Positions 1 to 64,000 of a stretch of DNA of 64,000 nt are shown here, in pieces. The translations under genes were made by a program, and so were the position numbers. The DNA comes from Streptomyces sp. NBC_01294. Lineage in GTDB: Bacteria > Actinomycetota > Actinomycetes > Streptomycetales > Streptomycetaceae. The notes beneath the pieces are model-generated. The model saw only the letters and a list, made by a program, of their open reading frames with translations, was not told the DNA's origin and did no database searches. The stretch's first letter is position 1. Each line of letters begins with the position of its first letter. Where the stretch lies: positions 1,550,001 through 1,614,000 of the forward strand of contig NZ_CP108423.1 in assembly GCF_035917235.1 (NCBI RefSeq), given 5' to 3'.

Positions 1-2370
1 GGAGATCTCGCGCACCTGCCCGGCCGCCCCGGCCCCCCGCAGGACGTCCCTCAGGACCACGCTCATCGCGGGCCCCGCCGTGTACGGGATCAGATCCCCG
101 TCCATGCTCTCGGGCACGAGCGGAAGCCCACGGGACCGAAGACCGACCACCAGGCTCACCGCGGTGCCCGGATCCCGGGCACCGGACGCCCCGGCACCGG
201 ACGCCCCCGCGGAACCGGCCCGCGCGTGCGTCGTCATCGCCTCGCGGAAGCCCGGCTGTTCCACGAGGGCCCGGCCCGACAGGAACACCATGCGGTCCGG
301 CCAGACCCCGTGGACGACGCCGAGCAGCTCGCCGTCGTGGGAGACCGGGCCGCCGCGGAAGTGCGTCCAGCTCTCGGGCTCGGCGGAGAGCCGGAGGAGC
401 TCGCCGTTGCGGGCGCCGTCGTACGGGGCCACCTCGCCCGTCAGCGCGACGGCTTCCCCCCGGTCCGTACGGCCGTCGACGCGCACCCGCGCCCGCCCGG
501 CGTCCGTCTCCGCCCAGGGCAGCGGCTGCGGCCACGCGGCCGGATCCGCCAGATCCTCGTCGGCCAGCAGCAGGAACACCCGGGGCAGCGCGTCGTCCCA
601 CCACACCGCGCGGCAGGAGACCTCCCGGTCGCCGGCCCGCACCCAGGCGACCGTGCTCGGGGCCAGCGCGGCGTCCCCGACCGTGAGGACGAGGCGGGGC
701 GTCAGCAGGGTGCCGACCTCCTGGGGCTCGGCCATGGCGTCGTAGCGGACCCGTACGACCCGCTCCCGCAGGCCCGGGTCCTGCGGCGGCCGCGACACCG
801 CGAACGGCAGCGCCTCCTCGGCCACCCGGCGGCGGCCCGCCGGGCCCTCCTCCCGGCCCGCGGCGACCCGGACCGCGGAGAAGTCCGGGCCGGTGCCCCG
901 GTTGCGGGACATGAACTCCCACACCCGGCGGCGGACCAGCTCCCGTACCGCGGCCACGTCCCCGCGCAGTTGCGAGCCGAGCAGGGCGTCCCGTACGCCG
1001 GGCAGGAACTCGAACTCCGCGTGTTCGGCGTCCTGTTCGGCGCCCCAGGGTGCGAAGAGCCCGCCGAGGGCGACCTCCGCGAGGTGGCCGTGCTCCGAGT
1101 CCCGCAGCAGGGAGCGCCGGACCAGGGTCATGACCGGCAGGGTCAGCGGTACGGCGGCCAGGTGCGCGGCGAGCTGCTGGGCCGTCGGGGAGGCGCTCGC
1201 GCGGAACTGTTCCACCACCTCCAGGGCGCTGCGGCCGCCGCCCGGGGCGGGATCGTCCACGGCGCTCGCGGCCCCCGGCTCCGCGTCCAGGCGCAGGCAG
1301 GCCAGGCGCCGCCAGCGGCCGTCGCCGGAGACCACGCGCACCAGCCGGGCCAGGCTGCCCGAGGCGACGCCGACCACGGGGACGACGGACGCGGCGGCGC
1401 GGCGGCGCCCGCCGCGGGCCCGGCGGACGGCCGGGACCTGCTGCCAGGAGCGGGTGGCGGCGGCCGGGCGGTCCGCGCGGACGGCGAAGGGCACGGGCCG
1501 GACGGCGCCGCGCGTCCAGAGCCGTTCGGGCAGGACGTTCAGGACGGCCACGGCGTTGTGCGCGCACCACTGCCGGAGCACGCCCTGCACCGGGGCCTGC
1601 CGCCAGCCGCCCGCCACGGTGTCGGAGAGGACGAGGATCAGCCGGCGGCCGGCCGGGTCGGCCAGTTCGAGCGGGTTGCGGGGCGGGCCGCCCCGGCCGC
1701 GGGTGAGCATCGGGGTGGCGCCGGGTCCGGTGCCGGTCAGCTGCCAGGTGCGCACGTCGCGGAAGACCCCGCTGCGGGTCAGCACGCGGCGCAGTTCGTC
1801 CACGTGGTCCGACCAGAGCAGCATGGAGTGGTGCGTGTCGACGACCAGCGCCAGGTCCAGCCAGCGGCTCTCGGCGGGGCGCAGGACCGGGGTCGGCACC
1901 ATCCGCTCGATGCTGCGTTCCACGGTGAGCTGCTCGTCGAGTTCCTCCCCCGGGCCGCCGATGGAGCGCCGGCCGACGGGGCGCAGGGAGCGCATCAGGG
2001 CGAGCGGGTCGTCGAGGGAGGCGGCCCGGGGCAGCCGCAGCGCGGAGCCCCGGCGCCCCGCGGCGGCGTCGACCGGTTTCCCGGCGGGGTCGGGCAGGGC
2101 GGCCGGGAAGAGCTGGACGGCCGGCTCGACCCCGTCCGGGCCGCCGGGCCCGGGTACGGGACCGGCCTCGGGCGACGGCGAAGGCGGGGCGGGCGGCGGC
2201 GGCTGGCGGTCCGGCGGTTCGGCGTCGGACGCCCCGGACCGGCGGGCCCCCGCCGGGTCCACCCGGGCCGCCAGCCACAGGATGTCGGCGATCTCCTCCG
2301 CCCCGACACCGGGGCGCGGTCCGCTGTCGTCGGCGCCGTCCGCGAAGGCGGCGAGCAGCCTCTCGATCAC
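1..2370 (-). CDS. SAV_2336-type vWA-like protein with degenerate trypsin-like domain (3' end beyond window)
   Basis: This large protein starts with GTG at 2370 and stays open to the window edge (at least 790 codons). The GTGA overlaps the stop of the upstream MoxR gene by 4 nt, so translation is probably coupled. The N-terminus (about residues 1-40, 'ERLLAAFADGADD', 'EEIADILWLAARVDP') matches the N-terminal region of SAV_2336-related Streptomyces proteins. Near residue 171 'LDLALVVDTHHSM' is a vWA-like core with a MIDAS-like aspartate. From about residue 540 there is a trypsin-like fold: 'LTPRLVLTVGDAAL' stands where TAAHC would be, and 'HFRGGPVSHDG' where the catalytic GNSGGP would be. Both the His and the Ser are replaced, so the domain is probably non-catalytic. 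I infer a regulatory or adaptor role in a vWA-MoxR-caspase conflict complex. The family name is well supported; the biochemical role is not known. Confidence 0.85.
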   Translation of the reverse strand, partial: MIERLLAAFADGADDSGPRPGVGAEEIADILWLAARVDPAGARRSGASDAEPPDRQPPPPAPPSPSPEAGPVPGPGGPDGVEPAVQLFPAALPDPAGKPVDAAAGRRGSALRLPRAASLDDPLALMRSLRPVGRRSIGGPGEELDEQLTVERSIERMVPTPVLRPAESRWLDLALVVDTHHSMLLWSDHVDELRRVLTRSGVFRDVRTWQLTGTGPGATPMLTRGRGGPPRNPLELADPAGRRLILVLSDTVAGGWRQAPVQGVLRQWCAHNAVAVLNVLPERLWTRGAVRPVPFAVRADRPAAATRSWQQVPAVRRARGGRRRAAASVVPVVGVASGSLARLVRVVSGDGRWRRLACLRLDAEPGAASAVDDPAPGGGRSALEVVEQFRASASPTAQQLAAHLAAVPLTLPVMTLVRRSLLRDSEHGHLAEVALGGLFAPWGAEQDAEHAEFEFLPGVRDALLGSQLRGDVAAVRELVRRRVWEFMSRNRGTGPDFSAVRVAAGREEGPAGRRRVAEEALPFAVSRPPQDPGLRERVVRVRYDAMAEPQEVGTLLTPRLVLTVGDAALAPSTVAWVRAGDREVSCRAVWWDDALPRVFLLLADEDLADPAAWPQPLPWAETDAGRARVRVDGRTDRGEAVALTGEVAPYDGARNGELLRLSAEPESWTHFRGGPVSHDGELLGVVHGVWPDRMVFLSGRALVEQPGFREAMTTHARAGSAGASGAGASGARDPGTAVSLVVGLRSRGLPLVPESMDGDLIPYTAGPAMSVVLRDVLRGAGAAGQVREIS

Positions 2371-3587
2371 ACCGTGGGCCCGGTCAGGTGCTGCATGACG
2401 GTGGCGAGGAAGCGGTCCCGGTCCGCGGGGGCCGACCAGGCACCGGCGAGGCGCAGCTGGATCGCGTTGAGGAGCTGGTCCGTGGCCAGGTCCCCGTCCT
2501 CGGCGCGGTCGAGGAAGGTCCGGACGAGTTCCTGGTACTCCTCGCCGGCCTCGATGTCGACACCGAGCCGGCGCCGCACGATGCGCGCGAGCTTCTCCGG
2601 TCCGGGCGGCTCCAGGTGGAGGCGGACGCAGCGGCGCAGGAAGGCGGGCGGGAAGTCGCGTTCGCCGTTGCTGGTGAGGACGACGATGGGGAAGTACCGG
2701 CACTGGACGCGGCCTTGGGTGATCCGCACGGCATCGTCGGGGTCGTCGTCGGTGCCGATGGCGACGGTCGGGTCCTCCTGGGCGAGGCGGGCGAGCTCGG
2801 GGATGAGGAAGCCGCCGTCCTCGAAGACGGTGAGGAGGTCGCCGGGGAGGTCGATGTCGCTCTTGTCGATCTCGTCGACGAGCAGGACGCGGGGGCGGTC
2901 CTGCGGCAGCAGGGCGGTGCCGAGCGGTCCGAGCCGCAGGTAGCGGGAGATCGACGGGGCGGCCGGGGAGGCGGGGGCGGGCGCGGGTAAGGCGGCGCCG
3001 GAGGAGACGGAAACGGAGAGGGAGGCGGCGGAGGCCGAGGCGGGGGGCGCCGAGGCGGGACCGGCGGCGGGGTCCGGGGGCGGTGGTACGGCCGCGGCCG
3101 CTCCGGCGATCCCGGCGCTCCCGGCGGCGAGGGTCGCGGGCAGCGCTCCCGGCGTGCGCAGCTGCTCCAGCCCTGCCTCCTGGAGGCGCCCGATGGCGTC
3201 GTACAGGTACAGCCCGTCCCGCAGCACGGTCCGGCTGGTGATCGGCCAGTGCAGTACGGGCCCCAGGCCGAGGTCCGAGGCGATGCTGTGCGCGAGCGTG
3301 GACTTGCCGACGCCCGGCTTCCCGGTGACGAGCAGCGGCCTGCGCAGGTACAGGGCCGTGTTGACCACGTCCTTCTCGGGCTCGTCGGGTACGTAGCCCT
3401 CGCCGCGCCGCCGGGTGCGCTCCCAGGCCGGGCCCTCGCACCCGGGCGGGGCGTACGCCGGGTCGGGCTCGCCCGTGAAGTCCCGCCAGGGCGGCGGGGA
3501 TCCGGCCTCCAGGCGGGCGCGCCGGTCCGCGCCCTCACCGGTCCCGTGGTACAGCCACCAGTCCTTCACCACTGCCTCTGCCTCCAT
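2367..3587 (-). CDS. MoxR-like AAA+ ATPase
   Basis: This 406-residue protein has a Walker A motif 'GKPGVGKST' at about 89-97, followed by a single-domain AAA+ core. Walker B 'VLLVDEID' lies at 234-241. The second half has a sensor-like 'LTSNGERDFPPAFLRRCVRLHL', typical of MoxR-family ATPases. Between residues 150 and 212 sits an Ala/Pro/Ser-rich insertion that looks disordered. MoxR ATPases act as chaperones or remodelers and usually work with a vWA partner, here the downstream SAV_2336-type gene whose start overlaps this stop (GTGA). The caspase-like gene ends 32 nt upstream. The start is ATG at 3587. In this context it is probably the NTP-dependent switch of the locus. Confidence 0.9.
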   Translation of the reverse strand: MEAEAVVKDWWLYHGTGEGADRRARLEAGSPPPWRDFTGEPDPAYAPPGCEGPAWERTRRRGEGYVPDEPEKDVVNTALYLRRPLLVTGKPGVGKSTLAHSIASDLGLGPVLHWPITSRTVLRDGLYLYDAIGRLQEAGLEQLRTPGALPATLAAGSAGIAGAAAAVPPPPDPAAGPASAPPASASAASLSVSVSSGAALPAPAPASPAAPSISRYLRLGPLGTALLPQDRPRVLLVDEIDKSDIDLPGDLLTVFEDGGFLIPELARLAQEDPTVAIGTDDDPDDAVRITQGRVQCRYFPIVVLTSNGERDFPPAFLRRCVRLHLEPPGPEKLARIVRRRLGVDIEAGEEYQELVRTFLDRAEDGDLATDQLLNAIQLRLAGAWSAPADRDRFLATVMQHLTGPTV

Positions 3588-3619
3588 CGTCGGTGTCGCG
3601 GTCCGTCAGTGGTCGGGGG

Positions 3620-5815
3620 TCAGGCCAGGGACCGGAGGCCCGGCACGTCGTCGGGATCGTCCCACAACAGCACCAACTGGTCTCCCCCCGCAGTGGGTTG
3701 GTGGGGGCGCATGGCTCCCGCGGCCGCTCCGGCGGCCGCCCGGCGCACCTCCCGCAGGCGCGCGGGCAGGGCGAGTACGTCGAGTGCGCCGGGGCCGGCG
3801 GCGTGGCCGGTGGCAGGGGCGGTGCCGGGGCGGTCGTGGTCCGGTCCGGCAGGGGCGTCCGGTCCGGCGGATCCCGCCCGGCCGCCCGGCCCTGCGGGTC
3901 CGGCCGGTCCTGCGGGTCCTGCCGGTCCCGTCTGCGCGGCCGGTGCGAGCAGGTCGAGGAGCGCGGGCGCCGGTGCGCCGCCCCCGCGCCGCCAGACCGC
4001 CACCGGCACGCCGCCTTCGAGTACGGCTTCCAGCAGCCCGGCGTGCGGCGCGGCCGTGGTCTGCGCCAGGACGCAGGCGGGCGCCGGTCCCCCGGCCAGC
4101 TCCATCCCGAGCGCGTCCGTGACCTCCGCGTCCTCCACCACCCGCACGGCGTCGGGGTGCCGGCCGCCCTGGGCGCACAGCCAGCGCCAGCTCGTGTGCC
4201 ACTCGGCCCGGGTGTCCGCCCGCTCCTGCGGGCAGCGCACCACCACCTGGTAGAGCAGGCCGAGGGCGCGGCGGCGGCCGGCCGGGCCGCGCGGCACAGG
4301 CCACTGGTCGAAGTCGGCGTCCAGCAGCTCGTACGGCACGTGGAACTCGACGCGGTCCACCGTCCCGTACGACTGCCGCACCCCGTCGGCCGCCCCGGCA
4401 TCGCCCCCCGAAGCCCCGCCGACGAGGGCGAGTTGCCGTACGAGCTCCTCCCGTACGGCGTCCAGCCGGACCGGTTCGCCCTCCGACTCCCATATGTGCT
4501 CGGCCCGTTCACCCCGCAGCCACATCCGGGCGAGGTACCCGGGCCCGCCGCCCGGCGGGGTCTCCAGCCGCACGTGCACGACCGTCGTGCGCGGCGGGGG
4601 CGGGGGCGGGGGCAGCACGGGCAGGGCCAGGCGCTCACGGGTGGCGCGTACCCAGTCCCGCAGCCGGGCCGCCCACTGCGCGTCGCCCGCCGTCGCGCTC
4701 CGGTCCGCGAGGAACCGTACGAAGGGCACGGCCAGCGGCATCCCGCCGCGCCCGCCCTGGCGCTCGTCCAGGTCCTGGGCCACCTCCAGGAGGCCGTCGC
4801 CCGGCAGGCCGGCGCGCACCGGGGTCGTACAGCCGGCCGCCTTGAACGCCCACGCGTAGGCCTCGTAGGCGCACGCGGGCAGGTCGCGGCCTTCGAACAG
4901 GTCGCCGAGCCCGTCCCAGGCCTGCTGGTCCAGCCGTCCCGCCCGGGGCAGTGCGGCCCCGGGCAGGTCGTCGTCGAGGAAGGAGCAGGCGTCCCAGTCC
5001 CGGTCGACGAGGAACTGCGGCAGCTGCCAGCCCTCGCCGCGCTCGCGCAGTTCCCGGAAGGTGCGGTGGATGCTGCGGGCGGCGACGGGCAGCCCGCTGA
5101 CGCTCTCCCGTACGGAACGGCCTCCGAGTTCGCCGATCAGGGCCTCGGTGAACCGGCCGGCGCCGCGCTCGGCGTCGTTCTGCGCGGCCTCGCCCTCGCG
5201 GGAGGCGTAGAGCCGGAACTGCCGCCGGCCGGGCACCGAACTGCCGCCGCCGTAGTCGTTGTTGCCGAAGTTCCAGCGGGTGTCGCGGGGTGCGTCGACC
5301 CGGCAGGAGTCCACGAGTGCGGCCTGGAGCGGGAAGCGGCGCTGTTTGACCAGGTCGGTCCGCCACCAGCGCAGCGCCGAGTCGAGGTTCAGGTGGCGGA
5401 TCTGGCTGGGGCGGGCGTCGGCGCAAGGCAGCATCAGCTCCTGGCGGGGTCCGAGGTAGCCGTGCCCGGCCCAGAAGATCCACAGCAGGTCGCCGTCGCA
5501 CTGCGGGAGTTCGTCGAGCAGCGCCGACTTCACGTTCTCCTCGGTCGCCGGCCGGTACGCCGTGCGCAGGTCGGCCATGGCCGGGGAGTCCGACCAGTCG
5601 AGTGCGTCCGGTTCGTCGAGCGGGGACAGCAGCAGCCGGACGTTGCCGGGCGGCACCTCCGCGGGCCCGGTCAGCCACCGGGCGAAGCGCAGGGCGTCGC
5701 GGGCCGGGCCGCGCAGGTTCCAGCGGTGGCTGATGTCGTAGCGCTCGACCCCGGCGACGAGCGCGAAGGTGCGCCGCGGCCCGAGGGCCGGGGGCAGGAA
5801 GTCGGCGGGAGTCAC
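3620..5815 (-). CDS. Caspase-like peptidase with VMAP-C-type C-terminal domain
   Basis: This 731-residue protein opens with a caspase/metacaspase-like fold. The catalytic dyad is visible as His118 in 'WIFWAGHGYLG' and Cys171 in 'ALVDSCRVDA', after the N-terminal strand 'RTFALVAGVERYD'. The middle (about 230-400) is helical and unassigned. The C-terminal ~330 residues ('VVHVRLETPP', 'VEFHVPYELLDADFDQWP', 'LYQVVVRCPQERAD', 'QLVLLWDDPDDVPG') resemble the vWA-MoxR-associated protein C-terminal (VMAP-C) domain. A Gly-Pro-Ala collagen-like run interrupts this domain at about residues 630-660. Its start lies 4 nt after the alpha/beta hydrolase stop, and MoxR follows 32 nt downstream. I infer that a protease effector is fused to the VMAP module and held in check or triggered by the MoxR/vWA partners. 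Confidence 0.85.
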   Translation of the reverse strand: MTPADFLPPALGPRRTFALVAGVERYDISHRWNLRGPARDALRFARWLTGPAEVPPGNVRLLLSPLDEPDALDWSDSPAMADLRTAYRPATEENVKSALLDELPQCDGDLLWIFWAGHGYLGPRQELMLPCADARPSQIRHLNLDSALRWWRTDLVKQRRFPLQAALVDSCRVDAPRDTRWNFGNNDYGGGSSVPGRRQFRLYASREGEAAQNDAERGAGRFTEALIGELGGRSVRESVSGLPVAARSIHRTFRELRERGEGWQLPQFLVDRDWDACSFLDDDLPGAALPRAGRLDQQAWDGLGDLFEGRDLPACAYEAYAWAFKAAGCTTPVRAGLPGDGLLEVAQDLDERQGGRGGMPLAVPFVRFLADRSATAGDAQWAARLRDWVRATRERLALPVLPPPPPPPRTTVVHVRLETPPGGGPGYLARMWLRGERAEHIWESEGEPVRLDAVREELVRQLALVGGASGGDAGAADGVRQSYGTVDRVEFHVPYELLDADFDQWPVPRGPAGRRRALGLLYQVVVRCPQERADTRAEWHTSWRWLCAQGGRHPDAVRVVEDAEVTDALGMELAGGPAPACVLAQTTAAPHAGLLEAVLEGGVPVAVWRRGGGAPAPALLDLLAPAAQTGPAGPAGPAGPAGPGGRAGSAGPDAPAGPDHDRPGTAPATGHAAGPGALDVLALPARLREVRRAAAGAAAGAMRPHQPTAGGDQLVLLWDDPDDVPGLRSLA

Positions 5816-5819
5816 GCAG

Positions 5820-7061
5820 TCACCCGATCTCCGCCTCGGTCACCGCCTGTTCGATCCGCTCGTAGAGGGAGTCCTGTTTCCAGTAGGCGCTGTGGCAGGC
5901 CGGGAAGGGCTGCCGGCTGCCGACCTCGTGGTCGGTCACGCGCGGGTCGCCGGGGAAGACGGGCCCGGCGAGGTAGGCGAGCACGTCCTGGCGGTCGTAG
6001 ACGTTGAGCCAGCGCGGGAAGCCGTACGGGAGCTTCGCGCCCGGTTCGAGCGCGGTCAGCGCGCCGAGCTCGTAGAGGAACGGGGCCTGGGAGCCCACGG
6101 TGACCAGCAGGCGCGCCCCGGGGACGGCCTCACCGCGGGCCGCGGCGAGGGCGAGGAGGTCGACCAGGGCGATCCCGCCGAGGCTGTGGCCGATGAGTAC
6201 GGTCGGGCCCGGTCCGGCGGCGATCCGGGCGTGCAGGAAGTCGCGCAGTTCGTGGCCGCGGGCCTGGTAGCGCAGGATGTCGCCGAGTGCGGGAGTGGCG
6301 CCGACGGTGAGGGAGCCGCGCCAGGCGTTGAGCAGCGGCTGGGTGGTGACGCGCAGGGCGAGGCGGCCCAGGACGGCGGCCGCGCGGGCTCCGGGCACCC
6401 GGGCGTCACCGCCGAGGCGGGTGGTGAGCAGTTCGACGAGGCGGTCGCGTTCGGCGCCGGTGCAGTCGGCCTCGGCCCCGGCGGCGGCGAGCGCGGCGGC
6501 GGTCACGGACCGGGCCAGCGCGGTGGCCAGCTCCCGGGCCTGCGGCTCCTCGGCGGCGCGGTCCCCGGCCCGGGCCGCCTCGGCGGAGCGGGCGGTGGAC
6601 TCCAGGGCGTCGGCGAAGTCGGCGGCGAGGCCGGTGCCGTGCAGCAGGGCGCCGAGCTCGTCCCCGGTGGGCGGCGGCGCGGGCGGTAAGGAGGTCAGCA
6701 GCGCGAGGACCCGGGCCCCGGCGGGCTGTACGCCGGGCATCGCGAAGCCGTCGTCGTGCGCGTCCCCGCCCTCCCAGCCGGCCTCGGCCAGGACCCGCAG
6801 CTCGCACAGCGGGTCGGCGAGGAGCAGCGCCCATTCGGCCGTCTCCGCGTCCACGGGGTCGGGCGCGGCCTCCGGCCGGGGCCGCAGTCCCGGCACGGAC
6901 CGGCCGCCCGCGCCGAGGGTCGCCCCGAACCGGTCGCCCCAGTAGCAGGAGTCGACGGCCGCGTCGGGGAACCGGGCCGTCAGCCGCTCCCGGACCAGCG
7001 CGAACAGTCTGTCGTGCCGCTCGCGCCGCACTCCCGTGCCGTGGACAAAGAGAAATCGCAT
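5820..7061 (-). CDS. Alpha/beta hydrolase (lipase-like)
   Basis: I place the start at the ATG at 7061, which begins 'MRFLFVHGTGVRRERHD' and gives 413 residues. An in-frame GTG 14 codons upstream adds only a low-complexity leader. 'FVHGTG' is the oxyanion-hole strand and 'TVLIGHSLGGIALVDLL' the nucleophile elbow (GxSxG with Ser). A C-terminal 'VTDHEVGSRQPFPACHSAYW' supplies a plausible catalytic His. No signal peptide is visible, so it should be cytosolic. It is the first gene of the four-gene caspase/MoxR/vWA operon, with only 4 nt to the next start. It may be an additional lipid- or ester-cleaving effector of that module, but its substrate is unknown. Confidence 0.85.
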   Translation of the reverse strand: MRFLFVHGTGVRRERHDRLFALVRERLTARFPDAAVDSCYWGDRFGATLGAGGRSVPGLRPRPEAAPDPVDAETAEWALLLADPLCELRVLAEAGWEGGDAHDDGFAMPGVQPAGARVLALLTSLPPAPPPTGDELGALLHGTGLAADFADALESTARSAEAARAGDRAAEEPQARELATALARSVTAAALAAAGAEADCTGAERDRLVELLTTRLGGDARVPGARAAAVLGRLALRVTTQPLLNAWRGSLTVGATPALGDILRYQARGHELRDFLHARIAAGPGPTVLIGHSLGGIALVDLLALAAARGEAVPGARLLVTVGSQAPFLYELGALTALEPGAKLPYGFPRWLNVYDRQDVLAYLAGPVFPGDPRVTDHEVGSRQPFPACHSAYWKQDSLYERIEQAVTEAEIG

Positions 7062-7263
7062 CGCTGCCCCGCCCCCCTCGTGCAGTCGACCCCGCCCGGG
7101 CACGATAGCGCCGCGCGGGTAACAGAGGGTACAGAAAGACGAGTTCAGGGCCGAGGGTGCCTCGGGGCGTCCCTGGCACGGACGGCGGATCCCGGACCAC
7201 CGAGGACGAGGACCGGCGGCCGGCCGGGACCCTCCTCACGGGCCCGGCGGGCACGTCGGCAGG

Positions 7264-7815
7264 TCAGCCGCCCGGGACGGCGCGGGGGCGCCGTCGGGCT
7301 CCGGCGCCGTCGAGGACCTCCTGGCCCGCGTGGCGGAACCGGCCCACGGCGTCCCACAGGGCGGCGGAGCGCTCGGCGGCGAGGGCCGAGTCCTCCGAGT
7401 GGAGCGAGGAGTCGCCCTCCCGGGCGCGCGCGACCATGGTGCGCATCACCGCGGAGAGCGCGGCCGACGCCTCGGAGACACCGGACACGGCCTCGGCCAC
7501 GGATGCGGGTCCTTCCAGGAGGACGACCTCAGCGGAGCGGTGGACCTGGCGGGCCAGCCTCACGAACTCCCGGACGCGCTCCTCGACGGCGTGCGGGGGT
7601 TCGGCATCCGGTCCGAGGGCGCGCAGGACCTCGTCCAGGGCGACGTCGCGGTCGTGCAGTGCGGTGAGGTACTGGGTGTAGGCCTCCCGGCGGACCTGCC
7701 GACGCCATTGCCCGTGCTGCGAACGCGCTTGCACACGTCCGCTCACCAACGCCGCGCCCAACGAGGCGGCTGAGCCGATGGCGGCGCCGACCAGCGCCGC
7801 AAGTCCCGAATCCAT
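7264..7815 (-). CDS. Small membrane-anchored protein of unknown function
   Basis: About 183 residues starting 'MDSGLAALVGAAIGSAAS'. The first ~25 residues form a single hydrophobic, Gly/Ala-rich segment, followed by a charged helical region ('VQARSQHGQWRRQVRREAY') and long amphipathic helices to the end. I chose the ATG at 7815 because the upstream extension (to 7959) is basic, low-complexity sequence running into the divergent trypsin gene's promoter. The architecture, one N-terminal membrane helix plus a cytosolic coiled region, is common in Streptomyces hypothetical proteins. It lies divergently to the trypsin-like peptidase at 7949 with about 130 nt between them. I do not recognise a family and assign no function. 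Confidence 0.7.
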   Translation of the reverse strand: MDSGLAALVGAAIGSAASLGAALVSGRVQARSQHGQWRRQVRREAYTQYLTALHDRDVALDEVLRALGPDAEPPHAVEERVREFVRLARQVHRSAEVVLLEGPASVAEAVSGVSEASAALSAVMRTMVARAREGDSSLHSEDSALAAERSAALWDAVGRFRHAGQEVLDGAGARRRPRAVPGG

Positions 7816-7948
7816 GGGGCCAGTTTGGCGTGACCCGACCAAGTCCGCCGCCGCACTGTGAGAACGGACACGTCCCGTCTTCGGAACCCCGGACGTCGGT
7901 CCCCCATCGAACGGAGAGTCGGAAGGTGTTCGGGGTCGGGAGTTGTGC

Positions 7949-8914
7949 ATGTCCAGCAAGGTTCACGGGCGCGAGCGGGGGCGGACCGCCGTACGGGGAT
8001 CCGTGCTCGTGGGCCTCCTGTGCGTCCTGCTCCTCGTCGGACTAGGCTACGTCGTCCGGGAGTTGCGCGGCATCGCCGCCAACCGCGCGGCCGGGGATCC
8101 GGCGACGGGCGTCTACCAGCAGGACCCCGAGCGTGCCGACCGGACGGCGTCCGCCGTGCTGGACGGGATCGTCCGGGAGGACCCGGAGCCGCCGAGGGAC
8201 GGCAAGGCCTTCGCCGACGGCGGCGCGCGGATGGACTGGCGGTCCGCCGGGTGGCAGCCCTCGGACCCCCTGGAGGCGCGTCCCACCCCCGCCGAGCCCG
8301 CGATCGGCGCGCTCTTCTCCCCCGGCACCGACGGCGACCCCGACCACCACTGCTCGGGCGTCGTGGTCCACTCCCCCGGCGGCGACCTCATCGTCACCGC
8401 GGCCCACTGCGTGTACGGCGGCGGCTTCCGCACCAACCTCGCCTTCGCCCCCGGCTACCGGGACGGCGTGGCACCGTACGGCATCTGGGTGCCGACCCGG
8501 ATCGACGTGGACCCGCGCTGGACCGAGGACCAGGACCCCGACCACGACATCGCCTTCATCCGGCTGCGCCGTCCCGGCTACCCGGGCCAGCGGCTGGAGG
8601 ACGTCACCGGGTCCCAGACCATCGCCTTCCGGCCCGAACTCCCCGCACCCGCCCGGCTCGTGGGCTATCCGAACGCCTCCGAGCAGCCGCTGGAGTGCCA
8701 CAACACCGCCGTCGCCGAGGGGCCGACGCAGCTGCGGCTGGACTGCGCGGACGTGCCCAACGGCACCAGCGGCGGTCCGGTGCTGACCGACGGCCGCACG
8801 CTGATCGGGGTGATCGGCGGCCGCGACGGGGGCGGCGACGAGGAGACCTCGTACAGCAGCTACTTCGGCGACGACGCCCGCGCCCTGTACGAACGCACCA
8901 CGACGTCCCCCTGA
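7949..8914 (+). CDS. Membrane-anchored trypsin-like serine peptidase (S1 fold)
   Basis: 321 residues beginning 'MSSKVHGRERGR', then a hydrophobic segment 'VLVGLLCVLLLVGLGYVV' (about 20-37) that is a signal anchor. The S1 triad is intact: His in 'IVTAAHCVYGG', Asp in 'DHDIAFIRLRR' and Ser in 'PNGTSGGPVLTDG'. The ATG at 7949 is preferred over a TTG two codons upstream; a GGGAG-like ribosome site precedes it. The protease domain should face the extracytoplasmic side. A Cys pair (AHC and 'DHHCSG') is consistent with that location. Unlike the Trypco1-linked peptidase at 35124 it is not fused to an NTPase. The substrate is unknown; the next gene is a TetR regulator 176 nt downstream. Confidence 0.9.
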   Translation: MSSKVHGRERGRTAVRGSVLVGLLCVLLLVGLGYVVRELRGIAANRAAGDPATGVYQQDPERADRTASAVLDGIVREDPEPPRDGKAFADGGARMDWRSAGWQPSDPLEARPTPAEPAIGALFSPGTDGDPDHHCSGVVVHSPGGDLIVTAAHCVYGGGFRTNLAFAPGYRDGVAPYGIWVPTRIDVDPRWTEDQDPDHDIAFIRLRRPGYPGQRLEDVTGSQTIAFRPELPAPARLVGYPNASEQPLECHNTAVAEGPTQLRLDCADVPNGTSGGPVLTDGRTLIGVIGGRDGGGDEETSYSSYFGDDARALYERTTTSP

Positions 8915-8930
8915 ACCCCTGAACGGCCCT

Positions 8931-8972
8931 CCTCCCCTCCCCTCCCCTCCCCTCCCCTCCCCTCCCCTCCCC
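8931..8972. repeat. CCCCT pentanucleotide tandem repeat
   Basis: About 8.4 perfect copies of a 5-nt unit (CCTCC/CCCCT register) lie between the peptidase stop and the TetR gene. The minus strand reads (GGGGA)n, with at least eight runs of four or more G, so it can form G-quadruplexes. It sits just upstream of the TetR promoter region. Confidence 0.95.
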
Positions 8973-9090
8973 AGGGAGGACATGTCCAGAAAGGTCCTGC
9001 GGTTACACGGCGTTGCTAGGCTCGGAGCGGGCAGATTTCGGGTGTCCGCGGCCCGGACCCCCTCACGACGCACACCGACGGGACCGCAGC

Positions 9091-9693
9091 ATGTCTCCTA
9101 AGCAACAACGCGGCGAGGCCACTGTCGACCTCCTCCTGACCACCGCGCTGCGGGTGTTCGCCGAGTCCGGTCAGCAGGGATTCACGGTGACCGCGGTCGT
9201 CTCGGCCAGCGGGGTCAGCCTCGGCAGCCTCTACCACCACTTCGGCAGCTTCGACGGCCTGGCCGCCGCGCTCTACATCCGGTGCATGGACATGCTGTGC
9301 GACGACATGGTCGCCGCCCTCACCCGCTGCCGTACCGCCCGCACCGGTGTGCGCTCGTGGGTGACCGCCTACCTGACCTTCACTCAGGAACACCGCGACG
9401 TCGCGCTGTTCCTGCACGCCTCCGCCTACTCCGGCTACCTCGTGGCCCACGCCGAGGAGATCGGCGCGGCCAAGGCGGAGAAGTTCGCGGCCATCATGGA
9501 CTGGCTGGGGGTGCGCATGGAGCGCGGCGAGATCGCCCTCCTCCCGGCCCCCGTCATCGAGGTCCTGGTGATGGGCCCCCTCGCCGAGGCCGCCCGCCGC
9601 TGGCTGTCCAGCACCTACGAGATCGACCTCTCCGAGGCGGCCCGCTACCTCCCCGACCACATCTGGCGCTCCCTGCGCCCCGAACCGGCCTGA
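9091..9693 (+). CDS. TetR/AcrR-family transcriptional regulator
   Basis: 200 residues from the ATG at 9091 ('MSPKQQRGEATVDLLLTTAL'). The N-terminal HTH is typical: 'ALRVFAESGQQGFTVTAVVSASGVSLGSLYHHFGSFDGL'-type spacing puts the recognition helix at about residues 35-52, with the signature 'LGSLYHHF'. The C-terminal ligand domain is all-helical. No ligand can be read from the sequence. The gene converges on the frameshifted FAD oxidoreductase (51 nt between stops) and follows the trypsin-like peptidase in the same direction. Either could be a target, but no operator is obvious. Confidence 0.92.
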   Translation: MSPKQQRGEATVDLLLTTALRVFAESGQQGFTVTAVVSASGVSLGSLYHHFGSFDGLAAALYIRCMDMLCDDMVAALTRCRTARTGVRSWVTAYLTFTQEHRDVALFLHASAYSGYLVAHAEEIGAAKAEKFAAIMDWLGVRMERGEIALLPAPVIEVLVMGPLAEAARRWLSSTYEIDLSEAARYLPDHIWRSLRPEPA

Positions 9694-9744
9694 CCCCGCC
9701 GCCCTGGTGCCTGGTGTCCCGCCTCCCTGGTGCCCCGGTGCCCC

Positions 9745-11161
9745 CTAACCCTGCGGGGTCCGGAGCTGCGGCGGGCTGTGGTGGGGCGGGTAGGCGGTGG
9801 CCGTCGGGGCCGTCGGCAGGCGCCACTTGGACAGGACCCGGACCACTGTGGACGGGCCGAGCAGGGCGTTCGGCGAGGTGGACAGCGACAGCACCCCGAA
9901 GAACCGGCGGGAGATCGCCGGGTCGGTGTTGGCGCCCACCATCACCCGTGACATGTAGCGCTGCAGGAACCGGGTGGCCCGGTCCGGCGGCGGGCCGTCC
10001 GTCTCCGCGTACCGCATGTCCTCGCTGGTGGCGATCTGCCAGGCCACCTCCGCGGTGGCCACCGTCCTGCGCTGGATGCGGCGGGCAGCCGCGGGGACGT
10101 TCCGCGGCTCCAGGTCGCGGATCTCCTTGCGCAGGGCGTCCGCCGCCAGCGCCGCCACCGTCATCCCGTGCCCGTACACCGGGTTGAACCGGCAGGCCGC
10201 GTCGCCGAGCACCACGAAGCCCGCGGGCCAGCGGTCCATGCGCTCGTAGTGGCGCCATTCGTTCGCGGTGGAGCGGAAGCCGGTGGCGGAGGTGAGGGGC
10301 GTCGCCTCGCGGAGGGCGTCGTAGAGCGCGGGGCTGCGCAGACTGCGGGCGAAGTCGAGGAAGTCCTCGTCCTTGGTGGGTGGGGCGTGCTCGCCGTTGC
10401 CGATGAGCGTCACCAGCCACCGGCCGCCGTCCTGGGGTACGAGCACCGCCCCGCGCGGGACGTCCGGGCGGCCCTGCACGTACATGCCCTGCCAGCGGCG
10501 CGCCGGATCGGGCGGAATCTCGTAGTGGCGGCTGGAGTATCCGAGACCGGAGTCGTATCGGGTGACCGCCGGCGCCCGATGGCCGAGGGCCGCGAGCCAG
10601 GCCGGGGCCTTGGAGGTCCGGCCCGTCGCGTCGATCACGAACCGCGCGGCCAGCGGGTCACCGTCGCGGAACTCCACGCCGGTCACCGAGCGGCCGTCCG
10701 GCCCGCCGACGAGTCCCGTGGCCGGGCTGCCGGAGCGGAGCCGGATCCGCTCGTGCCGCAGGACCTCCCGGCGTACGGTCCAGTCGAGCAGCTCCCGGCT
10801 CGCCAGCAGCACCTTCTCGCCCGGCACCTGGTGGAACCAGTCGGCGGGGCTCAGCCAGAGGAAGTCCCCGGGGGTGTCCCAGCAGCAGGGCCCCGCCGGC
10901 CAGCAGCCGGTCCGTGACCCCGGGCAGCAGTTCCTCGATCAGCGCCACGCCCCGCGACCACAGCACGTGCACGTGCCGGGACTGCGGGAGCCCCGGGCGG
11001 AAGGCGGGGGCGTCCCCGGGCAGTTCGTCCCGTTCGACGAGGGTCACGCGCGCGAACCGGTCGGCGAGCACCCGCGCCGCCAACAGCCCGGCCACGCCCG
11101 CCCCGAGGACCACCGCGTGGTCGTGGGCTTCTGGGTGGTTGTCCTGATCGTCGTCACTCAT
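9745..11161 (-). pseudogene. FAD-dependent oxidoreductase, frameshifted
   Basis: The N-terminal half is read from the ATG at 11161: 'HAVVLGAGVAGLLAARVLADRF' contains the Rossmann GxGxxG for FAD. That frame loses homology after 'LLAGGALLL'. The expected continuation 'DTPGDFLWLSPADWFHQVPG' is in the next frame and runs on to the stop at 9745, including the second FAD signature 'GFVVLGDAACRFNPVYGHGM'. One extra G in the coding strand within the C run at about 10878-10880 explains the break. Restored, the protein would be about 470 residues, the usual length for this monooxygenase-like family. It is either a real pseudogene, a phase-variable homopolymer, or a sequencing error. The substrate is unknown. 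Confidence 0.8.
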
Positions 11162-11523
11162 GCCGCCGAGTCTCCAGCGCAGGGGGGCGCCCGGGTCAGG
11201 CCCGAGCCGGGGCGCCCGGAGGCGACCCGGGGGCGGACGGACTCATACCAGGGGCGCCCGCGCACATCCGGACCCTCGGCCGCCCCGTGGGCACCACACC
11301 ACCCCGCACACATTCCACGCCACACCACCCCCGGCCGATCGACTCCCGACGCCCGACGCCCGACGCCCGAGGCCCGAGGCCCGAGGCCCGAGGCCCGACC
11401 AGGTGCCGGACACGCGCCCCGGGCGATCACGCACGGCGGCGGCCGCGTCCCACACGGCGGGGCCGTGCCGCTGCTGTGACCGATCCCGGCGTTCGCTCCG
11501 GCGGCGGGTGGGATCCTGAACGG
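11162..11523. other. Divergent intergenic region with heptanucleotide repeat
   Basis: This 362-nt gap separates the minus-strand FAD oxidoreductase from the plus-strand gene at 11524. I see no convincing gene in it; all frames are Pro/Arg-rich low complexity. It holds the 7-nt tandem repeat at 11345-11400 and should carry both promoters, neither of which I can place confidently. Confidence 0.6.
11345..11400. repeat. Heptanucleotide tandem repeat (CCCGACG/CCCGAGG)
   Basis: Eight contiguous 7-nt units: three CCCGACG, four CCCGAGG and a final CCCGACC. The array is otherwise perfect, so copy number could vary by slippage. It lies between divergent genes, about 120 nt upstream of the start at 11524. 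Confidence 0.95.
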
Positions 11524-12312
11524 ATGAACGAGACATCCGCTGCTCGGGCGACCGCCCGGTGGCCGCTGGCCGCGGCCGGGGAAACCGATTGGCTGCGCGA
11601 GCTGGCCGACGACGACGGGCTCACCGGCTTCATGCCGCCGGCACTGCCCGACGCCGCCTGGGTGCTCCACTCCATGTACGAACACGAACTCGGGCCGACC
11701 GGCATGTCGTACACCGCGTACGAACGGGCCGTGCTGAATGGCGGCGGGCCCGAGATCATCCCGGGCCTCGACCCCGCGGACGTGTTCGGGGGCACGCCGG
11801 GCGAGCCCCGCGGCCCCCGTTGGCGCCGGCTGCGCTGGGCGGAACTCTCGCGGCGGACCGGTGATCCCGTGGCGCCCGAGGGGCGGCTGCCCTGCTACCG
11901 CTCCTTCCCCTCGCTCCGGGAGCCGAGCGGCTGGCCGGTCGGCATCACGGGGCCGTCCGAGGGCCGTCTGGACCGGACCGACTGGAACCGCCTGGTCGAC
12001 ATCCTCGCCGAGCACAGCCCGCAGGGTGCGGAGTCCCGCTGCCTGGCCTACTACAACCCGCTGGTGCAGAGGGCCGAGGACTTCGGCAACCTGCACGTCC
12101 GGGCCGGCGCGCTCGCGGACGCCAAGGCGTTGTACGACCACCCCGAGGAGGACGGGTGGACCCCGTCCAACCTCTGGGCCCAGGACCGCTCCTGGGTCAT
12201 CTGCACGGACCACGACCTCTGGGCCACCAAGGTCGCGGGCCCTGCCCCGCTCGTCGAGGCCCTCCTCAACGACACGGACATCGAGGCGCTACGACTCCCC
12301 TGGGCCCCTTGA
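11524..12312 (+). CDS. Conserved hypothetical protein
   Basis: 262 residues from the ATG at 11524 ('MNETSAARATARWPLAAAGE'), preceded by a G-rich ribosome-site-like stretch. Composition and codon bias are normal for the genome, and the sequence is rich in Trp and aromatic residues ('WRRLRWAELSRRTG', 'DRTDWNRLVDILAEHSP', 'EDGWTPSNLWAQDRSWVICTD'). No signal peptide or membrane segment is visible. I do not recognise the family. The globular character suggests a cytosolic binding protein. It is followed by the MerR-type promoter of the next operon, so it is probably a separate transcription unit. Confidence 0.75.
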   Translation: MNETSAARATARWPLAAAGETDWLRELADDDGLTGFMPPALPDAAWVLHSMYEHELGPTGMSYTAYERAVLNGGGPEIIPGLDPADVFGGTPGEPRGPRWRRLRWAELSRRTGDPVAPEGRLPCYRSFPSLREPSGWPVGITGPSEGRLDRTDWNRLVDILAEHSPQGAESRCLAYYNPLVQRAEDFGNLHVRAGALADAKALYDHPEEDGWTPSNLWAQDRSWVICTDHDLWATKVAGPAPLVEALLNDTDIEALRLPWAP

Positions 12313-12341
12313 TCCCGACCGGTCGCGCAGCGGGGGCCTGT

Positions 12342-12372
12342 TTGACCTTGACACGGTGACAGGGTTTTCACT
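12342..12372 (+). promoter_or_regulatory. MerR-type promoter/operator with 19-bp spacer
   Basis: The -35 element TTGACC (12342-12347) and -10 element TTCACT (12367-12372) are separated by 19 bp, the over-long spacer that MerR-family activators correct. The spacer holds an imperfect dyad, CCTTGACAC (12346-12354) against GTGACAGGG (12356-12364), 7 of 9 positions complementary. AGGAGGT at 12381 and the ATG at 12395 follow. This implies autoregulation of the HEAT/MerR operon. Confidence 0.8.
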
Positions 12373-12394
12373 GCTGGCCCAGGAGGTGGTCTCG

Positions 12395-13066
12395 ATGACG
12401 GTCGAGAGACAGGACACGGATGCGGTACCAGCGCTCCAGGGGCTGGAAGACGGTAGGTCGTCCGTGCGGCTGCGGGCTGCTCTGGCGGTCGGCACGGCGC
12501 CTGACCCGCGCTTCGTCGACAAGCTCGTCGAGCGGTGCGCGATCGAGCCCGAGTTCTTCGTCCGGGACAGCCTGACCTGGGCGCTCACCCGGCACCCGGT
12601 GTCCGTGACGCTCCCCGCGCTGATCCGCGAAGTCCGCTCGGAGTGTGCGCAGGCGCGGAGCCAGGCGCTGCACACGCTGTCCAAGATCGGGGACCGGCAG
12701 GCGTGGCCGGCGATCACTCGGGCGCTGTTGTCCGACGCCGACGACGAGGTGGCGCGCAGCGCCTGGCGGACCGCGGTCGTGCTCGTACCGGAAGGCGAGG
12801 AGTCCGCGTTGGCCGCGGTGCTGGCGACGCAGCTCGGGCGCGGTGAGCGGGAGACGCAGCTGAGTCTCAGCCGGGCCCTGGTCGCGCTGGGGGAAGTGAT
12901 CGTGCCGGCGCTGCGTGCTGCGACCACGGCCCCTGATCCGGGCGTGCGAGCGCACGCGCTCGCCACAGAACGGCTGCTGCGCGAGCCGGACGCCGGATTC
13001 GAGTTCGCGATCGAGGAGGCCAAGCGCGTCGTGGCCCTCGGCGGGTCCGGCCGAGAGGGACGATAG
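12395..13066 (+). CDS. HEAT-repeat protein
   Basis: 223 residues beginning 'MTVERQDTDAVPALQGLE', after an excellent AGGAGGT site. It consists of successive helical pairs of HEAT/PBS-lyase type: 'SSVRLRAALAVGT', 'FVRDSLTWALTRHP', 'AQARSQALHTLSKIGD', 'DEVARSAWRTAVVL', 'PGVRAHALATERLL'. Such repeats bind proteins or nucleic acid; no catalytic motif is seen. The MerR-HEAT gene starts 3 nt after the stop, and both sit behind the MerR-type promoter. The shared repeat fold in both products suggests that they interact or sense the same signal, which is inference. Confidence 0.88.
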   Translation: MTVERQDTDAVPALQGLEDGRSSVRLRAALAVGTAPDPRFVDKLVERCAIEPEFFVRDSLTWALTRHPVSVTLPALIREVRSECAQARSQALHTLSKIGDRQAWPAITRALLSDADDEVARSAWRTAVVLVPEGEESALAAVLATQLGRGERETQLSLSRALVALGEVIVPALRAATTAPDPGVRAHALATERLLREPDAGFEFAIEEAKRVVALGGSGREGR

Positions 13067-13069
13067 GAC

Positions 13070-14074
13070 GTGTTGATCGGTGAGGTGGCACGACGGTCCG
13101 GCGTCAGTGCCCGCATGCTCCGGCACTACGAGTCGCTCGGCCTGGTGCGGCCTTCGGGTCGTACGGGCTCCGGCTATCGGGAGTACTCCAAGGAGGACAT
13201 CCGGCGGATCTTCCACATCGAGAGCCTGCGGTCGCTGGGGCTGTCGCTGCGCGAGATCGGGCGCGCGCTCGACGATCCCGGCTTCACGCCCTCGGCGCTC
13301 GTCGGCGACCTCGTCCGTCAGACGCGCGAACGCATCGCGGCCGAGACGGAACTGCTCACACGGCTCCGCCGGATCGATGCCGCGGAGCCCTCGGGCTGGG
13401 AGGACGTCCTCCACGTCGTCGCGCTCCTCCAGGCACTGGGGTCGCAGAGCGCCGACGCGCGCCAGCGCGCGGCCCTTTCCTCGGTCGGCGAGGTTCCGGT
13501 ACCGGTGGAGGCCTTGGTCGAGGCGGCGCTGAGCGAGACGGAGCCGAACGTCGCCGGAGCCCTTCGGTGGGCGCTGGCCCGATCGGGCGACGGCGTCCCC
13601 GCACTGCTGGCGGACGGCCTCGGCTCACCGGTTGCCGCGGTGCGGAAACGTGCCGTTCGATCCCTCGCCGCGATGCCCGGCGGCGAGGCCACCGCGCAGC
13701 TGCGGCAGGCCCTCGCCCACCCCGACCCGGTGGTCCGCGGGTACGCGGCTCTGGCGCTCGGGACGCGTGGAGTGGCCGATGCGGTCCCGACGCTCGTCGA
13801 CATGATCGTGGAAGGAAGGAACGACGTCGATGCAGCCGATGCCCTGAGCGTGCTGGCGAGCGACACCGCGACCGCGGATCGGATCGCGACGAGGCTCGTC
13901 GACCGCCTCGCCCACCCCACCGCCGAAGCCCCTGCACGCGGACGGCTGACCCAAGCCCTGGCGGCCGTCCCCGGGCCGACGGCGTCACGCGCCCTCGCGG
14001 AGCTGTCGCATGACGACGACCGTGCCGTGTCCCTGACTGCGGCGTACCTACTCCGGCTACGCGACGCACGGTGA
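13070..14074 (+). CDS. MerR-family regulator fused to HEAT repeats
   Basis: 334 residues. The N-terminal winged HTH is classical MerR: 'LIGEVARRSGVSARMLRHYESLGLVRPSG' and 'GYREYSKEDIRRIFHIESLRSLGLSL', followed by the dimerisation coiled coil to about residue 115. Instead of a short metal- or drug-binding tail, the C-terminal ~200 residues are HEAT-type repeats ('AAVRKRAVRSLAAMPG', 'PVVRGYAALALGTRG', 'RAVSLTAAYLLRLRD'). The start is GTG at 13070 or TTG at 13073. The gene is coupled to the upstream HEAT gene (3 nt) and lies downstream of a MerR-type promoter, which it probably controls. The signal is unknown. Confidence 0.9.
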   Translation: MLIGEVARRSGVSARMLRHYESLGLVRPSGRTGSGYREYSKEDIRRIFHIESLRSLGLSLREIGRALDDPGFTPSALVGDLVRQTRERIAAETELLTRLRRIDAAEPSGWEDVLHVVALLQALGSQSADARQRAALSSVGEVPVPVEALVEAALSETEPNVAGALRWALARSGDGVPALLADGLGSPVAAVRKRAVRSLAAMPGGEATAQLRQALAHPDPVVRGYAALALGTRGVADAVPTLVDMIVEGRNDVDAADALSVLASDTATADRIATRLVDRLAHPTAEAPARGRLTQALAAVPGPTASRALAELSHDDDRAVSLTAAYLLRLRDAR

Positions 14075-14694
14075 CAGCTCCCCCCTGGAATGCCGCGCAC
14101 CTGCCCGCGCCTGGGAGCACCTGTTTCAGATCCGCACCCTGGCTGCCTACGATCCGTCCGTACAAGGCGAATTCGTCTACCCCGAACCCTTCGGCAGCAT
14201 CTGACCTGATGCGGTGGCGAGGTGGGTCCGGCCTGGCGCGGTGATCCCAACGACAGGGCCCGGCCCGCCGAGGAGTTCCCTGATCGAGCCGGTGATGACG
14301 TTGTGCAGCCGACGGCCGAGGTTGCCGTCCATGTGCGCAAGGCCGCTGTTGCGGTGCCCCCTGCGGCTCTCGTCCAGACGGATGTGCTCCGGGCCAGGCT
14401 GCCCGTCGCCGAGGTCCTGGGGCCGGCCACCCTCGCCTACTTGTCCAGCCCGGATTTCCGTCCCATGTCCGCGGACCGGACGGTGACGCGCGTGCCCGCG
14501 GAGCACCCGGGCCTGCATGCGGCTCGACGGCGGAGGCGTATCCGGAGGGTGAACAGGCGTACGTGGGTGCGGGCATGAAGGTGCCGGGATCCGGGTGGAG
14601 CCGTCCCGAAGGCCAGGACGCGTCCGGTCGATCACGCGACTGGTCCCGCAGCCGTCGGACAGGACGTCTCTCCTTCGTTCCTACGCCCGAGACG
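14075..14694. other. Gene-poor stretch with possible coding remnants
   Basis: No intact gene is supportable in these 620 nt. Two fragments look protein-like. One is a plus-strand run ending at the stop at 14202-14204 ('AWEHLFQIRTLAAYDP', 'GEFVYPEPFGSI') with no start. The other is a plus-strand frame around 14222-14480 ('VHVRKAAVAVPPAALVQTDV', 'RARLPVAEVLGPATLAYLSS') with normal codon bias but no clear ribosome site or family. I read the stretch as decayed sequence between the MerR operon and the convergent amidohydrolase. Confidence 0.4.
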
Positions 14695-15960
14695 TCATGT
14701 CCCCGGCCGTACGCACGGGACGGCGTCGGGCAGGGGTCCGGCTTGCAGGGCCGCGGCGGCGTGGAGGGCGGCTCCTGTGGCCAGGGCGTTCTCGTCGAAG
14801 ACGACACGGTTGGAATGGATGTCGGGGGCCCCGGCGGGTGGGGTGCCGGGCGGGCGGGCCCCGAGGAAGGCCATCGCGCCCGGGACTCGCTGCAGGACGT
14901 AGGAGAAGTCCTCGGCGCCCATGAACGGTGCGGGCAGGTGGTGGACCCGGTCGGGCCCGAGGAGGGTGACCGCGGTGTCGTGCAGGGCCGCTGTGCGGGC
15001 GGGGTCGTTGACCACGGGCGGGTAGCCCTCGGTCAGGGTGACGTCGGCGTGCGCGCCGTGAGCAGCGGCGATGTGGTGGGCGATGCGGGTGATGCCGTCG
15101 CGCACCAGTTGCCGGGTGTCGGGAGAGAGGGTGCGGAAGGTGCCGCGGATCTCGGCGGTCTCGGGGATGACGTTGGCCGTCGTGCCCGCGTGGATCGAGG
15201 CGACGGTGACCACGGCCGGATCGAAGACGTCGACGGTCCGCGTGACCATGGACTGCAGGGCCTGGACGATCTCGCAGGCGACGGGGACGGGGTCGAGGGC
15301 CCGGTGCGGTGCCGAGGCGTGTCCGCCGCGGCCGCGTACGGTCACGTGCAGCCCGTCGGAGGCGGCGAAGGTGGGGCCCGGCCGCAGGTGCAGGGTGCCG
15401 CTCTCGAAGCGCGTGGTGATGTGCAGGGCGAACGCGGCCGCCACGCCACTGCCGTCGGCGGTCTCCAGCACCCCCTCGTCGATCATCTGCCGGGCGCCGC
15501 CCCCGGATTCCTCCGCGGGCTGGAACATGAAGACGACGCGGCCGGCCAGCAACGGGCGGCGGGCCGCGAGCAGCCGGGCGGCCCCGACCAGCATGGCCGT
15601 GTGGGTGTCGTGTCCGCAGGCGTGCATGGAGCCCGGCACCTGGGAGGCGAAGTCCAGACCGGTCTCCTCGTCCAGGGGCAGCGCGTCCATGTCGGCGCGC
15701 AGCAGGACCGTGGGGCCGGGCAGGGCGCCTTCGAGGGTGGCGGTGACCGAACTCAGACGGGAGCCGGTCGCCAGGTCCAGCCCCAGCCCGCCCAGCGCCT
15801 CCAGGACCGCCTGCTGGGTGCGGGGCAGGTGCGTGCCCCTCTCGGGGAAGCGGTGGATGCTGCGGCGCAGTGCCACGATGCCGGGCAGGGCGGCGCGCGC
15901 CTCGGCGAGCAGCCCCGCGAAGGCGCCCCGGGGCGGGGTGTCACTGCCGGCCGCCGTCAC
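14695..15960 (-). CDS. M20-family amidohydrolase/peptidase
   Basis: 421 residues from GTG at 15960, preceded by GAGGTGG. Metal-ligand motifs of M20 amidohydrolases (hippurate/N-acyl-amino-acid hydrolase type) are present: 'LRADMDALPLDE', 'SMHACGHDTHTAML' (metal His/Asp), 'FMFQPAEESGGGA' (catalytic Glu pair) and a terminal 'APFMGAEDFSYVLQ'. The dimerisation (lid) domain lies at about 190-310 ('VRGRGGHASAPH'). It should hydrolyse an amide such as an N-acyl amino acid in the cytosol; no signal peptide is seen. The substrate cannot be read from the sequence. The VOC gene lies upstream in the same direction with 132 nt between them. Confidence 0.93.
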   Translation of the reverse strand: MTAAGSDTPPRGAFAGLLAEARAALPGIVALRRSIHRFPERGTHLPRTQQAVLEALGGLGLDLATGSRLSSVTATLEGALPGPTVLLRADMDALPLDEETGLDFASQVPGSMHACGHDTHTAMLVGAARLLAARRPLLAGRVVFMFQPAEESGGGARQMIDEGVLETADGSGVAAAFALHITTRFESGTLHLRPGPTFAASDGLHVTVRGRGGHASAPHRALDPVPVACEIVQALQSMVTRTVDVFDPAVVTVASIHAGTTANVIPETAEIRGTFRTLSPDTRQLVRDGITRIAHHIAAAHGAHADVTLTEGYPPVVNDPARTAALHDTAVTLLGPDRVHHLPAPFMGAEDFSYVLQRVPGAMAFLGARPPGTPPAGAPDIHSNRVVFDENALATGAALHAAAALQAGPLPDAVPCVRPGT

Positions 15961-16092
15961 CGTGCCACCTCTGCCGTGCGCTCTGCCGGCGCGGGCGTGC
16001 TCGCGTACGGGGGCCGGCAGGTGCCCGGCTCGGCGGGGCTGCCGGCCGGTGGAGCACTGCGCACGGCGTCTCCTCCATGAGTCGGGCCTCGA

Positions 16093-16533
16093 TCAGTTCG
16101 CCGCACCGCCGAAGTCGGGCAGGGTGACCGAGCCGTCTGCGGCAAGGGTGAATCCCGGGTTGTACGCGACTTCCCAGCAATGGCCGTCCGGGTCCGCGAA
16201 AGCGCTGGAGTAGAACCCGATCGCATTGACGGCCGCGGGCTTGGTGATGGTGCCGCCTGCCCGTCGTACGGCGGCGAGCAGCTCGTCCACCTCGGCCTCG
16301 GAGCGGACGTTGTGGGACAGGGCGATCCCGCCGAACCCGGCTGCCGGTCCGGGCTCCACGCCGCAGTCGCGGGCCAGCTTGTCCCGATCCCACAGCACCA
16401 GCGCGAGCCCGCCGGCCTGGAAGAAGACCGTCTCCTCGACCTCCTGGCCCCGCCAGCCCAGGGCCTCGTAGAAGCCCTTGGCGCGTGCGAGATCGGAAAC
16501 GCCCAGAGTGACCAGGGTGATGCGCTGTTCCAT
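16093..16533 (-). CDS. VOC-family (glyoxalase/bleomycin-resistance fold) protein
   Basis: 146 residues from the ATG at 16533. The paired beta-alpha-beta-beta-beta modules of the vicinal-oxygen-chelate fold are clear: 'TLVTLGVSDLARAKGFYEAL' at the N-terminus and 'GFYSSAFADPDGHCWEVAYN' at the C-terminus, the latter carrying the usual DPDGxxWE metal-ligand signature. Members act as glyoxalases, dioxygenases or drug-binding proteins; nothing here decides between them. It is transcribed toward the M20 amidohydrolase. Confidence 0.92.
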   Translation of the reverse strand: MEQRITLVTLGVSDLARAKGFYEALGWRGQEVEETVFFQAGGLALVLWDRDKLARDCGVEPGPAAGFGGIALSHNVRSEAEVDELLAAVRRAGGTITKPAAVNAIGFYSSAFADPDGHCWEVAYNPGFTLAADGSVTLPDFGGAAN

Positions 16534-16636
16534 GCGTTCACGCTAGAACGCCGGGCGGGACGGCGGCCGCCGACGCACCGCCGACCCGCACGACGTATCT
16601 CCCGAGCTTGACCGACCGGCCGACCGGCCGACCGGC

Positions 16637-17617
16637 TCAGCGCGGCAGGGATCCGTACGAGACTCCCGTGAGCTTCTCGGAGGCGGCCCAGAGCCGTTCG
16701 CCGGACGTGTCGTCGAGGGTCCACTTCGCCCGCCAGGACCGCACCGGCGTTCCGCGCCAGCCGAACCGGGGGCCGATGAACGCGTCCGGCCCGACCCCGG
16801 GCGCGGTGGCCGCGTAGAGGGTGGGCAGCGCGCCCGCGGAGGTGGGCTGGGCGACGACCGCGTTGCCGAACGCCGCCACGCGCGAGTTGAGGGTGGGGCC
16901 CTCCAGGGTCGACGCTCCGGCGTGCAGGTTGCTGGAGGCGTAGCCGGGGTGGGCCGCGGCGGCGGTGATCGTGGAGCCCGCGGCGGTGAAGCGGCGGGAC
17001 AGTTCGTGCGTGAAGAGCAGGTTGGCGGCCTTGGAGCGGCCGTAGGCGGCCCAGCGGCGGTAGCCGTGCTCGCCGTCGAGGCCCCCGAGTCTGTCGAGGC
17101 CGCCGCCACCGCTGTGGCCGAGGCCGCCGTCGGCGAAGCCCGCCTTCCCGAGGACGTGGAAGCCGCTGGAGACGTTGACGATCCGGGCCCCGGGGGCGGC
17201 CGCCCGCAGCCTCGGGAGCAGCAGGCCGGTCAGGGCGAAGTGCCCGAGGTGGTTGACCCCGAACTGCGTCTCGAACCCGTCGGCGGTCCGCCCGTACGGG
17301 AGCGCCATCACGCCGGCGTTGTTGATCAGCAGGTCCAGCGAGGCGCGCCGGCTGCCGTACGCGGTGGCGAACTCCCGTACGGAGGCCAGGTCGGCCAGGT
17401 CCAGCGGTACGAACTCCACCTCCGCGTCCGGCACTTCCGCGCGCAGCCGGATGACGGCGGCCCGGCCGCGCGCCGCGCTGCGGCAGGCCAGCACGACCTG
17501 GGCGCCGCGCCGGGCGAGTTCCCGGGCGGTGACGTAGCCGATCCCGCTGTTGGCCCCGGTCACGACGGCGGTCCGGCCGCGCTGGTCGGGGATGTTCACG
17601 GCGTTCCAGCCGGGCAT
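16637..17617 (-). CDS. Short-chain dehydrogenase/reductase (SDR)
   Basis: 326 residues from the ATG at 17617, with GAGGGA upstream; the in-frame extension beyond 17617 is Arg/Gly-rich and not homologous. The Rossmann motif 'VVTGANSGIGYVTARELA' (TGxxxGIG), 'LLINNAGVM' (NNAG) and the active site 'RIVNVSSGFH' with 'YGRSKAANLLF' (YxxxK) are intact. The pattern is that of the retinol-dehydrogenase/protochlorophyllide-reductase-like SDRs common in actinobacteria. It is NAD(P)-dependent and probably cytosolic; the substrate is unknown. It is divergent from cobL (about 265 nt apart). Confidence 0.92.
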   Translation of the reverse strand: MPGWNAVNIPDQRGRTAVVTGANSGIGYVTARELARRGAQVVLACRSAARGRAAVIRLRAEVPDAEVEFVPLDLADLASVREFATAYGSRRASLDLLINNAGVMALPYGRTADGFETQFGVNHLGHFALTGLLLPRLRAAAPGARIVNVSSGFHVLGKAGFADGGLGHSGGGGLDRLGGLDGEHGYRRWAAYGRSKAANLLFTHELSRRFTAAGSTITAAAAHPGYASSNLHAGASTLEGPTLNSRVAAFGNAVVAQPTSAGALPTLYAATAPGVGPDAFIGPRFGWRGTPVRSWRAKWTLDDTSGERLWAASEKLTGVSYGSLPR

Positions 17618-17881
17618 GGCAGCTCCCTCGCGAAGGGGTGGGGTTACCGAGGGTAGACGGAGAGCGTCGCGACGGACCCGGGAAAGCACCACGAAGGTGC
17701 CATGACGGGGCCACGACGGGGCCCGCGAAGATGCCCGCGCAGGTGCCCGCGCAGGTGCCCCGCGGAGAGGTGCACGAAGATGCCGCACTGGTGTCGCGAG
17801 GGTGGGCGCGGGACCCGGATCCGCAGGCCAGTAGGCTGCGAGTCGCCCGCTCTCCCCATCCCGTCCCCGAGGAACCGCGCA

Positions 17882-19198
17882 GTGAGCTCCGCACCGCCCC
17901 CCATACTCGCGACGGTCGTCGGCCTCGGCGCAGACGGCTGGACCGGGCTCACCGCCGCCGCGCGGTCCGCCCTGTCCTCGGCCGAGGTGCTGATCGGCGG
18001 GCCGCGCCAGCTGGACCTGCTGCCCGCCGCCGAGTGCGCCGGTGAGCGGGTGGCGTGGCCGAGCCCGCTGCGGCCGGCCGTACCCAAGCTGATGGCCGAG
18101 CACGCGGGCCGCCGGATCGCGGTGCTGGCCAGCGGCGATCCGATGTTCTACGGGATCGGCCGCGCCCTCGCCGAGGAGCTCGGGCCGCACTCGCTGCACG
18201 TGTACCCGCACCCCTCGTCCGTGTCCTACGCCTGCGCCCGCCTGGGCTGGCCGGTGGAGGACACCGAGGTGATCACGGTGGTCGGCCGCCCGATGGCCCG
18301 GCTCGCGGCCGCGCTCCACGAGGGGCGCCGGGTGCTGGTGCTCAGCGCCGGAGCAGCGTCCCCCAACGAGATCGCTGCTCTGCTTCGAGAGCGGGGCTTC
18401 GGCCCGAGCCGGATGCGGGTGCTGGAGCAGCTCGGCTCCGAGCGCGAGGACGCGTACGAGGGCCGGGCCGACAGCTGGGACCACGCGCCCGGCGATCCCC
18501 TCAACGTGGTCGCCCTCGACTGCCGCCGCGACCCGTCCCACCACGCGCCGCGCCTCGGCGCGACCCCCGGCCTGCCGGATGCCGCGTACGAACACGACGG
18601 CCAGCTCACCAAGCGGCACGTCCGGGCCGCGACCCTGTGCGCGCTGGCCCCGGCCCCCGGCGAGCTGCTGTGGGACATCGGCGGCGGCTCCGGCTCCATC
18701 GGCATCGAGTGGATGCGGACGCACCCCTCCTGCCGGGCGGTGGCGGTGGAGCGCGTCCCGGAGCGCGCCGCGCGGATCACCCGTAACGCGGCGGCGCTCG
18801 GCGTACCCGGCCTGCGCGTGGTCGTCGGCGCCGCGCCGGAGGCACTCGCCGGTCTCCCCGCCCCCGACGCCGTGTTCATCGGCGGCGGGCTGACCGCGCC
18901 CGGTCTGCTGGACGCGGTCTGGGCCGCGCTGGCCCCCGGCGGCCGGCTGGTGGTCAACACCGTCACCCTGGAGTCGGAGGCGGTCCTCACCGACCGCTAC
19001 CGGCGCCACGGCGGCGAACTGGTGAAGCTGGCGGTCGCGCACGCCGTGCCGGTCGGCGGTTTCACGGGCTGGCGGCAGGCGATGCCCGTCACCCAGTGGT
19101 CAGTGACGAAGACGGAGTCGACCGGGTCATACGGCTCGACCGGGTCAGCCGGCTCGACCGAGTCGACCGAGTCGACCGAGGAGAAGGATCAGAAATGA
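17882..19198 (+). CDS. cobL: Precorrin-6Y C5,15-methyltransferase/decarboxylase (CobL; CbiE-CbiT fusion)
   Basis: 438 residues from GTG at 17882, with GAGGAA 8 nt upstream. Residues ~8-200 are the CbiE-type tetrapyrrole methylase ('VVGLGADGWTGLTAAA', 'VLASGDPMFYGIG'). Residues ~235-415 are the CbiT methyltransferase with SAM motif 'DIGGGSGSIGIEW' near 264. Together they add methyls at C5 and C15 of precorrin-6B and decarboxylate the C12 acetate, in the aerobic B12 pathway. The C-terminus ends in an unusual Ser/Thr/Glu/Gly tail from a short DNA repeat (19110-19185). Its stop overlaps the cobM start (ATGA). Confidence 0.95.
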   Translation: MSSAPPPILATVVGLGADGWTGLTAAARSALSSAEVLIGGPRQLDLLPAAECAGERVAWPSPLRPAVPKLMAEHAGRRIAVLASGDPMFYGIGRALAEELGPHSLHVYPHPSSVSYACARLGWPVEDTEVITVVGRPMARLAAALHEGRRVLVLSAGAASPNEIAALLRERGFGPSRMRVLEQLGSEREDAYEGRADSWDHAPGDPLNVVALDCRRDPSHHAPRLGATPGLPDAAYEHDGQLTKRHVRAATLCALAPAPGELLWDIGGGSGSIGIEWMRTHPSCRAVAVERVPERAARITRNAAALGVPGLRVVVGAAPEALAGLPAPDAVFIGGGLTAPGLLDAVWAALAPGGRLVVNTVTLESEAVLTDRYRRHGGELVKLAVAHAVPVGGFTGWRQAMPVTQWSVTKTESTGSYGSTGSAGSTESTESTEEKDQK

Positions 19199-19944
19199 CC
19201 GTGTACTTCATCGGCGCGGGCCCCGGCGCCGCCGACCTGATCACGGTGCGCGGTGCCCGGACCCTGGCCGCCGCCCCGGTCTGCCTGTACGCGGGCAGCC
19301 TCGTGCCGCGCGAACTGCTGGCCGAGTGCCCGGCGGACGCCCGGCTGGTCGACACCTCGCAGCTGAACCTGGACGAGATCATCGCCGAGTGCGTACGGGC
19401 CGACGCGGCGGGCCAGGACGTGGCGCGGCTGCACTCCGGCGACCCGTCGATCTTCAGCGCGGTCGCGGAGCAGATGCGGCGCCTCGACGCGGCCGGCATC
19501 CCCTACGAGGTCGTCCCGGGCGTTCCGGCCTTCGCCGCGGCGGCCGCCGCGCTCAAGCGGGAACTGACCGTCCCCACCGTCGGGCAGACCGTCATCCTGA
19601 CCCGGATCGCCCAGCAGGCCACCCCCATGCCGCCCGGCGAGGACCTGGCCACGCTCGGCCGCAGCGGCGCGCTGCTGGTCCTGCACCTGGCCACCCGCTA
19701 CGTCGACCGGGTCGTCGACGAACTGCTGCCGCACTACGGGGCCCAGTGCCCGGTGGCCGTGGTGGCGATGGCCAGCCGCCCCGACGAGCTGATCCTGCGC
19801 GGCACCCTGGCCGACATCGCCGCCCAGGTGAAGGAGGCGGGCCTGGTCCGCACCGCCGTCATCCTGGTGGGCCGCACCCTGGGGGCGGAGCAGTTCCGCG
19901 ACAGCCACCTGTACTCCCCCGAGCGCGACCGGCATGTCTGCTGA
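19195..19944 (+). CDS. cobM: Precorrin-4 C11-methyltransferase (CobM)
   Basis: 249 residues from the ATG at 19195, overlapping the cobL stop. It has class III tetrapyrrole methylase signatures: 'VYFIGAGPGAADLITVRG' at the N-terminus, 'LHSGDPSIFSAVAEQM' and 'YEVVPGVPAFAAAAAAL'. 'PTVGQTVILTRIAQQATPMP' is typical of CobM/CbiF. It methylates C11 of precorrin-4, giving precorrin-5. It sits between cobL and cobK in a tightly overlapped operon. Confidence 0.96.
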   Translation: MTVYFIGAGPGAADLITVRGARTLAAAPVCLYAGSLVPRELLAECPADARLVDTSQLNLDEIIAECVRADAAGQDVARLHSGDPSIFSAVAEQMRRLDAAGIPYEVVPGVPAFAAAAAALKRELTVPTVGQTVILTRIAQQATPMPPGEDLATLGRSGALLVLHLATRYVDRVVDELLPHYGAQCPVAVVAMASRPDELILRGTLADIAAQVKEAGLVRTAVILVGRTLGAEQFRDSHLYSPERDRHVC

Positions 19945-20701
19945 ACCGGGCCCCCTCCCGGCCCATCACGTTCTGATCCTGGGTGGCACGACGGAGGCCC
20001 GCCGGCTGGCGGAGTCGCTGGCGCACGACCCCTCGTACCGGGTGACGACCTCGCTGGCGGGCCGGGTCGCGGCGCCGGTCCTCCCGCCCGGCGAGACCCG
20101 CATCGGCGGCTTCGGCGGCATCGCGGGCCTCGCGGCCTGGATCGCCGTCCACGACGTCACGCGCGTCATCGACGCCACCCACCCCTTCGCGGAGCGGATG
20201 AGTTTCAACGCGGCCGATGCGCAGGCGCTCACGGGCGTCCCGCTGCTGGCGCTGCGGCGCCCCGGCTGGACGCCGGAGCCCGACGACGACTGGACCTTCG
20301 CGGACTCCCTCGCCGACGCGGCCGCGCTGCTGCCCGGCCTCGGCGCCCGCGCCTTCCTCACCACCGGCCGGATGGGCCTGCACACCTTCGCGCACCTCAC
20401 CGACACCTGGTTCCTGGTGCGTTCGGTGGACCCGCCGGAGGCGCCGGTGCCGCCGCGCCTCGAGGTCCTGCTCGCGCGGGGCCCGTTCACCCTCGACGAC
20501 GAGCGGGAACTGCTCGCCCGGCACCGGATCGACGTCCTGGTGACGAAGGACAGCGGCGGCTCGGCCACCGCCCCCAAGCTCACGGCCGCCCGCGAGGCGG
20601 GCATCCCGGTCCTCGTCGTACGCCGTCCCGCCGTCCCGGAGGGTGTGGCGGAGGCGGATTCGGTGGCCGCGGCCCTGCACTGGCTCGGGTCGCGGGCCTG
20701 A
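19934..20701 (+). CDS. cobK: Precorrin-6A reductase (CobK)
   Basis: 255 residues; the start overlaps the cobM 3' end by 11 nt. 'HHVLILGGTTEARRLAESLA' is the hallmark N-terminus of CobK/CbiJ, followed by 'VTRVIDATHPFAERMSFNAA' and 'RHRIDVLVTKDSGGSATAPK'. The enzyme reduces precorrin-6A to precorrin-6B with NADPH and so feeds CobL. A strong terminator hairpin follows immediately, so this is the last gene of the cobL-cobM-cobK operon. Confidence 0.95.
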   Translation: MSAEPGPLPAHHVLILGGTTEARRLAESLAHDPSYRVTTSLAGRVAAPVLPPGETRIGGFGGIAGLAAWIAVHDVTRVIDATHPFAERMSFNAADAQALTGVPLLALRRPGWTPEPDDDWTFADSLADAAALLPGLGARAFLTTGRMGLHTFAHLTDTWFLVRSVDPPEAPVPPRLEVLLARGPFTLDDERELLARHRIDVLVTKDSGGSATAPKLTAAREAGIPVLVVRRPAVPEGVAEADSVAAALHWLGSRA

Positions 20702-20709
20702 AAAGGGGC

Positions 20710-20741
20710 GAGGCCCGGGGCGGTGAACCGCCCCGGGCCTC
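20710..20741. terminator. Bidirectional terminator between cobK and cobIJ
   Basis: A perfect 14-bp G/C-rich stem (20710-20723 with 20728-20741) and a 4-nt loop (TGAA) lie in the 58-nt gap between the convergent stops. The AAAA just upstream becomes a short T-run on the minus strand. Confidence 0.9.
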
Positions 20742-20759
20742 AGCACACCTGCGGGTCCG

Positions 20760-22343
20760 TCACGGGTAGCGGCGCGGCGTCCACGTAATCCGTGACCCGT
20801 CGGGCCGCTCGGTGACCTGCGTCTGCGAGGAGCCGATCAGCAGGATCGTGCGCATGTCCACCTCGGACGGCTCCAGTTCGGCGAGCGTGACGATCCGCAC
20901 CGACTGCTCCGGGCCGCCCACGTCGCGCGCGACCACCACCGGGGTGCCGGGCGCGCGCAGCTCCAGCAGCAGCTCGCGGGCCTGGGCCACCTGCCAGGTC
21001 CGGCTGCGCGAGCCGGGGTTGTAGAGGGCGAGCACCAGGTCGGCCGAGGCGGCCGCGCGCAGCCGCTCCGCGATGACCTCCCACGGCTTGAGCCGGTCGG
21101 AGAGGGAGATGGTGGCGTAGTCGTGGCCGAGGGGGGCGCCGGCCGCTGCGGCCGCGGCGTTGGCCGCGGTCACGCCCGGCAGGACCCGTACGGGCACGTC
21201 CTTGTACTCCGCCTGCCCGGCCACCTCCAGGACCGCCGTGGCCATGGCGAAGACACCGGGGTCGCCGCCGGACACCACGGCCACGCGCTGCCCGCGCCGG
21301 GCGAGGTCGAGGGCGAACTCGGCGCGCTCCGACTCCACCTTGTTGTCGGAGCCGTGCCGGATCTGCCCCGGCTTCACGGGAATCCGGTCCAGGTACGTCG
21401 TGTAGCCCACCAGCACCTCTGCGTCGGCCAGCGCGCGCCGGGTCTGCGGGGTGAGCCACAGCGGACCCGCCGGGCCGGTGCCGACGACGGCTACCTCGCC
21501 GGGGCCGGACGGCACGCTGCCCGGGTTGCCGATGCGGCTGGGGACCACGGCGACGGCGAAGTACGGCACGCTGTCGGGGTCGGTGTCGGCGAGGAGCCCG
21601 GTGCGCTCGCCCGCCATGGTGGCGCGCTCGACGTAACGGGCCTCGGCGAGCCGGCCACTGGCCTCCATCGCGCCGCGCACGGCCGGGAAGGTCCGGCCGA
21701 GCTTCATCACGACCGCCGAGTCGGTGGCGGCGAGGCGGGCGGTGAGCTCCTCCTCGGACAGGGTGCCGGGGAGGATGGTGAGGACCTCCTCGCCCTCCAC
21801 GAGCGGGGTGCCGAGCCGGGCGGCGGCGGCGCTCACCGAGGTGACGCCGGGGATCACCTCGGTCTCGTACCGGTCCGCGAGCCGCTTGTGCATGTGCATG
21901 TACGAGCTGTAGAAGAGCGGGTCGCCCTCCGCGAGCACGGCGACGGTCCGGCCGGCGTCCAGATGGGCGGCCAGCCGGGCGGCGGCGGCCTCGTAGAACT
22001 CCTCCATCGCGCCCTGGTAGCCGCCGGGGTGGTCGGTGGTCTCGGTGGTGACCGGGTAGACCAGCGGCTCCTCGATGTGCGTCTCGCGCAGGTGCTTCGC
22101 GGCGATCGAGCGGGCGATCGAGCGGCCGTGGCGGGCGCTGTGGTAGGCGACGACGTCGGCCTCGCCGATCACCTCGACGGCGCGCAGGGTCATCAGGCTC
22201 GGGTCACCGGGCCCGAGCCCCACCCCGTAGAGGCGTCCGGTGGGCACGGTGGGCCCGGTCGGTCCGGTCGGTCCGGTCGGTCCGGTCGGCCCGGTCGGCC
22301 CGGTCGGCCCGGTCGGCGCCGTCGCCTGGCCGTCGGTGCTCAT
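20760..22343 (-). CDS. cobIJ: CobI-CobJ fusion (precorrin-2 C20- and precorrin-3B C17-methyltransferase)
   Basis: 527 residues. After an N-terminal Gly-Pro-Thr tract (residues ~9-36), residues ~37-265 are CobI ('[20 protein letters not shown]', '[20 protein letters not shown]') and ~280-527 are CobJ ('[20 protein letters not shown]', '[18 protein letters not shown]', '[13 protein letters not shown]'). CobI makes precorrin-3A; CobJ performs ring contraction after CobG. The fusion is usual in Streptomyces, but the collagen-like repeat leader is not needed for catalysis. The start overlaps the cobH stop (ATGA). Confidence 0.95.
22251..22315. repeat. 9-nt tandem repeat encoding (Gly-Pro-Thr)n in CobIJ
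   Basis: Seven 9-nt units (GGTCCGGTC and GGCCCGGTC variants) encode a Thr-Gly-Pro repeat at the N-terminus of the CobIJ fusion. The unit length preserves the frame, so slippage would change only the repeat number. Confidence 0.93.
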
Positions 22344-22987
22344 TCGGCCACGCTCGCAATGGCGTTGACGGCGGCCGCGGCGATGGCGCTGCCGCCTCGG
22401 CGGCCGCGCACGACCAGGTGGTCGAGCCCCGAGGGGTGGGCGGCGAGCGCGTCCTTGGACTCGGCGGCGCCGATGAAGCCGACGGGGACCCCGATGACGG
22501 CGGCCGGGCGCGGGGCGCCCTCCTCGATCATCTCCAGCAGCCGGAACAACGCGGTGGGCGCGTTGCCGACGGCGATCACCGAGCCCTCCAACAGGCCCCG
22601 GTCACGCCAGACTTCGAGGGCGGCGGCGCTGCGCGTGGTGCCCATCTTCGCGGCGAGCTCCGGCACGGCCGGGTCGGAGAGCGTGCAGATCACGTCGTTG
22701 TCGGCGGGCAGCCGCTTGCGGGTGACCCCGCTGGCGACCATCTGCACGTCGCACAGGATCGGCGCACCCGCCTCCAGCGCGGCGCGGGCGCGCAGCACGA
22801 CCTCGGGGGTGTACCCCAGGTCCTGCGGGAGGTCCGTCATCCCGCAGGCGTGGATCATGCGCACCGCGACCTGGGCGACCGAGGCGGGCAGCCCGGAGAG
22901 GTCCGCCTCGGCGCGGATCGTGGCAAAGGACTGGCGGTAGATCGCGGCGCCGTCCTTCTCGTACTCGAACACGGTGTACTCGCTCAT
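22340..22987 (-). CDS. cobH: Precorrin-8X methylmutase (CobH)
   Basis: 215 residues from the ATG at 22987. The family core is clear: '[20 protein letters not shown]' (the conserved catalytic His lies in RMIHACG), '[20 protein letters not shown]' and '[20 protein letters not shown]'. It moves the methyl from C11 to C12 of precorrin-8X, giving hydrogenobyrinic acid. The gene overlaps cobG upstream (4 nt) and cobIJ downstream (4 nt), so the three are one translational unit. Confidence 0.96.
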
Positions 22988-24372
22988 TTCTGCGCTGGGT
23001 CGTCGGGCTGTGCGTCTTCAAGAACCAAAGGGTGGTGAGGTGCGGGCGCCGCACGCTCTGCACGCGCTGCCTGCCGTACGTACTGACGCGCGTCCGCGAG
23101 GGCGCGGGCGAGCTCATGATCCGGTACGCCGAGTCGCGGGGCGCGGCCCTCGACACGGAGGTCGTATCCGGCGGGGGTCGCGACCAGGTCCACCCAGGCG
23201 GCGCCGCGCGGATGCCCGCAGCGGCGTTCGCATCCGGACCAGTGGACGGCCAGCGGCCCGCGGGCCCGCTCCATGACGGCCCGGGCGTCGGCGCGTACGT
23301 CGGCCAGGGATTTCGCGCAACCAGGCTTCCCCGTACAGGCGGTGACGGACCGCCAGGCGCTGTCGGGCTCGGTGACCAGTCCTGCGCCGGCGAGGCCGTC
23401 GAGCGCGCGGGCCGCCTCGCGCGCGGGCAGGCCCGGGACGACGATCCCCCGCCAGGGGGTCAGCCGGACCCGGCCGATGAGATCGGCCAGCTGCCGCCAC
23501 TGCCGGGTGGTCAGCCGCCCGAGGGGCGCGAGCACGGAGAGCCCGGCGATGTCGTCGACGGGCCCGGCCACGATGCCGGGCTCGGGCGGCCGGCCGTCCC
23601 GGCGGGGCGTGTCGGCGGCCGCGACCGAGCCGATCCCCGCGGCGGCCAGGCGTCGGGCCAACTCCTCACGGCTCAGGGCGTGTTCGCGGGGCAGCTCGGC
23701 CACCCGCCAGGCCTTGGTCCCGGCGTTCCGGACGGCGTCGAGGAAGTACTCGGCGGCGGTCAGGGCGGCCCGGGGCCCGTCCTGCGCGGAGACGAGGACC
23801 GCTTCCCGCGGGTCCTCCCCCGCCCAGAGCACGGCCCGGTCGGCGCCGTGCGCGGTGAGGTTCACGTCCGCCGCGAGCGAGGTCACGTCACCGCGGCCGT
23901 CGTCGAGAGCGAAGAGGAACCGCCCGGACAGCCCGGCCGCCGCGTCACTCGCGCAGAGCAGCCCGTCCAGCTCCGCCACCCAGGGCGACACGTCGGGCAG
24001 CCCCCGCCCGTCGAGGCCGGTCAGCGGCGAGCAGACGACATTGCGCACCCGCTCGTGCGTGGGCGCGGGCAGCAGCCCCGCGTCGGCCAGCAGCCCGGCC
24101 AGCTCCCCGCCGCAGCTCGCGCCGAGGCCGCGCAGCTGCACGTTGCCGCGGGAGGTGAGGTCGAGGTGCCCGTCGCCGAGCCGGTCGGCTGCATCGGCCA
24201 GCAACCGTGCCGCGTCGCCGCCGAGCAGCCCGCCCGGTATCCGGACCCGCGCCAGGAACCCGTCGTCAGCCGCGTGCAGGCGCAGTGCGCCGGGGCAGGC
24301 GTCACCGCGTTCCCGTATGACGGGTTCGTCCCGCGATGCGGCGGAAGGGGGCTGGGGCATGGCGGCGAGCAT
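22984..24372 (-). CDS. cobG: Precorrin-3B synthase (CobG)
   Basis: About 462 residues using the ATG at 24372; another ATG at 24360 and GTGs further upstream are alternatives. It has a nitrite/sulfite-reductase-like fold: the ferredoxin-like half '[20 protein letters not shown]', '[12 protein letters not shown]', and the 4Fe-4S/siroheme-type cysteine motif '[12 protein letters not shown]' with '[12 protein letters not shown]'. It oxidises precorrin-3A to precorrin-3B with O2, which marks the aerobic pathway. It is the first gene of cobG-cobH-cobIJ. I found no B12 riboswitch on its own leader. Confidence 0.93.
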
Positions 24373-24440
24373 ACCCACGATTCCCGTCCCCCGACCTGTG
24401 TCCGTCGCCACCCTGACCAGCGATCCAGCCCGGCCAAATC

Positions 24441-24490
24441 AAGCCCCGCCGGCGTTTGAGGCGCGGGGCCCCGGGCAGAGCCCCGGCAAC
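24441..24490. repeat. REP-like intergenic element, copy 1
   Basis: The core GCCGGCGTTTGAGGCGCGG with flanking GGGCAGAGCCCC can fold into a stem. Copies recur at 24559, 50688, 50742 and 50809, all outside genes, so it is a dispersed intergenic repeat of this genome. Confidence 0.85.
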
Positions 24491-24558
24491 GACGCCGCAC
24501 CCACCCCACCAGCTCAGCCCACCAGCCCAGCCCCACCAACTCCAGCCCCGCCAACTCC

Positions 24559-24610
24559 AGCCCCGCCGGCGTTTGAGGCGCGAGGTCCGGGGCAGAGCCC
24601 CGGCAACGGC
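24559..24610. repeat. REP-like intergenic element, copy 2
   Basis: Same orientation and core as copy 1 (CCGCCGGCGTTTGAGGCGCG, then GGGGCAGAGCCCC), about 118 nt downstream of it. Confidence 0.85.
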
Positions 24611-24715
24611 GCCGCACCCGCCCCCCACCGGCCCCGCCCAGCCACGCCCCAGACCCGCCCAAGCCGGCGCAGCGCCCCCGCATACGCGCCGCCCCCCGCC
24701 CCGCCCCTAAGATGA

Positions 24716-24862
24716 CCTTCCGGCGGACCACACGGCCCGCCATCGCCGAGGACGGCGACATGGGAGGAAGCCCGGTGAGATTCCGGCGCGGTCCCGCCAC
24801 TGTGAACCCGGCAGAGCCACACCGCCGGGCAAGTCAGGAACTCCCGCTGTCCTCACTGCCCG
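24716..24862 (+). promoter_or_regulatory. Cobalamin riboswitch upstream of cobN
   Basis: The leader has the conserved AdoCbl-riboswitch sequence blocks in order: GGAGGAAGCCCGGTGAGATT, then the B12-box CCGCCACTGTGA, then GCCACACC and AGTCAGGAACTC. A G/C-rich segment containing GAGGAAGG precedes the cobN ATG and probably becomes sequestered when B12 binds. The exact ends are approximate. Confidence 0.93.
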
Positions 24863-24896
24863 GGGCGCGGAAACCCCGAGGAAGGCCTGCCGCCGC

Positions 24897-27800
24897 ATGA
24901 TCCTGCTGCTGTCGACGTCCGACACCGATCTGCTCAGCGCCCGCGCAGCGAACACGGCGGACGGCCCCGTCCCCTACCGGTTCGCCAACCCCTCCCGTCT
25001 CCCCCTCGATGACCTCCCGGGCCTCCTCGACGGAGTCGACTTGGTCGTCGTACGCCTCCTCGGCGGCCTCCGCGCCTGGCAGGACGGCCTCGACCTGCTC
25101 CTGGCCCCCGGCCAGACCCGCCCGGTCGTGGTCCTGACCGGGGAACAGGCCCCCGACGCCCAGCTGATGGAGGCCTCCACGGTCCCGATCGGCATCGCGG
25201 CCGAGGCCCACGGCTACCTCGCGCACGGCGGCCCCGCCAACCTCGACCAGCTGGCCCGGTTCCTCTCCGACACCGTCCTGCTGACCGGTCACGGCTTCGA
25301 GCCGCCCGCCGCCTCCCCCACCTGGGGCCCCCTGGAGCGCACCGCGCGGCAGACCACCGGCCCCACGGTCGCCGTGCTCTACTACCGCGCGCACCAGATG
25401 AGCGGCAACACCGCCTTCGTCCACACCCTCTGCGAGGCCATCGAGGCCCACGGCGCCCAGCCGGTCCCCCTCTACGTCTCCTCCCTGCGCACGCCGGAAC
25501 CGGGTCTCCTGCAGGCCCTGGAGTCCGCGGACGCGATCGTCACCACCGTCCTCGCGGCCGGCGGCACCCGCCCCGCGACCGCCTCGGCCGGCGGGGACGA
25601 CGAGTCGTGGGACGCGGGCGCGCTCGCCGCGCTCGGCGTGCCGATCCTCCAGGCCCTGTGCCTGACGGGCTCGCGCAGCAACTGGGAGGAGAGCGACGAG
25701 GGCCTCTCCCCCCTCGACGCCGCGACGCAGGTCGCCGTGCCCGAGTTCGACGGCCGTCTGATCACCGTCCCGTTCTCCTTCAAGGAGCTCGACGAGGACG
25801 GCCTGCCCGCGTACGTGGCCGACCCCGAGCGGGCCGCCCGGGTCGCGGGGATCGCCGTACGCCACGCCCGCCTGCGCCACATCGACCGCCGCGACAAGAA
25901 GGTCGCGCTGGTCCTCTCCGCCTACCCGACGAAGCACTCCCGCATCGGCAACGCGGTCGGCCTCGACACCCCGGCCAGCGCAGTGGAGCTGCTTCGCACC
26001 CTGATCGCCGGCGGCTACGACTTCGGCCCCACCGAGGGCATCCCGGGCCTGGTCTCCGGCGACGGCGACGAGCTGATCCGCGCCCTGATCGAGGCCGGCG
26101 GCCATGACCAGGACTGGCTGACCGAGGAGCAGCTGGCCCGCAATCCGGTCCGCATCCCGGCCGCCGACTACAAGCGGTGGTTCTCCGCGCTCCCCGCCCA
26201 GCTGCGCGAGAGCGTCGAGGAGCACTGGGGCGAGGCCCCGGGCAACATGTTCGTCGACAGGTCCGCCAACCCCGAGGGCGACATCGTCCTCGCCGCCCTG
26301 CGCCGCGGGAACCTCCTGATCCTCATCCAGCCGCCGCGCGGCTTCGGCGAGAACCCGATCGCGATCTACCACGACCCGGACCTGCCGCCCTCGCACCACT
26401 ACCTGGCCGCGTACCGCTGGATCCAGGCCCGCGCGGAGGACGGCGGCTTCGGCGCCGACGCGATGATCCACCTGGGCAAGCACGGCAACCTCGAATGGCT
26501 GCCCGGCAAGAACGCCGGCCTGTCCGCGTCCTGCGCACCCGACGCGGCCCTCGGCGACCTCCCGCTCATCTACCCGTTCCTGGTCAACGACCCGGGCGAG
26601 GGCACCCAGGCCAAGCGCCGCGTGCACGCCACCCTGGTCGACCACCTGGTGCCGCCGATGGCGCGCGCGGAGTCGTACGGCGACATCGCCCGCCTGGAGC
26701 AGCACCTGGACGAGTACGCGCAGATCTCGGCGATGGACCCGGCCAAGCTGCCGGCCATCCGCGCCCAGATCTGGACCCTGATCCAGGCGGCGAAGCTCGA
26801 CCACGACCTCGGCCTCGAAGAGCGCCCGGACGACGACGGCTTCGACGACTTCCTCCTCCACGTCGACGGCTGGCTGTGCGAGATCAAGGACGCGCAGATC
26901 CGCGACGGCCTCCACGTGCTCGGCGGCGCCCCGACAGGTGCCGCCCGGGTCAACCTGGTCCTGGCGATCCTGCGCGCCCGTCAGATCTGGGGCGGTACGA
27001 CGGCCCTGCCCGGCCTGCGCGAGGCGCTCGGCCTGGACGAGTCCGCGGCCACCCGTACCTCGGCGGACGCCGTCGAGGAGACGGCCCGCGCCCTGGTCCA
27101 GGCGATGGAGGACGCGGACTGGGACCCGTCGGCGGTGGCCTCGGTCGCGGCGGGCCACTCCGCGGACGTCGCGGCGGTCCTCACCTTCGCGGCCCGCGAG
27201 GTGGTCCCCCGCCTGGCCGGCACGACGGACGAGATCGCCAACGTCGTCGCCGCCCTGGACGGCCGCTTCGTCCCCGCCGGCCCCTCCGGCTCGCCCCTGC
27301 GCGGCCTGGTCAACGTCCTCCCGACGGGCCGCAACTTCTACTCGGTCGACCCCAAGGCCGTCCCCTCCCGCCTCGCGTGGGAGACGGGCCAGGCCCTGGC
27401 GGAGTCCCTCCTCACCCGCTACCGCACGGACAACGGCGAGTGGCCCCCCTCCGTCGGACTGTCCCTGTGGGGCACGAGCGCGATGCGCACCTCGGGCGAC
27501 GACGTGGCCGAGGCGCTGTCCCTGCTGGGCATCCGCCCGGTCTGGGACGAGGCCTCGCGCCGCGTCACGGGCCTGGAGCCGATCCCCCTCGAGGAACTCG
27601 GCCGCCCCCGCATCGACGTGACGCTCCGCATCTCGGGCTTCTTCCGCGACGCGTTCCCGCACGTGATCGGTCTCCTGGACGACGCGGTGCGCCTCGCGGC
27701 GTCCCTGGACGAGCCCGCGGAGTCGAACTTCATCCGCGCCCACGCCCAGGCGGACCTGTCCCTGCACGGCGACGAACGCCGCGCGACGACCCGTATCTTC

Positions 27801-28514
27801 GGCTCGCGCCCGGGTACGTACGGCGCCGGCATCCTCCAGCTGATCGACTCCCGCGACTGGCGTACGGACGCGGACCTCGCCGAGGTGTACACGGTGTGGG
27901 GCGGGTACGCGTACGGCCGCGGTCTGGAGGGCCGCCCCGCGCGCGAGGAGATGGAGACGGCCTACAAGCGCATCACGGTCGCCGCCAAGAACACGGACAC
28001 GCGCGAGCACGACATCGCGGACTCGGACGACTACTTCCAGTACCACGGCGGCATGGTGGCCACGGTCCGCGCCCTGCGCGGCACCGCCCCTGAGGCCTAC
28101 ATCGGCGACTCCACCCGCCCGGAGACGGTCAAAACCCGCACCCTGGTCGAGGAGACCTCGCGCGTCTTCCGCGCCCGCGTGGTGAACCCCAAGTGGATCG
28201 AGGCGATGCGCCGCCACGGCTACAAGGGCGCCTTCGAGCTGGCGGCGACGGTCGACTACCTCTTCGGCTACGACGCCACGACGGGCGTGGTCGCGGACTG
28301 GATGTACGACAAGCTGACGGAGACGTACGTCCTGGACCCGACCAACCGCGCCTTCCTGGAGGAGGCCAACCCCTGGGCCCTGCACGGCATCGCGGAGCGC
28401 CTGCTCGAAGCCGAGTCGCGCGGCATGTGGGAGAAGCCGGACCCGCAGATCCTGGAATCCCTCCGCCAGGTCTACCTGGACACGGAGGGCAACCTGGAGG
28501 GCGAAGGCGAGTAG
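24897..28514 (+). CDS. cobN: Aerobic cobaltochelatase large subunit (CobN)
   Basis: 1205 residues from the ATG at 24897, a typical CobN length. Hallmarks of the CobN/ChlH family are visible: 'MIHLGKHGNLEWLPGKNAGL' near residue 525, 'YYRAHQMSGNTAFVHTLCEA' near 160 and 'VWGGYAYGRGLEGR' near the C-terminus. It inserts Co2+ into hydrogenobyrinic acid a,c-diamide with ATP, together with CobS/CobT- or ChlI/ChlD-type partners not in this window. Expression should be repressed by B12 through the riboswitch in its leader. A strong terminator follows. Confidence 0.97.
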   Translation: MILLLSTSDTDLLSARAANTADGPVPYRFANPSRLPLDDLPGLLDGVDLVVVRLLGGLRAWQDGLDLLLAPGQTRPVVVLTGEQAPDAQLMEASTVPIGIAAEAHGYLAHGGPANLDQLARFLSDTVLLTGHGFEPPAASPTWGPLERTARQTTGPTVAVLYYRAHQMSGNTAFVHTLCEAIEAHGAQPVPLYVSSLRTPEPGLLQALESADAIVTTVLAAGGTRPATASAGGDDESWDAGALAALGVPILQALCLTGSRSNWEESDEGLSPLDAATQVAVPEFDGRLITVPFSFKELDEDGLPAYVADPERAARVAGIAVRHARLRHIDRRDKKVALVLSAYPTKHSRIGNAVGLDTPASAVELLRTLIAGGYDFGPTEGIPGLVSGDGDELIRALIEAGGHDQDWLTEEQLARNPVRIPAADYKRWFSALPAQLRESVEEHWGEAPGNMFVDRSANPEGDIVLAALRRGNLLILIQPPRGFGENPIAIYHDPDLPPSHHYLAAYRWIQARAEDGGFGADAMIHLGKHGNLEWLPGKNAGLSASCAPDAALGDLPLIYPFLVNDPGEGTQAKRRVHATLVDHLVPPMARAESYGDIARLEQHLDEYAQISAMDPAKLPAIRAQIWTLIQAAKLDHDLGLEERPDDDGFDDFLLHVDGWLCEIKDAQIRDGLHVLGGAPTGAARVNLVLAILRARQIWGGTTALPGLREALGLDESAATRTSADAVEETARALVQAMEDADWDPSAVASVAAGHSADVAAVLTFAAREVVPRLAGTTDEIANVVAALDGRFVPAGPSGSPLRGLVNVLPTGRNFYSVDPKAVPSRLAWETGQALAESLLTRYRTDNGEWPPSVGLSLWGTSAMRTSGDDVAEALSLLGIRPVWDEASRRVTGLEPIPLEELGRPRIDVTLRISGFFRDAFPHVIGLLDDAVRLAASLDEPAESNFIRAHAQADLSLHGDERRATTRIFGSRPGTYGAGILQLIDSRDWRTDADLAEVYTVWGGYAYGRGLEGRPAREEMETAYKRITVAAKNTDTREHDIADSDDYFQYHGGMVATVRALRGTAPEAYIGDSTRPETVKTRTLVEETSRVFRARVVNPKWIEAMRRHGYKGAFELAATVDYLFGYDATTGVVADWMYDKLTETYVLDPTNRAFLEEANPWALHGIAERLLEAESRGMWEKPDPQILESLRQVYLDTEGNLEGEGE

Positions 28515-28534
28515 CCCACGGACGGGTCTCGACG

Positions 28535-28580
28535 AAAGGCTGTCCTCCTCCCCCTTTCAGGGGCGAGGAGGACAGCCTTT
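28535..28580 (+). terminator. Rho-independent terminator of cobN
   Basis: A perfect 16-bp stem (28535-28550 with 28565-28580) is extended by CCCC/GGGG in the loop and followed by TTTT. It lies 20 nt past the cobN stop. Confidence 0.93.
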
Positions 28581-28680
28581 TCGCGGTCAGGTCCGCGGAC
28601 CCCGAGTACGCGAACCACCTGGCCCGGCGAGCGCACAGCCCACCCGGACCGAGTACTGCACGCCGCCGACCGACCGGCGA

Positions 28681-28902
28681 CTAGACCTTGACGGTGTGAT
28701 GCAGCGCGACGAGCGCCTGCGCCCACCGCACGTACTTCAGCTGCCCGAAGTCGGCGACGGTCTTGACCCCGAACGCCTCCCGCAGCAGCTCGCCGTCCTT
28801 CTCACTGACGCCCTTCAGCGCGGCCACGGGAGCCGCGAGCACATCGGAGAGCGGCTTGTCGGCCCACGCCTTGTCGAGCACCTTGTCCAGATCGATCGCC
28901 AT
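28681..28902 (-). CDS. Small helical protein (helix-hairpin-helix-like)
   Basis: 73 residues from the ATG at 28902, with a strong GGGAGGGA site. The sequence 'MAIDLDKVLDKAWADKPLSD' leads into 'PVAALKGVSEKDGELLREAF' and 'GVKTVADFGQLKYVRWAQAL', a pattern like helix-hairpin-helix proteins ('LKGVSEKDGELL..FGVKTVADF'). It has no Cys, signal peptide or membrane segment. Small proteins of this type are common in Streptomyces with no known function. It converges on cobN across the terminator. Confidence 0.82.
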   Translation of the reverse strand: MAIDLDKVLDKAWADKPLSDVLAAPVAALKGVSEKDGELLREAFGVKTVADFGQLKYVRWAQALVALHHTVKV

Positions 28903-29160
28903 GAGTGTCCCTCCCGGAACGCCGGATCCAAATACCGGGCCAAACCTAACCCAATCCGACAATCGCCCCACGCTACGACACCCCGAAGCACCGGCGGCCT
29001 GGGTGCCTGGAGCGGTGTCGAAGTTGCCGAGGTCTACGCAGCGGCCTGAGGCCGGGTGGTAGATCGCGCCGTCGGCGAAGGGGAGGAACTTCCGGGCGGG
29101 GAGTGGGGCCGCTCGCACCGCACGTCATCAGCCGGAGCTTCACGACCGTGGGAGGTAAGG

Positions 29161-29649
29161 ATGACCCAATTCACCTCGATGACGTCGCCGGAATCATCGG
29201 ATTGCAGCCGTAGATTCTCTCCCGCCGTGGAAGAGGAACTCCACGCGGCTGGGTGGATGCCCGGCAGGAATATCGACGCCAGCGCATGGATTACACCTTT
29301 CGAGGCGGCAGGACTCCCTGCGCATGAGGCTGCCCGTACATTCCTTTCAGAGTTCGGGGGACTTCGGTTCATGTTCTCGGGCCCCGGCATAGAATGCGCA
29401 CGAGAGCCGTTCGACCTGGATCCGTCGGAATGCGAGGGAGAAGAGGATCTCTTCCTCGAGTGGGGCGAGGAGCTTGGGCTGTCACTCTTTCCGATTGGCC
29501 AGACGCGGGAGGGGGTGGAATTCATGGCGATTGACGAGACGGGCTTGATCTGCACGCTGGGCACCTATGCAGGAAGCTACGGGAAGGTACCCCAAGCCTT
29601 CGAGCGCCTTCTTCTCGGACTGGAGTGCGAGATTCTGGGAAGCCAGTGA
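29161..29649 (+). CDS. SUKH-3 family immunity protein
   Basis: 162 residues from the ATG at 29161, with GGGAGGTAAGG directly upstream. The SUKH-3 core is recognisable: 'LHAAGWMPGRNIDASAW', 'HEAARTFLSEFGGLRFMFSG', 'LGLSLFPIGQTREGVEFMAI' and 'DETGLICTLGTYAGSYGKV'. SUKH proteins are immunity factors in contact-dependent polymorphic-toxin systems. No toxin gene is adjacent, so this looks like an orphan immunity gene. Its base composition is visibly less GC-rich than its neighbours, with A/T-ending codons, suggesting recent transfer. Confidence 0.88.
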   Translation: MTQFTSMTSPESSDCSRRFSPAVEEELHAAGWMPGRNIDASAWITPFEAAGLPAHEAARTFLSEFGGLRFMFSGPGIECAREPFDLDPSECEGEEDLFLEWGEELGLSLFPIGQTREGVEFMAIDETGLICTLGTYAGSYGKVPQAFERLLLGLECEILGSQ

Positions 29650-29810
29650 CCTTGCGCCGCCTCTCTCGCCGGTCGGCGTCACATGCGATGCGCCCGCCGA
29701 GCCGACGGCAGCCCTACGACTGGAACCGCCCTGCCACGCAGCGCTGGAGCATCCCCGTCCCCGGCACGGCACCTCTCCCCGTCCCCACCCCGTAGCTCCC
29801 GCAGCACACC

Positions 29811-29845
29811 GGAGGCCGTCTCCCCACCTCGGGGAGGCGGCCTCC
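29811..29845 (+). terminator. Terminator-like hairpin downstream of SUKH-3
   Basis: A 15-bp stem, GGAGGCCG-T-CTCCCC (29811-29825) with GGGGAG-G-CGGCCTCC (29831-29845), has one T.G wobble and a 5-nt loop. There is no T-run. The rest of the gap 29650-30070 holds no gene I can support. Confidence 0.7.
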
Positions 29846-30004
29846 CGCCGTGTGCGCCGGGGCGACAGCGGTGGCTGGTGCCGCGCAATCCCTCGAAGGG
29901 GGGCATCGACACCTCCGGGTGGTTCGAACGCCCCGTCACCGCACGGCCCTTGGGGTGCGGGCCCTGGTCGCAACTGTGTGCGGGCGTTCGTTCCCCGGCG
30001 CCCG

Positions 30005-30041
30005 TGACGCCGCTCTGAGCAGCCACGTTCTTGCGGCGTCA
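30005..30041 (+). promoter_or_regulatory. Inverted repeat upstream of the ABC transporter leader ORF
   Basis: Perfect 9-bp arms TGACGCCGC (30005-30013) and GCGGCGTCA (30033-30041) are separated by 19 nt. They lie 21 nt before the ribosome site of the 20-codon ORF, where an operator or leader hairpin would be expected. The function is inferred from position only. Confidence 0.4.
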
Positions 30042-30071
30042 GTGCGCAGCCGCGGCACCTCGGGAGGAACC

Positions 30072-30134
30072 TTGCGATCCATGCACGTTCATGTGGTGTT
30101 CGACCCGGCACCGGGCGGAGGTGGCCGCGCATGA
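30072..30134 (+). CDS. Short leader ORF translationally coupled to the ABC transporter
   Basis: A 20-codon ORF starts with TTG at 30072 (or ATG at 30081) behind a strong GGGAGGA site at 30062. The product is (L/M)RSMHVHVVFDPAPGGGGRA. Its TGA overlaps the ABC transporter's ATG (ATGA at 30131), the classic arrangement for translational coupling. The transporter has no ribosome site of its own as good as this one. It may be a regulatory leader peptide or simply a coupling device; the product itself is unrecognised. Confidence 0.5.
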   Translation: MRSMHVHVVFDPAPGGGGRA

Positions 30135-32140
30135 GGCTCCTCAAGCGGCCCCGCGCCGCCGAACCGGCCGTCTCCGAGAGCGAACGCCGCCTCTTCGGCG
30201 GACCCCTGCGCTACGACGCCGGCTGGTCCAACCACGACTACGCCCGCCTCGAGGGGCGGCTGCTGACCACCCTGCGCTCCATGCCCCGCATGGTCGGCGG
30301 GACCCTGCGCCTCGCCTGGGACACCGACCGCCCCGCCCTGCTCACCGTCGCCGCCTCCGAGGCCGGGCAGGGGGTCACCTCCGCCGTCGGGCTGCTCGTC
30401 ATCAGCGAGGTGCTCCGTACGCTGCTCGGCGCGGGCAGCGCCGCCGACCGGCTGCACGCCGCCCTGCCCGCCCTGGCCACCGGCGCGCTGGTCGCCGTAC
30501 TGGGCGCCGTACTGGCCTCCCGTTCCACGGCTGCCGCCGGGCGGCTGGAGCCCAAGGTCGAGCGGGCCGCGCACGAGCAGTACCTGAGCGCCGCCGTCGA
30601 GGTGGAGCTGGAGGCCATCGAGGACGGGGAGTTCCGGCGGCTGCTGGACAGCGCCCAGTGGGGGCCGCCCTCGGCCCGCCGGACGGTGGGGGCCTGCGTG
30701 GCCACCCTCGGCGGGGTCATCTCGCTGGTCGCCACCGCCGGGGTGCTCACCGTGCTGCACCCGCTGCTGCTGCCCCTGCTGCTGCTCATCGCCGCCCCGC
30801 GCGGCTGGGGTGCGATGCGGGTGGCCCAGCGCCGGTACCTGTCCGTGATCACCTGGGTGGAGCACGTACGGGCCGCCCGGCTCATCGGCCAGCTGCTGAT
30901 CTCCCGTACGTCGGCCCCCGAGGTACGGGTGCACGGCGTCGGCCGCTACCTCCTCGGCCACTACCGCAACATGGCCGAGGTCGCCGAGAGCGAGGCCACC
31001 CGCCTGGCCAAGGACAAGGCCGCCACCGAGCTCCTCGCCGCCGCGCTCTCCGGCGTCGCCGCCCTCGTCACGTACGGGGCGATGGGCGCGCTCATCGTCA
31101 CCGGCCGGATGGACCTCGCCGTCGCCGGCACCGCCGTGATCGCGGTGCGCACCGGGTCGGCGAGCCTGGGCGCGCTCGTCTCCACCACCAACACCCTGCA
31201 CGAGGAGTCCCTGTACGTCCGGGACCTGGAGCGGTTCGTCGCCGAGGCGACCCGCCGCGCCATCCCGTCCGGCGGGCGGCCGCTGCCCGAGCGGCTCGCC
31301 GCGGTACGGCTCCAGGACGTGGACTTCACCTACCCCGACCGGGACGAGCCCGCCCTCAGCGGGGTCTCCCTCACCATCGAGGCGGGCACCGTCGTCGCCC
31401 TGGTCGGCGAGAACGGTTCCGGCAAGAGCACCCTGGTCAAACTGCTCGCCGGTCTGCACCTGCCCGACTCGGGCTCGCTGACCTGGGACGGGGTGGAGGT
31501 CCGGGAGGCCGACCGGGAGCAGGTCTTCGACCGGGTCGCCCTGCTGACCCAGGACTTCGAGCGCTGGCCGGTGACCGCCCGCACCAACATCGCCATCGGC
31601 CGGCCCGGCGCGGAGGGACCGGAGCGGGCGGTGGACGCGGCCGCCGAGGTGGTCGCCGCCGCCCGGTACGCGGGGGCCGACCGGATCGTCGACAAGCTGC
31701 CGCACGGCTACGAGACCCTGCTCGCCCGGGTGTTCAGGGGAGCCTCGGAGCTCTCCGGCGGGCAGTGGCAGAAGTTCGGGCTGGCCCGCACCCGCTTCCG
31801 CGACGCCCGCGTCCTCGTCGTGGACGAGCCCACCTCGGCGCTCGACCCGGAGGCGGAGATCGCCGCCTTCGACAGCATCCGCGGCCTCGCCGGGCCGCAG
31901 CGGGCGGTCGTCCTCGTCACGCACCGGATGTCCGGCGTGCGGTTCGCCGACGTCATCTACGTCCTGCACGAGGGCCGGCTCGTCGAACAGGGCAGCCACG
32001 AGGAGCTGCTGGCCCTGGGCGGGCGGTACGCGACGATGTTCCGGATGCAGGCCGAGCAGTTCACCCGGGAATCCCGGCCCGCGTCCCCCTCCATCCCCCG
32101 GCAGGCCCCCGCACCTCGGAACGACACCTCCGTCAACTGA
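30131..32140 (+). CDS. ABC transporter, fused permease/ATP-binding protein
   Basis: 669 residues. The N-terminal ~360 residues form an exporter-type transmembrane domain ('VATLGGVISLVATAGVLTVL', 'LLAAALSGVAALVTYGAMGA'). The C-terminal NBD has Walker A 'VGENGSGKST' near 426, signature 'LSGGQWQKFGLARTR' near 540 and Walker B 'VLVVDEPTSALDPE' near 560, then the H-loop 'VLVTHRMSG'. The long N-terminal extension and the 'DFERWPVTARTNIAIG' Q-loop region resemble Streptomyces lipid/peptide exporters. The substrate is unknown. Its ATG overlaps a 20-codon leader ORF. Confidence 0.93.
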   Translation: MRLLKRPRAAEPAVSESERRLFGGPLRYDAGWSNHDYARLEGRLLTTLRSMPRMVGGTLRLAWDTDRPALLTVAASEAGQGVTSAVGLLVISEVLRTLLGAGSAADRLHAALPALATGALVAVLGAVLASRSTAAAGRLEPKVERAAHEQYLSAAVEVELEAIEDGEFRRLLDSAQWGPPSARRTVGACVATLGGVISLVATAGVLTVLHPLLLPLLLLIAAPRGWGAMRVAQRRYLSVITWVEHVRAARLIGQLLISRTSAPEVRVHGVGRYLLGHYRNMAEVAESEATRLAKDKAATELLAAALSGVAALVTYGAMGALIVTGRMDLAVAGTAVIAVRTGSASLGALVSTTNTLHEESLYVRDLERFVAEATRRAIPSGGRPLPERLAAVRLQDVDFTYPDRDEPALSGVSLTIEAGTVVALVGENGSGKSTLVKLLAGLHLPDSGSLTWDGVEVREADREQVFDRVALLTQDFERWPVTARTNIAIGRPGAEGPERAVDAAAEVVAAARYAGADRIVDKLPHGYETLLARVFRGASELSGGQWQKFGLARTRFRDARVLVVDEPTSALDPEAEIAAFDSIRGLAGPQRAVVLVTHRMSGVRFADVIYVLHEGRLVEQGSHEELLALGGRYATMFRMQAEQFTRESRPASPSIPRQAPAPRNDTSVN

Positions 32141-32266
32141 CGCAGCGGCGACCGCGGCCCGTGGAGGTCTCCCGCTCGCAGGGGCGGGGGGCCTCCGTCA
32201 CCCCGCCCCTATCCCCCGTCCGGCCTCCTCGCCGCGGAACGACCCGTCCGTCACCTGATGCAGTGA

Positions 32267-34591
<2,325 letters not shown>

Positions 34592-34771
34592 GCCGCCCGC
34601 GAGGCACCCCGCCCCTCCGGCACCCGCCCGGTCCGGACCGTCGGGCCCGGGCGCACCGTCTGCTGCGTTCGGCCTACCCCAGGATGCCGCCCGGGCGGGA
34701 TCGGATGAAGCTGGCCGGGACGCGCGACCGCGGACCCGGCAGCGACGCACCCACCAGACGGAGGAGGAGCT

Positions 34772-35119
34772 GTGCTCACTCTGGCTCGTATTCCGTTGGA
34801 CGGCGGGGGCTTCTTGCTGGTCGAGGCCCCGGCCACGTCGACGGGCCCGGTGAAGGCCGGTCTGGCCGGCGAGGCCATTCACAGCCTGTCGGGGAGTCTG
34901 CAACAGGCTCTGGAACCGGTCACCGAGGCGGCGCGCGGCACGCTCGAACAGCTGCGCAAGGCGTTCCCCGACGAGATCACCGTCGAGTTCGGCGTCGACC
35001 TCGCCGTCGAGGCCGGAGCCGTGATCACCAAGACCGGCGCCAACGCCCACCTGAGGGTGACCGTCAAGTGGAGGGGAACCGGGTCCGACCACCTGCCCGC
35101 CGCCCAGAGTACGGACTGA
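34772..35119 (+). CDS. Trypsin-co-occurring domain 1 (Trypco1, CU044_2847-type) protein
   Basis: 115 residues from GTG at 34772, behind GGAGGAGGAGC. The signature 'LTLARIPLDGGGFLLVEAPA', 'AGEAIHSLSGSLQQALEPVT' and 'PDEITVEFGVDLAVEAGAVI' followed by 'AHLRVTVKW' is that of the small beta-rich Trypco1 family. It is known from comparative genomics as a companion of trypsin-containing conflict proteins. The giant trypsin-STAND gene starts 4 nt after its stop, confirming the pairing. It is probably a substrate, sensor or regulator of that protease; no enzymatic motif is present. Confidence 0.88.
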   Translation: MLTLARIPLDGGGFLLVEAPATSTGPVKAGLAGEAIHSLSGSLQQALEPVTEAARGTLEQLRKAFPDEITVEFGVDLAVEAGAVITKTGANAHLRVTVKWRGTGSDHLPAAQSTD

Positions 35120-35123
35120 TCCG

Positions 35124-38100
35124 GTGGGCGGCGCCGACCAGACGCAGGACATCGACCCCGCTCCCGGGCTGGCCGGTGCCGTGGCCGAGGTCCTCGGACC
35201 GGACGGGAAGCCCGTCGGGGCGGGATTCCTGGTGGCCGAGGACGTCCTCGTCACCTGTGCGCACGTCGTCCAGGCCACGGGAGGCGGCCCCGGGGAGACG
35301 GTGCGGCTGCTGTTCCCCCATGCCGAGGGCGCACCCCAGAGCCGGGGGGTGGTCCTGCAGGAGGGCTGGCGGGACTCCGCGTACGAAGACGTGGCCGTGG
35401 TGCGCCTGAGCAGCGCCCCGACGGGTGTGGAGGTGCTGCCACTGGGCTCCGCGGCGGGCTGCAAGGACCACCGTGTGCACTCGTTCGGGTTTCCCGAGCA
35501 GGCCCCGATGGGCGGGCACTACGGGTACGCCGTCGCGGGCGATCTGCTGCCGGCCACCGACGGCAGGGGCAGCCTCCTGCAACTGACCGGCGCCAACGAC
35601 CTGACCACCGGGTTCAGCGGAGGACCGGTCGTCGACGAGGTGTCCGGCCTGGTCATCGGCATGCTCACCGAGATCACCGCCCCCGACGCGTTCGGCAAGG
35701 GTCAGGGGATCGCGTACGTGACGCCCACGCAGGTCCTGCGGGAGGTCTGGCCGGACCTGGCCTGGCAGGACCAGTGCCCCTACCGCGGGCTGGAGCCGTT
35801 CACCGCGGAACAGGCCCGGTGGTTCGTCGGCCGGACGGAGGCGGTGAACCAGGTGCTGAACGGCCTCAAGCGGCAGCAGCGGCTGACCCTGCTCCTCGGG
35901 CCCTCCGGATCGGGCAAATCGTCCCTGGTCGAAGCCGGTGTCCTGCCCGCGCTGGCCGCGGGCGGCGCAGTGCCCTTCAGTGAGGAGTGGCTGCCCGTCC
36001 TCGCCCGGCCGAGGCAGAACCTGCTGGTCGAGCTCGAGCGGGCCGGACTCCCCGGGGCCGCCACCGACGGCATCGCCGCGGCCATCACCCGCAAGCTCGC
36101 GGACGAACCGTCCTACCGGCGCGTCGTGCTGGTCATCGACGAGTTCGAAGAGCTCCTCGCCCACCCCGCCACCCTGGAGGAACAGCAGCGCCGCGTGGCC
36201 GCCACGGACCAGATCACCATGGCGGTGGAGTCACCCGCCCCGATCAGCGTGATCCTGATCATGCGCGACGACTTCTACCCCCAGCTGGCGGCCCTGGCCC
36301 GCATGCTGGAGGCGGCCATGCCGGGACTCCTCAACGTCCCGAGCGCCCTGAGCCAGGGCGATCTCCACGACATCATCACCCTGCCCGCCCAGACCATGGG
36401 AGTCCGCTTCCAGCCCGGACTCCCCGAACACATCATCAAGGACGTGCTGGCCTCCACCCCCGAGGGGGCCACGGCCGGCCAGGCACCCGTCACCATGCTC
36501 CCCCTGCTGGAACTGACGCTCAGCCAGCTGTGGCACAGGCGCCAGGACGGATTCCTCACCCATGAGGCGTACGAGTCCATCGGCGGGGTCACGGGCAGCC
36601 TGACCACCTGGTGTGACACGGCCCTCGGCCAGTTGCCCACCGCTCACCGGCCCATCGCACAGCGGATCCTGACCTCCCTGGTCCAGCCCGCCGACCCCGC
36701 CCATCACGTTCCCGCCATCCGCAAGCAGGTCTCCCTCCGCGAACTGCGCGACCTGGCAGCCGATCCGCACGCCGCACCCGGCGGCGACAGGGCGATCGAC
36801 GAGGTACTGGCCGCCCTCACGCGCCACCGCATCATCATCACGCACACGCCCCGCACTCCTGGCCGTCCCGACGTCCCCGCCGGTCCGCCGGTGGCCGAAC
36901 TGATCCACGACTCGCTCATCCTGGACTGGGGGACACTGCGCGAGTGGGTCGTCCAGGACCACCTGTTCCAGAAGTGGCTCGATCGTGCGCACGAACGGCA
37001 CACGCGCTGGGTCGAGAAGGGGCGGGACCCCGGTGACCTGCTCGGCGGAACAGCGCTCGCGGAGGGCCTCGACTGGGCGGAGCAGCGCCGCCTGCCGGGG
37101 GAGATCAGAGCCTTCCTCACCGCGAGCCGCCAGCGCCAACAGGCCGTCATCCGGCGCAGCAAGCGCATGAACACGGTGCTGGCCGTCGCGCTCGCCGCCG
37201 TCGTCCTCGTCTCGGGGGGCATCTTCCTGGCGCTGCAGACGGCCAAGGACGAGCGGAACAGAGCCCTGTCCCGGCAGATCGCCGCCCAGTCGGGCACCCT
37301 CATCAATGCGCACCCCGACCTCGCCTCGCTGCTGGCCGTCCAGGCCTACGACACCGGCCACACGCGCGAATCCGAGGAAAGACTGCAGACCGCGGCCGCC
37401 CTCCCGCTGCTTCAGCGCCTGTCCGGTCCCAGTCGACCGGTGCACGCGGTGGCGTTCAACAGCGCCGGAAACATCCTCGCCGCCGCCGGCGCCGACGGGA
37501 CCGTGCGGCTGTGGGACGCGGACACCGGCACGACCCGCACCACTCTGACCGGCCACACCGACACGGTGCACTCGGTGGCGTTCAGCCCCGACGGACACAC
37601 CCTCGCCACCGCGGGCGCCGACCACACCGCACGCCTGTGGGACATGGCCACCGGCAAGCCCCACACCACCCTGCAGCACACCGGTCCCGTGCGTTCCGTG
37701 GCGTTCAGCCCCGACGGAACCACCCTGGCCACGGCCGGCGCGAACAAGGCCGTGGACCTGTGGGACGTGGGCGATACGGCGCATGCACGAGACGCCCGAC
37801 AGGCAGGGGACGTCGAGCACGTGACCACCCACGAGCCGCGCACCACGCTGACCGGCCACACCGGCACGGTGCTCTCCGTGGCGTTCGGCACCGACCCGGG
37901 CACCCTCGCCACCGCGGGCGCCGACGGGACCGTGCGGCTGTGGGACGTGGACACCGGCACGACCCGCACCACGCTGACCGGCCCCACCAGCCAGGTTCTT
38001 TCCGTGGCGATCAGTCCCGACGGCAAGACCGTCGCCACCGCGGGCGCCGACAACCAGGCGCGCCTGTGGGACGTCGCCACCGGAGAGTTCCACACCACTT

Positions 38101-39344
38101 TGACCGGCCACACCGACCAAGTGCGTTCGGTGGCGTTCAGCCGCGACGGGAACACCCTCGCCACCGCGGCCGCCGACCGCACCGCACGCCTGTGGGACGT
38201 GGACACGGGCAAGACGCGCACCACCCTGACCGGCCACACCAACCAGGTGGACGCGGTGGCGTTCAGCCCCGACGGAAACAAGCTCGCCACCGGCAGTCAC
38301 GACCTCACGGCCCGCCTGTGGGACGTGGCCACCCGCACGACCCTGATCGGGCACAAGAACGCCGTGCGTGCGGTGGCGTTCAGCCGCGACGGAGACACCC
38401 TCGCCACCGCCGGCGCCGACCGGACCGTGCAGCTGTGGAACGTCGCCACCGGCGAGCCCCGCCATGCCCCCCTGCGCCACACCCAGCGGGTGCATGCGGT
38501 GGCGTTCAGCCCCAAGGGCAACCTCCTCGCCACCGCCACCGCCACCGCCGCCACCACCGAGGCCGACCCGCGCTCCGCCCCCGGCAACGCGGTGCAACTG
38601 TGGGACGTGGGGGACGCGGCCACCGTCACTCCCGGCACCACCCTGACCGGCCACACCGGCACGGTGCACTCGGTGGCGTTCGACAAGGACGGAACGACCC
38701 TCGCCACCGCCGGCGCCGACAAGACCGTACGGCTCTGGGACACAGCCACGGGCAAGCCCCGCCGCAGTCCGCTCAGGCACCCGAACCAGGTGTACGCGGT
38801 GGCCTTCAGCCCCGACGGAACCACGCTCGCCACCGCGGGCTCCGACTACCGGGCGCGGCTGTGGGACGTGGCCACGGGCAAGGAGCACTGTCCGCTCGCT
38901 CATGCCGACCAGGTGCACTCGGTGGCGTTCAGCCCCGACGGAAAGACGCTCGCCACCGCAGGCGCCGACTACCAGGCGCGGCTCTGGGACGTGGCCGGCT
39001 GCACGCTCCGCACCACCCTGACCGGCCACACGGGCATGGTGCACTCGGTGGCGTTCAGCCCTGACGGCAAGACCCTCGCCACCGCCGGCGCCGACAAGAC
39101 CGTACGGCTGTGGGACGTGGCCGGGAAGGAGACCCGGGCCACGCTGACCGGCCACACCGGCACGGTGTACACGGTGGCGTTCGACAAGGACGGAACGACC
39201 CTCGCCACCGCGGGCGACGACCAGACCGCACGGCTGTGGAACGCCGCTCTCCCCAGCCATGAAAGGGCCATCGAGAAGGTACGCCGGGCCGTCAACCGCG
39301 ACCTCACCCCGGAGGAGCGGAAGGCGTACCTGCCGGAGCGGTGA
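35124..39344 (+). CDS. Trypsin-STAND NTPase-TM-WD40 conflict protein
   Basis: 1406 residues from GTG at 35124. Order: a trypsin-like protease at ~15-210 with an intact triad (His in 'VLVTCAHVVQ', Asp in 'YEDVAVVRL', Ser in 'TTGFSGGPVV'); a novel-STAND-type NTPase from 'CPYRGLEPFTAEQARWFVGR' with Walker A 'GPSGSGKSS' (~259) and Walker B 'VVLVIDEFEELL' (~335); a transmembrane helix 'NTVLAVALAAVVLVSGGIFL' (~681-700); and 14 WD40 repeats from ~766 to the end, enough for two seven-bladed propellers. STAND proteins are ligand-gated NTPase switches. Here the propellers are the probable sensor and the protease the probable effector. Trypco1 is coupled 4 nt upstream. Confidence 0.93.
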   Translation: MGGADQTQDIDPAPGLAGAVAEVLGPDGKPVGAGFLVAEDVLVTCAHVVQATGGGPGETVRLLFPHAEGAPQSRGVVLQEGWRDSAYEDVAVVRLSSAPTGVEVLPLGSAAGCKDHRVHSFGFPEQAPMGGHYGYAVAGDLLPATDGRGSLLQLTGANDLTTGFSGGPVVDEVSGLVIGMLTEITAPDAFGKGQGIAYVTPTQVLREVWPDLAWQDQCPYRGLEPFTAEQARWFVGRTEAVNQVLNGLKRQQRLTLLLGPSGSGKSSLVEAGVLPALAAGGAVPFSEEWLPVLARPRQNLLVELERAGLPGAATDGIAAAITRKLADEPSYRRVVLVIDEFEELLAHPATLEEQQRRVAATDQITMAVESPAPISVILIMRDDFYPQLAALARMLEAAMPGLLNVPSALSQGDLHDIITLPAQTMGVRFQPGLPEHIIKDVLASTPEGATAGQAPVTMLPLLELTLSQLWHRRQDGFLTHEAYESIGGVTGSLTTWCDTALGQLPTAHRPIAQRILTSLVQPADPAHHVPAIRKQVSLRELRDLAADPHAAPGGDRAIDEVLAALTRHRIIITHTPRTPGRPDVPAGPPVAELIHDSLILDWGTLREWVVQDHLFQKWLDRAHERHTRWVEKGRDPGDLLGGTALAEGLDWAEQRRLPGEIRAFLTASRQRQQAVIRRSKRMNTVLAVALAAVVLVSGGIFLALQTAKDERNRALSRQIAAQSGTLINAHPDLASLLAVQAYDTGHTRESEERLQTAAALPLLQRLSGPSRPVHAVAFNSAGNILAAAGADGTVRLWDADTGTTRTTLTGHTDTVHSVAFSPDGHTLATAGADHTARLWDMATGKPHTTLQHTGPVRSVAFSPDGTTLATAGANKAVDLWDVGDTAHARDARQAGDVEHVTTHEPRTTLTGHTGTVLSVAFGTDPGTLATAGADGTVRLWDVDTGTTRTTLTGPTSQVLSVAISPDGKTVATAGADNQARLWDVATGEFHTTLTGHTDQVRSVAFSRDGNTLATAAADRTARLWDVDTGKTRTTLTGHTNQVDAVAFSPDGNKLATGSHDLTARLWDVATRTTLIGHKNAVRAVAFSRDGDTLATAGADRTVQLWNVATGEPRHAPLRHTQRVHAVAFSPKGNLLATATATAATTEADPRSAPGNAVQLWDVGDAATVTPGTTLTGHTGTVHSVAFDKDGTTLATAGADKTVRLWDTATGKPRRSPLRHPNQVYAVAFSPDGTTLATAGSDYRARLWDVATGKEHCPLAHADQVHSVAFSPDGKTLATAGADYQARLWDVAGCTLRTTLTGHTGMVHSVAFSPDGKTLATAGADKTVRLWDVAGKETRATLTGHTGTVYTVAFDKDGTTLATAGDDQTARLWNAALPSHERAIEKVRRAVNRDLTPEERKAYLPER
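37420..39260 (+). repeat. 14 WD40-encoding repeats (~126 nt unit)
   Basis: Near-identical units of about 126 nt each encode 'GHTxxVxSVAFSPDGxTLATAGADxTxRLWD'-type WD40 blades. The high nucleotide identity between blades suggests recent duplication or recombination within the gene. Two units (blades 3 and 9) carry insertions of about 15-20 residues. Confidence 0.9.
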
Positions 39345-39396
39345 GCCCGCCGGGTACGCCCTCCGCGCGCCCTCCGCCGCACGGCCTCCGCACGCC

Positions 39397-40662
39397 CTAG
39401 CGGGAGGCGGGGCCGGTCCAGCCGGCCGGGACGTGGCCGAGGCGGATGCGCTGCGGGTGGTCCCCGACGGGGACCGAGACCCGCTTGGTGCCGGTGGCGA
39501 AGTCGATGGCGGTGACCTGGTCGGCGCCGCTCTCGGAGATGACACAGGCCGTTCCGTCGCCGTCGACGGTGGCCCAGTACGGCTTGGCGGCGGGGACGAG
39601 CGGCCCCTCGGCGAGGGTGGCGCGGTCCACGACGGTCGCGTAGTCGTCCATGGTGCCCGCGATGCAGAGCTTCGCCCCGTCGGGGCTCATGGACATGCCG
39701 TGGTGGCGGGAGTCGTTGACCCAGGTGGTGCGGTCGGCGCTGGTGGCCGGGTTCATGGGGAGGTTCTTGAGGCGGGTGATGCGGTCGGAGGCCACGTCGT
39801 ACTCGAGGAAGCCGTTGAAGAACGACACCTGGAAGTAGAGCTTCGACTCGTCGGGGCTGAAGGAGACCGGGCGTACGGAGTCGGACAGGTCGCGGCGGCC
39901 GAAGGCGTCGAGCCGCTCCCGCATGTCGATCACCCGGACCGTGCGGAAGGTCTGCGCGTCGACCACGGTGATCTTCCGGTCGCCCTTCGTCCAGTCCAGC
40001 CAGGGCGCGTCGAGGGCGGTGTTCACCTCGCCGATGGAGCTGTTCCACAGGAAGCGGCCGTCGCGGGTGAAGGTGTTCTCGTGCGGCTTGTCCCCGGTGC
40101 CGAAGGAGCCGAGCTGGCGCCCGGTGGCGATGTCCAGGACGTGCACGGTGTTGGAGGTGGAGGCCGAGACGGCGATGCGGGTTCCGTCCGGGGAGACCGC
40201 CATGTGGTCGGAGCGGAAACCGGATACCGGGAAGCGCCAGTTGATCCGTCCCGAGGTCACGTCGATGGACACGACGTCGGCGAAGCTGGGGCGGGAGGCG
40301 ACGACGGCGGATCCGTCGGGGGTGGTGAACATGTCGTCGACGAACTGGTCGTGGCCCTCGCCGGCGCTCTCCCGGATGCCGAGGAAGAAGGCGAGCTTCA
40401 CGGGGTTGAGGTAGATCTCGCGGAGCCGTTCGGCCTTGTCGGGGATCATGTTGATCCGGCCGACCTTGGTGAGGTTTCCGGTGGAGGCGAGGACGTCCGC
40501 GGTCCCCTCCCAGTTGTTCCCGACGAAGAGCACCTCGCGCAGGCCGTCGCCGGGGCCGGAGGCCGGTGCGGCCGGTGCCGGCGTCAAGGCGGTGAGCAGG
40601 GTGGCCGCGGCCAGCACGCCCAGGGTTCGCACGGCTCGCACGGTTCGTACGGTTCGCAACAT
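39397..40662 (-). CDS. Secreted beta-propeller protein (YncE-like)
   Basis: 421 residues from the ATG at 40662. A signal peptide is present: basic n-region built from an RTVR repeat ('RTVRTVRAVRTL'), hydrophobic 'GVLAAATLLTALTPAP', then an AxA-like cleavage site. The mature part is a chain of YncE/cytochrome-d1-like propeller blades ('HMAVSPDGTRIAVSASTSNT', 'VRPVSFSPDESKLYFQVSFF', 'HHGMSMSPDGAKLCIAGTMD', 'YWATVDGDGTACVISESGAD'). No catalytic motif or heme site is obvious, so it is probably an extracellular binding protein. It converges on the STAND gene (52 nt between stops). Confidence 0.88.
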   Translation of the reverse strand: MLRTVRTVRAVRTLGVLAAATLLTALTPAPAAPASGPGDGLREVLFVGNNWEGTADVLASTGNLTKVGRINMIPDKAERLREIYLNPVKLAFFLGIRESAGEGHDQFVDDMFTTPDGSAVVASRPSFADVVSIDVTSGRINWRFPVSGFRSDHMAVSPDGTRIAVSASTSNTVHVLDIATGRQLGSFGTGDKPHENTFTRDGRFLWNSSIGEVNTALDAPWLDWTKGDRKITVVDAQTFRTVRVIDMRERLDAFGRRDLSDSVRPVSFSPDESKLYFQVSFFNGFLEYDVASDRITRLKNLPMNPATSADRTTWVNDSRHHGMSMSPDGAKLCIAGTMDDYATVVDRATLAEGPLVPAAKPYWATVDGDGTACVISESGADQVTAIDFATGTKRVSVPVGDHPQRIRLGHVPAGWTGPASR

Positions 40663-40737
40663 CCGCTCAACTCCGGTGTGGGAAAGGGATGGAGAGGCTG
40701 CCTCCTGTTACCGGCCGGTAAGATAGGGGGAACGCCG

Positions 40738-40769
40738 AAAGGGCGCAACCCCTACGGGGTGCGCCCTTT
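40738..40769 (-). terminator. Terminator downstream of xdhC
   Basis: The stem AAAGGGCGC-A-ACCCC (40738-40752) with GGGGTGCGCCCTTT (40756-40769) has one bulged A and a 3-nt loop (TAC). A T-run flanks it on the plus strand and AAA on the other side. It lies 24 nt past the xdhC stop. Confidence 0.88.
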
Positions 40770-40792
40770 TCTCACGTTCGGCCGTCACTCCT

Positions 40793-41944
40793 TCAAGCGA
40801 CGGAACCGATCCTGTCGATCACCGTGTTCGAGACGTCCGGGTGGATCGGGATGTGCGCGCCGGTGAGGGCCGCGCCGGTGCCGCCGCGGCGGTTCGCGAC
40901 GATCTCGGCGGCGATGGACAGCGCGGTCTCCTCCGGGGAGCGGGCGCCGAGGTCCAGGCCGATCGGGGAGCGCAGCCGGGCCAGTTCGAGCTCGGTCACG
41001 CCGACCTCGCGCAGCCGCTTGTTGCGGTCCTCGTGGGTGCGGCGGGAGCCCATGGCGCCGACGTAGGCGACGGGAAGTCTGAGGGCCAGTTCGAGGAGCG
41101 GGACGTCGAACTTGGCGTCGTGGGTGAGCACGCACAGGACGGTCCGGCCGTCCACGTCCGTGGTCTCCAGGTAGCGGTGCGGCCAGTCGACGACGATCTC
41201 GTCCGCCTCGGGGAAGCGGGTCTTCGTCGCGAAGATCGGCCGCGCGTCGCACACGGTCACGCGGTAGCCGAGGAACTTGCCGATCCGCACGAGGGCGGAG
41301 GCGAAGTCGATGGCACCGAAGACGATCATCCGCGGGGCCGGGACGCTGGACTCGACCAGGACCTTCAGCGGCTCTCCGCAGAGCCTGCCGTCGGCGCCGA
41401 TCTCCAGCACGCCGGTCCGGCCGGCGTCGAGCATGGCGCGGGCCTCTTCGGCGATGGTGCGGTCCAGCTCGGGGTGTCCGCCGAATCCGCCCTGGTGGGC
41501 GCCTTCGGTACGGACGAGCACGGCGCGGCCCATCAGCTCGGCCGGGCCCTCGGCCATCCGGGCGACCGCCGCCGCCTCACCCCGGGCCGCGGCGGCCAGG
41601 CCGGCCGCGAACACCTCCCTGACGGGCGAGTCCACGGGGACCGGGGTGACGAGGATGTCGATGATTCCGCCGCAGGTCAGGCCTACGGCGAAGGCGTCGT
41701 CGTCGCTGTACCCGAAGCGCTCCAGGACGGTCTCGCCGTCCTCCAGCGCCTGTCGGCACAGCTCGTACACCGCACCCTCCACGCATCCACCGGAGACCGA
41801 GCCGATGGCGGTGCCCTCGCTGTCGACGGCGAGGGCCGCCCCGGGCTGCCTGGGCGCGCTCCCGCTGATCGCCACGACCGTGGCGACGGCGAAGTCACGT
41901 CCCTGCTCGACCCACCGGTTCAGCTCTTCGGCGATGTCCAGCAT
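40793..41944 (-). CDS. xdhC: XdhC-family molybdenum cofactor insertion protein
   Basis: 383 residues from the ATG at 41944. The XdhC/CoxI N-terminal domain ('DFAVATVVAISGSAPRQPGA', 'IGSVSGGCVEGAVYELCRQA') is followed by a Rossmann-like C-terminal domain ('RMIVFGAIDFASALVRIGKF', 'LPVAYVGAMGSRRTHEDR'). XdhC proteins bind Moco, promote its sulfuration and insert it into xanthine dehydrogenase. The position downstream of the NCS2 permease and the xdh subunit genes fits that role. A gap of 113 nt with short repeats separates it from the permease. Confidence 0.95.
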   Translation of the reverse strand: MLDIAEELNRWVEQGRDFAVATVVAISGSAPRQPGAALAVDSEGTAIGSVSGGCVEGAVYELCRQALEDGETVLERFGYSDDDAFAVGLTCGGIIDILVTPVPVDSPVREVFAAGLAAAARGEAAAVARMAEGPAELMGRAVLVRTEGAHQGGFGGHPELDRTIAEEARAMLDAGRTGVLEIGADGRLCGEPLKVLVESSVPAPRMIVFGAIDFASALVRIGKFLGYRVTVCDARPIFATKTRFPEADEIVVDWPHRYLETTDVDGRTVLCVLTHDAKFDVPLLELALRLPVAYVGAMGSRRTHEDRNKRLREVGVTELELARLRSPIGLDLGARSPEETALSIAAEIVANRRGGTGAALTGAHIPIHPDVSNTVIDRIGSVA

Positions 41945-42007
41945 GGGGGGCCTCCTCGGAGAGGTTCGATTTCCAGTATCGGATACGTGGAGGGTGCGGT
42001 TTTGTTC

Positions 42008-42049
42008 GTACGGATCAGGCGGTACGGATCAAGCGGTACGGATCAGGTA
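42008..42049. repeat. 14-nt direct repeats upstream of xdhC
   Basis: Three adjacent copies of GTACGGATCAGGCG (second copy with A for G, third diverging after GATCAG) lie in the gap between the permease stop and the xdhC start. They may be protein-binding sites or a slippage product. Confidence 0.85.
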
Positions 42050-42057
42050 CGGCCTGG

Positions 42058-43521
42058 TCAGCCGACCCCGAGCCAGCCCTCGATCGGGTGGAGGGCGAAG
42101 AAGACCAGGAAGATCCCGGTCAGCGCCCACATGAAGCCGCCGATCTCACGGGCCTTGCCCTGAGCGATCTTGATGGCGACGTAGGAGATGACGCCGGCGG
42201 CGACACCTGCGGTGATCGAGTAGGTGAACGGCATGATCACGACGGTCAGGAAGACCGGGATCGCGGTCGCGCTGTCGGACCAGTCCACGTGGCGGGCGTT
42301 CTGCATCATCATCGCGCCGATGACGACCAGGGCGGCGGAGGCGACCTCACCCGGGACGATCTGGGTGATCGGGGTGAAGAAGAGGCAGGCGGCGAAGAAC
42401 AGACCGGTGACGACGGAGGCGAGACCCGTGCGGGCTCCCTCACCGACGCCGGTCGCGGACTCGACGAACACGGTCTGGCCGGAGCCACCCGCGACGCCAC
42501 CGATGGCGCCACCGGCGCCGTCGATGAACAGGGCCTTGGACAGACCCGGCATGCGGCCCTTGTCGTCGGCCAGCTTGGCCTCGGTGCCGACACCGATGAT
42601 GGTCGCCATGGCGTCGAAGAAGCCGGCGAGCACCAGCGTGAAGACGATCATGCCGACCGTCATGTAGCCGACGTCGCCCCAGCCGCCGAAGGAGACGTCG
42701 CCGAAGAGCGAGAAGTCCGGCATCGAGACCGCGGAGCCGTCGAGCTCCGGCGGACCGTTCTTCCAGGCCTTCGGGTCGATGTCCACGATGGCGTTGAGGA
42801 TCGCGGCGAGGATGGTGCCGCCGACGATGCCGATCAGGATCGAGCCGGGCACCTTGCGGGCCTGGAGCATGAAGATCGCGATCAGGGTGATGGCGAAGAG
42901 CAGCACGGGCCAGCCGGACAGCTCACCGGTCGCGCCGAGCTGGACGGGGGGCATGAACTCCCCGCCGTTGCCGACGAAGCCGGCCTTCACGAAGCCGATC
43001 AGGGCGACGAAGAGGCCGATGCCCATGGTGATGGCGTGCTTGAGCGCGAGGGGGATCGCGTTCATGATCATCTCTCGGAGGCCGGTGACGACCAGGAGAC
43101 AGATCACGACGCCGTAGACCACGCACATGCCCATGGCCTGCGGCCAGGTCATCTGCGGGGCCACCTGCGAGGCGAGCACACCGGAAACGGAAAGGCCTGC
43201 GGCGAGGGCCAGCGGGACCTTGCCGACGAAGCCCATGAGGAGCGTGGTGACGGCCGCGGCGAAGGCGGTGGCGGTGATGATCGCCGATCCGTCCATCACG
43301 GTGCCCGCGACGTCCTTGCCCGAGAGGAGCAGGGGGTTGAGCAAGAGGATGTACGCCATGGCCATGAAGGTCGTGATACCGCCACGGACCTCGTTGCCGA
43401 CGTTGGAGCCTCTGTGCGTGATGTGAAAGTAGCGGTCGAGCCAAGAACGACCGGCGGGGTTGCGAGAGCCGTCGCCGGCCTCTTCCGCGGTGGTCTTGGG
43501 CTCCACAGACGATTGGGTCAT
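42058..43521 (-). CDS. NCS2-family purine permease (AzgA-like)
   Basis: 487 residues from the ATG at 43521. After a charged 40-residue N-terminus come about 12 hydrophobic segments, beginning 'RGGITTFMAMAYILLLNPLL', the usual AzgA/GhxP entry motif. 'GMGIGLFVALIGF'-like and 'FDAMATIIGVGTEAKLADDK' segments are the substrate-region signatures of this family. It is expected to import hypoxanthine/guanine/adenine or related purines with protons. It sits between xdhC and the xanthine dehydrogenase genes, all on the same strand, which supports a purine substrate. Confidence 0.94.
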   Translation of the reverse strand: MTQSSVEPKTTAEEAGDGSRNPAGRSWLDRYFHITHRGSNVGNEVRGGITTFMAMAYILLLNPLLLSGKDVAGTVMDGSAIITATAFAAAVTTLLMGFVGKVPLALAAGLSVSGVLASQVAPQMTWPQAMGMCVVYGVVICLLVVTGLREMIMNAIPLALKHAITMGIGLFVALIGFVKAGFVGNGGEFMPPVQLGATGELSGWPVLLFAITLIAIFMLQARKVPGSILIGIVGGTILAAILNAIVDIDPKAWKNGPPELDGSAVSMPDFSLFGDVSFGGWGDVGYMTVGMIVFTLVLAGFFDAMATIIGVGTEAKLADDKGRMPGLSKALFIDGAGGAIGGVAGGSGQTVFVESATGVGEGARTGLASVVTGLFFAACLFFTPITQIVPGEVASAALVVIGAMMMQNARHVDWSDSATAIPVFLTVVIMPFTYSITAGVAAGVISYVAIKIAQGKAREIGGFMWALTGIFLVFFALHPIEGWLGVG

Positions 43522-43749
43522 GGTGCCTAACTCCCAAGGTTCAAAGGGGCACCCGCGTGGGGATTGGAGATTGCGGGATTTGGGATGGTGCGTTTGGCTG
43601 CACGACCCGGGGTGACGGCCCGAGGCGACGCGAAATGTTCACTGCGTGTACTGCGGGTAGTGCGGGGGTGACCGCTGGTACTACGTGGGGGTTCTTGCAG
43701 GGGTACTGCCAGGTGAAGGGACCGCGAGCGGTGCGGTGCTTCGTATGTA

Positions 43750-43801
43750 CTCCGGGCGGTGTGCGGTGAAGTGTGACGTTCCCGAGTCACACCGCCCGGA
43801 G
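43750..43801. promoter_or_regulatory. 14-bp inverted repeat in permease upstream region
   Basis: Perfect arms CTCCGGGCGGTGTG (43750-43763) and CACACCGCCCGGAG (43788-43801) are separated by 24 nt. They may act as a second terminator of the xdh operon or as an operator for the permease; the sequence does not decide. Confidence 0.55.
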
Positions 43802-43811
43802 AGTCTGTGGG

Positions 43812-43839
43812 GGTCCGGGGGCCTCGCGGCCCCCGGACC
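43812..43839 (-). terminator. Terminator downstream of the xanthine dehydrogenase operon
   Basis: A perfect 12-bp stem (43812-43823 with 43828-43839) and a 4-nt loop TCGC lie 8 nt past the xdhB-type gene's stop. There is no T-run. Confidence 0.88.
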
Positions 43840-43847
43840 ACGCCGTC

Positions 43848-46253
43848 CTAGAGGGTCCCGGTAAGGGCTTCCGGACGGATCGGCGTCTTGTTGAGCTCCA
43901 GACCCGTCGCCTGCCGGATCGCCGCGAGGACGGCCGGGGTGGACGAGAGGGTCGGGGCCTCGCCCATACCGCGAAGGCCGTAGGGCGCCTTCGGGTCGGC
44001 GAGCTCCAGGACGTCGACCGGGATGGTCGGGGTGTCCAGGATGGTCGGGATCAGGTAGTCCGTGAAGGAGGGGTTGCGCACCTTCGCGGTCTTCGGGTCC
44101 ACGATGATCTCTTCCATGATCGCCACGCCGAGACCCTGGGTGGTTCCACCCTGGATCTGGCCCACCACGGAAAGCATGTTGAGCGCCTTGCCGACGTCCT
44201 GCGCGGTCGCCAGCTCGACGACCTTGACGAGGCCGAGCTCGGTGTCCACCTCGACGACCGCGCGGTGCGCGGCGAAGGTGTACTGGACGTGGCCGTTGCC
44301 TTGGCCGGTGACCAGGTCGAACGGGACGGTCGGGTGGTGCCGGTACTCCAGCTCCAGGTCGATCGCGTCCTCGCCCTCGAGGATGTCGGCCAGGTCCGCG
44401 AGGACCTCGCCGCCGTCGGTGACGACCTTGCCGCCCTCGAGCAGCAGCTCGGCGGTGGCCCACGCCGGGTGGTAGGAGCCGTTCTTGCGGCGCCCGATCT
44501 CCAGGACGGCCTCGCGGACGGCCTCACAGGTGTTCTTCACGGCGCCACCGGTCATGTACGTCTGCCGCGAGGCGGACGTGGAACCGGCGGAGCCGACCTG
44601 CGTGTCGGCCGGGTGGATGGTCACCTGCGTGACACCCAGCTCGGTGCGGGCGATCTGCGCGTGGACGGTGATGCCGCCCTGGCCGACCTCCGCCATGGCC
44701 GTGTGGACCATCGCGACGGGCTCGCCGTTGATGACCTCGAGGCGCACACGGGCGGTCGAGTAGTCGTCGAAGCCCTCGGAGAAGCCGACGTTCTTGATGC
44801 CGACCGCGTAGCCGACGCCGCGGACGACGCCTTCGCCATGGGTGGTGTTGGACAGACCGCCGGGCAGCGCGCGGACGTCCGCGTTCTCGCCGGCGCTCTC
44901 CCACTGGCGCTCCGGCGGCAGCGGGCGGGACTTGACCCGGCGCAGCAGCTCGGCGACGGGCGCCGGCGCGTCCACGACCTGGCCGGTCGGCATGACCGTG
45001 CCCATCTCCATGGCGTTCAGCTGGCGGAACTCGACCGGGTCCATGCCCAGCTTCGCCGCGAGCTTGTCCATCTGGGCCTCGTACGCGAAGCAGGCCTGGA
45101 CGGCGCCGAAGCCGCGCATCGCGCCGCAGGGCGGGTTGTTCGTGTAGAGCGCGATCGCCTCGATGTCCACGTCCTCCAGGACGTACGGACCCACCGAGAG
45201 GGAGGAGGCGTTGCCCACGACCGCCGGGGAAGCGGACGCGTACGCGCCGCCGTCCAGGACGATCTTGCACTTCATGTGCGTGAGCTTGCCGTCCTTGGTG
45301 GCGCCGTGCTCGTAGTAGAGCTTCGCCGGGTGACGGTGCACGTGGCCGAAGAACGACTCGAAGCGGTTGTAGACGATCTTGACCGGCTTGTTCGTGGCCA
45401 GGGCCAGGAGGCAGGCGTGGATCTGCATCGAGATGTCCTCGCGGCCACCGAAGGCACCGCCGACGCCGGAGAGCGTCATGCGGACCTTCTCCGGCGGGAG
45501 GCCGAGGACCGGGGCGATCTGCTGGAGGTCCGAGTGCAGCCACTGGGTGGCGACGTACAGCTCGACGCCGCCGTCCTCGGACGGCACGGCCAGGCCGGAC
45601 TCCGGGCCGAGGAAGGCCTGGTCCTGCATGCCGAAGGTGTACTCGCCCTCGACGATGACGTCGGCGCGCTTGCGGGCCTCTTCCACGTTGCCGCGGATGA
45701 TCGGCTGGCGGTGCACGATGTTCGGGTGCGGGACGTGACCGATGTGGTGGTCGTCGCGGCCCTCGTGGATCAGCGGCGCGCCCTCGGCGAGGGCGGAGGC
45801 CTCGTCCGTGACGAGCGGCAGCTCACGGTAGTCGATCTTGATCTTGGCGGCCGCGCGGCGGGCGGTCTCCGGGTGGTCGGCGGCCACGAGGGCGACCGGC
45901 TCACCGTGGTGACGTACCCGGCCGTTGGCGAGAACCGGGGTGTCCTGGATCTCGAGGCCGTAGTTCTTCATCTCGGCCGGCAGGTCGTCGTACGTCAGCA
46001 CCGAGTACACGCCGGGCATGGCGAGCGCCTCGGATATGTCGATGGAGACGATCTCGGCGTGGGCGACGGTGCTGCGCAGGGTCTGGCCCCACAGCATGTC
46101 CTCGTGCCACATGTCCGAGGAGTAGGCGAACTCGCCGGTGACCTTGAGGGTGCCGTCCGGGCGCAGCGTGGACTCGCCGATGCCGCCCTTGTTGTGGTTC
46201 TGCGTGACGTTGGTCGGCGTACCCGCCGGAACCGTGCGCGTGTTCTGAGCCAT
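43848..46253 (-). CDS. Xanthine dehydrogenase molybdopterin-binding subunit
   Basis: 801 residues from the ATG at 46253. It belongs to the aldehyde oxidase/xanthine dehydrogenase large-subunit family: 'LRSTVAHAEIVSIDISEALA', the Moco-binding 'SGVGGAFGGREDISMQIHAC', 'PPCGAMRGFGAVQACFAYEA' and the catalytic-Glu region near 'LYGLRGMGEAPTLSSTPAVL' (here 'GLRGMGEAP'). It binds the Mo-pterin and hydroxylates hypoxanthine and xanthine. The gene lies 2 nt after the 2Fe-2S subunit gene; the enzyme needs the FAD subunit upstream and XdhC for maturation. Confidence 0.95.
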   Translation of the reverse strand: MAQNTRTVPAGTPTNVTQNHNKGGIGESTLRPDGTLKVTGEFAYSSDMWHEDMLWGQTLRSTVAHAEIVSIDISEALAMPGVYSVLTYDDLPAEMKNYGLEIQDTPVLANGRVRHHGEPVALVAADHPETARRAAAKIKIDYRELPLVTDEASALAEGAPLIHEGRDDHHIGHVPHPNIVHRQPIIRGNVEEARKRADVIVEGEYTFGMQDQAFLGPESGLAVPSEDGGVELYVATQWLHSDLQQIAPVLGLPPEKVRMTLSGVGGAFGGREDISMQIHACLLALATNKPVKIVYNRFESFFGHVHRHPAKLYYEHGATKDGKLTHMKCKIVLDGGAYASASPAVVGNASSLSVGPYVLEDVDIEAIALYTNNPPCGAMRGFGAVQACFAYEAQMDKLAAKLGMDPVEFRQLNAMEMGTVMPTGQVVDAPAPVAELLRRVKSRPLPPERQWESAGENADVRALPGGLSNTTHGEGVVRGVGYAVGIKNVGFSEGFDDYSTARVRLEVINGEPVAMVHTAMAEVGQGGITVHAQIARTELGVTQVTIHPADTQVGSAGSTSASRQTYMTGGAVKNTCEAVREAVLEIGRRKNGSYHPAWATAELLLEGGKVVTDGGEVLADLADILEGEDAIDLELEYRHHPTVPFDLVTGQGNGHVQYTFAAHRAVVEVDTELGLVKVVELATAQDVGKALNMLSVVGQIQGGTTQGLGVAIMEEIIVDPKTAKVRNPSFTDYLIPTILDTPTIPVDVLELADPKAPYGLRGMGEAPTLSSTPAVLAAIRQATGLELNKTPIRPEALTGTL

Positions 46254-46255
46254 GG

Positions 46256-46864
46256 TCAGACCGCCTCTCCCTGACGGGCGGCCGCGAGGCGGACCGCGTC
46301 GAGGATCTTCTCGTAGCCCGTGCAGCGGCAGAGGTTGCCGGACAGGGCCTCACGGATGTCCTGGTCGGACGGGGAGGAGTTCTCCTCCAGCAGCGCGTCG
46401 GCCTGGACCAGGAGGCCCGGGGTGCAGAAACCGCACTGGACGGCGCCGGCGTCGATGAACGCCTGCTGGATGTTGGAGAGCTCGACGCCCTCGCCGGTCT
46501 GCGAGTCGCCCGGCTTCGCCTGCCACTGCTTGGCCGCGTCAAGGGAGACGCCGCCCTTGCTGCCGCAGCCGCCGCCGGTGCCGCAGGCACCGCCGTGGCC
46601 GTGCTCCTCGCGCTGCTTGGCGAACTCCGCCAGGCCCTCGACGGTCACGACGTCGCGGCCCTCGACCTGGCCGGCGGCGACGAGACAGGAACAGACGGGC
46701 ACGCCGTCGAGGCGGACGGTGCAGGAACCGCACTCGCCCTGCTCACAGGCGTTCTTCGAACCCGGCAGGCCCAGGCGCTCGCGCAGGACGTAGAGAAGGG
46801 ACTCGCCCTCCCACACGTCGTCGGCTTCCTGCTGACGGCCGTTGACAGTGAAATTGACGCGCAT
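46256..46864 (-). CDS. Xanthine dehydrogenase 2Fe-2S subunit with extra Cys/Gly insertion
   Basis: 202 residues from the ATG at 46864. The plant-type ferredoxin cluster is held by 'ACEQGECGSCTV' (Cys40, 45, 48) and Cys58/60. The second cluster domain has 'QCGFCTPG' (144, 147) and 'CRCTGY' (179, 181). Between the two domains, residues ~86-125 form an insertion 'EEHGHGGACGTGGGCGSKGG' with two additional Cys (94, 100) and two His that ordinary ~165-residue homologues lack. It passes electrons from the Mo centre to FAD. The gaps to the neighbouring subunit genes are 2 nt each. Confidence 0.94.
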   Translation of the reverse strand: MRVNFTVNGRQQEADDVWEGESLLYVLRERLGLPGSKNACEQGECGSCTVRLDGVPVCSCLVAAGQVEGRDVVTVEGLAEFAKQREEHGHGGACGTGGGCGSKGGVSLDAAKQWQAKPGDSQTGEGVELSNIQQAFIDAGAVQCGFCTPGLLVQADALLEENSSPSDQDIREALSGNLCRCTGYEKILDAVRLAAARQGEAV

Positions 46865-46866
46865 GA

Positions 46867-47763
46867 TTACGCAGCCCCTTCAAGCGAGCGGCCGTTGCCG
46901 GTACCGCGGTACTGCTCCCAGGTCCAGACGAGCTGGCGGCGAGCCATGATGCCAACCGCGTGACGGCGGTACTTCGCCGTGCCGCGGACGTCGTCGATCG
47001 GGTTGGCCGCGCCGGAGGCGAGGTCACCGAACTGCTTGGCGATCGACGGGGTGATGACCTTGCCGGACTCCCAGAAGCCGCCCTCTTCGAGCGCGGCGTT
47101 CAGGAACTCCTCGGCGGCCTTCGCACGGATCGGGGTCGGCGCGGCCGAACCGATGCCGGTGCGGACCGTGCGGGTCTCCGGGTGCAGCGCCAGACCGAAC
47201 GCGCAGACCGCGATGACCATCGCGTTGCGGGAGCCGACCTTGGAGTACTGCTGGGGGCCGTCCGCCTTCTTGACGTGGACGGTCTTGATGAGCTCGTCGG
47301 CGGCGAGCGCGTTGCGCTTCACGCCGGTGTAGAACTCGTCGATCGGGATCAGGCGAGAGCCGCGTACGGACTCCACCTCGACCTCGGCGCCCGCCGCGAG
47401 CAGCGCGGGGTGGGAGTCACCGGCCGGCGAGGCGCAACCGAGGTTGCCGCCGACGCCGCCGCGGTTGCGGATCTGCGGGGACGCGACCGTGTGCGAGGCG
47501 AGCGCGAGACCCGGGAGCTCCGTGCGGAGGTTCTCCATGATCTGCGTGTACGGGACGGAGGCGCCCAGACGAACCACGTCCTCGCCGACCTCCCACTCCC
47601 GCAGGAGACCGATGCGGTTCAGGTCCAGGAGGTACTCCGGCCGACGGTGGTCGAAGTTGATCTCGACCATCACATCGGTGCCACCCGCAATCGGCACAGC
47701 TGTGGGGAACTCGGCCTTAGCGGCGAGCGCCTCCTCCCAGCTGGCGGGGCGAAGGAAGTCCAT
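46867..47763 (-). CDS. Xanthine dehydrogenase FAD-binding subunit
   Basis: 298 residues from the ATG at 47763. FAD-binding motifs of the CO dehydrogenase medium-subunit/PCMH family are present: 'TAVPIAGGTDVMVEINFDHR' and 'SPQIRNRGGVGGNLGCASPA', followed by the C-terminal CO_deh_flav_C domain. It accepts electrons from the 2Fe-2S subunit and reduces NAD+. It is the first gene of the three-subunit operon and is divergent from the PucR-type regulator across a 254-nt intergenic region that should carry both promoters. Confidence 0.95.
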   Translation of the reverse strand: MDFLRPASWEEALAAKAEFPTAVPIAGGTDVMVEINFDHRRPEYLLDLNRIGLLREWEVGEDVVRLGASVPYTQIMENLRTELPGLALASHTVASPQIRNRGGVGGNLGCASPAGDSHPALLAAGAEVEVESVRGSRLIPIDEFYTGVKRNALAADELIKTVHVKKADGPQQYSKVGSRNAMVIAVCAFGLALHPETRTVRTGIGSAAPTPIRAKAAEEFLNAALEEGGFWESGKVITPSIAKQFGDLASGAANPIDDVRGTAKYRRHAVGIMARRQLVWTWEQYRGTGNGRSLEGAA

Positions 47764-48017
47764 GTGCGGCTCTCTTCTTCTTCATCGTGTCGTTCACTTC
47801 AAGCCAGGAGGCCTACAGGCCCTCGACTGGTCGTTCACGTGCTGTTAACGCGGTGTGGACTCAGTACACCGGCCGCCTATCCCCCGGGTGCAGTCACCGA
47901 AACCATGAAGGAGTTGGCTGACGACCTCCCTCGTCTTGTAGATTCGTATGAAAGGCAGGATGCGACGACCTGCCCGATTTCCAACGGCAACATTCGAGAC
48001 AGATCGGCGGCGACATC

Positions 48018-49697
48018 ATGCGGCTGCGTGCACTGCTGGAAACCGAGGTGCTGGGGCTGCGGCTGCTCGGCGGCGAGGAAGAACTCGACCGGACGGTCCG
48101 CGGGGTCATGACCACCGACCTACGTGATCCCAGCCGGTACCTGTCCGGGGGTGAACTCGTCCTGACTGGCCTGGCATGGAGACGAAATTCAGCCGACTCC
48201 GAGCCGTTCGTACGAATCCTCGCGAGCGCCGGCGTCGCGGGGCTCGCCGCGGGCGAGGCCGAGCTGGGCGCCATCCCGGACGATCTCGTATCGGCCTGTG
48301 TGCGCAACCGGCTGCCGCTGTTCGCGGTGAACGAAGACGTTGCATTCGCCACGATCACCGAGTACGTCGTACGGCAGGTCTCGGGCGAGCGCGCCGGGGA
48401 CCTCGCGGCCGTCGTGGACCGCCATCGCCGCCTGATGACCTCGGGTCCGGCCGGCGGCGGCCCCGACGTGGTGCTGGATCTGCTCACCACCGACCTCGAT
48501 CTCCGGGCCTGGGTGCTGTCCCCCACGGGCCGGCAGATCGCCGGGGCGGGCGAGCCGCTGGCGCCGGGCGTGTGCGCAGCACTGGCGAGCGAGCACCTTG
48601 CGGCGGTCCGGACGGGCCGTAGGGGACCGCACCGGATCTCCATCCAGGGTATTACCTACTCGCTCTTCCCGATCAGGGGACACGGGCGCGGCGCCGCCGG
48701 TCCGGCGGCCCGTGACGTGCGCGAGACCGTGCTCTCGGACTGGCTGCTGGCCGTCGAGGCGGACGCCGGCGACTGGCCCGCCGAGCGCCTGGACCTGCTG
48801 CAGGGCGTCACCCAGCTGATCGCCGTGGAGCGGGACCGGCGCGACGCGGCCCGCACCGTGCGCCGCCGCCTCGCACAGGAGGTCCTCGAACTTGTCCAGA
48901 CGGGTGCCGCGCCCGCCGAGATCGCCGCCCGCCTGCGGGTGGCGGCCCCCGTACTGCTGCCCGGGCTGGGCGCCGCCCCGCACTGGCAGGTCGTCGTGGC
49001 CCGGGTGGACTGGGACGGCGGGGACATCCCCGGCGGCCCGGTGGCCCAGTCGCTGCTGGAGGAGATTCTCGTCGACCCGTCGGTCTCGGGGCCCGAGCCC
49101 TCGGACCGGATCGCCGTCGCCCATGCGGGTGACGAGGCCATCGCGCTCGTCCCGCTGCCCTCGCTGTCCGGGGACGCCGGGGAGGACAAGGGCCCGGACT
49201 CGGCCCTGCACGCCGACGAGCTGCTCGCGACCGTACGGGACCCCCTGGCGGCCGGCCTGGCCGGCGACGGCCGGATCACCCTGGGCGTCAGCGCGGCCGT
49301 GCACTCCGCCGAGGGGCTGCGCGGGGCACTGGAGGAGGCCCGGCACGCCCGCCGGGTGGCCGCGGCGCGCCCGGGCCGGGTCTGCGCGGCGGGCCACCAC
49401 GAGCTGGCCTCGCACGTGCTGCTGCTGCCGTTCGTGCCGGACGACGTGCGCCGCGCCTTCACGGCCCGGCTGCTGGACCCGCTGCGGGACTACGACCGGC
49501 GCCACCGCGCGGAGCTCATCCCGACGCTGGAGGCCTTCCTGGACTGCGACGGTTCGTGGACGCGCTGCGCGACGCGGTTGCACCTGCACGTCAACACGCT
49601 GCGCTACCGCGTCGGCCGGATCGAGCAGTTGACGGGGCGGGACCTGTCCCGGCTGGAGGACAAGCTCGACTTCTTCCTGGCACTGCGCATGAGCTGA
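48018..49697 (+). CDS. PucR-family transcriptional regulator
   Basis: 559 residues from the ATG at 48018. The N-terminal ~130 residues are the purine-catabolism (PucR) sensor domain ('GGEEELDRTVRGVMTTDLRD', 'YLSGGELVLTGLAW'). The middle is a GGDEF-like fold, and the C-terminus is the CdaR/PucR-type HTH ('ALEAFLDCDGSWTRCATRLH'-type region with 'LHVNTLRYRVGRIEQLTG'). Divergent orientation to the xdh operon makes xdh and the permease the likely targets. A promoter-like pair TTGGCT (47914) and TAGATT (47939), with a 19-nt spacer, lies upstream but is weak evidence. The effector is probably a purine or its breakdown product. Confidence 0.93.
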   Translation: MRLRALLETEVLGLRLLGGEEELDRTVRGVMTTDLRDPSRYLSGGELVLTGLAWRRNSADSEPFVRILASAGVAGLAAGEAELGAIPDDLVSACVRNRLPLFAVNEDVAFATITEYVVRQVSGERAGDLAAVVDRHRRLMTSGPAGGGPDVVLDLLTTDLDLRAWVLSPTGRQIAGAGEPLAPGVCAALASEHLAAVRTGRRGPHRISIQGITYSLFPIRGHGRGAAGPAARDVRETVLSDWLLAVEADAGDWPAERLDLLQGVTQLIAVERDRRDAARTVRRRLAQEVLELVQTGAAPAEIAARLRVAAPVLLPGLGAAPHWQVVVARVDWDGGDIPGGPVAQSLLEEILVDPSVSGPEPSDRIAVAHAGDEAIALVPLPSLSGDAGEDKGPDSALHADELLATVRDPLAAGLAGDGRITLGVSAAVHSAEGLRGALEEARHARRVAAARPGRVCAAGHHELASHVLLLPFVPDDVRRAFTARLLDPLRDYDRRHRAELIPTLEAFLDCDGSWTRCATRLHLHVNTLRYRVGRIEQLTGRDLSRLEDKLDFFLALRMS

Positions 49698-49863
49698 GAA
49701 GATCCGTCCCGCGGCCGGAGGCGTCCGACCTGCGGGACGGCTGATGATCCGTCCGGACTTTGTGAAAGAGTTCACCCGACCCCTTGGCCGAGCCTCCGAT
49801 CCGTGCTCTCATTTCGCCCCAGGGCTCAACGATGTGCTGCTTGGTTGCTTTGGGGAGGGCAAT

Positions 49864-50655
49864 GTGGCGGATACCGCCATGTCGGGTGCCGGAACAACCG
49901 GAGGGGACGACCCCCTCCAGCGGGCGATATGGCGGCTGCGTTCGCGCGGCTGTTGGACCGACGCGGCGGCGCTGTTGACGCCGCACGTCGGCAAGGAAGG
50001 CAACGCCGCGGCGGCCGTGCAGCGGACCGCGCTGCTGGTCGAGCGGTGCCTGTTCACGGGCCAGGGCTGGGCCGAGGCCGAGGAGGCGCTGCGGACCGCC
50101 GAGGCGCTCGCGCAGGACGACGACGACCGGGGCGCGGCCGCGTGCGAGCGGGGCCAGCTGGCGTACGCCGCCACCGTGCTCGGCGTACGGGACCGGGCCG
50201 ACGAGGCCCGGTCCGCGCTGGGGCGGGCGGCGGCCCTGCTGTCGCCGGGGTCCCGGACCCGCCCGCTGCTGGACTTCCGCCGCGGGCTCGTCGCCGAGCA
50301 CCTCGCGGACGCCCCGCAGTCGGCCCGGCCGGCGTACCACCGGGCCCACGCCGGGGCCGAGGCCCACGGGGACACCCTGCTGCTGTCCTTCACGTGGCGG
50401 CACCTGGCCGCGCTGGCCCTGCGGGACGGCGAGGTGGCGGAGGCCCGCAAGGGCTTCGCGGAGTCCCTGCGGATCCGGGAGGACCTGGGCTTCCTGATCG
50501 GCACGGCGCCGGCGCTGGCCGCGCTGGCCGAGGCCGAGCCGGAACCGGAGGCCGCCCGCCTGCGCGCGGAGGCCCGCCGCCTGTTCCATCTGCTGGGCGG
50601 CATCCCCACCTGGCTGGCGGACCAACTCCAACCGGCCCCTTCGCCTGCGGCGTAG
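49864..50655 (+). CDS. Alpha-helical repeat (TPR-like) hypothetical protein
   Basis: About 263 residues from GTG at 49864, which has GGGGAGGG just upstream; ATG at 49879 and ATG at 49744 are alternatives. The sequence is a series of amphipathic helices with TPR-like spacing and many small Ala residues ('AQDDDDRGAAACERGQLAYA', 'FRRGLVAEHLADAPQSARPA', 'VAEARKGFAESLRIREDLGF'). No enzyme motif, signal peptide or membrane helix is seen. It is probably a protein-binding scaffold. It follows the PucR gene in the same direction but with its own start region. Confidence 0.75.
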   Translation: MADTAMSGAGTTGGDDPLQRAIWRLRSRGCWTDAAALLTPHVGKEGNAAAAVQRTALLVERCLFTGQGWAEAEEALRTAEALAQDDDDRGAAACERGQLAYAATVLGVRDRADEARSALGRAAALLSPGSRTRPLLDFRRGLVAEHLADAPQSARPAYHRAHAGAEAHGDTLLLSFTWRHLAALALRDGEVAEARKGFAESLRIREDLGFLIGTAPALAALAEAEPEPEAARLRAEARRLFHLLGGIPTWLADQLQPAPSPAA

Positions 50656-50687
50656 CCCCCGGTCAACTACACGGCGCTCCGCGCCCG

Positions 50688-50837
50688 CGCCTCAAACGCC
50701 GGCGAGGCTGAAGATGCCGGGGCTCCGCCCCGCACCCCGCTCCTCAAACGCCGGAGGGGCTGGATGTGGCTGCGGCTACGCCCACTTCTGGGCCGACGCC
50801 GGGCACAATCCAGCCCCGCCGGCGATTGAGGCGCGGG
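50688..50837. repeat. Cluster of three REP-like intergenic elements
   Basis: Two inverted copies (CGCCTCAAACGCCGGCG at 50688-50704 and CCTCAAACGCCGGAGGGG from 50742) and one direct copy (CAGCCCCGCCGGCGATTGAG from 50810) share the core of the elements near 24441. The second and third can pair over about 23 nt (21 matches), so this gap can form a long hairpin. It lies between convergent genes and may help termination. Confidence 0.82.
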
Positions 50838-50876
50838 CGCGGAGCGCCGTTGGGGGTGCGGGCCGGGGCCCGGGGG

Positions 50877-51536
50877 TCAGGAGCCCGCGAAGTGTTCGCG
50901 GACCAGGGACTCGACCACCGGGAGGTCGCGCGCGATCAGCGCCTCCAGCAACGCCGAATGCTCCGCCGCATCGGCGACGAGATCGGCCCGCCGCACCCGC
51001 GGAGCACCCGGCAGGGGCCACTGCGCACGACGGTGCAGCTCCTCGGCCACCTGCACCAGCTGGTCGTTGCCGGCCAGCCGCAGCACCGCCCGGTGAAACG
51101 CCCGGTCCGCCTCCGCATAGCCCGGCAGGTCGCCCGCCGCAGCCGCCTCCGCCGTGGCGGCGGCCGCCGGGCGCAGGTCCTCCCAGGCGTCCGCGGGCAG
51201 CGTACGGGCCAGCCGGAGCATCACGGGGACTTCGAGGAGCGCCCGGACCTCGGCCAGCTCGGCCAGCTCCTTCGGGGTGCGCGACAGAACGCGGAAGCCC
51301 CGGTTCGGGAGGCATTCCACCGCCCCCTCCACGGCCAGTTGCTGCATGGCCTCGCGCACGGGGGTCGCGGAGACCCCGAAGCGCTCCCCCAGCGCCGGGC
51401 CCGAGTAGATCTCCCCCGGCACCAGCTCGCCGTCGACCAGCGCCGCGCGCAGCGCGTCGAGGACCTGACCGCGCACCGAATGGCGCAACACCTTCCGTCT
51501 TTGTGCCGGTACCCGGGCGTGGGCCGTTTCGTGCAC
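50877..51536 (-). CDS. GntR-family (FadR-type) transcriptional regulator
   Basis: 219 residues from GTG at 51536, preceded by GGAGGAGGACC; the further upstream in-frame GTG at 51599 has no ribosome site. The winged HTH is 'VLDALRAALVDGELVPGEIY' followed by 'LGERFGVSATPVREAMQQLA'. The rest is an FCD-type effector domain of six helices ('RALLEVPVMLRLARTLPADA', 'ADRAFHRAVLRLAGNDQLVQ', with metal-site-like Asp/His). FCD regulators usually sense carboxylates; which one is not evident. It is divergent from the FhuF-like gene (143 nt). Confidence 0.92.
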   Translation of the reverse strand: MHETAHARVPAQRRKVLRHSVRGQVLDALRAALVDGELVPGEIYSGPALGERFGVSATPVREAMQQLAVEGAVECLPNRGFRVLSRTPKELAELAEVRALLEVPVMLRLARTLPADAWEDLRPAAAATAEAAAAGDLPGYAEADRAFHRAVLRLAGNDQLVQVAEELHRRAQWPLPGAPRVRRADLVADAAEHSALLEALIARDLPVVESLVREHFAGS

Positions 51537-51632
51537 TCGGTCCTCCTCCGGGTATCGGCCTGTCCTGCCGTCCTGAGAATAGGTGACGGGGCGCGGCACG
51601 GAGTGTGAGGATACGTTTCGGCGAAGATCGGG

Positions 51633-51651
51633 TAAGGTAAGGCTAACCTGT
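51633..51651 (+). promoter_or_regulatory. Iron box (DmdR1/IdeR-type operator) candidate
   Basis: TAAGGTAAGGCTAACCTGT matches 14 of 19 positions of the DmdR1 consensus TTAGGTTAGGCTCACCTAA. It lies 28 nt upstream of the FhuF-like gene's ATG, where an iron-responsive repressor would block transcription. Confidence 0.78.
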
Positions 51652-51679
51652 TAACGATCGCGTGATTCGGTGGTCCGCC

Positions 51680-52549
51680 ATGACCGTCTCGACCCTCCCG
51701 GCCGTCACCTCCGCCCCGCCCGGCTCTGCGGTGGCGGATGCGTACGCCCGGCTGGCCGAAGCGTACGGCGGGCTCCGCGTCGTCGAGCGAGCCGCGCACG
51801 AACCCGTCCCTCGCGGTGTGGGATGGGTCGGCGCGGACGAGCTCGCGGCCGGCGGGCCGGCTCTGGACGCCTTTCTGGCCTGGGACAACGCCCAGGTCCT
51901 GAGGGACTACGGGACCCAGGCGCGCCCCGATGTGATCGCGAGCTTCGGCCTGCACCGGTACGCGTGGCCGGCCTGTCTCCTGATCACCCTCCCGTGGTTC
52001 CTGCACCGGCGGGTCCCCCGGCTCCCGGTCGCGGAGGTGACCTTCCACCGGACCCTCGGCCGGATGGCCGTGCACGTCGAAAGCTTCGCCTGCCTGCCGG
52101 ACGACCCGGCGGCCGCTCTCCCCGGGGCCCGTGTCGTGCCCGACGAGGAGGCGCTGCGCGGTGAGGTGCGGGCTGCGGTGGCCCAGCACCTCGGACCCGT
52201 GCTGGAAGGTTTCGGCCCGCGCATGCGGCGCGGCCGCCGCGCCCTGTGGGGCATGGTGACCGACGAGGTCGTCGAGAGCCTCTGGTACATCGGCAACCTG
52301 CTCGGCGAGGAGCACCGGGCGATGGCCGAGCTGGAGGCGCTCCTGCCCGGCTCGACCGCCCCGTACACCGGGGGCGCGGGGTTCCGTACGCTCACGGGGC
52401 CCGACGGCGGCGAGCTGCCCACCCGGGACCGGGCCAGCTGCTGCTTCTTCTACACGATCAGGCCCGAGGACACCTGTGTCACCTGTCCCCGGACCTGCGA
52501 CGCGGACCGCGTCGCCCGGCTGGCGGAGGCCTCCGCCGCCGCCTCGTGA
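51680..52549 (+). CDS. FhuF-like 2Fe-2S protein (putative ferric-siderophore reductase)
   Basis: 289 residues from the ATG at 51680. Most of it is the helical FhuF-type domain. The C-terminus carries 'ASCCFFYTIRPEDTCVTCPR' with Cys254, 255, 266, 269 and 273. The CC-x10-C-x2-C pattern is the unusual 2Fe-2S site of FhuF ferric-siderophore reductases. An iron box in front of it predicts derepression under iron limitation. No siderophore synthesis or uptake gene is in the window, so the partner siderophore is unknown. Confidence 0.88.
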   Translation: MTVSTLPAVTSAPPGSAVADAYARLAEAYGGLRVVERAAHEPVPRGVGWVGADELAAGGPALDAFLAWDNAQVLRDYGTQARPDVIASFGLHRYAWPACLLITLPWFLHRRVPRLPVAEVTFHRTLGRMAVHVESFACLPDDPAAALPGARVVPDEEALRGEVRAAVAQHLGPVLEGFGPRMRRGRRALWGMVTDEVVESLWYIGNLLGEEHRAMAELEALLPGSTAPYTGGAGFRTLTGPDGGELPTRDRASCCFFYTIRPEDTCVTCPRTCDADRVARLAEASAAAS

Positions 52550-52818
52550 CCACCGGCCGCCCAAGGGTGTCCCGCCGGACGGGGCCCGACGCCCGCTACT
52601 GAGCGTGATCCCGGCACTAACCCACCCCCAGGGGTGGCCGTAATCGAACACAACTCGGCGCACACGGGCGCCAGTTCGAGATACAACACCCTATCCGGCG
52701 GTCCCCGCCCCCCGATGGCGTCCACTTGCCCCGAAACCCGCATGCACGGCTCACCGGCTACGCCACTATGGCGCCCGGAAAGCCGCACGGCCGCAGACGC
52801 GAGGCAAGGGACATCCGC

Positions 52819-53877
52819 ATGAGACTGACCGACATATCGCTGGACTGGCTGCTGCCCGGCAGCCTGCTGATCCTGGGCGTACTTGCGGCAGTTGCGGTAC
52901 TGGCCCGTGGCAAGCGCGAGAGCGAGAAGGCCGCGGCCGACGACAGCTGGGAGCGCAGCGAGGAGCGACGGCGTCGCAAGGAGGCCGTCTACGGAACCGC
53001 CTCGTACGTCCTGCTCTTCTGCTGCGCGGCGGTCGCCGCCGCGCTGTCCTTCCACGGGCTGGTCGGCTTCGGCCGGCAAAACCTCAGCCTCTCCGGCGGC
53101 TGGGAGTACCTGGTCCCCTTCGGCCTCGACGGCGCCGCCATGTTCTGCTCGGTGCTCGCCGTCCGCGAGGCCAGCCACGGCGACGCGGCCCTCGGCTCGC
53201 GCATGCTGGTCTGGCTGTTCGCGGGCGCGGCCGCGTGGTTCAACTGGGTGCACGCCCCGCGTGGCCTGGGCCACGACGGGGCCCCGCAGTTCTTCGCCGG
53301 GATGTCGCTCTCGGCGGCCGTCCTCTTCGACCGCGCCCTCAAGCAGACCCGCCGGGCGGCGCTGCGCGAACAGGGCCTGATCCCGCGGCCGTTGCCGCAG
53401 ATCCGGATGGTCCGCTGGCTGCGGGCCCCCCGGGAGACCTTCGGCGCCTGGTCGCTCATGCTGCTGGAGGGGGTGCGCACGCTCGACGAGGCCGTGGACG
53501 AGGTGCGCGAGGACAAGAAGGAGAGGGAACAGGACCGGCACCGCAGGCGCGATCAGAACCGGCTGGACCGGGCGCGCATCAAGGCGCTGGGCCGGCAGAA
53601 CCGGGCGTTCGGGCGGTCACGCGGCCGCCAGGTCGAACTCCCGGAACTGACCCAGGGAGCGGGCTCCGCGCCGGTCGGCGCGGAGCCGGCCATACCGGAA
53701 ACGGGACAGCTGCCCCTTCGCCGCCGGCCCTCCCTGCAGGCCGTCAACCCCACCGACTCCTTTGACGTGACCGGCACCCGGACGGTGGACCTCACCGCCG
53801 AGGACGACACCCAGACCATTCCCCGGCTGGACTCGCTGGAGCGCAAACTGAAGGATCTGGAGCAGCAGTTCGGCTGA
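52819..53877 (+). CDS. DUF2637 membrane protein
   Basis: 352 residues from the ATG at 52819 ('MRLTDISLDWLLPGSLLILG'). Four to five hydrophobic helices cover residues ~12-175 ('SLLILGVLAAVAVLARGKRE', 'VLLFCCAAVAAALSFHGLVG', 'YLVPFGLDGAAMFCSVLAVR', 'MLVWLFAGAAAWFNWVHAPR'), the DUF2637 pattern. A long charged, partly coiled, cytosolic tail follows, ending in 'LDSLERKLKDLEQQFG'. DUF2637 proteins are found in actinobacterial chromosomes and integrative elements; the function is unknown. The 270-nt gap upstream shows no gene. Confidence 0.85.
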   Translation: MRLTDISLDWLLPGSLLILGVLAAVAVLARGKRESEKAAADDSWERSEERRRRKEAVYGTASYVLLFCCAAVAAALSFHGLVGFGRQNLSLSGGWEYLVPFGLDGAAMFCSVLAVREASHGDAALGSRMLVWLFAGAAAWFNWVHAPRGLGHDGAPQFFAGMSLSAAVLFDRALKQTRRAALREQGLIPRPLPQIRMVRWLRAPRETFGAWSLMLLEGVRTLDEAVDEVREDKKEREQDRHRRRDQNRLDRARIKALGRQNRAFGRSRGRQVELPELTQGAGSAPVGAEPAIPETGQLPLRRRPSLQAVNPTDSFDVTGTRTVDLTAEDDTQTIPRLDSLERKLKDLEQQFG

Positions 53878-53906
53878 CCGCTCCGATCCGGGGAAACGCG
53901 AACCCC

Positions 53907-53936
53907 GCAGGGCCCGCCTGCTCAGGCGGGCCCTGC
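53907..53936. terminator. Bidirectional terminator between DUF2637 and ATP-binding protein genes
   Basis: A perfect 13-bp stem (53907-53919 with 53924-53936) and a GCTC loop overlap the stop codon of the minus-strand gene. It separates the convergent genes. Confidence 0.85.
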
Positions 53937-54428
53937 GCCGTACTGCGGGTCGCGGTGCCCGTCGAGCTCGAACCACACGACCTTGCCGCTGCCCAGGGCC
54001 AGTGCGTCCACGCCCCAGTCGTCGGCGAGTGCCTGCACCAGCACGAGTCCCCGGCCGTGCGTACCGTCGTCGGCGGTCGGTACGTACGGCCGGGGCCTGC
54101 GTGCGGCGTAGTCCCGGACCTCCACCCGTAACCTCGTGGCGGCCAGACTCGCGGACACCTCCGCGCCCCGGTCGGTGTGGACGAGGGCGTTGGTGACGAG
54201 CTCGGTGATCAGCAGCTCGGCCACCTCCGCGGCGTCGGTCCGACACCGGTGGCGCATCAACTCCCGTAGTGCCCCGCGGACTTCGCCCACGGCCTTCAGG
54301 TCGGCCCGGCGCACGCTCCGGGTGATCCGCAGCGTGTCCACCGCTCCCCCGTCCTCACCGGCGGACGGTTCGCGCGGCACCGGCCTCCCTCTTCCCCACA
54401 GCTTCCCGGTCTTCGCCCCCACCCGCAC
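53922..54428 (-). CDS. Anti-sigma-type ATP-binding protein (HATPase_c)
   Basis: 168 residues from GTG at 54428; GTG at 54341 ('VDTLRITRSVRRADLKAVGE'), with its own G-rich site, is an alternative. The GHKL ATP-binding fold is visible: N-box 'ELLITELVTNALVHTDRGAE' and G-box 'TADDGTHGRGLVLVQALADD'. These small RsbW/SpoIIAB-like kinases are abundant in Streptomyces, where they phosphorylate anti-anti-sigma factors or bind sigma factors. No partner gene is adjacent. Confidence 0.88.
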   Translation of the reverse strand: MRVGAKTGKLWGRGRPVPREPSAGEDGGAVDTLRITRSVRRADLKAVGEVRGALRELMRHRCRTDAAEVAELLITELVTNALVHTDRGAEVSASLAATRLRVEVRDYAARRPRPYVPTADDGTHGRGLVLVQALADDWGVDALALGSGKVVWFELDGHRDPQYGAGPA

Positions 54429-54509
54429 GGCGATGTCCCTCCCGTGTCCACGCTCTCGAACTGGTCTACGGGATGCATGCCCCCCGGGCCGTTCCGCACT
54501 CCTGCGGGC

Positions 54510-55358
54510 TTACGGGCGGGGCACGTTGCGCAGGTTGGATCGAGCCATCTGGATCATCCGCCCCACCCCGCCGTCCAGCACGATCTTGCTGGCGGAGAGT
54601 GCAAAACCGGTCACCATTTCGGCGCTGATCTTCGGTGGAATCGACAGGGCGTTGGGGTCGGTCACCACGTCCACCAGAGCGGGCCCCCTGTGGCGGAAAG
54701 CGTCCTTCAAAGCCCCTGTGAGCTGCTTGGGCTTCTCCACGCGGACCCCGTACGCGCCCGCCGCGCGGGCGATCGCGGCGAAGTCGGGGTTCTTGTTCGT
54801 CGTCCCGTAGGAGGGCAGGCCGGAAACCAGCATCTCCAGCTCGACCATCCCGAGGGATGAGTTGTTGAACAGGACCACTTTGACGGGCAGGTCGTACTGC
54901 ACCAGGGTGAGGAAATCTCCCATCAGCATCGAGAAACCACCGTCACCCGACATCGACACCACTTGACGGCCCCGATCGGTGAACTGTGCGCCGATGGCCT
55001 GCGGGAGGGCGTTGGCCATGGAGCCGTGGCTGAAGGAGCCGATGATGCGCCGTTTGCCGTTCGGGGAAAGATAGCGTGCCGCCCACACATTGCACATGCC
55101 GGTGTCGACGGTGAACACGGCGTCCTCGTCGGCCAGTTCGTCGAGGACCGCCGCCACGTACTCGGGGTGGATCGGCGTGTGCTTCTCGACCTTGCGCGTG
55201 TAGGCCTTCACCACGCCTTCACGTCGTCGGGGAGGAAGGCGTTGTACGGGAAGTCCGTGCCGAGCACATCAGCAGGTCGCACTCGTGGGTGGCCTCGTAG
55301 GCCGCGCCGTAGCCGAGCAGTCCGCTCACGCCGACGTCGTAGGGGTTCCCGTACTGGC
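54510..55358 (-). pseudogene. poxB: Decayed pyruvate dehydrogenase/oxidase (poxB-type, TPP-dependent)
   Basis: The C-terminal TPP-binding domain is intact from 55214 to 54510 ('GSFSHGSMANALPQAIGAQF', 'VSMSGDGGFSMLMGDFLTLV', Mg/TPP motif GDG...NN). Upstream, about 55358-55240, the homologous 'NPYDVGVSGLLGYGAAYEAT' is in a different frame after a frameshift near 55262. The ~120 residues that should connect the two segments are deleted, and everything N-terminal to 'NPYDVG' is missing. A full PoxB is about 580 residues. The fragment from 55214 has a GTG but no obvious ribosome site. It is most likely dead. Confidence 0.82.
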
Positions 55359-55556
55359 GATACGTGCGTATGTGAATGCGAGCACGGCCCTCATGGCCTC
55401 TCCGGCGGGTTGCGGCACCGGTATCCGTCCCTGCGTCGCCGGTGACCCACTCTCGACAGTCGTCACCCGAATGGAGTAACCCAACGCGCCACCCACATGG
55501 GTGAAGATCAAACTGATGAGTGCCCCAACCGAGGCAATCCGCGAAAGGGAAACCAC

Positions 55557-55766
55557 ATGCGCATTCGACGAATTCTCGCCGCCGTCACCGCCACGGCGGC
55601 CCTCGCCGGACTCGGACTCACAGGTGCCGCCACCGCCACCGCCGCCACCACCACCGCCGTCGCCGGAAGCCTCACCCCGGGTGAGTGCGAGAAGGGCGGC
55701 GGAACGGTCGATTGGGCGACCAACACCTGCAAGGGCGGCACGGGCAACGGCCAGATGGTCGACTAA
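55557..55766 (+). CDS. Small secreted protein
   Basis: 69 residues from the ATG at 55557, preceded by GAAAGGGAAACC. A signal peptide 'MRIRRILAAVTATAALAGLG' continues to an AxA-type site ('ATATAATTT'). The mature part is about 35 residues with two Cys ('PGECEKGGGTVDWATNTCKG'), probably one disulfide. No family is recognised. It is lower in GC at its start and stands alone between the poxB remnant and the convergent pseudophosphatase gene. Confidence 0.72.
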   Translation: MRIRRILAAVTATAALAGLGLTGAATATAATTTAVAGSLTPGECEKGGGTVDWATNTCKGGTGNGQMVD

Positions 55767-55776
55767 CCCCCGCTGG

Positions 55777-55805
55777 GCGCCCCGCAGCCACGCGCCGCGG
55801 GGCGC
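55777..55805. terminator. Hairpin between the small secreted protein and pseudophosphatase genes
   Basis: A 9-bp stem GCGCCCCGC (55777-55785) / GCGGGGCGC (55797-55805) has an 11-nt loop. It lies between convergent stops, without a T-run. Confidence 0.65.
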
Positions 55806-55862
55806 TCCCGCGCGAGCATGCTGCCGACGCGTGTGCCTCCCATCCAGCCACGGGTCCGCCGG

Positions 55863-58442
55863 TTACGCCTCCCAGACCGCGGCGGCGGTGCGGTCGTCGG
55901 CGTACCCCTTGAGCCGGAGCTGGGTGTCCGCGAGGAAGGCCGCCAGGCCGGGCGGCTCCGGCTCGGCCCAGCGGGCGGCGAGCTCGGCCGGGAGCGCGGC
56001 CTCCTCCCTCATCGGCTCGGCGAGGCCGCCGGAGCACAGGAGCAGGGTGTCCCCGGGCCGGGCCACGGCGGCACGGAACCGGAATCCGCTCTCGGGCTCG
56101 TCGGCCGGCCCGGTGGTGTCGGTGGCGGTTCCGGTGCCGCCGGCTCCGGGCGGCCCGGCGTGTTCCAGGTCCTGCCAGCTGCCCGACCGGAGCCGGAACA
56201 GCCCGCCCGCGCCGGCGCCGAAGCACACGCGGGTGCGGCACTGCGGGTCCACCGGAAGCAGCAGCCCGCGCAGCCCCGCGGTGTACGCCGCCTCCTCCAG
56301 CCCGAGCTCGGCGGCGCGGGCCCGCAGTCGCCCGTAGCCCCGGTCGGTCAGGCGCTGGAGGCCCGAGCGCAGGGCGTCGCGGCGCCCGGCCCGGATGTCC
56401 TCGGCCAACCGTTCCTGGCTCCGCCCGACCGCCGCCGCGACCGTGCGGCACAGCTCGGCGGCGGCCTCCGCGGCCCCGGGGGCGGCCCGGTCCCCGCCGG
56501 CGAGGGCCACCAGGACCAGGGCGTCGTCGCCGCTTCCGAAGCGGGCGGTGAGCAGGAAGTCCCGGCGGGCCTCGCCGCGGAAGCGGGCGGAGTCCCCGCG
56601 CAGGGAGGCGGCGCGCAGCGTGTATGTGCCGTAGCGGGCCCCCTCCAGGACCGTGTCCGGGGTCAGGTCACCGAGGGCGGCCGGGTCGGCGGGCGGGAGG
56701 GCGCCCGGTTCGGCGGCGTAGGTGGGAGCGCGGTCACCGAGGTGCCGCACCTCGGGCCGTGCCGCGGCAGCAGGTGCGGCCACCGCCGGCCCGGAAGACG
56801 GGCCGGGGCCGGGCACGGGCGCAGGACCGGGTTCGCGCCGGGGCTGCGCCATCGCATCGGCCCGCGGCGCCTCGGTGGGCGCGGTCGCCTCGCGCGGCAC
56901 CTCCCAGCGCCACGCCGGCAGCTCGGGCGACCCGGACACCGGGGGCACCTCGACGCCGCCGAGCGCGTAGCCGGTGGCACCGCCCGTCCGGGGATCCCGC
57001 GGGGCTGCGCCGCCCGGCGGAGACGGAGGCAGAGGCGGAGCCGGGGGTGGGGGCGGCACGTACCGCTCACCGGGCAACGGCACTTCCGCCGGGGACCCCG
57101 GCTCGGGAGCCGAGCGCGGCCCCGGAAGCAACGGCTGCCCCGCTCCCTTGGCCCCGAGTGCGCCGTCCCGCACCGGAACCGCCCCCGGCGGCGGCACGGA
57201 CTCCTGCCGAACCACGTCCGGCCCCGGCGGCCAGACACCGGCATCAGGCACCGGCGGATTGACAGGCAACCCCCCATCCCCGGCCGGGGGCCGGGCAGGC
57301 AGCCCCGCATCCGGAGGCTGGCCAGGCAAGCCCGGGGCCGGAGGCCGACCAGGCGAGCCAGGGCCCTGGGACTGACCAGCCAGACCCGCATCCGGGACGG
57401 GCGGCTGCCCAGACGCACCCGCATCCCGGCCCGGAGGCCGACCAAACGGACCCGCGTCCGGAGCCGGCGGCCGGGCAGGCAAACCCCCATCCACGGCCGG
57501 GGGCCGGCCAGGCAAACCCGCGTCCGGGCTTGGAGGCCGCCCCGACAGACCCGCATCCGGGACGGGCAGCTGCCCAGACGCACCCGCATCCCGGCCCGGA
57601 GGCCGACCAAACGGACCCGCGTCCGGAGCCGGCGGCCGGGCAGGCAAACCCCCACCCGCGGCCGGGGACCGGACAGGCGGACCCGCGGCCGGGGACCGGA
57701 CAGGCGGACCCGCGGCCGGGAACCGAGGTTGGCCAAGCAGACCCTCATCCGGAGCCGGGGGCCGGGGAGGCCAGCCCGAGCCCGGGGCCGGAGGCAGGCC
57801 GAACAAGCTCCCATCCGGGGCCAGAGGCGGGCCGGTCAAGTCCCCGTCTGCGGCCGGAGGTTGTCCAGGCAAGCCCCCATCCGGGGCCGGGGACCGGGCT
57901 GGCAAGCCCCCATCCCGGGCCGGAGGCAGGCCGAACAGGCCCGCGTCCGGAACCAGAGGCCGATCAGCCGCACCCGCGTCCGGAGCCGGCGGCCGATCCG
58001 CCGCACCCGCACCCGCGTCCGGAGCCGGAGGCCGGCCCGGCACACCCGCAGCCGGCGGCTGGGCAGGCAGACCCGCGTCCGGAGACGACGGCCGGCCACC
58101 AGGCAGACCCGCGTCCGGGGCCGGGGGCCGATCGAACAGGCCGCCATCCGGAGGCGACTGCCGGGCAGGCGGAGGCGCGTCCGGGGGCGGCGGCCCGGCG
58201 GGCATGGCTGCGTCCGGGGCCGGGCGTGGGCCCGGGAGGGGGCCTCGCTCCGGGGCCCGCTGTCCGGGCTCCCGTCCTTGCCCCGGCTCCCGCTCCGGCG
58301 AAGCCGGCACGGCCGGGTCCGCCGTGACCCCCGCCGCCGATCGGAACCGGTGGTCGAGGGTGTCTCCCGGATCGGGTGCCGGCCCCGCGTCCGGATCCTC
58401 GTAGAGCTTCTGCCACCAGTCGTCCGCGCCCTGCTGACTCAT
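55863..58442 (-). CDS. Pro-rich repeat protein with PP2C-like domain lacking metal-binding residues
   Basis: 859 residues from the ATG at 58442 ('MSQQGADDWWQKLYEDPDAG'). Residues ~90-480 are a long chain of 'RPPAPDAGLPG'-like units. The last ~260 residues have a PP2C-type phosphatase fold, but where the family has VADGMGG this protein reads 'LVALAGGDRAAPG', and where it has CSDGL it reads 'LLCSGGLAEPM'. Both metal-binding Asp are absent, and only the last 'DDRTAAAVW' remains. It is probably a pseudophosphatase, possibly a binding protein in signalling. The repeat region looks extracytoplasmic-like but no signal peptide or TM is seen. Confidence 0.8.
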   Translation of the reverse strand: MSQQGADDWWQKLYEDPDAGPAPDPGDTLDHRFRSAAGVTADPAVPASPEREPGQGREPGQRAPERGPLPGPRPAPDAAMPAGPPPPDAPPPARQSPPDGGLFDRPPAPDAGLPGGRPSSPDAGLPAQPPAAGVPGRPPAPDAGAGAADRPPAPDAGAADRPLVPDAGLFGLPPARDGGLPARSPAPDGGLPGQPPAADGDLTGPPLAPDGSLFGLPPAPGSGWPPRPPAPDEGLLGQPRFPAAGPPVRSPAAGPPVRSPAAGGGLPARPPAPDAGPFGRPPGRDAGASGQLPVPDAGLSGRPPSPDAGLPGRPPAVDGGLPARPPAPDAGPFGRPPGRDAGASGQPPVPDAGLAGQSQGPGSPGRPPAPGLPGQPPDAGLPARPPAGDGGLPVNPPVPDAGVWPPGPDVVRQESVPPPGAVPVRDGALGAKGAGQPLLPGPRSAPEPGSPAEVPLPGERYVPPPPPAPPLPPSPPGGAAPRDPRTGGATGYALGGVEVPPVSGSPELPAWRWEVPREATAPTEAPRADAMAQPRREPGPAPVPGPGPSSGPAVAAPAAAARPEVRHLGDRAPTYAAEPGALPPADPAALGDLTPDTVLEGARYGTYTLRAASLRGDSARFRGEARRDFLLTARFGSGDDALVLVALAGGDRAAPGAAEAAAELCRTVAAAVGRSQERLAEDIRAGRRDALRSGLQRLTDRGYGRLRARAAELGLEEAAYTAGLRGLLLPVDPQCRTRVCFGAGAGGLFRLRSGSWQDLEHAGPPGAGGTGTATDTTGPADEPESGFRFRAAVARPGDTLLLCSGGLAEPMREEAALPAELAARWAEPEPPGLAAFLADTQLRLKGYADDRTAAAVWEA
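57260..58210 (-). repeat. Degenerate in-frame Pro/Asp/Ala/Gly repeat array
   Basis: Roughly 30 or more imperfect units encode 'PPAPDAGLPGR'-type 11-14-residue motifs. Nucleotide identity between some units (around 57420-57520 and 57560-57650) is high, indicating recent duplication. Confidence 0.85.
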
Positions 58443-58497
58443 GCCCTCATTCTCGGCCTCCGGCCGGGACCTAAACGCCGTTTGCGCGAAAAGGGTA

Positions 58498-58525
58498 GGT
58501 CCACCGGGCCGCCGCCCGGTGGACC
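58498..58525 (-). terminator. Terminator downstream of the S8 peptidase
   Basis: A 12-bp perfect stem GGTCCACCGGGC (58498-58509) / GCCCGGTGGACC (58514-58525) has a 4-nt loop, extended by AAGG/CCTT pairing. It lies 21 nt past the peptidase stop. Confidence 0.88.
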
Positions 58526-58546
58526 CCTTCCGCTCACCCGTACGGA

Positions 58547-61500
58547 TCAGCGCACGTCGTACGCCCGCGCGACCGTCTGGGTGACCGTGGCGCCCTTCGC
58601 GTCGGTCAGTTCGACCTGCAGCGACACCGGCTTGCCGGAGGCTCCGGCGTGGTCCACGACCGCGGACCACCGGCCCCCGCGCTCGCTCACCTTCGCCTGC
58701 GTCCAGTGCTCACCGTCGTAGGAGTACGACAGCTTCGCCGACGTCAGCGCGCCCGGCGCGTAGCCCGCGTGCCCCGTGGCGTCCAGCCCGATGCTCAGGC
58801 CGTCGGCCGCGGCGACCGTCTTCATCCCGTCCAGCGGGGCCGCGTACCGCGGGAAGAGGACCGGCAGCCCCTGCGAGTACGCCGACGCGTCGAGCTTCGA
58901 CGTGAAGCCCCAGGTCGTCCGGACCGATGTGGAGCGCTGCCAGACACGGGCGGGCGGCCCGATCTTCTCGATGCTCTGGGTCAGTTCGTAGCGGCCTTCC
59001 TCGGCCGGGATCTCGAAGACCCCGAACGGGTACCAGCTGTCGCCGATGACCTCGCCGTCGCGCTTGAGCTGGAGGTTGCCGATGTCGCCGAAGGAGCCCG
59101 GCTGTGCGGCGTGCCGGCTGTCGCCCCACATGGCGGCGGCGAAGCCGATCAGGCTGCCCTGGCGTTCGGCGGCCAGCGTCTCCCGGCCCGCGAGGTCGCG
59201 CGGCGCGACCGGGCCGGTCACCCCGTCGTACCAACTGGCGCTGCTCTTCTGTCCCTTGGCATGGGTGCGCTGCTCGCCGGTCATGAACTCGCCCCAGGGG
59301 AAGCTGCTGGAGAGCACCTGGTCCCAGGCCGTGTCCCCGGCGGTGTAGTACTCGGTCCGCCTGCCCGGTGCGGCCACGGTCTCGATCCCGCCGAAGTAGA
59401 CCGCGGCGCCGATCGGCCGGTAGGCGCCGGCCAGGTCGATGAAGTCGGCCGCCACGCCCATGGAGTGGTAGGTGGACTCGACCTGGCCGAGGTCGCGGTC
59501 GCGCACCCGGTAGGTGTGGCCGCCCTTGACCTCGCCCTTCTCGGGGAAGGCGAGGGAGTAGACGTACGGGCTCTTCGCCGTGCCCTTCCAGGACAGCGTG
59601 ACCTTGCCCGCCGCCAGCCGGTCCAGCAGCGCCTTGCCCTCGGCGGCCTCGATGGCCATGGCGGGCAGCGCGCCGCCCGCGTAGCCGGTGAAGCCGACCC
59701 AGCGGCCGGGGGCCTCGCGGTGGGCGAGCAACGCCTTGGCGCCGGCGGCCTGCGCGTTCTGCGCGACCTCGTACAGGGCGCCGTCGGTCACCTTCACCAG
59801 GACGATCGCGCCCTTGGCGCCGGCCGCGGCGAGCTCCTCGGGGGTGCCGGTGCCCGCGTTCACGAGCGGCGCGCTGCCGGTTCCGTCGAGGTTGTCGCTG
59901 CCGGTGGACGAGGTGATCGGGTGCAGGACCGGTCCGCCGACGGCCTTCAGCTCGGAGATCAGCGGGGCGCCGGCCCTCCAGTAGCTGCCGAACTCGAAGT
60001 CGCCGTCCTTGGCGCGGCCTTCGACGGAGGCGTAGAAGCCGCGGATGGTCCGGCCTCCCGCCGCCGTGCCCGCGTGCAGCCAGGCGTCGTCCCAGCTGCG
60101 AGCGAAGCCGAGGGTGGTGTTGCGGGCCTCGACCGGCTTGTCGGCCTCGATGTTCAGGCGCCCGGCCTTGCGGGCGTCGAGCACGATCGTGGTGTCCTTC
60201 TTCAACTCGACCTGGGGGCGGCCGAGATAGGTGAGGGAGTCGATCAGCTCGGCGCCCTCCCCCGCGTCGGGCGTGCCGACGAAGGCGGAGAGGAAGTACG
60301 CGCCCGGGCGCACCCGGTAGACCTGGTCCGCGGAGCCGTCGTTGAAGCGGCGCTCGCCGGTGGCGTCGTCGGTGCCGATCACGTCCAGGGAGGAGGGTCC
60401 GGCGGCCGGCTTGCCCGCGCGGTCGACCAGCTTGACGCGCAGGGTCACCGTCTCGGGTTCCACGTAGAGCGAGAACGGGGTGGAGACGCGCACGCCGTTC
60501 GCCGTGGCGACGACGCGGCCGGTGACGTCCCCGTACTGGGAGCGCTCCAGCTTCGCGGCCGGGTCGAGGGCGAGCGGCACCTTGACGGTCGCGCCGGCCG
60601 GGACGGTCACCGTGCGCCGGTCGAGGCGGGCGACCTGGCTGCGGACGGCCGAGCCGTCGTTGCCGGTGACCTTCCCGACGGAGAGGTTCAGCGTGACGGG
60701 GCTCGTGCCCCGGTTGGTGTACGGGACCTCGACGGTCGTCCGGTCGCTGCGGTCCTGCGGCCAGTTGTACGTGCCGCCCTGGACGGCGGGCGCGCCGGTG
60801 ACGGTGGTGTCGAGGGCGGCCTTCACGTCGAGGCGGCCGCCGCCGGTCTCCCGTACGTCCCCGGGGATCCTGGTCTGCGCGGAGCCGACGAGGGCGGCCT
60901 TGATCTGCTGGGAGGTCCAGTCGGGGTGCCGCTGCTTGACGAGGGCGGCGGCGCCCGCGACGTGCGGGGTGGCCATCGAGGTGCCGGACATGCCCTGGTA
61001 GGCGTACACCCCGCGGCCGCCCGCGGCGGCGGCCGAGATCCCGACGCCGGGGGCGGCGATCTCGGGCTTGAGGGTGTGCTGGAGACCGGCCGGGCCGCGG
61101 CTGGAGAAGCCGGCCGTGGTGTCGTCGCGGTCCACGGCTCCGACGGTCAGCACGCTCGCCGCGCACCCGGGCGAGGAGACCGTGTTGTTGCCGGGGCCGG
61201 AGTTGCCGGCGGCGATCACGAACAGCGGGCCCTGCCGGGAGAGCTGTTCGGCGGCGGCGGCGAGCGGGTCGTCGCAGGCGGTCTGGGAGGGGTCGCCGAG
61301 GCTCATGGAGACCACGTCGGCCTTGGACGCGACGGCCCATTCCATGCCGGCGATGATCCACGAGTCGAGGCCGTAGCCCCCGTCGTTGAGCACCTTGCCG
61401 CTGAGCAGTTCGGCGCCGGGGGCCACGCCCTTCTTGGCGCCGCCGCTCTCGGCGCCGGAGCCGCCGACGGTGGAGATGGTGTGGGTGCCGTGGCCCTGCC

Positions 61501-62317
61501 GGTCGGTGTCGGTGTCGGAGTCGGTGAAGTTCTTCGACGCGCCGACGCGGCCCTTGAGGTCGGGGTGCTCCAGGTCGGTGCCGGTGTCGAGGACGGCGAC
61601 CTTGGTGCCCTTGCCGTCGTATCCGGCGGCCCAGGCGGCGGGGGCGCCGACCTGCTGCGTGGAGCGCTCCAGGTTCGCCTGGACCTTGCCGTCCAGCCAC
61701 AGCTTCTTCAGCCCGCCCGAGACGGAGCGCGCGCGGGCGTCCGTACCGGTGACGTCGGCCCAGAAGGCGGCGGCCTGTTCCTTGTCGGCGGCGAGCGCGA
61801 CGGCGCCGATGGAGCCGAGGACGAGGCCGCGGTCGGCGCCGCGGGGCGCGGGCGGGGCGCTGCGCGCCACGTTCACGGAACCGTCGTAGACCGCGATGAG
61901 CGGCAGCTTCTTGGTGTGCGCGTCGTCGTAGCCCTGCCGGACGAGGCCGGTGACGTTGAAGAGCTCGTGGTCGGCCTTGCCCGCGGCGAGTGCCTTGACC
62001 GCGCCCTCGGGATAGACGTACAGGTCCTTGCCGGACTGCCGCGTCTGCACGAGCGGCTGCGAGCCGTCCGGGCGCGGCATCGCGGTGGCGGCCGTCCTGC
62101 CGGCCGCGTCGGTGGAGACCAGGATCCGGTCACCCGTGACGAGGGTGACGGTGACGGGTGCCGTGGGCTGCTCTCCGGCCGCCTCGCTCCCGACGAGTGG
62201 TCTGTTTCCCGTTCCAGGCGCTCCGTCGGCCGGCTGCGCCGTCGACGGGCCGACGGCGGTGACGGCCAGGACGGCCGCGGTGGCCGCCCCGAGCGCCGTA
62301 CGCGATATCGGACGCAT
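58547..62317 (-). CDS. Large secreted subtilisin-like (S8) serine peptidase
   Basis: 1256 residues from the ATG at 62317 with GGGGAGAG upstream. The signal peptide is 'SRTALGAATAAVLAVTAVGP' followed by 'STAQPADG'. The S8 triad is intact: Asp in 'VAVLDTGTDLEHPDL' (~243), His in 'QGHGTHTIST' (~278), oxyanion Asn in 'VIAAGNSGPGNN' (~368) and Ser in 'GMSGTSMATPHVAGAAAL' (~446). The long C-terminal half carries beta-rich domains and a PA-like stretch ('GAKGAIVLVKVTDGALYEVA'). It is exported and probably degrades extracellular protein. A LuxR-type regulator is divergent upstream. Confidence 0.94.
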   Translation of the reverse strand: MRPISRTALGAATAAVLAVTAVGPSTAQPADGAPGTGNRPLVGSEAAGEQPTAPVTVTLVTGDRILVSTDAAGRTAATAMPRPDGSQPLVQTRQSGKDLYVYPEGAVKALAAGKADHELFNVTGLVRQGYDDAHTKKLPLIAVYDGSVNVARSAPPAPRGADRGLVLGSIGAVALAADKEQAAAFWADVTGTDARARSVSGGLKKLWLDGKVQANLERSTQQVGAPAAWAAGYDGKGTKVAVLDTGTDLEHPDLKGRVGASKNFTDSDTDTDRQGHGTHTISTVGGSGAESGGAKKGVAPGAELLSGKVLNDGGYGLDSWIIAGMEWAVASKADVVSMSLGDPSQTACDDPLAAAAEQLSRQGPLFVIAAGNSGPGNNTVSSPGCAASVLTVGAVDRDDTTAGFSSRGPAGLQHTLKPEIAAPGVGISAAAAGGRGVYAYQGMSGTSMATPHVAGAAALVKQRHPDWTSQQIKAALVGSAQTRIPGDVRETGGGRLDVKAALDTTVTGAPAVQGGTYNWPQDRSDRTTVEVPYTNRGTSPVTLNLSVGKVTGNDGSAVRSQVARLDRRTVTVPAGATVKVPLALDPAAKLERSQYGDVTGRVVATANGVRVSTPFSLYVEPETVTLRVKLVDRAGKPAAGPSSLDVIGTDDATGERRFNDGSADQVYRVRPGAYFLSAFVGTPDAGEGAELIDSLTYLGRPQVELKKDTTIVLDARKAGRLNIEADKPVEARNTTLGFARSWDDAWLHAGTAAGGRTIRGFYASVEGRAKDGDFEFGSYWRAGAPLISELKAVGGPVLHPITSSTGSDNLDGTGSAPLVNAGTGTPEELAAAGAKGAIVLVKVTDGALYEVAQNAQAAGAKALLAHREAPGRWVGFTGYAGGALPAMAIEAAEGKALLDRLAAGKVTLSWKGTAKSPYVYSLAFPEKGEVKGGHTYRVRDRDLGQVESTYHSMGVAADFIDLAGAYRPIGAAVYFGGIETVAAPGRRTEYYTAGDTAWDQVLSSSFPWGEFMTGEQRTHAKGQKSSASWYDGVTGPVAPRDLAGRETLAAERQGSLIGFAAAMWGDSRHAAQPGSFGDIGNLQLKRDGEVIGDSWYPFGVFEIPAEEGRYELTQSIEKIGPPARVWQRSTSVRTTWGFTSKLDASAYSQGLPVLFPRYAAPLDGMKTVAAADGLSIGLDATGHAGYAPGALTSAKLSYSYDGEHWTQAKVSERGGRWSAVVDHAGASGKPVSLQVELTDAKGATVTQTVARAYDVR

Positions 62318-62509
62318 CGCTCTCCCCAGGTGAATTCCGGCCAACCACTGCATTGCACGGCAAAGCTGCCGCGTAAATGGCTTCTGGCCAGCGGATGTTG
62401 GTGCTGCGGTGGCGCCACCTTGGCAGAGGGGCGGGGGGTACGGCGATGATGTCCGAGGCGGGTTTGCGCCGTGGCCGCTTCCCGCCAGGCGCGGTGTTCG
62501 AGAGGTGGG

Positions 62510-63496
62510 GTGGACGGGTTGCTGGGTGCCATAGGTCTGGACGAGGGGCAGGAGTCGGCGTACCGCGTGCTGGTGGCGCTCGGTGCGGCGGAGGTGCCCG
62601 ACCTCGCGCACCGGCTGACCCTGCCGGTGCCGCAGACCGAACGGGCCCTGCGCCATCTGGAGCGGCAGGGGCTGGCCGCCCAGTCCTCGGCCCGGCCCGG
62701 GCGCTGGGTGGCGGCCCCGCCCGGGGTGGCGCTGGGCGCCCTGCTGACCCAGCAGCGGCACGAGCTGGAGCAGGCGGAGCTGGCAGCGGCGCTGCTGGCG
62801 GAGGAGTACCGGGCGGAGGCGGCCGAGCCGGCGGTGCACGACCTCGTGGAGGTGGTGCAGGGCGCGAGCGCGGTGGCGCACCGCTTCCACCAGCTCCAGC
62901 TGGGCGCGGAGAAGGAGGTGTGCGCGCTGGTCAGCGGCCGGCCGCAGGTGGTGACGGGGACGGACAACGACGCGGAGGACCGGGCCTCCGTACGCGGTGT
63001 CGACTACCGGGTGGTGATCGAGCGGGAGGTGCTGACCCTGCCGAGCGGGATCCGGGAGGCCTCGTCGGCGCTGGCCCGGGGCGAGCAGGTCCGGGTGACG
63101 GCGCAGGTCCCGACGAAGCTGGTGATCGCGGACCGGACCCTCGCCATGGTCCCGCTGACGGCCCGCGGCGCGGAGCCGGCGGCGCTGGTGGTGCACGCGT
63201 CGGGGCTGCTGGAGTCGCTGACGGGCCTGTTCGAGGCGGTGTGGCGGGAGTCGCTGCCGCTGCGGCTGGGCGCGACCGGCTCGGCGGAGGAGTCCGGGGG
63301 CGGCCCCGACGCCACGGACCTGGAGATCCTCTCGCTGCTCCTGGCGGGCATGACCGACGCGAGCGTGGCGAAGCACCTGGAGCTGGGGCTGCGTACGGTG
63401 CAGCGGCGGGTCAAGGGCCTGATGGAGCTGTCCGGGGTGACGACACGGCTGCAGTTGGGCTGGCACGCGTACGAGCGGGGCTGGGTGGCCCGATAG
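62510..63496 (+). CDS. TrmB/LuxR-type transcriptional regulator
   Basis: 328 residues from GTG at 62510 with AGAGGTGG upstream. The N-terminus has a TrmB/MarR-like winged helix ('YRVLVALGAAEVPDLAHRLT', 'ERALRHLERQGLAAQ'). The C-terminus is a LuxR-type HTH ('LEILSLLLAGMTDASVAKHL' and 'GLRTVQRRVKGLMELSGVTT'). Streptomyces has many such dual-HTH regulators. It is divergent from the S8 peptidase, with about 190 nt between the starts, so it may control that peptidase. The signal is unknown. Confidence 0.88.
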   Translation: MDGLLGAIGLDEGQESAYRVLVALGAAEVPDLAHRLTLPVPQTERALRHLERQGLAAQSSARPGRWVAAPPGVALGALLTQQRHELEQAELAAALLAEEYRAEAAEPAVHDLVEVVQGASAVAHRFHQLQLGAEKEVCALVSGRPQVVTGTDNDAEDRASVRGVDYRVVIEREVLTLPSGIREASSALARGEQVRVTAQVPTKLVIADRTLAMVPLTARGAEPAALVVHASGLLESLTGLFEAVWRESLPLRLGATGSAEESGGGPDATDLEILSLLLAGMTDASVAKHLELGLRTVQRRVKGLMELSGVTTRLQLGWHAYERGWVAR

Positions 63497-63520
63497 GGCC
63501 CGGTCGGTCACGCTGAGCAG

Positions 63521-64000
63521 ATGGATCTGCCTCAGCTGCTCCTGGTGGGGCTGGTGCTGCTGCTCGGGGTGCTGGGGGTGCTGGTCCCGGGCGTGCCGGG
63601 CACCTGGCTGGTGTGGGCGGGGCTGATGTGGTGGGCGCTGCACGAGCGGTCGGCGACGGCGTGGTCCGTACTGGTCGCGGCGACGGCCCTGCTGCTGGTG
63701 GTCCAGGTGGTCAAGTGGCTGCTGCCGGCCCGGCGGCTGCGGGGGGTGGGGATCACTCCCCGGATGGCGGTGTTCGCGGGGGCCGGCGCGGTCCTGGGCT
63801 TCGTCCTGATCCCGGTGCTGGGAGCGGTACCGGGCTTCGTGGGCGGCATCTACCTGTGCGAGCGGCTCCGCCTCGGGACGCACGGCGAGGCCCGGACGTC
63901 GGTGCGGACGGTGATGCGGGCGGCGGGCACGAGCGTGCTGGTGGAACTGTTCGCATGCCTGCTGGTGGTGGGGGCGTGGGTGGGGGCGGTGGTGGCGGGG
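63521..64000 (+). CDS. DUF456 membrane protein (3' end beyond window)
   Basis: At least 160 codons from the ATG at 63521, open to the window edge. Hydrophobic helices 'LLLVGLVLLLGVLGVLVPGV', 'TWLVWAGLMWWAL', 'VLVAATALLLVVQVVKWLLP', then 'AVFAGAGAVLGFVLIPVLGA' with 'PGFVGGIYLCERLR' are the DUF456 pattern of Gly-rich transmembrane hairpins. The function is unknown; family members are small inner-membrane proteins. Confidence 0.88.
   Translation, partial: MDLPQLLLVGLVLLLGVLGVLVPGVPGTWLVWAGLMWWALHERSATAWSVLVAATALLLVVQVVKWLLPARRLRGVGITPRMAVFAGAGAVLGFVLIPVLGAVPGFVGGIYLCERLRLGTHGEARTSVRTVMRAAGTSVLVELFACLLVVGAWVGAVVAG

What the first reader, a model, noticed from the sequence alone, without database searches (positions are those of the whole stretch)
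1..7061. Four-gene caspase / MoxR / vWA-like operon with a hydrolase: candidate NTP-dependent protease conflict system
The four genes are nearly contiguous (gaps of 4, 32 and -4 nt) and encode hydrolase, caspase with VMAP-C-like tail, MoxR AAA+ and SAV_2336-type vWA-like protein. The caspase dyad (His118, Cys171) is intact. vWA-MoxR-VMAP ternary systems are known from comparative genomics of multicellular bacteria, but the hydrolase as leader gene and the dead-trypsin SAV_2336 partner make this version unusual.
Basis: partly seen in the sequence, partly recalled or inferred. Interest (0 to 1): 0.8.

Follow-up and report, generated by a model that had tools for sequence, protein, structure and literature searches.

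The report
Caspase defence operon with swappable module
This is a soil-bacterium operon of an already described, untested immune-like type that pairs a caspase-like protease with an ATP-driven switch; what looks new is that one part of its fourth protein is swapped between close strains while the rest stays almost the same, which points to the part that may touch the invader.

Summary
The four genes are real and lie as described, on the minus strand of an 8.5 Mb Streptomyces genome. The fourth is cut by the window edge: the whole protein has 1223 residues and ends in pentapeptide repeats. The operon belongs to the VMAP ternary systems of Kaur et al. 2020 (PMC7159879), caspase/hydrolase subtype. 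Both features called unusual are stated there: a caspase VMAP always has an alpha/beta-hydrolase neighbour, and trypsin domains on the vWA protein are nearly all dead. The order hydrolase > caspase-VMAP > MoxR > vWA holds in 15 of 15 named loci long enough to show it. One relative has the same flanks without the operon. New here: a probable degenerate cyclase module (residues ~722-915) of the vWA protein is hypervariable. It is the least conserved of four segments in 1757 of 2040 (non-independent) ortholog pairs; in some pairs with a 98-99% identical vWA part, identity falls abruptly to about 50% at its start. The VMAP middle region, proposed as sensor, is not hypervariable here. I favour the vWA arm as the part that contacts the invader, with caspase and hydrolase as executioners; function is untested.

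The parts
5820..7061 (-). alpha/beta-hydrolase, 413 aa; HGTG motif, GHSLGG nucleophile elbow Ser293, His390, Asp356/Asp359 (catalytic roles recalled, not tested)
   Evidence: these residues invariant in 8 of 8; no Pfam family above cut-off
3620..5815 (-). caspase-VMAP protein, 731 aa
5003..5776 (-). caspase domain (res 14-271), dyad His118/Cys171
4616..4933 (-). VMAP middle region (res 295-400), helical, probably VMAP-M0-like
   Evidence: PF19916 precomputed in 6 of 120 listed homologs, not matched in the window protein itself; helices in the model
3653..4537 (-). VMAP-C domain (res 427-721)
   Evidence: PF20028, 95.5 bits, cut-off 27
2367..3587 (-). MoxR AAA+ ATPase, 406 aa, with N-terminal motifs WWLYHG and PPWRDF
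   Evidence: W10 W11 Y13 G15, P33 W34 R35 F37, GKPGVGKS (89-96) and D238 E239 invariant in 9 of 9
1..2370 (-). SAV_2336/vWA protein, first 790 of 1223 aa; gene ends outside the window at G000:C1:1548701
922..2301 (-). SAV_2336 N-terminal region with vWA domain and its extensions (res 24-483)
   Evidence: NF041121 365.9 bits; Asp178, Ser182, Asp250 invariant
256..768 (-). inactive trypsin-like domain (res 535-705)
   Evidence: Ser absent in 132 of 132, His present in 7 of 132; HtrA-like fold in an ortholog model
1..207 (-). start (res 722-790) of the hypervariable, probably degenerate-cyclase module; res 791-1223 incl. pentapeptide repeats lie outside the window
   Evidence: pentapeptides PF13576 80.8 bits

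Best explanation
It is a VMAP ternary conflict system of the caspase/hydrolase subtype. SHOWN by sequence: caspase dyad and hydrolase Ser/His/Asp kept, ATPase core kept, vWA metal site kept, dead trypsin, pentapeptide repeats, conserved gene order, absence of the whole operon from one relative with the same flanks, and a hypervariable module in the vWA arm. INFERRED: at rest the MoxR ring holds the vWA protein and the caspase-VMAP protein in an off state. The variable module/pentapeptide arm of the vWA protein binds something made by an invader. MoxR ATP hydrolysis then remodels the complex, freeing the caspase. The caspase, together with the co-encoded hydrolase (as partner or substrate), attacks host targets, so the infected hyphal compartment dies or stalls. 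The dead trypsin and the cyclase-like domain act as binding platforms. Confidence: about 0.95 that it is a member of this class, about 0.45 for this direction of signalling (the alternative proposed for other ternary systems in PMC10907252, passages seen).
For: Membership. Accessory unit: G054 has the ion-channel and protease flanks (84.4% and 85.9% nt) while the 9.2 kb between them, which holds the operon and most of a small ORF, is replaced by about 1.2 kb without detectable similarity. Variable module: mid segment lowest of four in 1757 of 2040 pairs; mean column entropy 1.94 bits against 0.43 for vWA plus C-extension; abrupt drops, e.g. P0199/P0210 95-100% up to the 40-residue window at 641 and then 44-75%, P0141/P0149 89-100% up to the window at 681 and then 40-59%. 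The VMAP middle region is not hypervariable (median 91%, min 88% when caspases are 96-100% identical, 16 pairs). Caspase dyad 71 of 71; hydrolase residues 8 of 8; hydrolase and caspase genes adjacent in 31 of 34 loci.
Against: No experiment. Effectors that bind invaders as decoys (part of Kaur's model) would show the same variability, so the pattern does not prove sensing. Pairs are not independent (few proteins recur in the sharpest ones, and some records appear twice), and in the 51 pairs with vWA 98-100% identical the module still has a median of 72% and reaches 100%; P0159/P0166 and 14 other listed pairs keep the module at 87% or more although their vWA parts are only 93-95% identical. Exchange is inferred from protein pairs; breakpoints were not mapped on DNA. 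dS is raised too (0.82 against 0.21, window against L015). L046 has a hydrolase beside a VMAP without caspase (EAD2 instead). In G012 the VMAP is truncated and MoxR/vWA lie elsewhere.
Confidence: 0.5

Rival explanations
1. Kaur model: the VMAP protein senses the invader, MoxR remodels the complex, and the caspase cuts the vWA protein to release its C-terminal dead-enzyme/pentapeptide arm, which acts as decoy, inhibitor or scaffold.
For: Published proposal (PMC7159879, passages; summarised in PMC10907252). A conserved G-x-R-x-V...PFA stretch between the vWA C-extension and the effector arm (Gly512 132 of 132, Arg514 130 of 132, Phe523 132 of 132) persists in L026, where the downstream domains are replaced by TPRs, and could be a processing site for an Arg-preferring paracaspase-like enzyme (that preference is recalled for MALT1, not tested here).
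Against: The VMAP middle region is conserved in this family, unlike a hypervariable sensor. The stretch could simply be part of the fold; the model has low confidence there. Among 13 diverse sequences my pattern misses L023, and L028 has Gln for Arg.
Confidence: 0.3
2. Housekeeping or developmental assembly: a MoxR-vWA chaperone with a protease, used in hyphal growth or regulated cell death during development, not against invaders.
For: MoxR-vWA pairs elsewhere are assembly chaperones (section 8 of PMC7159879).
Against: Patchy: hydrolase relatives in 32 of 150 Streptomyces genomes, absence from one relative with the same flanks, replacement of one module. A core developmental function would be expected in most species.
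Confidence: 0.15
3. The hydrolase-caspase pair is the real unit and the ternary genes are an optional regulator.
For: Hydrolase and caspase are adjacent in that order in 31 of 34 survey loci: 14 with MoxR and vWA downstream (VMAP-C found in the caspase ORF in 11 of these), 10 after a complete VMAP-MoxR-vWA set plus 1 such locus cut short, 5 without ternary genes on that strand in the fetched stretch, 1 with a truncated VMAP only.
Against: Stretches without ternary genes are 12-19.5 kb long and one lies at a contig start; my HMMs come from close orthologs, so a divergent VMAP could be missed (as in L049, L051, L053).
Confidence: 0.25

Closest known systems
VMAP ternary system, caspase/alpha-beta-hydrolase subtype (Kaur et al. 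2020, PMC7159879)
   Same: VMAP-C, MoxR with both N-terminal motifs, vWA protein with extensions, gene order VMAP>MoxR>vWA, hydrolase neighbour of the caspase, inactive trypsin and pentapeptide repeats in the effector position
   Different: In this clade the middle region of VMAP is not hypervariable; the variable part is a cyclase-like module (with the pentapeptide half in some pairs) inside the vWA protein, replaced between close strains without a change of architecture
DGR-diversified ternary systems of Thiohalocapsa and cyanobacteria (PMC10907252, passages seen)
   Same: Variable C-terminal part on the vWA protein proposed as sensor, VMAP peptidase as effector
   Different: Pfam finds no C-type-lectin/formylglycine domain in the window's vWA protein; variation looks like allele exchange, though reverse transcriptases were not searched for
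vWA-MoxR-VMAP genes coupled to CARF proteins near type III CRISPR loci (PMC10910872, passages seen)
   Same: Same three core components
   Different: CRISPR genes were not searched for here; Pfam finds no CARF domain in the four proteins
Two other cassettes in this genome (L007; L008, with a second copy near the other chromosome end)
   Same: MoxR and SAV_2336-like genes; L008 also has a hydrolase relative and a VMAP-M2 protein with a GHG...DTC caspase-like dyad (seen by eye)
   Different: L007 VMAP carries trypsin instead of caspase; L008 has VMAP-M2 and a TIR domain in the vWA protein, while Pfam finds no VMAP-C and PADLOC no caspase in it

Membership tests
VMAP ternary system | VMAP-C domain | tested here: met
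   PF20028 95.5 bits, cut-off 27
VMAP ternary system | MoxR with N-terminal motifs WxhapG and PsWRxa | tested here: met
   WWLYHG and PPWRDF; key residues invariant in 9 of 9; motifs as printed in PMC7159879
VMAP ternary system | vWA protein with two metal-site aspartates | tested here: met
   Asp178 and Asp250 in 128 of 128 sequences with letters there
VMAP ternary system | vWA N-terminal extension with [D/E]xxx[D/E]xxxa | tested here: inconclusive
   Exact pattern absent from the N-terminus (one search finds it only at 445, 605, 1174); nearest is Glu25-xxx-Asp29-xxx-Leu33, Leu in place of the aromatic residue, with Trp32 beside it
VMAP ternary system | gene order VMAP > MoxR > vWA | tested here: met
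   window, and 15 of 15 named loci whose contig is long enough (L024 ends after MoxR)
VMAP ternary system, caspase subtype | caspase VMAP accompanied by an alpha/beta-hydrolase gene | tested here: met
   window and 16 of 16 named loci; from the hydrolase side 31 of 34 survey loci have an adjacent caspase
Caspase superfamily (paracaspase-like) | His/Cys dyad and caspase fold | tested here: met
EACC1-associated caspase (NF047832) | score over the curated cut-off | tested here: not met
   36 bits, cut-off 140
anti-phage defence system | protection from phage | not testable with these tools
   no bench data; PADLOC: caspase model E 5e-14, weak ATPase matches of MoxR (best E 1.3e-4), nothing for hydrolase and vWA protein
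class III nucleotidyl cyclase (vWA-protein res 722-915) | sequence and fold relation to cyclases | tested here: inconclusive
   Two mid-segment profiles reach ORFs of 320-547 aa in 5 of 8 fetched loci (E 6e-5 to 2e-4 with one, 8e-9 to 6e-5 with the other; some of these ORFs are near copies); the one tested matches soluble guanylyl cyclase 3et6 at 4.6e-5; strand order fits. Reverse profile finds 2 of 132, hhalign nothing (where caspase against CHAT also fails), Pfam none
class III nucleotidyl cyclase (vWA-protein res 722-915) | metal-binding aspartates | tested here: inconclusive
   In the window protein neither is at the aligned place; L022, P0229 and L027 have an Asp close to the first place and L027, L028, L136 one close to the second, so loss in the whole family is not established. 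Which residues bind metal is recalled

The most novel reading that the evidence does not exclude
The cyclase-like module (and, in some strains, the pentapeptide half) of the vWA protein is a swappable recognition module: strains exchange it by recombination at the end of the dead trypsin, changing what triggers a constant MoxR/caspase/hydrolase machine. This would put the sensor in the vWA arm, opposite to the published VMAP-middle-region proposal, and would be a strain-level diversification without a diversity-generating retroelement (whose presence was not searched for).
Probability: 0.3. Interest if true: 0.7.

Novelty: new member of a known kind. Interest (0 to 1): 0.42.

Why it matters
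VMAP ternary systems are common in Streptomyces (VMAP-C in 124 of 150 genomes), but in what I saw of the papers listed there is no experimental test of one. Which component touches the invader is proposed differently in two papers. A clade with constant machinery and one exchanged module gives a clean test: swap that module between two strains and ask whether the trigger changes.

Tried and rejected
VMAP-C as a dead CHAT (caspase-like) domain: hhalign of 41 diverse VMAP-C against 21 CHAT domains gave no support (score 7.9; of 30 CHAT loci one fragment was left out and 8 of the other 29 dropped because the extracted core held a stop). Caspase against CHAT also scored nothing, so the test is insensitive.

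vWA domain by fold: the second model has low confidence over residues 11-167 and 277-530, so nothing is claimed from it for those parts. The hydrolase profile has no credible PDB relative by sequence (best E 0.52). MoxR as MadB: 65.6 bits, cut-off 475, rejected.

Silent donor cassettes for the variable half in the same genome: none at E <= 0.001. Ion channel beside the operon as a fifth component: rejected, it is on the opposite strand, and in G054 the same channel stands there without the operon.

First hhalign run used a global option by mistake and was repeated locally. The last homologous-protein search gave one hit and no help on the cyclase question.
Full report
WHAT IS THERE. The window is bases 1550001-1614000 of contig 1 of an 8.5 Mb genome; named relatives of the second gene are 15 Streptomyces and one Kitasatospora. 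On the minus strand lie an alpha/beta-hydrolase (413 aa), a caspase-VMAP protein (731 aa), a MoxR ATPase (406 aa) and a SAV_2336/vWA protein, with gaps of 4, 32 and -4 nt. The last gene is cut by the window; read from the genome it has 1223 residues.

WHAT IT IS. Kaur et al. 2020 (PMC7159879; sections 8, 9 part 1 and 19 read, other passages seen) described this class. They state that a caspase VMAP always has an alpha/beta-hydrolase neighbour, that nearly all trypsins in the effector position of the vWA protein are inactive, and they list pentapeptide repeats there. Literature searches: of the papers listed I saw passages of PMC10907252 and PMC10910872, and PMC8195603 and PMC9239279 only as listings; nothing I saw reports an experiment on such a system, and PMC10907252 says its own proposal is untested. 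Subscription papers and preprints are not held.

NEIGHBOURHOOD SURVEY. In 16 named loci the order hydrolase > caspase-VMAP > MoxR holds in 16 of 16, followed by the vWA gene in 15 of 15 that reach that far. From the hydrolase side, 32 of 150 Streptomyces genomes, own included, have a relative at E <= 1e-10. A caspase gene follows the hydrolase directly in 31 of 34: 14 with MoxR and vWA downstream (VMAP-C in the caspase ORF passes my cut-off in 11 of these), 10 after a complete VMAP-MoxR-vWA set, 1 such locus cut short, 5 without ternary genes on that strand in the fetched stretch, 1 with a truncated VMAP and no MoxR/vWA. Exceptions: L046 (EAD2-VMAP, no caspase found), L052 (contig end), L066 (hydrolase fragments). 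So hydrolase-then-caspase is the constant pair and its place relative to the ternary genes varies.

ACCESSORY UNIT. The operon lies between an ion-channel gene and a trypsin-like protease gene. In G054 these flanks match at 84.4% and 85.9% nt, but the 9.2 kb between them (L006 8700-17856: the operon and most of a small ORF) is replaced by about 1.2 kb without detectable similarity. In the fetched 19 kb the only trace of the four proteins is a hydrolase match at E 0.01. G054 has VMAP-C at two other places. The channel is next to the operon in 10 of 16 named loci. This is one empty site; frequency was not measured.

THE VARIABLE MODULE. Window against L015: vWA 92%, C-extension 92%, trypsin 84%, residues 722-920 30%, following segment 76%. 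Of these 128 are complete. 2040 pairs have at least 88% identity in vWA plus C-extension; the mid segment is the lowest of four in 1757. Pairs are not independent. Of 75 pairs with at least 97% there, 14 have 60% or less in the mid segment; 5 of these also keep at least 94% in the trypsin. For the 51 pairs at 98-100% the mid median is 72%, range 42-100. Profiles in 40-residue windows drop abruptly: P0199/P0210 in the window starting at 681, P0141/P0149 in that starting at 721, both staying low to the C-terminus; P0205/P0212 in that starting at 561; window/L015 mainly over 721-920, recovering afterwards. Counter-examples exist: P0159/P0166 are 93% in vWA and 95% in the module, and 14 further pairs with a module of 87% or more are listed. 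Between window and L015 dS is 0.82 in the module and 0.21 in vWA, dN 0.67 and 0.04; for L013/L016 module dS 0.33, dN 0.35. This suggests replacement by diverged alleles plus weak constraint or diversifying selection. Kaur et al. already posit recombination on chromosome arms as a source of variability; what I add is the place and sharpness of the change within one architecture. As control, in 75 caspase-VMAP proteins (2701 pairs) the VMAP middle region has median identity 91%, minimum 88%, when the caspases are 96-100% identical (16 pairs), and 83%, minimum 73%, at 88-92% (216 pairs); the caspase is a different yardstick from vWA, so this comparison is rough.

WHAT THE MODULE IS. Probably a degenerate class III cyclase domain. 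Profiles of it find ORFs of 320-547 aa in five of eight fetched loci (E 6e-5 to 2e-4, and 8e-9 to 6e-5 with a second profile); one of these matches a soluble guanylyl cyclase structure at 4.6e-5; predicted strand and helix order fits. Against: the reverse search finds 2 of 132, hhalign and Pfam nothing. In the window protein the two metal aspartates are not at the aligned places, but some relatives have an Asp close by. Strong relatives (E < 1e-10) in 150 genomes lie in 11 genomes, all in open frames over 1100 aa.

MECHANISM. See Best explanation. Shown: residues, order, one empty site, variability. Inferred: sensing by the vWA arm, relay by MoxR, execution by caspase and hydrolase. Kaur's release model remains open, and a conserved G-x-R-x-V...PFA stretch is a candidate cleavage site for it.

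Noticed in passing
L007 (G000:C1:2698000-2717000) and L008 (G000:C1:217000-236000, second copy near 8.0 Mb): Two further ternary cassettes in the same genome: trypsin-VMAP > MoxR > vWA, and hydrolase > VMAP-M2 protein with caspase-like GHG...DTC > MoxR > vWA protein with a TIR domain; the latter is present near both ends of the chromosome, probably in a terminal inverted repeat.
   Followed up: partly
L035 (G012:C1:8641000-8660500) and L137 (G012:C1:7004500-7013500): In G012 hydrolase and caspase-VMAP (VMAP-C truncated) stand without MoxR/vWA, while a MoxR-vWA pair of the same family with the variable module lies 1.6 Mb away: the operon looks split.
   Followed up: partly
L006 7749-8690 (+), just outside the window: Ion channel gene (Ion_trans, 145 bits) convergent with the end of the vWA gene, 9 nt away; next to the operon in 10 of 16 named loci.
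   Followed up: partly
window 9745-11161 (-): An FAD-dependent monooxygenase-like gene (weak squalene-epoxidase match, 20.3 bits) seems split over two overlapping frames (9745-10827 and 10658-11161): frameshift or sequencing error.
   Followed up: no
window 3620-5815, VMAP-C residues ~629-670: A collagen-like GPAGPAG... insertion in VMAP-C that is absent from the eleven other sequences in the alignment.
   Followed up: no
L047, L048, L050, L054, L055, L057, L059, L060, L062, L063: A second layout of the hydrolase-caspase pair, placed after VMAP-MoxR-vWA with the caspase as a separate gene.
   Followed up: partly
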